Of a stretch of 24,119 bases of DNA, positions 1 to 24,119 are shown piece after piece. The stretch covers positions 1-24,119 of the forward strand of contig JABSSW010000113.1 in the NCBI GenBank assembly GCA_018902385.1, in the 5' to 3' direction. Source of the DNA: Physcia stellaris. Lineage: Eukaryota; Ascomycota; Lecanoromycetes; Caliciales; Physciaceae. Made by a program: the position numbers and the translations under genes. Numbering within the stretch: position 1 is the first letter of the stretch; each line of letters opens with the position of its first letter. The notes beneath the pieces are model-generated. The model ran no database searches. It was not told the origin of the DNA and saw only the letters and a list, made by a program, of their open reading frames with translations.

Positions 1-80
1 ATAGCTTCGCCACTGTTGATGAAACTGCCGGTCCCGACGGTGCCGCTGAAAGCGATCATCTCAATTTGGAATATACCATC
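1..80 (-). CDS. Amino-acid permease, N-terminal fragment running off the window edge
   Basis: On the minus strand the frame reads into the window edge with the motif MIAFSGTVGTGSFINSG. This resembles the start of the first membrane helix of fungal amino-acid permeases of the APC superfamily, where an (M/L)IA-x-(S/G)GT-(V/I)GTG pattern is strongly conserved. The rest of the protein would lie to the left of position 1. About 25 codons are open. Just upstream, around 80-95, the frame meets a stop, so an intron or frame break must precede this piece. The role would be uptake of amino acids across the plasma membrane. The call rests on one short motif and is tentative. Confidence 0.45.
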
Positions 81-712
81 AGCCTCTCACACTCCAGAGG
101 CACATCTAGAGGCACTCCTGACGTACGAATATTAGGTACTGCCCAAGCCCAGCCCTGTTCCCCACATGGGTCAGCCATACCCAGCAATTGCAGAGAACGA
201 CGAAGATCTCTACTTACCTTAAGAGTCGATGTGGGCCATAGCTCGGGATCACTGACTCAGCATCGCCTGAGGCTCTGCTTGCTGTGGGATTTACAGCGCC
301 ACCGAGCTCAGCCATTTGACTTATCGGTACGGAGGATAACCTGTCAAAGGTACTCTAAGAAAATGCGGTTAAGTGCATTACGGTTCCTGCAATGCATCGA
401 TGTAAAGCGATAAAGGAGATGACTTGACATGCATTCAAGCGAGGAATTGCCGTAGCAATAGGTTGTTCGGAAGGCAAACGAGGCGTTCACGACTAGGCAA
501 ACGATTCCTCCCGTCGGGCGCACTGCATCGGCTTGATATCGGTTAGGCATCAATGACTGTTGCCACCATTCCGTTCCTAGACGACCGTTGGGTGTGATAA
601 GACGGTCGCCAGATTGTGATGGAAAATGATTGACTACTATCACAGCCGCCAGAACAGGTCATAGTCTCATTACGAGAGCTGTAAATTTGAAGGATCATCC
701 TGATGTTTCACG
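81..712. other. Region with no recognisable gene
   Basis: Short open frames exist on both strands (about 66-413 plus and 344-643 minus), but neither contains a motif or composition I recognise. If the permease at the left edge is real, its 5' exon and promoter should lie here, on the minus strand. No RNA gene or repeat was seen. Confidence 0.4.
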
Positions 713-985
713 ATGGCCAACGTCTTCGCCAATGTTTTCTCACCCCAAGAAACTGGCTATATCGAACGAGAAGAGCTGCAAAAGCGGTTGGAGGAGCTGT
801 TCCCAGGGAGCGACCGTGACTTTAAGATTCAGGTAAAGTATCTGGTTCACGATGCGGTACAATGATCTGACTGTCATCTGCAGCATGTCAATGATCGATG
901 GATATTCAAAACGCCAGAAAAGGTGACGGAAGTGAATACCCTCACCTTATCGGTTCAAGAGAAGATAGAGAAGAAGAAGCGCTGA
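713..985 (+). CDS. Small two-exon protein of 73 residues, unknown function
   Basis: Exon 1 is 713-832 (40 codons from ATG) and exon 2 is 884-985, ending in TGA. The 51-bp intron 833-883 has a GTAAAG donor, a TCTGAC branch-like motif and a CTGCAG acceptor, and joining the exons keeps the frame. The protein begins MANVFANVFSPQETGY, has an acidic amphipathic stretch EELQKRLEELFPG, then FKIQ and HVNDRWIFKTPEKV, and ends in a Lys-rich tail. Its combination of a charged helix and a DRWIF-x-TPEKV segment resembles short proteins or N-terminal modules that I associate with fungal kinase-type genes, but I cannot name a family. It lies 750 bp upstream of a kinase gene on the same strand and could be a companion gene or a detached first module. 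Confidence 0.6.
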
Positions 986-1737
986 TACCAAAGTAACAGG
1001 CTGCATTGAAGTTCGTCCCAACGCTGCCACTTTCATTCAGGCTCTCTTGATGGATTGGCTGTTAATATCCATTGTCAAGAATCCGTAAGCCAATAGCCTC
1101 TTACAGATCAGTCGCTCCATTTTGATAGGCACTGGTGGGGCACGTGGGGTTCGTGTCAATGGCGAAGCTACTGTAGTACGGAGTAGTAGGGTGGTTCCCG
1201 TTCAGGAGCAGGGAATAATAAGTGTGGCGGCGGCGGCGGGGCCCCCCTATGATCTGCGGTGCATGCAGGCTCCGCATTAATAAATTTCATTTACCCGTGA
1301 TTCCACCTATGATATGCCAACCTCGCCACGCTTCGTGTCTATCCTGTGTCAAATCTAGCATCGACCACGTCAATAGGTAGCCTTGCTGGCCTCGAAATGG
1401 ACATGTCTGTCATGTGTCGTGCTTCCCTACAAATGTCAGGTAGCGCTGGAGATCCCGTCTCTGGACAGGATCTACCACCACTGATCACCATATATAAACC
1501 TGACGTCGGGTAAACGTCTCTCACCTTTCTCTGCTTACCAACTTCGGCGGGCAAATCGAAGATGACGAAACAGACTCGCTGGCTGTCAACATAACTGATC
1601 TCTCCATATCTAGGAATAGTCCTTTCATGGGTAACTTTCATAATGTTAGGCTATCTTGAGAGCAGCGGTATCGACCCTTTTTAGCCGAATGGCTAGGACT
1701 TGAAATCAATGCTCGTGATCTCGCATGTTATTACAAA
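986..1737 (+). promoter_or_regulatory. Upstream region of the kinase gene, with a TATA-like box
   Basis: No convincing gene is present. TATATAAA stands at 1491-1498, about 240 bp upstream of the kinase ATG, followed by pyrimidine-rich sequence, as in many fungal core promoters. A short GGC-repeat and C-run (about 1224-1245) is the only low-complexity feature. A minus-strand open frame at 1339-1641 has no recognisable motif and is probably chance. Confidence 0.35.
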
Positions 1738-4700
1738 ATGACAACTTTGCCCTTTAGGTCTCAAGGGCAGAGTTGGGAAACGAAGAGTAAACTCGCTCGG
1801 GAAACCATTTGGGACAAGATCAGGGAGCAAACATTCCGCAGGTCAGAAGAGTCCGGTCAACACAAGTTCATTACCGAACATATCCTTGAAAAGATTTGGA
1901 CAGACGAGCGTTTAGCGGACGTTTTTGCTGAAGTAGAGCTGCCCGAAGAACGATATCCTCAATGCCTGAGAGACAGCCACCTCAAGGTTATGTCTATCCT
2001 AGTGGCCACGGGGTGGACCGAATGGCCTCTATTTAAGACTGTATTCATTGACCAACCGAAGAGATCAGATAAAGACTTACCGTTCGATGAAGGCACGTTC
2101 GCTGGATCAGAATTCGGCAAAGCTGATGCGCAAAATTTTCTACTATCACAGTCGATGTTTCTTCCCGCAATCTTCTTCGAGAACAAAGACACGGACTATT
2201 CGTCAGATTTCAGGTTACCTTTCAGGGTCCAGCCGACAATCGTATCTGATAAAGGCTCATATTCTAGCATCGAAAAAGTTGAGCTAGTTAGTCGACAGTA
2301 TCACGACCGCAATGGAGATCCCAATGTCAACGTTAGTTTTTTTTCTTATCATGTTCTTAACATCTGGCTGCATAATAACGTTACTTAGCATAAACAGCTT
2401 GTGAGAAAGCTATGCTATCTAAACGATCCCAAACAAGACCTAAGAGAAGAGAAAGACATTCTGGCGAAGCTGCGTAATAGTCTGTTCGATGATTCGAGGG
2501 TTATGGCAAGTCTTGGAACAATAACTCATTTAGGTACACCTCGCACTCTAAGTATCTTCTTTCCAGTAGCAGAATTTGACCTCGATGATTACCTATTTGG
2601 CAGAAAGACAAGCCCCTATATCAGCCGTTTCCCCGTGGATCCAATACACCTGATCAAGGAGTTTGCCTGCTTGGTGCACGCTCTAGACTATCTGCATACC
2701 GGAATTCGACTCGCTGAAGATGGCGAACGGTACGTGTGTGTACACCATGATCTCAAACCTGATAACATACTCGTTGTCGCTGAAGATGGTGCTCCTGTTG
2801 GCCGTTGGAAAGTCACAGATTTTGGGCTTTCGGGGTTGAAAGCAGCAGAGTCCAAGAAATCTCTAACAGGAACGACCTCTTATGACCGTATTTCTTCGGT
2901 TCGCGCTTCCTTGACCTCGCCAAAGCGCCGTCGAGGTACTTTTCAGCCGCCAGAGATAGATAAAGCAGGTGAAAAGGTTATGGGCCCACGAAGCGATGTA
3001 TGGGCACTAGGCTGTATCTTGTGTCTGGTACTGATGTACGCCACTGGAGGTGACTCAGAGGTAGAGAAATTCCAGAAGCGACGACTTCGGCAAAAGAAGA
3101 CTCAACGCTCTAGCATAGAGTATGAGCATGATTATTTCTATCGTGACAATAGTATTAACCCCGAAGTATTGGCCCCTTGGAGACGAAGAGCCGACTGGGC
3201 GTATGGACTGCCAATTGCGTCGAGGTCATCAAGAAGATGTTGCAGATTGAACCAACCCGGAGACCGAAAGCCAAATTAGTCGAAGAATGGCTTTTCGAAC
3301 GCGTGGTACGCGAAATTAGGGAAAGCGACGTCAGTGAATGTTCAGCAAAGGCACCCGCACCACCCACGTCCTTGGAGGAAGGTACCCAACAACACCATGG
3401 AGGTCATGATATTTCAAGCTTCCATGAACACATTTATCGAGTCCAGACCTTGGGCTTCCAAAGCCTGAAATAACCACTGCTCAGTCAGTAGGTCCCAAAT
3501 ATGGGTTTACAGAAAGAATGGACCTGTATCTTCAACGGAATCAACCGTTAGCTCCGGCTTTGTGCCATTCAAACTAGACGGGTTTATTTCACGGACATTG
3601 CTCTGCCAGACTCTGCCGAATATGTGGCTTTTTCTTTGCGAAGCGGCGTTTATGTCCAACACGATTATGCTTTTGGACGAGAAAGCTCGTTGGGTGGACA
3701 GGCTCAACAAGGAAGTGGTCAAGCTGAGCGAGGGTACATGTCTCTCACTATCGCGCCGGAAAACTACGAGTATGGAGAGGGATATGTCATTTCCTGGAGC
3801 CTACCTCGCGCTAACAGGTTTCAACAAGGAGCAGCAAGACTACGTAAGTCGACTCCGTCCATTGAAAACGCTCGAGTCATCGTAGGGCTGCATCAGACAG
3901 CGCTAAGATAAGCAGGTCTGTATTTATAATTTGAGCATGGTTCGTCCCTCTGAGATCAGCGGCAACCGTGTCTTTACGAAGGATCGGTGTCAAACCTGTT
4001 GGGAGCCAATGTCAAGTGAAGGCGATCTTGTTTTCCGATATGCAAGCGCTTTTTCCTTTCATAGTCGTCGGTAAGTCTCTAATCATTCTGATCAAATTTG
4101 ATCATTCGGCGCTATTTTATTGATAACATGTCTGTATAGGAAGAATTGGAATCGACCCGTCAACATTTTCATCCCAGGACTGAAGAATGTAGCCTTCACT
4201 TTAAATGGTAATTGGTTACTTGCGTGGTCTGACGATAGGAGCTCTATGTACTCTCACTTCTGGGATATTAGTACCTGTGATCCAGGCGAAGGAAGTCGCG
4301 GATCACTTCACGATGTATGTTGTCACGTACGCTACGTTAACCATTGTACTAACGTCTGCAGCAACCTAAGCAATCCCCGTACCCAGTATCTGAACGTATG
4401 ATAGTCTTTCAAAACCTACCTGCTTTTGTTGTCTTTGACGAGAGTCCTGGTAAAATCCGCTATGTCCAGTAAGCGTTCCGAAGTCTTCTATTCTCCTCTT
4501 CACATTCCAAATTTCGCGATCTGATGAAGGTGATCCATCACATGTGCACAAGCGCACAGTAATCTAATACTAAGGGTGTGCTGATGTTGAATTAATAGGG
4601 GACAGACCACTCCACCAAAAGAGAAGCTTTCATCAGACTATTGTCAATGTGTCAAGAGAAAGGAGCTGTCACGCCCACATCCAATGCTGTTTGTAATGGC

Positions 4701-5048
4701 TCGCAAACGTAGTGAGAGGAATAAGAGGTGCTGTCTTGCAACTTAGCATCTCAACCTTGGATCAAGGGCAGGACAAGATTTAGTGCCACTAAAACGACGA
4801 GACTTCCACGAGTCAAAAAGTGAAGATCTCCGAAAACAAAAACCTTGTGACATCGTTGTTAAAGTGGATGAGAATACTGGGTTGATAGAAAGGATTTATA
4901 TATCCTATCTAAATGGGACGCAAGGGACTCTAGAGAAGGTCGATTGCTCTTGCCCGTAGTCTCAGTCTCGGAATTTTTCGTTGTAAGGTCTTTCCACCTC
5001 AACCCATCAACAGTTCCACGGCACGCGCGGGGGTCGAGTGAACCTTGA
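1738..5048 (+). CDS. Serine/threonine protein kinase with a WD40-like C-terminal region; frame disrupted
   Basis: From the ATG at 1738, the first exon (to 2331) carries a helical N-terminal domain. The 57-bp intron 2332-2388 (GTTAGT...ACTTAG, phase 0) leads into the kinase lobes. Visible motifs are LVRKL (probable ATP lysine), HHDLKPDN with catalytic Asp at 2749-2751 (HHD in place of HRD), DFG with Asp at 2818-2820, PPEI (APE position), SDVWALGC and IEPTRRP. The glycine loop is degenerate (SDKGSYSS). Downstream are beta-blade-like segments (DSAEYVAFSLRSGVYV, NVAFTLNGNWLLAWS) with intact introns at 3844-3915, 4071-4139 and 4315-4361, the last with a perfect TACTAAC branch site. A likely further intron follows at about 4560-4598. 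The frame breaks by one base near 3175, 3460, 3570, 3785, 4468 and several places to about 4950. The 3' end, TGA at 5046-5048, is approximate. It converges on the CorA-like gene. Confidence 0.7.
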
Positions 5049-5134
5049 CACTGTCCCTCCATCGTGGTTTCAGAGGAGCGTCGTCCGAATTTACACCGTC
5101 AACAAACCGATGCTTTGGCGTTGCGCGTCTTGCA

Positions 5135-6978
5135 TCATCTTCGACTCTCTTCGGTTTTTCTTTTGAAGGATAAAAACACCCAACAGCCTACCGTCAGTAG
5201 TGTTAAAGGAATTGCTAGGGCAAGAAAAACCCAGAAGTCTTTCGCGATTTTGATTCTCGCAAAGCAGCCACTTCGAAGGTAAATAGATTCATTCTAACAC
5301 TGTCTTGCCTTGCGAGTGAGCACAGGCACCGAGCTTACATTTGCTTAAATTCCAGGAGACTTACTGCAATGAGAGGTTGCGTTGGTAGATATATCAGTGT
5401 CATGATCGCCAACGACACGCACCGTAGCACTATCATCCACTGTTTCCCTGGTCAACCCTAGCATATGCTGATTCACAGCCATGGCCGTTGTTTGGCCTTT
5501 GTGGTTTAGTGCGTCTCCAAGCTACGGAAAAGCTTTTTAGTTACCTTGCAAAGGTCAAGACCGACGAACCAAGATCACTCACCAAGTGCATGATTCCTCC
5601 AATGCGATGTCTCAGTGTTTCTGCACTTGTAAGATTACCGCAGACGGTCCAGCACGAGCGTCAGCCGCGCCTGGACAGCTATATTGGCATCGTCTTGCTG
5701 CGACGAAACGAAAGAATTATGGCAATCTTTCAACCAACCTGCGACACTCACAGAAGCATGTAGAGCCGCCGTCACCGGAAATAACTTGTCTTCGAGGTGC
5801 AGAAGGCTCTGCAATGTAGAGAAGCTGAGCCGGTAGTCGGCGTTATCGTTCAATCCATAGTCAATGCAGCATCTGCCTGTCGAATCATCAGACCCACCTG
5901 GCCTACAATGTTTTCTTCGGACTTACCCAGCATCAGTAAGGTCTCACTCAATTGACTCAGATACCAGCACCAATTCTCCATGTACGATGAGAAAAGTAAT
6001 AGGTGTACGGTGGCTGGATTCAATCGCAGTTTGGCTGTGCTTTGCACATCCGATAACAATCTCTCTAGCCTTTTTGGAACACAGATTCGGTTTTTGGATG
6101 CAATATTATCAGATCAGTGCCTTCAGTTGTACGCTGGTGGTAAACCGTCGTCTGCCGCATCGACCAATTGTTACCTTGGGCTCGACCGTTTCTCTCGACA
6201 TACTTGAAGGTGTACATCATCTCTTAAGTTTGCGTTGTCTTGTTAGCCTAGCTTTCACCAAGATTACAATTTTCATACCGGATGGTCCATTTGCAGAGCT
6301 ATTCGAACAGTGATACCCTAAGAACCGGCCTCCGGGCTTGGTCTATTGAAATGCCGCAATTAGCGATCCTTCAACGAAAAGCACATTTTGAAAAGCTATA
6401 TTGAAAATACGACTTTTGTTTTAGAACCGTATGAGAGAACACGAAGAGAGTTTGTTTTACAAATCAACGTACAATTGCCGCAGCAGAGAAGGGCATGGCA
6501 AATCTGGAGAGACATCATGGTATGTGAGAATTTTGCGCATGATTTCTTCAGTAACATTCAATGGTTGTAGTGAGTTTGCTTGGGCTATAGATATAACCCT
6601 GATGTCAGGTGCAGTAGAATGCAGTAGGTGATTGCTCAAGTCTTTCTCGCTCGAGAATTTGTTCTGGTAAAATTTCATTTCCTCGTGGTCTTGGAAAGTC
6701 ATCAATGTTAGCAGAATCTCACAAGATCGCGATTAGGGATCACAGACCTTGAAACTCGAAAATGTCGACGCCAATTCGGCACCCTTTACCACAGAATAGT
6801 CTCGGAGAAACGACTCAACTGTTGATCGAGTGCTTCGCCGTCTATGGCACTTTTGTGGTAGTTCGACAGGTTCGTCGGATAGCGCTCCCAGCCCTCGAAC
6901 GTCCTTGACTGTTTCATCACCATTTGTTTCTCTGACAGCAGTCCCATTATCGGCAGCAAGGAAATTGAGGTCTAGCAA
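5135..6978 (-). CDS. CorA-like membrane protein of the fungal type; frame disrupted
   Basis: The gene reads right to left. Predicted introns are 6681-6747, 6343-6472, 6223-6278 (GCTAAC branch), 5877-5926 and 5522-5582, plus one more near 5285-5385. Family hallmarks appear in order: DIRVISIAQANSLQPL near the N-terminus, YTFKYVERNGRAQG, ENWCWYLSQLSE, DYRLSFSTLQSLLHLEDKLF, RETVDDSATVRVV, a first membrane helix starting IMTLIYLPTQPL, and a second one, KDFWVFLALAIPLTLLTVG, followed by a basic tail and TGA at 5135-5137. These match fungal proteins distantly related to CorA Mg2+ channels; their transport role is unproven. One-base frame breaks occur near 5262, 5410, 5640, 6073 (A run) and 6500 (T run). 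No in-frame ATG precedes the first exon, so the true start, perhaps near 7013, is unresolved. The first intron has alternative acceptors. Confidence 0.72.
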
Positions 6979-8067
6979 AATGAGAGAAAAGGTAGGAGAA
7001 GGAATAAGGTCATCATCTTGGTTTTCCGTGCTGGTTTAGTGCACTTTTCTGCCTCGATTCAGGCCACCATTCCTGCTTTATCAGGGCGTAAAAATTTATC
7101 TGAGCTTTGCCACGTTTGCGTCGAAGCCGATTGGACACGAAGAGAGTTTTAGAAGGTGTACGTACGTAAGGCTGCATCTAACCGCGCTGTACTATGAGCA
7201 AGGGTTCCGATACGAGATTAGCACCATTATTGGCACAGGTTCGCGGACTGCCGATCTTACTGTGCCTTGCATGCCCAACGCCTCCTCCCAATGTTTGCGT
7301 GGTACCAGAGTCCACGTACAAACCGTTTCTGGTATACGTTGATGGCTACACAGCTTTGCTGAGACCGCGAGGTGCCTTGGAAGATGCACTGGAGCTCGAA
7401 GGCTTGCAGTCCCGGCTCAAGGCGCCGAAACAAAGAGAAAGAAGTAAACGGGACCTGTAAACTCTCTCTAAAGCAGCGGACTAATGATCTTGTACACAAT
7501 GTCTAGCTGCCTCACATCGGGTATGTAGTCGATGACATCCTCGAACGGTTGCTGCTAATACTCTATCCTTAGCGATTCATGCGGTACGGAAGCCTGAGCA
7601 CTGTCTTCACACACCAAGGTACCATGCAGTAAGCAAAGCTTACGCAGGATTGAAAGCTTACCAAGTCGCCCGAAACGCCCGCCATCTTCTCTCCCCACAA
7701 GGAACAATTTTGCCACAAGGAACACATTCCACCGTAAGCTTTTCGGGGGTTACTTAGTCAGAGAGAAATTGCCGAGAGTGAGACGCCTAAATACTCTGAA
7801 GGCACCCAAAGCCTCTCTCAAACTTATTTCGCCCTAGATGCTCCTTCTCTTTCCTGGCTGGCTCTCAAGACCGGCGAGACCGGGACGTCGGCGTAAAAGA
7901 ACTTGAAGACAACGACTGACCCCGTGATTGCTTCCCCAATCACCATCATACCTATAGAATACAGAAAATCTCCCAATATCATGCGACATGATCGTCACTG
8001 ACGCACAATAATGTGACAGCCGCCATCTTCCTTTCTCTCTCCCGAACCCACACTCACGAGACCACCA
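6979..8067. other. Unassigned region with coding-like patches
   Basis: No family was recognised. A plus-strand frame at about 7194-7460 includes ALEDALELEGLQSRLKAP. The minus strand at about 7257-7499 is also open. A minus-strand splice pattern is also possible: ATG near 7685 (MAGVSGDL), a GTAAGC donor, an acceptor near 7568 preceded by a GCTAAG branch, then FEDVIDYIPDVRQLDIVYK and a stop near 7480. None of these is strong enough to call. From 7570 to 8067 I see only non-coding sequence with pyrimidine-rich runs. Confidence 0.3.
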
Positions 8068-8084
8068 TCACTCCGGTGGAGAAA

Positions 8085-8131
8085 GCTGTAGAATCCTTGG
8101 CATCGAGAATTTTTAAATTTCCCCCTCCCCC
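8085..8131 (+). repeat. Left terminal inverted repeat of the MITE-like element
   Basis: This 47-base arm pairs with 8404-8448. The first 17 bases (GCTGTAGAATCCTTGGC) are identical in the two arms. The middle differs by a few bases, and the inner end is a C5TC5 run against C4TC5 in the partner. Confidence 0.8.
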
Positions 8132-8403
8132 GCGAACATCAAAAAGTTTCAATTTGATCAAAACATATCAATTTGTTTTCAAAACTTAATTTCAATAATT
8201 TTATTGCATTTTTGATTATATAACGCTTTAATTGTATGAAATTTGACATAGTATTGAATGTGTTATTAATCAATTGAAAAACAACGTTCGAGAGGGGATT
8301 TGAATACAAAAATTTAAGCTCAATTTAACGTTGAATAGTGCGATTTAGTGACAGAATTTCAGGGTTACGTCAGGGTTATCGCTAACAAAAAGCGGGAACT
8401 GCT

Positions 8404-8448
8404 GGGGGAGGGGAAAGTTAAAAATTTCAGCGCCAAGGATTCTACAGC
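8404..8448 (-). repeat. Right terminal inverted repeat of the MITE-like element
   Basis: Reverse complement of the left arm. It starts inside with a G-rich run and ends outside with GCCAAGGATTCTACAGC. Just inside it, at about 8361-8381, CAGGGTTA occurs twice, separated by CGT. Confidence 0.8.
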
Positions 8449-8474
8449 GTATTGCACCTCGGTGAACATAACCC

Positions 8475-11400
8475 TTAAACAACCTTCATCCCTGCAATTC
8501 TAACAAGATTCCTCACTTCATCCGCCCTCCTCTCCGCCTCCACAGTCTGCGGATGCTCCTTCCCCAAAGCATGCTCATACAATGTCTTTGCCTCCCTCAG
8601 CAGCGCTTCCGCTTCCACTCTCCTCTCCTCCATATTCTCATAGATAGTAGCGAGACAATACTTACTATCCCCTTCACTCTTTGCCACGCCTTCGCCACTA
8701 GCCTTCCAGCCCTCAATCGCGCGCTCGAATTTCGCTCCAGCGGCTGAAAAATTATGTTGTTTGAGATGTAGCAGGCCTTGATTGTGAAAAGTGGTCACAG
8801 TGAAAGGGTGAGCAGGCCCGACAGCGCCTTCGAGAGTGCGGGCTGCGCGGCTAAGATAGTGTCCCGCCTTCTCGTACTGAGCAGATTCGAGACAACATAG
8901 GCCGAGGTTGCAGATGATGATTTGCGTTTTCGTGTGGCCTGATCCATATTGCCTCTCGGTTCCGGCCAAGGCACGCAAAAGTAGGCGTTCCGCAGCAATG
9001 AAATCTCCTTTTAAGACTTCGAGTGTGCCAAGGTGATTGACGATCATAAGGGTTTTGCTAGCTTCGGGACCGTCAGCTTTTCACGACCTTCGAGGGCTTG
9101 CTTTAAGAGCGTTTCTGCCGTGGAGAGGCGGCCTTCCTTCATGTAAGCCACTGCGAGGCCGTTCTTTGTGCTTAAAGCGGACACGAACCAGGGTTCGAAG
9201 GAGCTGAAGTCGCCGGTAAGGGCGCCTTCGAGCTTTGTACCCGAGGCGTTGAGTTTGTCGTCTTGGGTCCAGTAGAGGACACCGAGGCGGACGATGTGGA
9301 GGTGTTCGTTGGGGTCTTTGATTGGGGGGGTCTCTTTCAGGTTGATAAGAATTTGCATGTAGAGATTTTCGGCCTCGAAGAGGTCGCCTCGGTCGCAGTA
9401 CATGTTTGCTAGGACGTTGCGGATCTTGGGCGTGACTTCGTGATCGCCTCGCAAGGCACGTTCGATCAGGTACTTCGTTTCTTGGTACCTAAGCACATTA
9501 AAGCCTCAGATGTGAAATTATAATATGTCGCGAGAAATGTAATCCTGAGTTGTTGCAAACAAGTTGACCGAAGCTTTTCACATCATTAAAACATGATATG
9601 TCTTATATTTCGTAAAAAGCCTCAAGACTGGTGACAAAGCTCTGAAATGTACTTACCGGCCTAAGCGGCGGTAGAAGCTGCCGAAAGAGACCATTGCGTC
9701 CTGTAGCGTCTTGGAGACTTGATGCCCATTTGTATGCAGCATTTCATCTCCCGCGATGACAGCGTCCAGATGGCTTAAAATTTCTCCCTTGTCACGAATT
9801 GGCATCTCCTCTTCGTCGCCATTGTCGACGAAGAGACGGACGACATGGACGGCTTCTTCGGCATATTCGTCTCGGACTTTGATATCGACACGGAGTTTTA
9901 GCCACTCAGCGATAAGCGGGTGAAATGAAAAGCGGGCATCCGTTGCCTTTAGATCGATACTTGTCACGAGCGAGACACTCAGGAGACGAACGATCGAGTC
10001 TTGATATTTTCACTGTCCCATTTCGTACCGTCCGTGAAATAGTCGAGCCATTTTGGCCTACGAGCTTGCTTAGCGTAAAGGCTAAAGAGCCCTTCACTAA
10101 TGTCTCGAGTATTGACGAATGCTCCCAGAGTCAATAAATGGACCAATGAATCACGTTCGTCATGGGTGACTTGTAGCTGCTCGAAAGACATTTCCCATGT
10201 AGTGAATACAGATAAGGGCTTGTCGCGCTCCTCTAGCCTGGTCTTTGAATACTCCCAATGTGTCGGAGTGTGCTTCAGTATGGCCGATCTGCGTTTTGCG
10301 AAGACCTCAGCGAACGATTTCAACGGTAGATCTCGAGCTCCGATATATGTCGCAGCCTGATCGATTGCAAGGGCTAGACCTCCGAGGATTTCGACAATCT
10401 GGCGGGCGTCCTCCACGTTTTCCTCAGTTCGTTCATGTCCAGATTGAAGTAGTAGCAGTTCCACACCCTCCTATGGCGAGTATATGGGTCAGCTTTCCTT
10501 TCCATCCTACTGAACAGCGGCTGAAGTCTATGCGTCTAGCAATTCTCTCACTCAAGCGTGTCTTAGCAATAAGTGAAGAGCACCTCACTAGGGAAAAGGC
10601 GCTCCAAAGTATGCTCACCTCTGCTGTCATAGCGCCAACCTCGACCCTTACCTAGTCTCTTCGCATCCGTATGGCGACTGTTGAAGATGATCTTGGAACG
10701 ATCCGGAAGATAGTCTCGAATGGTGGGGAACTCGGCAGGCTTGTCATAATTATCAAATATCATCAAGACCGGATCTGACAGATCCTCGAACTTCTTCAAT
10801 ACGAACGTGCGGGCAGCTTCTGGGTTCGGAAATTTTGAGCCCGGTGCCAAATTCAAGGCAATGCCTTCGAAGCTTCGATTGACCGTCCCCATAGAAGTCG
10901 CATCAACCCAGAAGATGGAATATTCTGATTGTTCTGCTCTGCAGTACTCAAGCGACAACTGTGTCTTTCCCTGACCTGCAATATATCAGTTGCAGTACTG
11001 AATCGGTTCCATTTCTGTTCTAGGAGCCTTACCTCCCATTCCAACCAAGACAATGACTGATGCGCCCTCTCTGAAGAACTTTTGTATACGATCGAGCAAG
11101 TATTTCCGTCCAACAAAGCGGTTGACCCTCATTGCAGGGACCTCGTAGAATTTCGACTTCGTCGCCACAGCGGGCAGACTTTGGCCTGACGAAGCCATGA
11201 CTGTAAGATGACTGAAATAGAGCGTCAAGGTTGACTTGTACGTCTCAAGAATACGTTAAATTTCAACGATATTCTTCTCCACCTTGATGCTTTTGATGGC
11301 CCTCTTCCCCTTTATCAAAAACGAGTCATCCGGTAAGGGCAGGCACTCTCCCAAACGCGCCTCGAGCACTTTGGTCAGTCTTACAAAGCCTTGAACGGTC

Positions 11401-11576
11401 TTCAATAAAGACTTTTGCTGTTCAGTTGAGATCTTCTCAATCTCGCAAGCAGTCTTGATCTCTTCAAATGTCTGAACTAGCAACGGTAACTGATCATACA
11501 ACGTACGAAATATCTGTGGAGGCTGCTTTGTCCAGGAGAGATAGTATTCAAGACGGTCTGCCACCTTGAAACTCAT
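8475..11576 (-). CDS. Fungal NLR-like protein: helical N-terminus, NB-ARC, TPR; disrupted
   Basis: From the ATG at 11574-11576, an all-helical N-terminal domain (residues about 1-125, resembling SesA/NACHT-associated N-terminal domains) leads to the NTPase. Walker A GMGGQGKTQ is split by intron 10976-11032. Walker B is PVLMIFDNYD, then IIFNSRH and GGLALAIDQA (GLPL motif). The winged-helix region is followed by about 330 residues of TPR-like helical repeats ending at TAA 8475-8477. Further introns are 10471-10618 and 9489-9656. Such proteins act as cytosolic switches in heterokaryon incompatibility and immune-type responses. Damage seen: an in-frame TAA at 11256-11258 where the family pattern predicts Gln (reading continues in the same frame), and one-base shifts near 9067, 10000 and 10646. 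The effector domain is short and no ankyrin or WD repeats are present. Confidence 0.8.
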
Positions 11577-11587
11577 GTCTATGCAGC

Positions 11588-11910
11588 TGACGGAATTGAC
11601 ACCGAGTGTGATTATGGCTAGTGATGGGAGGCTGTCGCGTGACGGTCACTACATGTCTGTCATGACACTGTCAGTCACGTCACGATGATTCAACTTGACA
11701 GCTACCTGTTCTGGGTATTAGTCCTTCGCGGTGTACGCTATGTTAATAACAGATGAACACTGAGGACTTCGTTCTTGGGAACGCTGTATTCAATCATTTT
11801 GCTTCCACGTGATGTCTTGACGTCTAGTAATTGTGACCTGACCGTCACGATATCACGGTGACGGTACGGTCATTACTGTCACGCGCCAACTTGTCATGTC
11901 ATATGCCATC
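11588..11910. promoter_or_regulatory. TGAC/GTCA-rich bidirectional upstream region
   Basis: This lies between the NLR start (minus) and the maltase start (plus). TGAC or its complement GTCA occurs roughly 18 times in about 320 bp, far above the two or three expected by chance. It includes the palindrome GTGACGGTCAC at 11639-11649 and an inverted pair ACCGTCAC / GTGACGGT at 11841-11848 and 11858-11865 around a GATATC centre. TGACGTC at 11818-11824 and CACGTG near 11806 resemble bZIP and bHLH sites. A shared promoter with clustered factor sites is the simplest reading; a decayed repeat is the alternative. Confidence 0.45.
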
Positions 11911-12028
11911 ACTCGTCAGGCAGATGGTTCCCGACAACCCCAATTTCAATCTCTCTAATAATCGAACTATTTTTCTTTTGTTGATGCCATTGTCTTCATA
12001 GACATCCAGCATATTACAGCCACTCAAC

Positions 12029-13467
12029 ATGTCAGAAGAGTGGTGGAAAGAAGCTGTGATCAATCAGCTAAAGATTGAAACAACACACTCACCACAAAGA
12101 GTCAACTGTTTCGTTTCCTAACATCATCATCCCCAGATCTACTGACAAAACATCCAATGAGTACTACCTCAGCCTATTCACTCCTGACCAGCCAGATCTG
12201 AACTGGGAAAACCCTGATGTCCGCGTCGCTGTGCATGATGTGATGCGCTTCTGGCTGGACAAGGGCGCGTGCGGGTATCGAATGGATGTCATAAATCTGA
12301 TCAGTAAAGATCAACGCTTCCCCGATGCTGATGAAACGATTGTGAATGCCACTTCTGGTGACGCGGCCGGCCATACGGGCGGAAGCGCAAAATACCAACC
12401 TGGGTGGAAGTGGTATGTCAATGGCCCGCGTTTGCATGAGTATCTTCGGGAGCTGAAGAAGGAGGTTTTGGATCCGTATAAGGCGATTACGGTAGGTGAG
12501 ATGCCTCACGTTAGTGATATAGATGAGATCATAAAGACAGTGGGGCAAAAGGATGGCGAGTTGAACATGATTTTCATCTTCGATGTCGTCGATTTGGACA
12601 ATGTGCCCGGGCAAGGGCGGATGGCGTTGCGTAATTGGGAAGTGCGGGATCTGGTGAAGCCAATTGTGAAATGGCAGACTCTGATGATTGAGCGAGAGGG
12701 ATGGAACAGTGTGTTTATCGAAAATCACGACAATCCAAGATCGTTGTCGAGGTTTTGCGATGATTCTGACGAGTGGAGGAGAAGGGTGCAAAGCTGCTAG
12801 CGCTCATGCAAACGACGCTCAGTGGGACCATATTTGTGTATCAGGGGAGAGAGTTGGAATGAGGAATATGCCGAAGGACTGGGATGTAGCGGAGTACAAG
12901 GATATTGAGTCTGTCAACTATTGGAAGAAGAGTCTCGAATTGCATGGATTTGACAAGGACGCTCTGAAGAAGGCAAGAGAAGTATTGGACACAAAGGCAC
13001 GAGATCATACGAGGACTCCGATGCAATGGGACGCCTCGCCTAACGCCGGCTTTTGTAGCGAGAATGTTAAGCCATGGATGCGGGTGATGGACGATTTCAA
13101 GACTGTCAACACCGACGTTCAGACGAGATTCAGCAGTGAAAATGATCTAAGTGTATTGCAGTATTGGAAGCGAAGGCTGGCGGATCGGAAGAAGCACGCT
13201 GATGCCTTTGTTCATGGCGAGTATCAGACGATTGATAACGCTGACAATGGAAGTGTATTTGCATACCTAAGAGCCGGGAAGGAAAGCGGTCAATGGCTGA
13301 TCGTGCTGAATTTCAGCGGCAAAACCGTAGCGTGGAGCATGCCAGAGGAAGTGAAGGTGAAGGGCTGGATGGCAGGAACTTATTTGAAGGGAAAACCTGA
13401 CAAACCGACTAAGGGCGTCGTGGCGCTGCGGCCATGGGAGGGCTTATTAGGCATGTGCTCAGACTGA
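12029..13467 (+). pseudogene. GH13 alpha-glucosidase (maltase/isomaltase type), internally deleted
   Basis: The gene starts normally, MSEEWWKEAV, the usual N-terminus of fungal cytosolic maltases. After about 13 residues the frame loses the expected N-terminal half of the barrel, including the conserved D-x-V-x-N-H region, and resumes at EYYLSLFTPDQPDLNWENP. About 180 residues are missing. The remainder is well conserved: nucleophile Asp in YRMDVINL (12285-12287), acid/base Glu in VGEMPH (12498-12500), transition-state Asp in ENHDNPR (12729-12731), then DHTRTPMQWD and the C-terminal beta domain to TGA at 13465-13467. Two one-base shifts lie near 12783 and 12855. An intact version would hydrolyse maltose or isomaltose to glucose. 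Without the barrel half it cannot fold as an active enzyme, unless the assembly has collapsed the locus. Confidence 0.85.
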
Positions 13468-14006
13468 TTCTGATGGACACCCAAGACCCAAGCCGCAGAA
13501 GGAAGAGTCCATAGGCGGCGCCAGCATCACCCACGAGGCATAGAGCAGCCCAGGGAGACGCCGAAGAGGAAAGATAGTATGTGGTCTCAAAATGAAGAGA
13601 CGAAAGCTGCAGAAACGAAAACTCGGGGGGAAGGTCGTCTATATAGGCGTGCCAAGCCCCAGCTTATTCGGGCCGTTGTCGGAATATATGCCTGCCTTGG
13701 CTTTTGGAGAATCGATCATCTAGCTTCCTTATTTGGTTTTCCTATCACTCATGAGCGCTGTATTCTATAGAACCGCATTTTCCAAGCCTTGTTCGTGCTA
13801 CCCGTCTTATGAATTTGAGTCTTCACCTTAGCTTTCCGTGCTCTCGGGGAGCTACGAGCTTGTTATAAAGACAAAGGTCAAAGGCTTCCTTTGCAAAATC
13901 TCCCCCAGACCTGTACTGCGGATCCTGACATCTCATCATCTCAGCTGCTCGTACTCCATTCTGATCCTCTGATGTTCCGCTGTTCGGAATCGGTTCAGTT
14001 GAATCT
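13468..14006. other. Convergent 3' intergenic region
   Basis: This lies between the maltase and LYS12 stops, so both 3' untranslated regions fall here. One open frame (13579-13770 plus) has no recognisable motif. No repeat or RNA gene was seen. Confidence 0.4.
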
Positions 14007-15126
<1,120 letters not shown>

Positions 15127-15945
15127 TGTTGCTGGATGAGGGGAGTGTTAGACGATAGGGGTTACTTCCATGTCAAGGAATTGACGGCCGACTTCAGCAT
15201 ACGAGCGTGGTGCTGACTGCTTACAGGCCGAGGAGAGAAAAATATCTCATAACCGGATTTTACGGATTTTAGGTAAATGCTCGAGACGAACGCAAAAGCT
15301 CCGCGGTTCTGTGTAGGTTTTTCATCTTTTCAGGATCGTCTTCAGAAACATTTTACTATCCTGATGACCAGCGGTTTCGATTGTACGCGCCATCTGAAGC
15401 ATAAGTCACATATCAATGTACTGCGATGTCAATATCCAGCCTCCTCCGTGAGAACGAGTCTGAGGGTATCAAGACACGAACGCGTCGTCCAGGTCTTCAG
15501 AATTGCAACTGTACACGCAAGCAGATAAAAAAGAGGTCTACCTGATTAGAAGCCACAGTTTGGACCCCATCACCTGGATCCTGGTTAAAGGTGGTTCGGT
15601 CCTCTCAAACGTAGTTTACGGACCAACAGGGTACCCGCATCTCGGTAAACGGGAATTTGTCTTGCCAGAGGATAGAACCAGGTTCGTACCAGGCTAAGGT
15701 AAAAAGCTCGATTGATCTGTTCCCAGGGCAGAGAAATACAAGTGGCAATTCTCTCACCAACCACCGACATTCTTTGCCCCTTTCAAGCCTTTGACATTAT
15801 AACAATTCCTGAATTTTATCAGCACCTCTCCCTTTGTTGAAATGATCTTTTCTCTCTTCAAACTATCGCCAGGATAAGTTTTTCCTCCTCGCATGCCGGC
15901 TTCACCATATATCTATTTGATGGCTCTATTGAATGAAAACAGAAC
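15127..15945. other. Intergenic region upstream of LYS12, no gene seen
   Basis: This should hold the LYS12 promoter and the 3' untranslated region of the Cys-rich gene. Short open frames on both strands show no motif. I looked for the TCC-N5-GGA-type Lys14 site known from yeast lysine genes and did not find a clear one. Confidence 0.35.
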
Positions 15946-16339
15946 TTACATGCAATCTTCGCAGTCCGTACAACTAGCACAACTTTGCGCAGCGTCAGCG
16001 GAACGCATCTAGCTGAGTCCATGTCTTTCAACTACTTACTTTTTGCAAGACTCGCATCCCACGCAATCCGAGCAGTTCGCGCAATTACTAGCTCCCAGAT
16101 ATCAGCGCATTGCAAATCAATGCAGTATCCGATGAAAGCCTCCAGCAACTGAATAGATACAGGTAGATTGTCTTCGTAATTCTGGCTCCGTCAGAGAACA
16201 AGGTCTCTTACTAGCAATCGACGCAATTCCAGCAGTTCTTGTTCCCGTCTCCGGTAGTCTTGGAGCAATTGCGATTTCCTTGGCGGGTATCCGGAGAGCT
16301 GAAGCAGCCGAAAAGCGTTCGTGAGAGGGAGGATAACAT
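15946..16339 (-). CDS. Tiny (Cys-x-x)n protein, three exons, about 70 residues
   Basis: Exons are 16212-16339, 16040-16087 and 15946-15982, with introns 16088-16211 and 15983-16039. Both introns have GTAAG donors and AG acceptors and both are phase 2. Each exon alone ends in a stop almost at once, but splicing gives one clean frame. The N-terminus is MLSSLSRTLFGCFSSPDT. From residue 36 to 69 every third residue is Cys: twelve Cys in strict C-x-x register (NCWNCVDC, YNCANCSDC, VGCESC, KNCASCTDCEDC), with Asn and Asp favoured between them. Two earlier Cys make 14 in all. There is no obvious secretion signal; the basic and hydrophobic start could be an amphipathic or acylated anchor. Metal binding or an ordered disulfide/Cys stack are possible roles, both inferred. 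The stop overlaps ATGTAAGT, a strong donor, so a fourth exon could replace the last residue. Confidence 0.72.
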
Positions 16340-17981
16340 TGCGGGAGATGTCAGCTGGGTAAGAATTTAAGATTCCAATCTAGTAAATGAACAGGGGCGG
16401 ATTTCAAGGCAAGACAGAGTGATGGATGTGAGATCCCACAGGAAAATGAAGACACCGTCGACAACAGGAATAATTCCAGCAGTAAAAAGTTTGGAGGATA
16501 GGATGGATTCCATCAGCCTCAAACCTCAGCTGAACCTTACGTCAGACCCCGCATCACTATCCCCTGCCCGATATTGTGCTACCTCATACCCATCGGTTTA
16601 ATATTGTTAGTTTTTGAAGAACCGATATCTCTTGCCTCATAAATATAATGAGATTTTTTTTGGCAGGTACTAAAGAACAAGCTTTTCATTAGGGCTCCAC
16701 CTACTGCACGAGGCTCATCTCCACAAGACCATCTCCTATACCGCTGCTCTAGACCTCCGAACAGCTTCAGCCATGTCAACTCGCCACCTCTCTTCAGATT
16801 CTCATAGGAGTGAGGACTACACCTGGTCAAGAGATTCATCTCCTATCGCCACTTATCCGCCTACCCATCATCCTATCACGATAGTCTAGGAAGCCACTTC
16901 GCAAGCCATACAAAAAAATAGTAAATCCTCATCAGCACAGAGTCCTTTACCAAGCTCTTGATCTGTCCATCTTGCACTCACCTACCCATTCCCATCTCCG
17001 CATCTTGGTTTCTCACAGGGACAAATTCTCGACGAAGTTGTTAGACTCAATAGTAGTTACAGGAATATTCGTCGATTTCTCCATAACGATCTCATCTGCC
17101 CCCCCTCCCCTTCCTTCCCCTTATTTCCACCCCATGTACCTAAGCCTCGTGTCTCCAACGCCAATAATTAAACTCCATTTCTCCAAGAGCAAAGATAAAA
17201 TCTCCAAAAACAAGTTTCAAAGTCCCGTCCCCAGGAAGATAAGATATCGCAAAGATGTAAAGTAAAGAGGAACTTCAAACACCTTCATATCAAGCAAAAG
17301 TAAGACAACACCAAACAAAACAGCCGCTATCTCAAACCCATATTAGAAAATCCGTACAAAACCCAAAAAGCATGACGGAATCCCCATAACAGTAAAGTGC
17401 AGATGCATACATTTGCAAACGGAAGATCGAAATTCAATATCCCTCCCATGGGCTATCAGATAGAAACCGATAACCAAAACCCGAGCGTAGATGCGTATAT
17501 AGAGATCACTCTCATCCCCTCCCCTACCCCCTTCCCTCCCCCAAAACCCCCAATATCGAACACCTGCAAATGTCATGAGGGGATACTGGACTGAAGTAAC
17601 TTTGGGGTAGGATAGCTCGAGGTAAAAGAGCTGAGGCTAACGACATCGATAGGGGATAAGCGCAGGCGAAGGAAAACAAGTTGTGTAATTTGAAATGTCC
17701 CAGTAATAGATGAGAATGAAGGTAGGAGGAAGGGGTTGTTGAAAAGGGTATCGAATTATCTATCTACTTCGAGTCGTGCTGCTGTTGTCTATGTACGAAA
17801 CCGAATATGTCTGTCATTTCATCGTGACGAGATTTGCCGCTGCCATGGCTATCTGCGGGTTCTTCCTTGTTGCTTTCTCATCTCCTCATCCCTCATTCTG
17901 TTTCCTTTTCATTCCACCTTTCTCATCTACACAACCCTCAAACCACCATTTCCTTTTCCCGTCTCCCTCCACATCCTCCCA
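16340..17981. other. 1.6-kb region without a recognisable gene
   Basis: This lies between the start of the Cys-rich gene and the stop of the DDX60-like gene, both on the minus strand. It should contain the Cys-rich promoter and the helicase 3' untranslated region. Pyrimidine-rich runs occur at about 17095-17130 and 17515-17550. Open frames are short, on both strands, and lack motifs. No tRNA-like B box was found. Confidence 0.45.
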
Positions 17982-20900
17982 CTAAGCCCACATCGCAAAG
18001 AACTTCTCATTAAACTCCCTCTGCAGCAGCGTCATCGCCTTATATACACCTTCAAAAAACCCCTCCTCCATCTCATCCACCGTCTGCTCCCACTCCCGCG
18101 CCCACACCCTCGCCATCATCGCCACCGCCATCCGCCTCATCCTCATCGCTCTCTGTCAATCATCCTTAACTTCTTCTTGACCTGGCTGTCAAGTGTTCAA
18201 GCTACTTTCCGCAATCTCCGACCCGCGCTCTGCAAGCGTAAAAACAACCTCGCATCATCTTCGCTGCCAACGGCCGTATCCCCGCCGCGAACAGGTCGTC
18301 TTGCAGGGGTGTTACTCTGATCGCCGACGCCCGCCAACATATCCATACTGACATCCGCCTCGGGCGATTTCAGGAAGCTGGCGAGACTGGTCGATGGTGG
18401 CCAACACCATGCTGAAATCTTGAGCAGGAACCAGACATCTGAGCGCGATGCCGTTGGCTGTTTCAAAGTTTCAAACGTTCGCGTGCGGCGAAAAAATCGT
18501 AGAGGTAGGCGTTGAGCGGGGATCTTGGATTCGTCGGGGTAGACGTCCAGATGGGGATGACAGCTTCTTCAGAAAGACGCCGCCGCGCGGGCGGCAGAGG
18601 TCAGGGATGCTGCTGAATGAATCGCCGTGGCCGAAGAGGGCGACAAATGCGAACGGACCTTTGGTGCGGTGTCGGGAGCGAGGGGATGGTGATAGTGGAG
18701 TTGGTGTCGCCAAAGGAGGCCGGTTAGGGAGTTTCGTGTCGGGTTCGGTGTGCTGGTTGACGAAAGTTTCGACGTAGGTGGTGAAGGTTTCGAGAGTGTC
18801 TCTTTGTTGTGCCGGCTGAGGATCTTGGAGGCTCGTTGGGGAGTTCAGGGAGGAAGACGATGGAGGATGAGGAGCTTGACAACGACTTCGAGATATTCTT
18901 GATCTGCTTCTCGTGGGGCCGCCGGCCAAAAGGTGAGCCATGACTATCATCGGTGTGCGGAGGACGCTGGATTGCTTCTCATTGATATCTGCACAAAGCT
19001 CATGGAAATAGCGGCTTCTTTGATGAAGCATTTAGGGCGAAGCTAGAGTTCTCCGTGTGGCCTTCAAATGAGATGTCAGGCCCGAGGTGATCGGTGCTCC
19101 TTGGGAGCTGAGCAAGCTGACGTCGAAGATACTCAATTGAGAAACGAAGATGGTGAAGAACCTGATCTCGAAAGCCGATCCATCAAGGTATAAAGCGCGG
19201 TTGTGACAACAGCAGAATTAATTGCCTTGATGGCGTATGTGAAACGGCGACGTCCGACTCATGTAAGAGCATGAAAAGTCTAAGTACCAACGTTGTAGTG
19301 ATTGGAAAGTGTCCGTTAAGATCTGGAGCCTGCTGCTCAATAGACGGCAGACTTTTTTCCTTGGAGATGTTCTGGAATACAACGTTCCCGGTAGGTCAAA
19401 GCCACGACGTCCAGCTCGACCAGCTGCTTGGCGGAAATTGAGGGCGCTGTTAAAAGACACTATCTTTTGCCCGAAAATACCACGGTTGCGCAGGGCATGT
19501 TGATACCCAAGGCGAGCGTTCGGTGGCGTCCACTACCCTCAAGAAACCTCCACGGAATAGCATTTCCACCATGGCGATATTTTCGAGTTTCATGCCAGCA
19601 TGATGGACACCAATACCTCGAGATAATGCATCTAGTAACCAGGAGGGCAAGTCCCTTCTTCTGAGTTGGTGGAACCAGGTGGACAGAGTCTGCTTTGTCT
19701 GCCTTGTGCTTTGCAGCAAATGGAATCCGTCAATGGGGTCTTCAGGATTGAAAGAAAACCCATGGATCCCACATCCGAACTGGCTGCATCCTGTATCTGA
19801 TCAGGCACTTACTCGTTGGGTCGTCTTCATCGTTCTTCGCCTTCTTCTTGTACGGCTTTTGGATTTTTCTTTGCTGCCATCTTAGCCTTGTTTTTCTTCC
19901 ATTGCTCCTGCTCTGGCTGATGTACAGAACTGAATACCTCTTTCATCATCCTCAGCAGCTACCAGCTGGTCCACAGAACAGAATGGCAGATCACTTCACA
20001 TTTGTGCCGATCGTAGTTGAAGAATATTGCAGGTAACGCATTTCGCTCTTGTAGCTTGCACAACAATGGAAGGGTCGTATCTTGAAGGCTCTCCGGATCA
20101 ACAGTAGTTGAGCTCTCGCTATCACCATCTGTACCGTGTTGCTTGGAGGACTGAAACTCCTCGGCGGATGAATCCATGGACTTGCTAAGGTCTTCGACAA
20201 CTTTGTCAAAGGGAGAAGCGTCATCATCCATCCACTTTCGGAGAAGTTCTTTCAGCTTTTTCTCCCAGACAATGATGTCAGCCTTTCTGATGATTTGCGC
20301 TACTGCTTTCGCTGGGTCGAGCTCTGGGGAGACCGGAAAATCCTTGGTCTGATGGTGTGTCATTGCCTGCCATAGAGATAGACAATCTCTGGCTTCTAGG
20401 CTCAGGTCGTTCGGAATTCCCCTTGACTTGTTGACCAGACTAGCTACGGTGCATGAAAGCCAACCCTGCAAGACCATCGAGTCCCAACGTCGCAAAGGAC
20501 CCTCGATCAGTAAGACCATTGAACTGAAATTTCTTTGGTGGCGTATAGATGAATTTTCGTAAGTCAGAGTAACGGTGCGGGTGTGTAATCATGGTAAGCT
20601 CATTACCTATCGACTCTTGCGTAGACTTGAGCCACGAGTTGAATTGTTCTGGGTTACCGACCGTAGCTGACAAAGCGATGATAGGGCATGGTGCAAGCAG
20701 AAGTAGCTGTTCCCACACGACGCCGTCTTCGGCTTGGCCAATACTGTGAATTTCGTCGAAGATGATGTACTTCAGTCGAGGACTCCATGACCTTGCATTG
20801 CTGGGTGATAATAACATGATCTGCAGGATATGAGGCACAGTCACCAATACCTGACATCCGTTGGGGTTGTTGATCCGATAGTCTCTTGTGTGAATGGCCC

Positions 20901-23791
20901 AGACTGATTTATTGTATTGGTAGGTTTTCTTGAAACGAGCCTAATGCTCCATTAGCATGAAATCAACAGACAAAAATGGCGGTCATGTTCCTACCTGTAT
21001 CTCTGCCGCTATCTGGTTGACCAGCGCTTTCGTGGGTGCGACATATACAAGTACGCTATCGTCGTCAGCGCGAAGAATCCGCTCCATGGCATAGAAAGAT
21101 ATGAAAGTTTTCCCAGCGCTAGTGGGTGCCACAACAAAATGCTCTTATCGGCGTCGAGTTCATCTAGCACCTTTCTCTGCCACCCATCAGGCTCGAATGG
21201 TACTCGAGGGTCTGGTGCGGAGTCGAGGTTCCGGTCCATGTAAGGACCACAATGGAGCAACTGGAATTCCTTTGGATTTGATGCTAGTGGCAGCTTTGGT
21301 ATATTCGTTAATGATATGCTTGGGTCAAAAGATAATTTCCGATCGTACTCCACTGTGGGAAAGGAGACTGGTGGCAGGCCAACGGATGATGCAATCTGCT
21401 TTGCTAAATCGATGATTTTCTTCGTCAAACCGCTGGCCAGGGGTAATTTTCGTAGAGAGTCCCAGACCATGGACGCGACACCAAATAGATGCTCTTCATG
21501 CTGATTTTTCTTTTGTCCGAAGCTTTGCTCGACTCTTTATAGATTGCAATGAGCACACAAATCTTATAAAACTCGACTTCAGCCTCCACAGCTTTACGCT
21601 TGGAACTTGCAGGATCATTCGAATAGCTCCTGGCTTTGGCATATCTTGACGCTGGATGCGTCTCGGAGTCAAAGATTCTGCGAACAGTCTCCCAAGCCTT
21701 GAAAGTCTTTTCTGTTACATCGTCTTCTTTGGCAGCTTTACTTGCAGCAATGTTGCTCAACATGGCTTGTTTGCCAACATTCTTCTTGTTTGATCCTGCC
21801 TTGCTTCCTGGGTTCTTGTTGCCCTTCGCTTTACTTTCATTTTCTTTGTTCGCTTCGAGCATTTTGGTAGTGGCCTTTTTCGCTTTGCCAACGGTGATAA
21901 CTTCTGGATCCAAAATCTTACCGGCAGAATTTGTCAAACTCGCTGCATAAGAGAACATTTCAGCCATAAAAAACTGGTTTCGCCGCAAGGCACGAGACTT
22001 TTCTCGGCCAGACTGCTCCTTGTAGGCCTTATTGTCCAGCTTGCGCTTGGCATTATGCCAATGGGTGACTTCCTGAAAGATTCGAGCTGACTCAGGTCGG
22101 GGAGGCCGATTCCCAGCCACAGATATCTGAATCGACGCTAGATGCTTATCAAAAACTGGACTCGTGAACGGCAATATCGAGGCTGTACTTGAAGAAAAAG
22201 GGATCTCAGACTGTTGAACCTTCGGATCGTTGGGATTAGAAGGCAAGCCCATATCCGAGACGTCGACCTGACCACAATCTAATTTCTCTAAGGCTTGAGT
22301 AAGACGTGAAAAGCTTGAGGTAAGTCGTGGCTCGGACATGACTGTGTTGAATATCGCCTTCAGCGATCCGAGAGTGACAATGAACAGACGACCATCTAAG
22401 ATGTCAACAACATCGCATGTGACTGAGTTCGACTTCATGGTCTGTCCCCAGCGCGCGGTTTTAACTATTTTGCTTGCCTCTCGTGAGAAAACCGCAAGAA
22501 AGTCCTCTATGAATGCACGCTGTTCAGGCTTGGTGGGATGCAGGTGCCGAGCAGAGAGGCTCATTTCTCGTGCCAGGACCATATGCAGTAAGAAAGCTAA
22601 AACGGTAAGTCTATCGACGGATTTGGCCTTCAGAAGGGCTGCGAGTGTCAGAATCCCCAGGTAGCTACGCTCTGTCAGAATGTCGGTCTCTCCATTTTGA
22701 AGACTGTGTCCTTGCTTGGCCGACAAGACCTTGTTTGATAGGAAATTCGATGTCCCATTCTCCGTTGGAATATCTAGCGTAAGCCCAAGCTTGGAAAGAC
22801 TAGTGTCAACGGTGTCAGGCAATTCAACCTGGTTATTACCGTTCTGTGTTTCTGTGGCCTTGGAGGACAGTCCAGTCAGGCTTCTGGCTCTCCTTGAGCC
22901 TTCAACAACCGTGGTTACGACCTACTCAGCAATCATTAGCTGAAGTAGTAAGAGATTCAATTGAAGTGGGTTGTTTACCTTCGTGTCCTGCCATTCTACT
23001 CCGTTGATGAGAGCAACGTTGTAACCTTGAATTATCAAGTAGCATATCATCGCACGGAAGCCTAACTTCCTCGAATGCTCTTGGGTTTCGACATTGGCTC
23101 TATCCTTCTCGGAAAGATTTTGTATGCCGTAATCTTTCGATATCGGGACAACGTTGGCACCGTCGTGGGCCATGACAAAGTAAACGCCTGATGCTTTGAG
23201 AAAATCAAAGAAACTCTGGCTCCGTACTGACGAGAACACATGTAACTCGATAGAGGGGTGGATCTTGGGAAGGTTGGCCTGCAGATGGCGAAGGATGACT
23301 GATCGTGCCAGCAAGTACTTAGGTCTGTTTACCCTACTAATGTTGCGAGGTATGCATAGGCTCTCGTGCTGGTCGAAAAAGACAATGTGCAAGTTGCACT
23401 TCCTTTGCACGAGGCCTTGTATGAAGTATTCCACAGCGTATGCCGCGTGTAATAATTGAAATCCATCTGTGAGTTGTTAGATCCACTTGGGCTTTCTCTA
23501 AGGCTAGCCTTGTAGCCACAGGAAACATCGAAAGGTCCACCAGACGTCGGTATTATTCTATACTGTGGGGAAACACGTACCACCAAAATCTAGTCTAGGA
23601 TCGTTCAGACAGTGAAGCAGAAGAGAATCTCCCTCGACGAGAAATAGCTCTTGACCTGCGTAATCCCCCACGAGATCTACTCTTCGTGATGACAAAGATC
23701 CATACCTAAATATATGTGAACACTTGAGCTCTTTCGGATGATCAGAATGTTCTTACCATTCCAGAATTTTATCTCCTGAGGCTTCCCCCAT
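17982..23791 (-). CDS. DDX60-like Ski2-family DExH RNA helicase; frame disrupted
   Basis: The ATG is at 23789-23791, with an in-frame stop just upstream. Exon 1 is 23757-23791; introns are 23706-23756, 23467-23580, 22922-22978 and 20941-20994. The N-terminus carries the DDX60-type module ([48 protein letters not shown]), followed by a Lys/Asn-rich linker (about 21787-21892). Helicase motifs in order: APTSAGKT (Walker A, spanning a frame break near 21140), FDEIHSI with Asp at 20755-20757, SAT at 20662-20670, [11 protein letters not shown], and [13 protein letters not shown] at about 19395-19433. The C-terminal DDX60 signature ([20 protein letters not shown]) leads to [10 protein letters not shown] and TAG at 17982-17984. 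At least eight one-base shifts interrupt it (for example near 21495, 21140, 20455, 19970, 19770, 19515, 19390). The animal homologue aids antiviral RNA sensing and decay; fungal roles are unknown. Confidence 0.9.
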
Positions 23792-24119
23792 AATGGCGGG
23801 AGTGATTCAATTCTGTCGATGCCTGTGGTCTGAAGCCTTCTGTTCTGAAGTTCCAGTCGCTTACGAGATAATGTAAGATAGGGGAAAAGGTAAAGAGAGG
23901 GTGAGAATTCAGAAGAGCGAGAATAAGTACTGTAATTTGTTTGTGGCACTCGGTTAGTCGTAGTCAGGATATCACGAAAGCAATCTAAGTCGATGGAACC
24001 TGTCACACCACACGCTATGCAATGCCTAACACACATATACAATTCGTTAGTGATATGAAAATGGAATCTATGCAACGTGAAAGGACAAAGTGTGTTAATG
24101 GAGTGAGTTGTGATTTCCA
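23792..24119 (-). promoter_or_regulatory. Upstream region of the DDX60-like gene
   Basis: It contains the immediate 5' flank of the helicase start. The minus-strand frame stays open through much of it, but in a different register from the ATG at 23791, which has its own upstream in-frame TGA. No separate gene is visible before the window ends. Confidence 0.35.

Follow-up and report, generated by a model that had tools for sequence, protein, structure and literature searches.

On the minus strand of a 24,119-nucleotide stretch of DNA (the window), we identified a short spliced gene whose product carries a cysteine at every third residue. Its coding pattern among three copies in the assembly is that of a protein under selection, and its triplets follow a grammar and pattern shared with arrays encoded by phages. 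As the most favoured, though still tentative, interpretation, we propose that a filamentous fungus carries a functional four-exon nuclear gene in three copies, the product of which would be an 87-residue rod with a cysteine face, most likely binding soft metals. A eukaryotic protein of such strict period, under selection and with the phage grammar, points to an unrecognised repeat architecture, and if it does bind metals, the range of thiol-based metal stores would be widened. At 13 triplets the protein is small enough to be made and solved, which opens the fold of the entire class to test.

Gene structure in the window

An earlier sequence-only reading had proposed three exons joined across two phase 2 introns into a protein of 70 residues, and these elements were found as described: splicing of positions 16339-16212, 16087-16040 and 15982-15946 (minus strand) yields 70 residues with 12 cysteines at a period of three from residue 36. 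Exon 1 (16212..16339), whose ATG is preceded by an upstream in-frame stop, encodes the leader (residues 1-35) together with the initial three cysteines of the array, with a further five encoded by exon 2 (16040..16087) and four by exon 3 (15950..15982). Intron 1 (16088..16211; GTAAGA..TAG) spans 124 nt, compared with 116 and 123 nt in the other two copies, and intron 2 (15983..16039; GTAAGT..AAG) spans 57 nt; both are phase 2, and in each copy of the gene both contain a branch-like CGCTGAY site. Among 7,397 GT-AG models enumerated from the same ATG with zero, one or two introns of 40-160 nt, just two preserve at least 11 triplets, one using the AAG acceptor of intron 2 at 15983 and the other a TAG acceptor at 15974. 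The latter sits 9 nt past the AAG and costs exactly one triplet, leaving the register unchanged, so that the uncertainty over the 3' site of intron 2 amounts to precisely that unit. Since fungal introns as a rule end in YAG, both forms have to be considered. This gene is the only place in the window where TGY recurs five times in a row at 9-nt intervals (mean of 0.01 in 200 dinucleotide shuffles). Tandem Repeats Finder reported no repeat at the gene, and the period is therefore more a property of the protein than of its DNA. From these sequence features the splice model appears strongly supported.

The 3' end of the three-exon model is nevertheless incomplete. The TAA previously taken as the stop is embedded in a perfect GTAAGT donor (15949), which matches those of introns 1 and 2 in type and phase. 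When 29 downstream AG acceptors were tried, two yielded a protein that does not vary among the copies, with one of these adding just a two-residue stub; the CAG ending at 15809 is the sole acceptor to give a long end (18 residues, 70-87) identical in all three, and a TGCTGAT branch-like site lies 10-11 bases before it. This defines a probable intron 3 (15809..15949, minus strand, phase 2, GTAAGT..CAG, 141 nt) and a probable exon 4 (15754..15808), the latter encoding a 13th triplet (CYN), the tail VKGLKGAKNVGGW and a TGA stop. Because exon 4 reads M-N-C-Y-N, extending the array as C-M-N-C-Y-N across the junction, the cysteine register, already claimed to be unbroken across the first two splice junctions and found to be so, spans the third as well. 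All three variable columns in exon 4 are silent. The copies differ at 1-3 of 55 sites in exon 4 versus 11-14 of 139-141 in intron 3, such that exon 4 is supported less by sequence identity than by its silent changes and its register. A third intron and a fourth exon are thus most likely, giving 87 residues; the twelve consecutive triplets proposed earlier were all confirmed, with the total rising to 13 in the extended model, or remaining at 12, in 84 residues, should intron 2 end at the TAG. The array opens with CWNC, and the last triplet is followed by 13 residues. Short multi-intron genes of this kind are easily mis-modelled.

Copies in the assembly and selection on the protein

The 44.0 Mb assembly (147 contigs) contains three copies of the gene, located in the window (C113), at C108:13316-13701 and at C18:44054-44446. 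The C108 and C18 proteins are identical, and differ from that of C113 solely at residues 17-18. After residue 35, all 13 variable columns of the 87-residue model are silent third positions. Restricting the comparison to the 70-residue model from residue 36, 10 out of 10 are silent, an outcome whose probability would be roughly 8e-9 to 5e-7, depending on transition bias, if single changes fell at random. Relative to C113, the other copies differ at 20/115 and 26/123 sites of intron 1, which also varies in length, and at 15/57 sites of intron 2 in both cases, while differences within exon 2 are all silent. Drift is uneven, because C108 and C18 differ from each other at 16/115 sites in intron 1 and at 0/57 in intron 2. 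Given that these two copies have five silent differences in exon 2 beside an identical intron 2, and given the contrast between exon 4 and intron 3, site-by-site conservation alone is only modest there. The silent-only changes, the conserved splice and branch-like sites, and the presence of three copies bear out the earlier claims of a real spliced gene and of a protein under selection, both of which we consider very likely. A chance reading of DNA that is not a gene could appeal to the AAG acceptor of intron 2, or its competing TAG, and is highly improbable in view of the same evidence.

The window (1-24119) as a whole is represented in the assembly by three copies that are largely collinear, and these may be segmental duplicates or divergent haplotypes. 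Collinearity with C108 extends over 21.7 kb at 94% identity, and C18 aligns in two blocks, the first 8.2 kb long (94%) and the second, which holds the gene, 10.7 kb long (90%). Probes placed at 60 kb and 300 kb along C18 each returned one full-length match, indicating no block duplication at those points; the 300-kb probe gave three additional short matches. A 5.6-kb stretch of the window (8068-13662) bearing TPR and alpha-amylase-family open reading frames (ORFs) is absent from the C18 copy, where about 1 kb of unaligned sequence stands in its place. Also accompanying all three copies is an isocitrate/isopropylmalate-dehydrogenase-family gene (window 14010-14959), which also has a fourth match on C34, short (158 bases) and diverged (69%). 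Finally, codons 1-39 (exon 1, window 16339-16212) show no silent changes among the copies, against 13 in codons 40-87, a gap that may reflect an extra constraint at the DNA or RNA level, or gene conversion.

Cysteine-triplet arrays in phages and their relation to the fungal gene

Phages proved to encode many such arrays, a large (C-x-[N/D/G])n class with up to 55 strict triplets. The PHROG family phrog_15341, represented by CP220 gp032, CP21_166 and other Campylobacter Firehammervirus proteins, matches residues 35-77 of the 87-residue model at an E-value of 2.6e-9, improved from 1.1e-6 for the 70-residue model; because we judge this match to be largely carried by the cysteine period, it does not amount to proof of descent. 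Long strict arrays are present in CP220 gp032, CP21_166 (54 strict triplets), Flavobacterium phage FL-1 and Vibrio phage 1.238, where the array protein was deposited as an insect antifreeze protein. Across viral contigs, three profile scans yielded 21 relatives out of 51 pattern matches, 38 out of 162 and 411 out of 424, and the class as a whole is seen mostly in metagenomic contigs without host data. Altogether the same triplet grammar recurs in about a hundred phage or viral-contig loci (116/148, some sharing one contig). Among the best 80 of the 411 relatives, an array of at least six triplets precedes the C-terminal domain that served as query in 76 loci, with three of the remaining four cut by contig ends and one having a short array. 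This domain is roughly 97 residues long, with the consensus ..IENIH..ALDM..WH.C.TTHCRAGW..LAG..G..LE...

In phage FL-1 the deposited gene (2613-2957) occupies a frame other than that of the Cys-triplet ORF (L030:2501-3205), and the annotation over the C-terminal domain (3093-3317) lies in yet another. On Campylobacter fetus plasmid pCfviMP1, a 134-residue ORF with a long, strict Cys-triplet array (L031:1974-2378) is flanked by a topoisomerase gene and a hypothetical gene, and is absent from the PLSDB gene table, which is incomplete.

To describe the grammar we used a set of 63 sense-strand arrays of at least eight triplets, duplicates removed, drawn from phages, viral contigs and a single plasmid. 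The mean share of N/D/G is 63% at x2 versus 11% at x1, with x2 exceeding x1 in 59 arrays and the reverse in four; about half of the set stems from a scan whose pattern requires N/D/G-type letters at two x2 places. The same lean is seen where the query lay off the array (15/18 in the leader scan, 74/74 in the C-domain scan), as well as in the array scan (30/31) and the named records (5/5). With 13 strict triplets, against at least eight for the class, and N/D/G at 11/13 x2 and 0/13 x1 positions, the fungal array agrees with it on both counts. In 99 of a larger set of 128 arrays (116/148 loci, pre-filtered on x2), the first cysteine follows G, N, D or A; in the fungus it follows N. Trp occupies the first x1 in 41 of 55 type-1 arrays and 3 of 81 others, as it does in the fungal CWNC, and is found at triplets 2-4 in only 4 of 474 cases. 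Of the 50 Cys-free interruptions of 3-10 letters between array blocks in the 128-array set, 48 preserve the register (41 of five letters and seven of eight) and the other two are three letters long. Inside the searched pattern, 43 cysteines are replaced in the phage arrays, by Ser (25), Leu (8), Ala (3), Gly (2) and, once each, Tyr, Asn, Arg, Ile and Phe; His, Asp, Glu and Val do not occur among them. Pro is nearly absent from the 63 arrays.

Comparison with individual phage families revealed both shared and missing elements. As in the fungus, phrog_15341 proteins combine a strict C-x-x period with N/D/G at x2 and N before the first cysteine, but their genes are single-exon, whereas that of the fungus is multi-exon, and the fungal leader falls outside the match. 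Type-1 proteins (Flavobacterium phage FL-1, Vibrio phage 1.238 and many IMG/VR contigs) likewise follow the x2 rule and usually start with CWNC, but possess a REDK..NGVS leader and often the C-terminal THCRAGW domain, neither of which is found in the fungus. The fungal leader showed no resemblance to that of type 1 (its score was reached by 260 of 500 shuffles), and the THCRAGW domain, present in some members of types 1 and 2, is absent from the 13 residues after the last fungal triplet. The fungal cap scores 3.2 against a median of 23 for true type-1 starts, and above 75 of the 81 other arrays (permutation p 0.012). The fungal and phage arrays therefore share a grammar and, judging from their sequences, perhaps a fold; the fungal gene may have originated through transfer or convergence. 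Searches of the open-access literature gave no description of this array class, and the accessible part of the CP220 genome paper (PMC2853527) contains no word beginning with Cys. It is possible, if doubtful, that the (C-x-[N/D/G])n arrays form a distinct undescribed kind of protein, a capped triplet-coil rod whose unbroken cysteine ladder holds metal ions or clusters in a row, which would be widespread in phages and was acquired or re-evolved by the fungus, with the gain of introns and three copies.

Candidate structure and function of the array

Under the preferred reading, the first 35 residues of the protein would form a leader, followed by 13 C-x-[N/D/G/S] triplets in a capped array and then by a short tail of basic character, making it a eukaryotic case of the triplet-array type found in many phages. 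The period-three register would set every cysteine on one face of a regular rod, with Asn, Asp or Gly at x2 forming turns and the Trp at the first x1 capping the rod end. The thiol face would most likely bind soft metals (Cu(I), Zn, Cd), and the protein could act as a metal buffer or store in the cytosol, a location suggested by inspection by eye, which revealed no signal peptide. A regular rod with a cysteine face is suggested over an irregular metallothionein because interruptions keep the register and because cysteine gives way to Ser, Leu or Ala; together with the near-absence of Pro, these features are consistent with a rod having a shared inner face.

The strong retention of cysteine would be best explained by soft-metal binding, to which a purely structural cysteine core is a close rival. 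In this alternative, rather unlikely overall, the cysteines would be the buried core of a triplet-coil rod or solenoid serving, like other repeat proteins, as a spacer or binding scaffold, with metal dispensable. Consistent with it are the register-keeping interruptions, the Ser, Leu and Ala replacements, the Trp at the first triplet and the placement of arrays before the phage C-terminal domain, and the lack of His, Asp and Glu among the replacements fits a packed core equally well as a ligand site. Replacements are, however, few (nine Leu or Ile, no Val), so that the thiols seem to be required, and the fungal array carries no cysteine substitution. We assign a similarly low likelihood to a largely unstructured, metallothionein-like thiol buffer for metals or redox, whose period would derive from tandem 9-nt duplication instead of a fold. 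Small size, high cysteine content, the lack of a signal peptide by eye and two copper-fist matches in the genome (copper-fist and UstYa both being fungal families) would suit such a buffer, but no tandem DNA repeat was reported at the gene, and the x2 rule and register-keeping gaps of other arrays imply a structural period. Like the fungal metallothioneins (families fungi-I to VI in the accessible part of PMC13107397), the protein is small, Cys-rich and probably cytosolic; it differs in its strict CxxC period. The C-x-C element of the heptaCys signature C-x4-C-x-C-x2,3-C-x-C-x4-C-x-C, which defines one fungal metallothionein group in the part of PMC12508003 available, occurs nowhere in the 87 residues, in agreement with the earlier remark that the classic CxC spacing is lacking.

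A precursor of a modified peptide (RiPP) is improbable. The comparison is with the heterocycloanthracins of Haft 2009 (PMC2674419), the one relevant open-access paper found on repeated Cys-Xaa-Xaa, for which such modification has been proposed. Their precursors likewise combine a leader with such repeats; they are bacterial, are built of Gly-rich CGG units absent from the fungal protein, and need maturation enzymes. An exon-by-exon search of the assembly gave no match to YcaO (PF02624), the control being positive in 5 of 14 genomes, and all 20 UstYa matches lie on other contigs. The 70-residue model matched no NCBIfam family at E up to 10, in a release that may or may not include TIGR03601, the curated heterocycloanthracin-type precursor model named in PMC2674419.

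Pfam likewise returned no match for the fungal protein, and the PDB a single hit at E 9.2. An AlphaFold2 model of a phage relative, built from ten sequences, had pLDDT below 50 at residues 62-109, most of its array, with its leader and C-terminal parts modelled better, and fold comparison of this model gave no clear match among solved structures. The polyproline-II-like fold and the metal-loading and redox roles suggested in the earlier reading are accordingly hypothetical. Within 800 bases upstream of the fungal gene, no metal-response motif was in excess in all three copies; the only motif in excess upstream of all three was a heat-shock-like palindrome.
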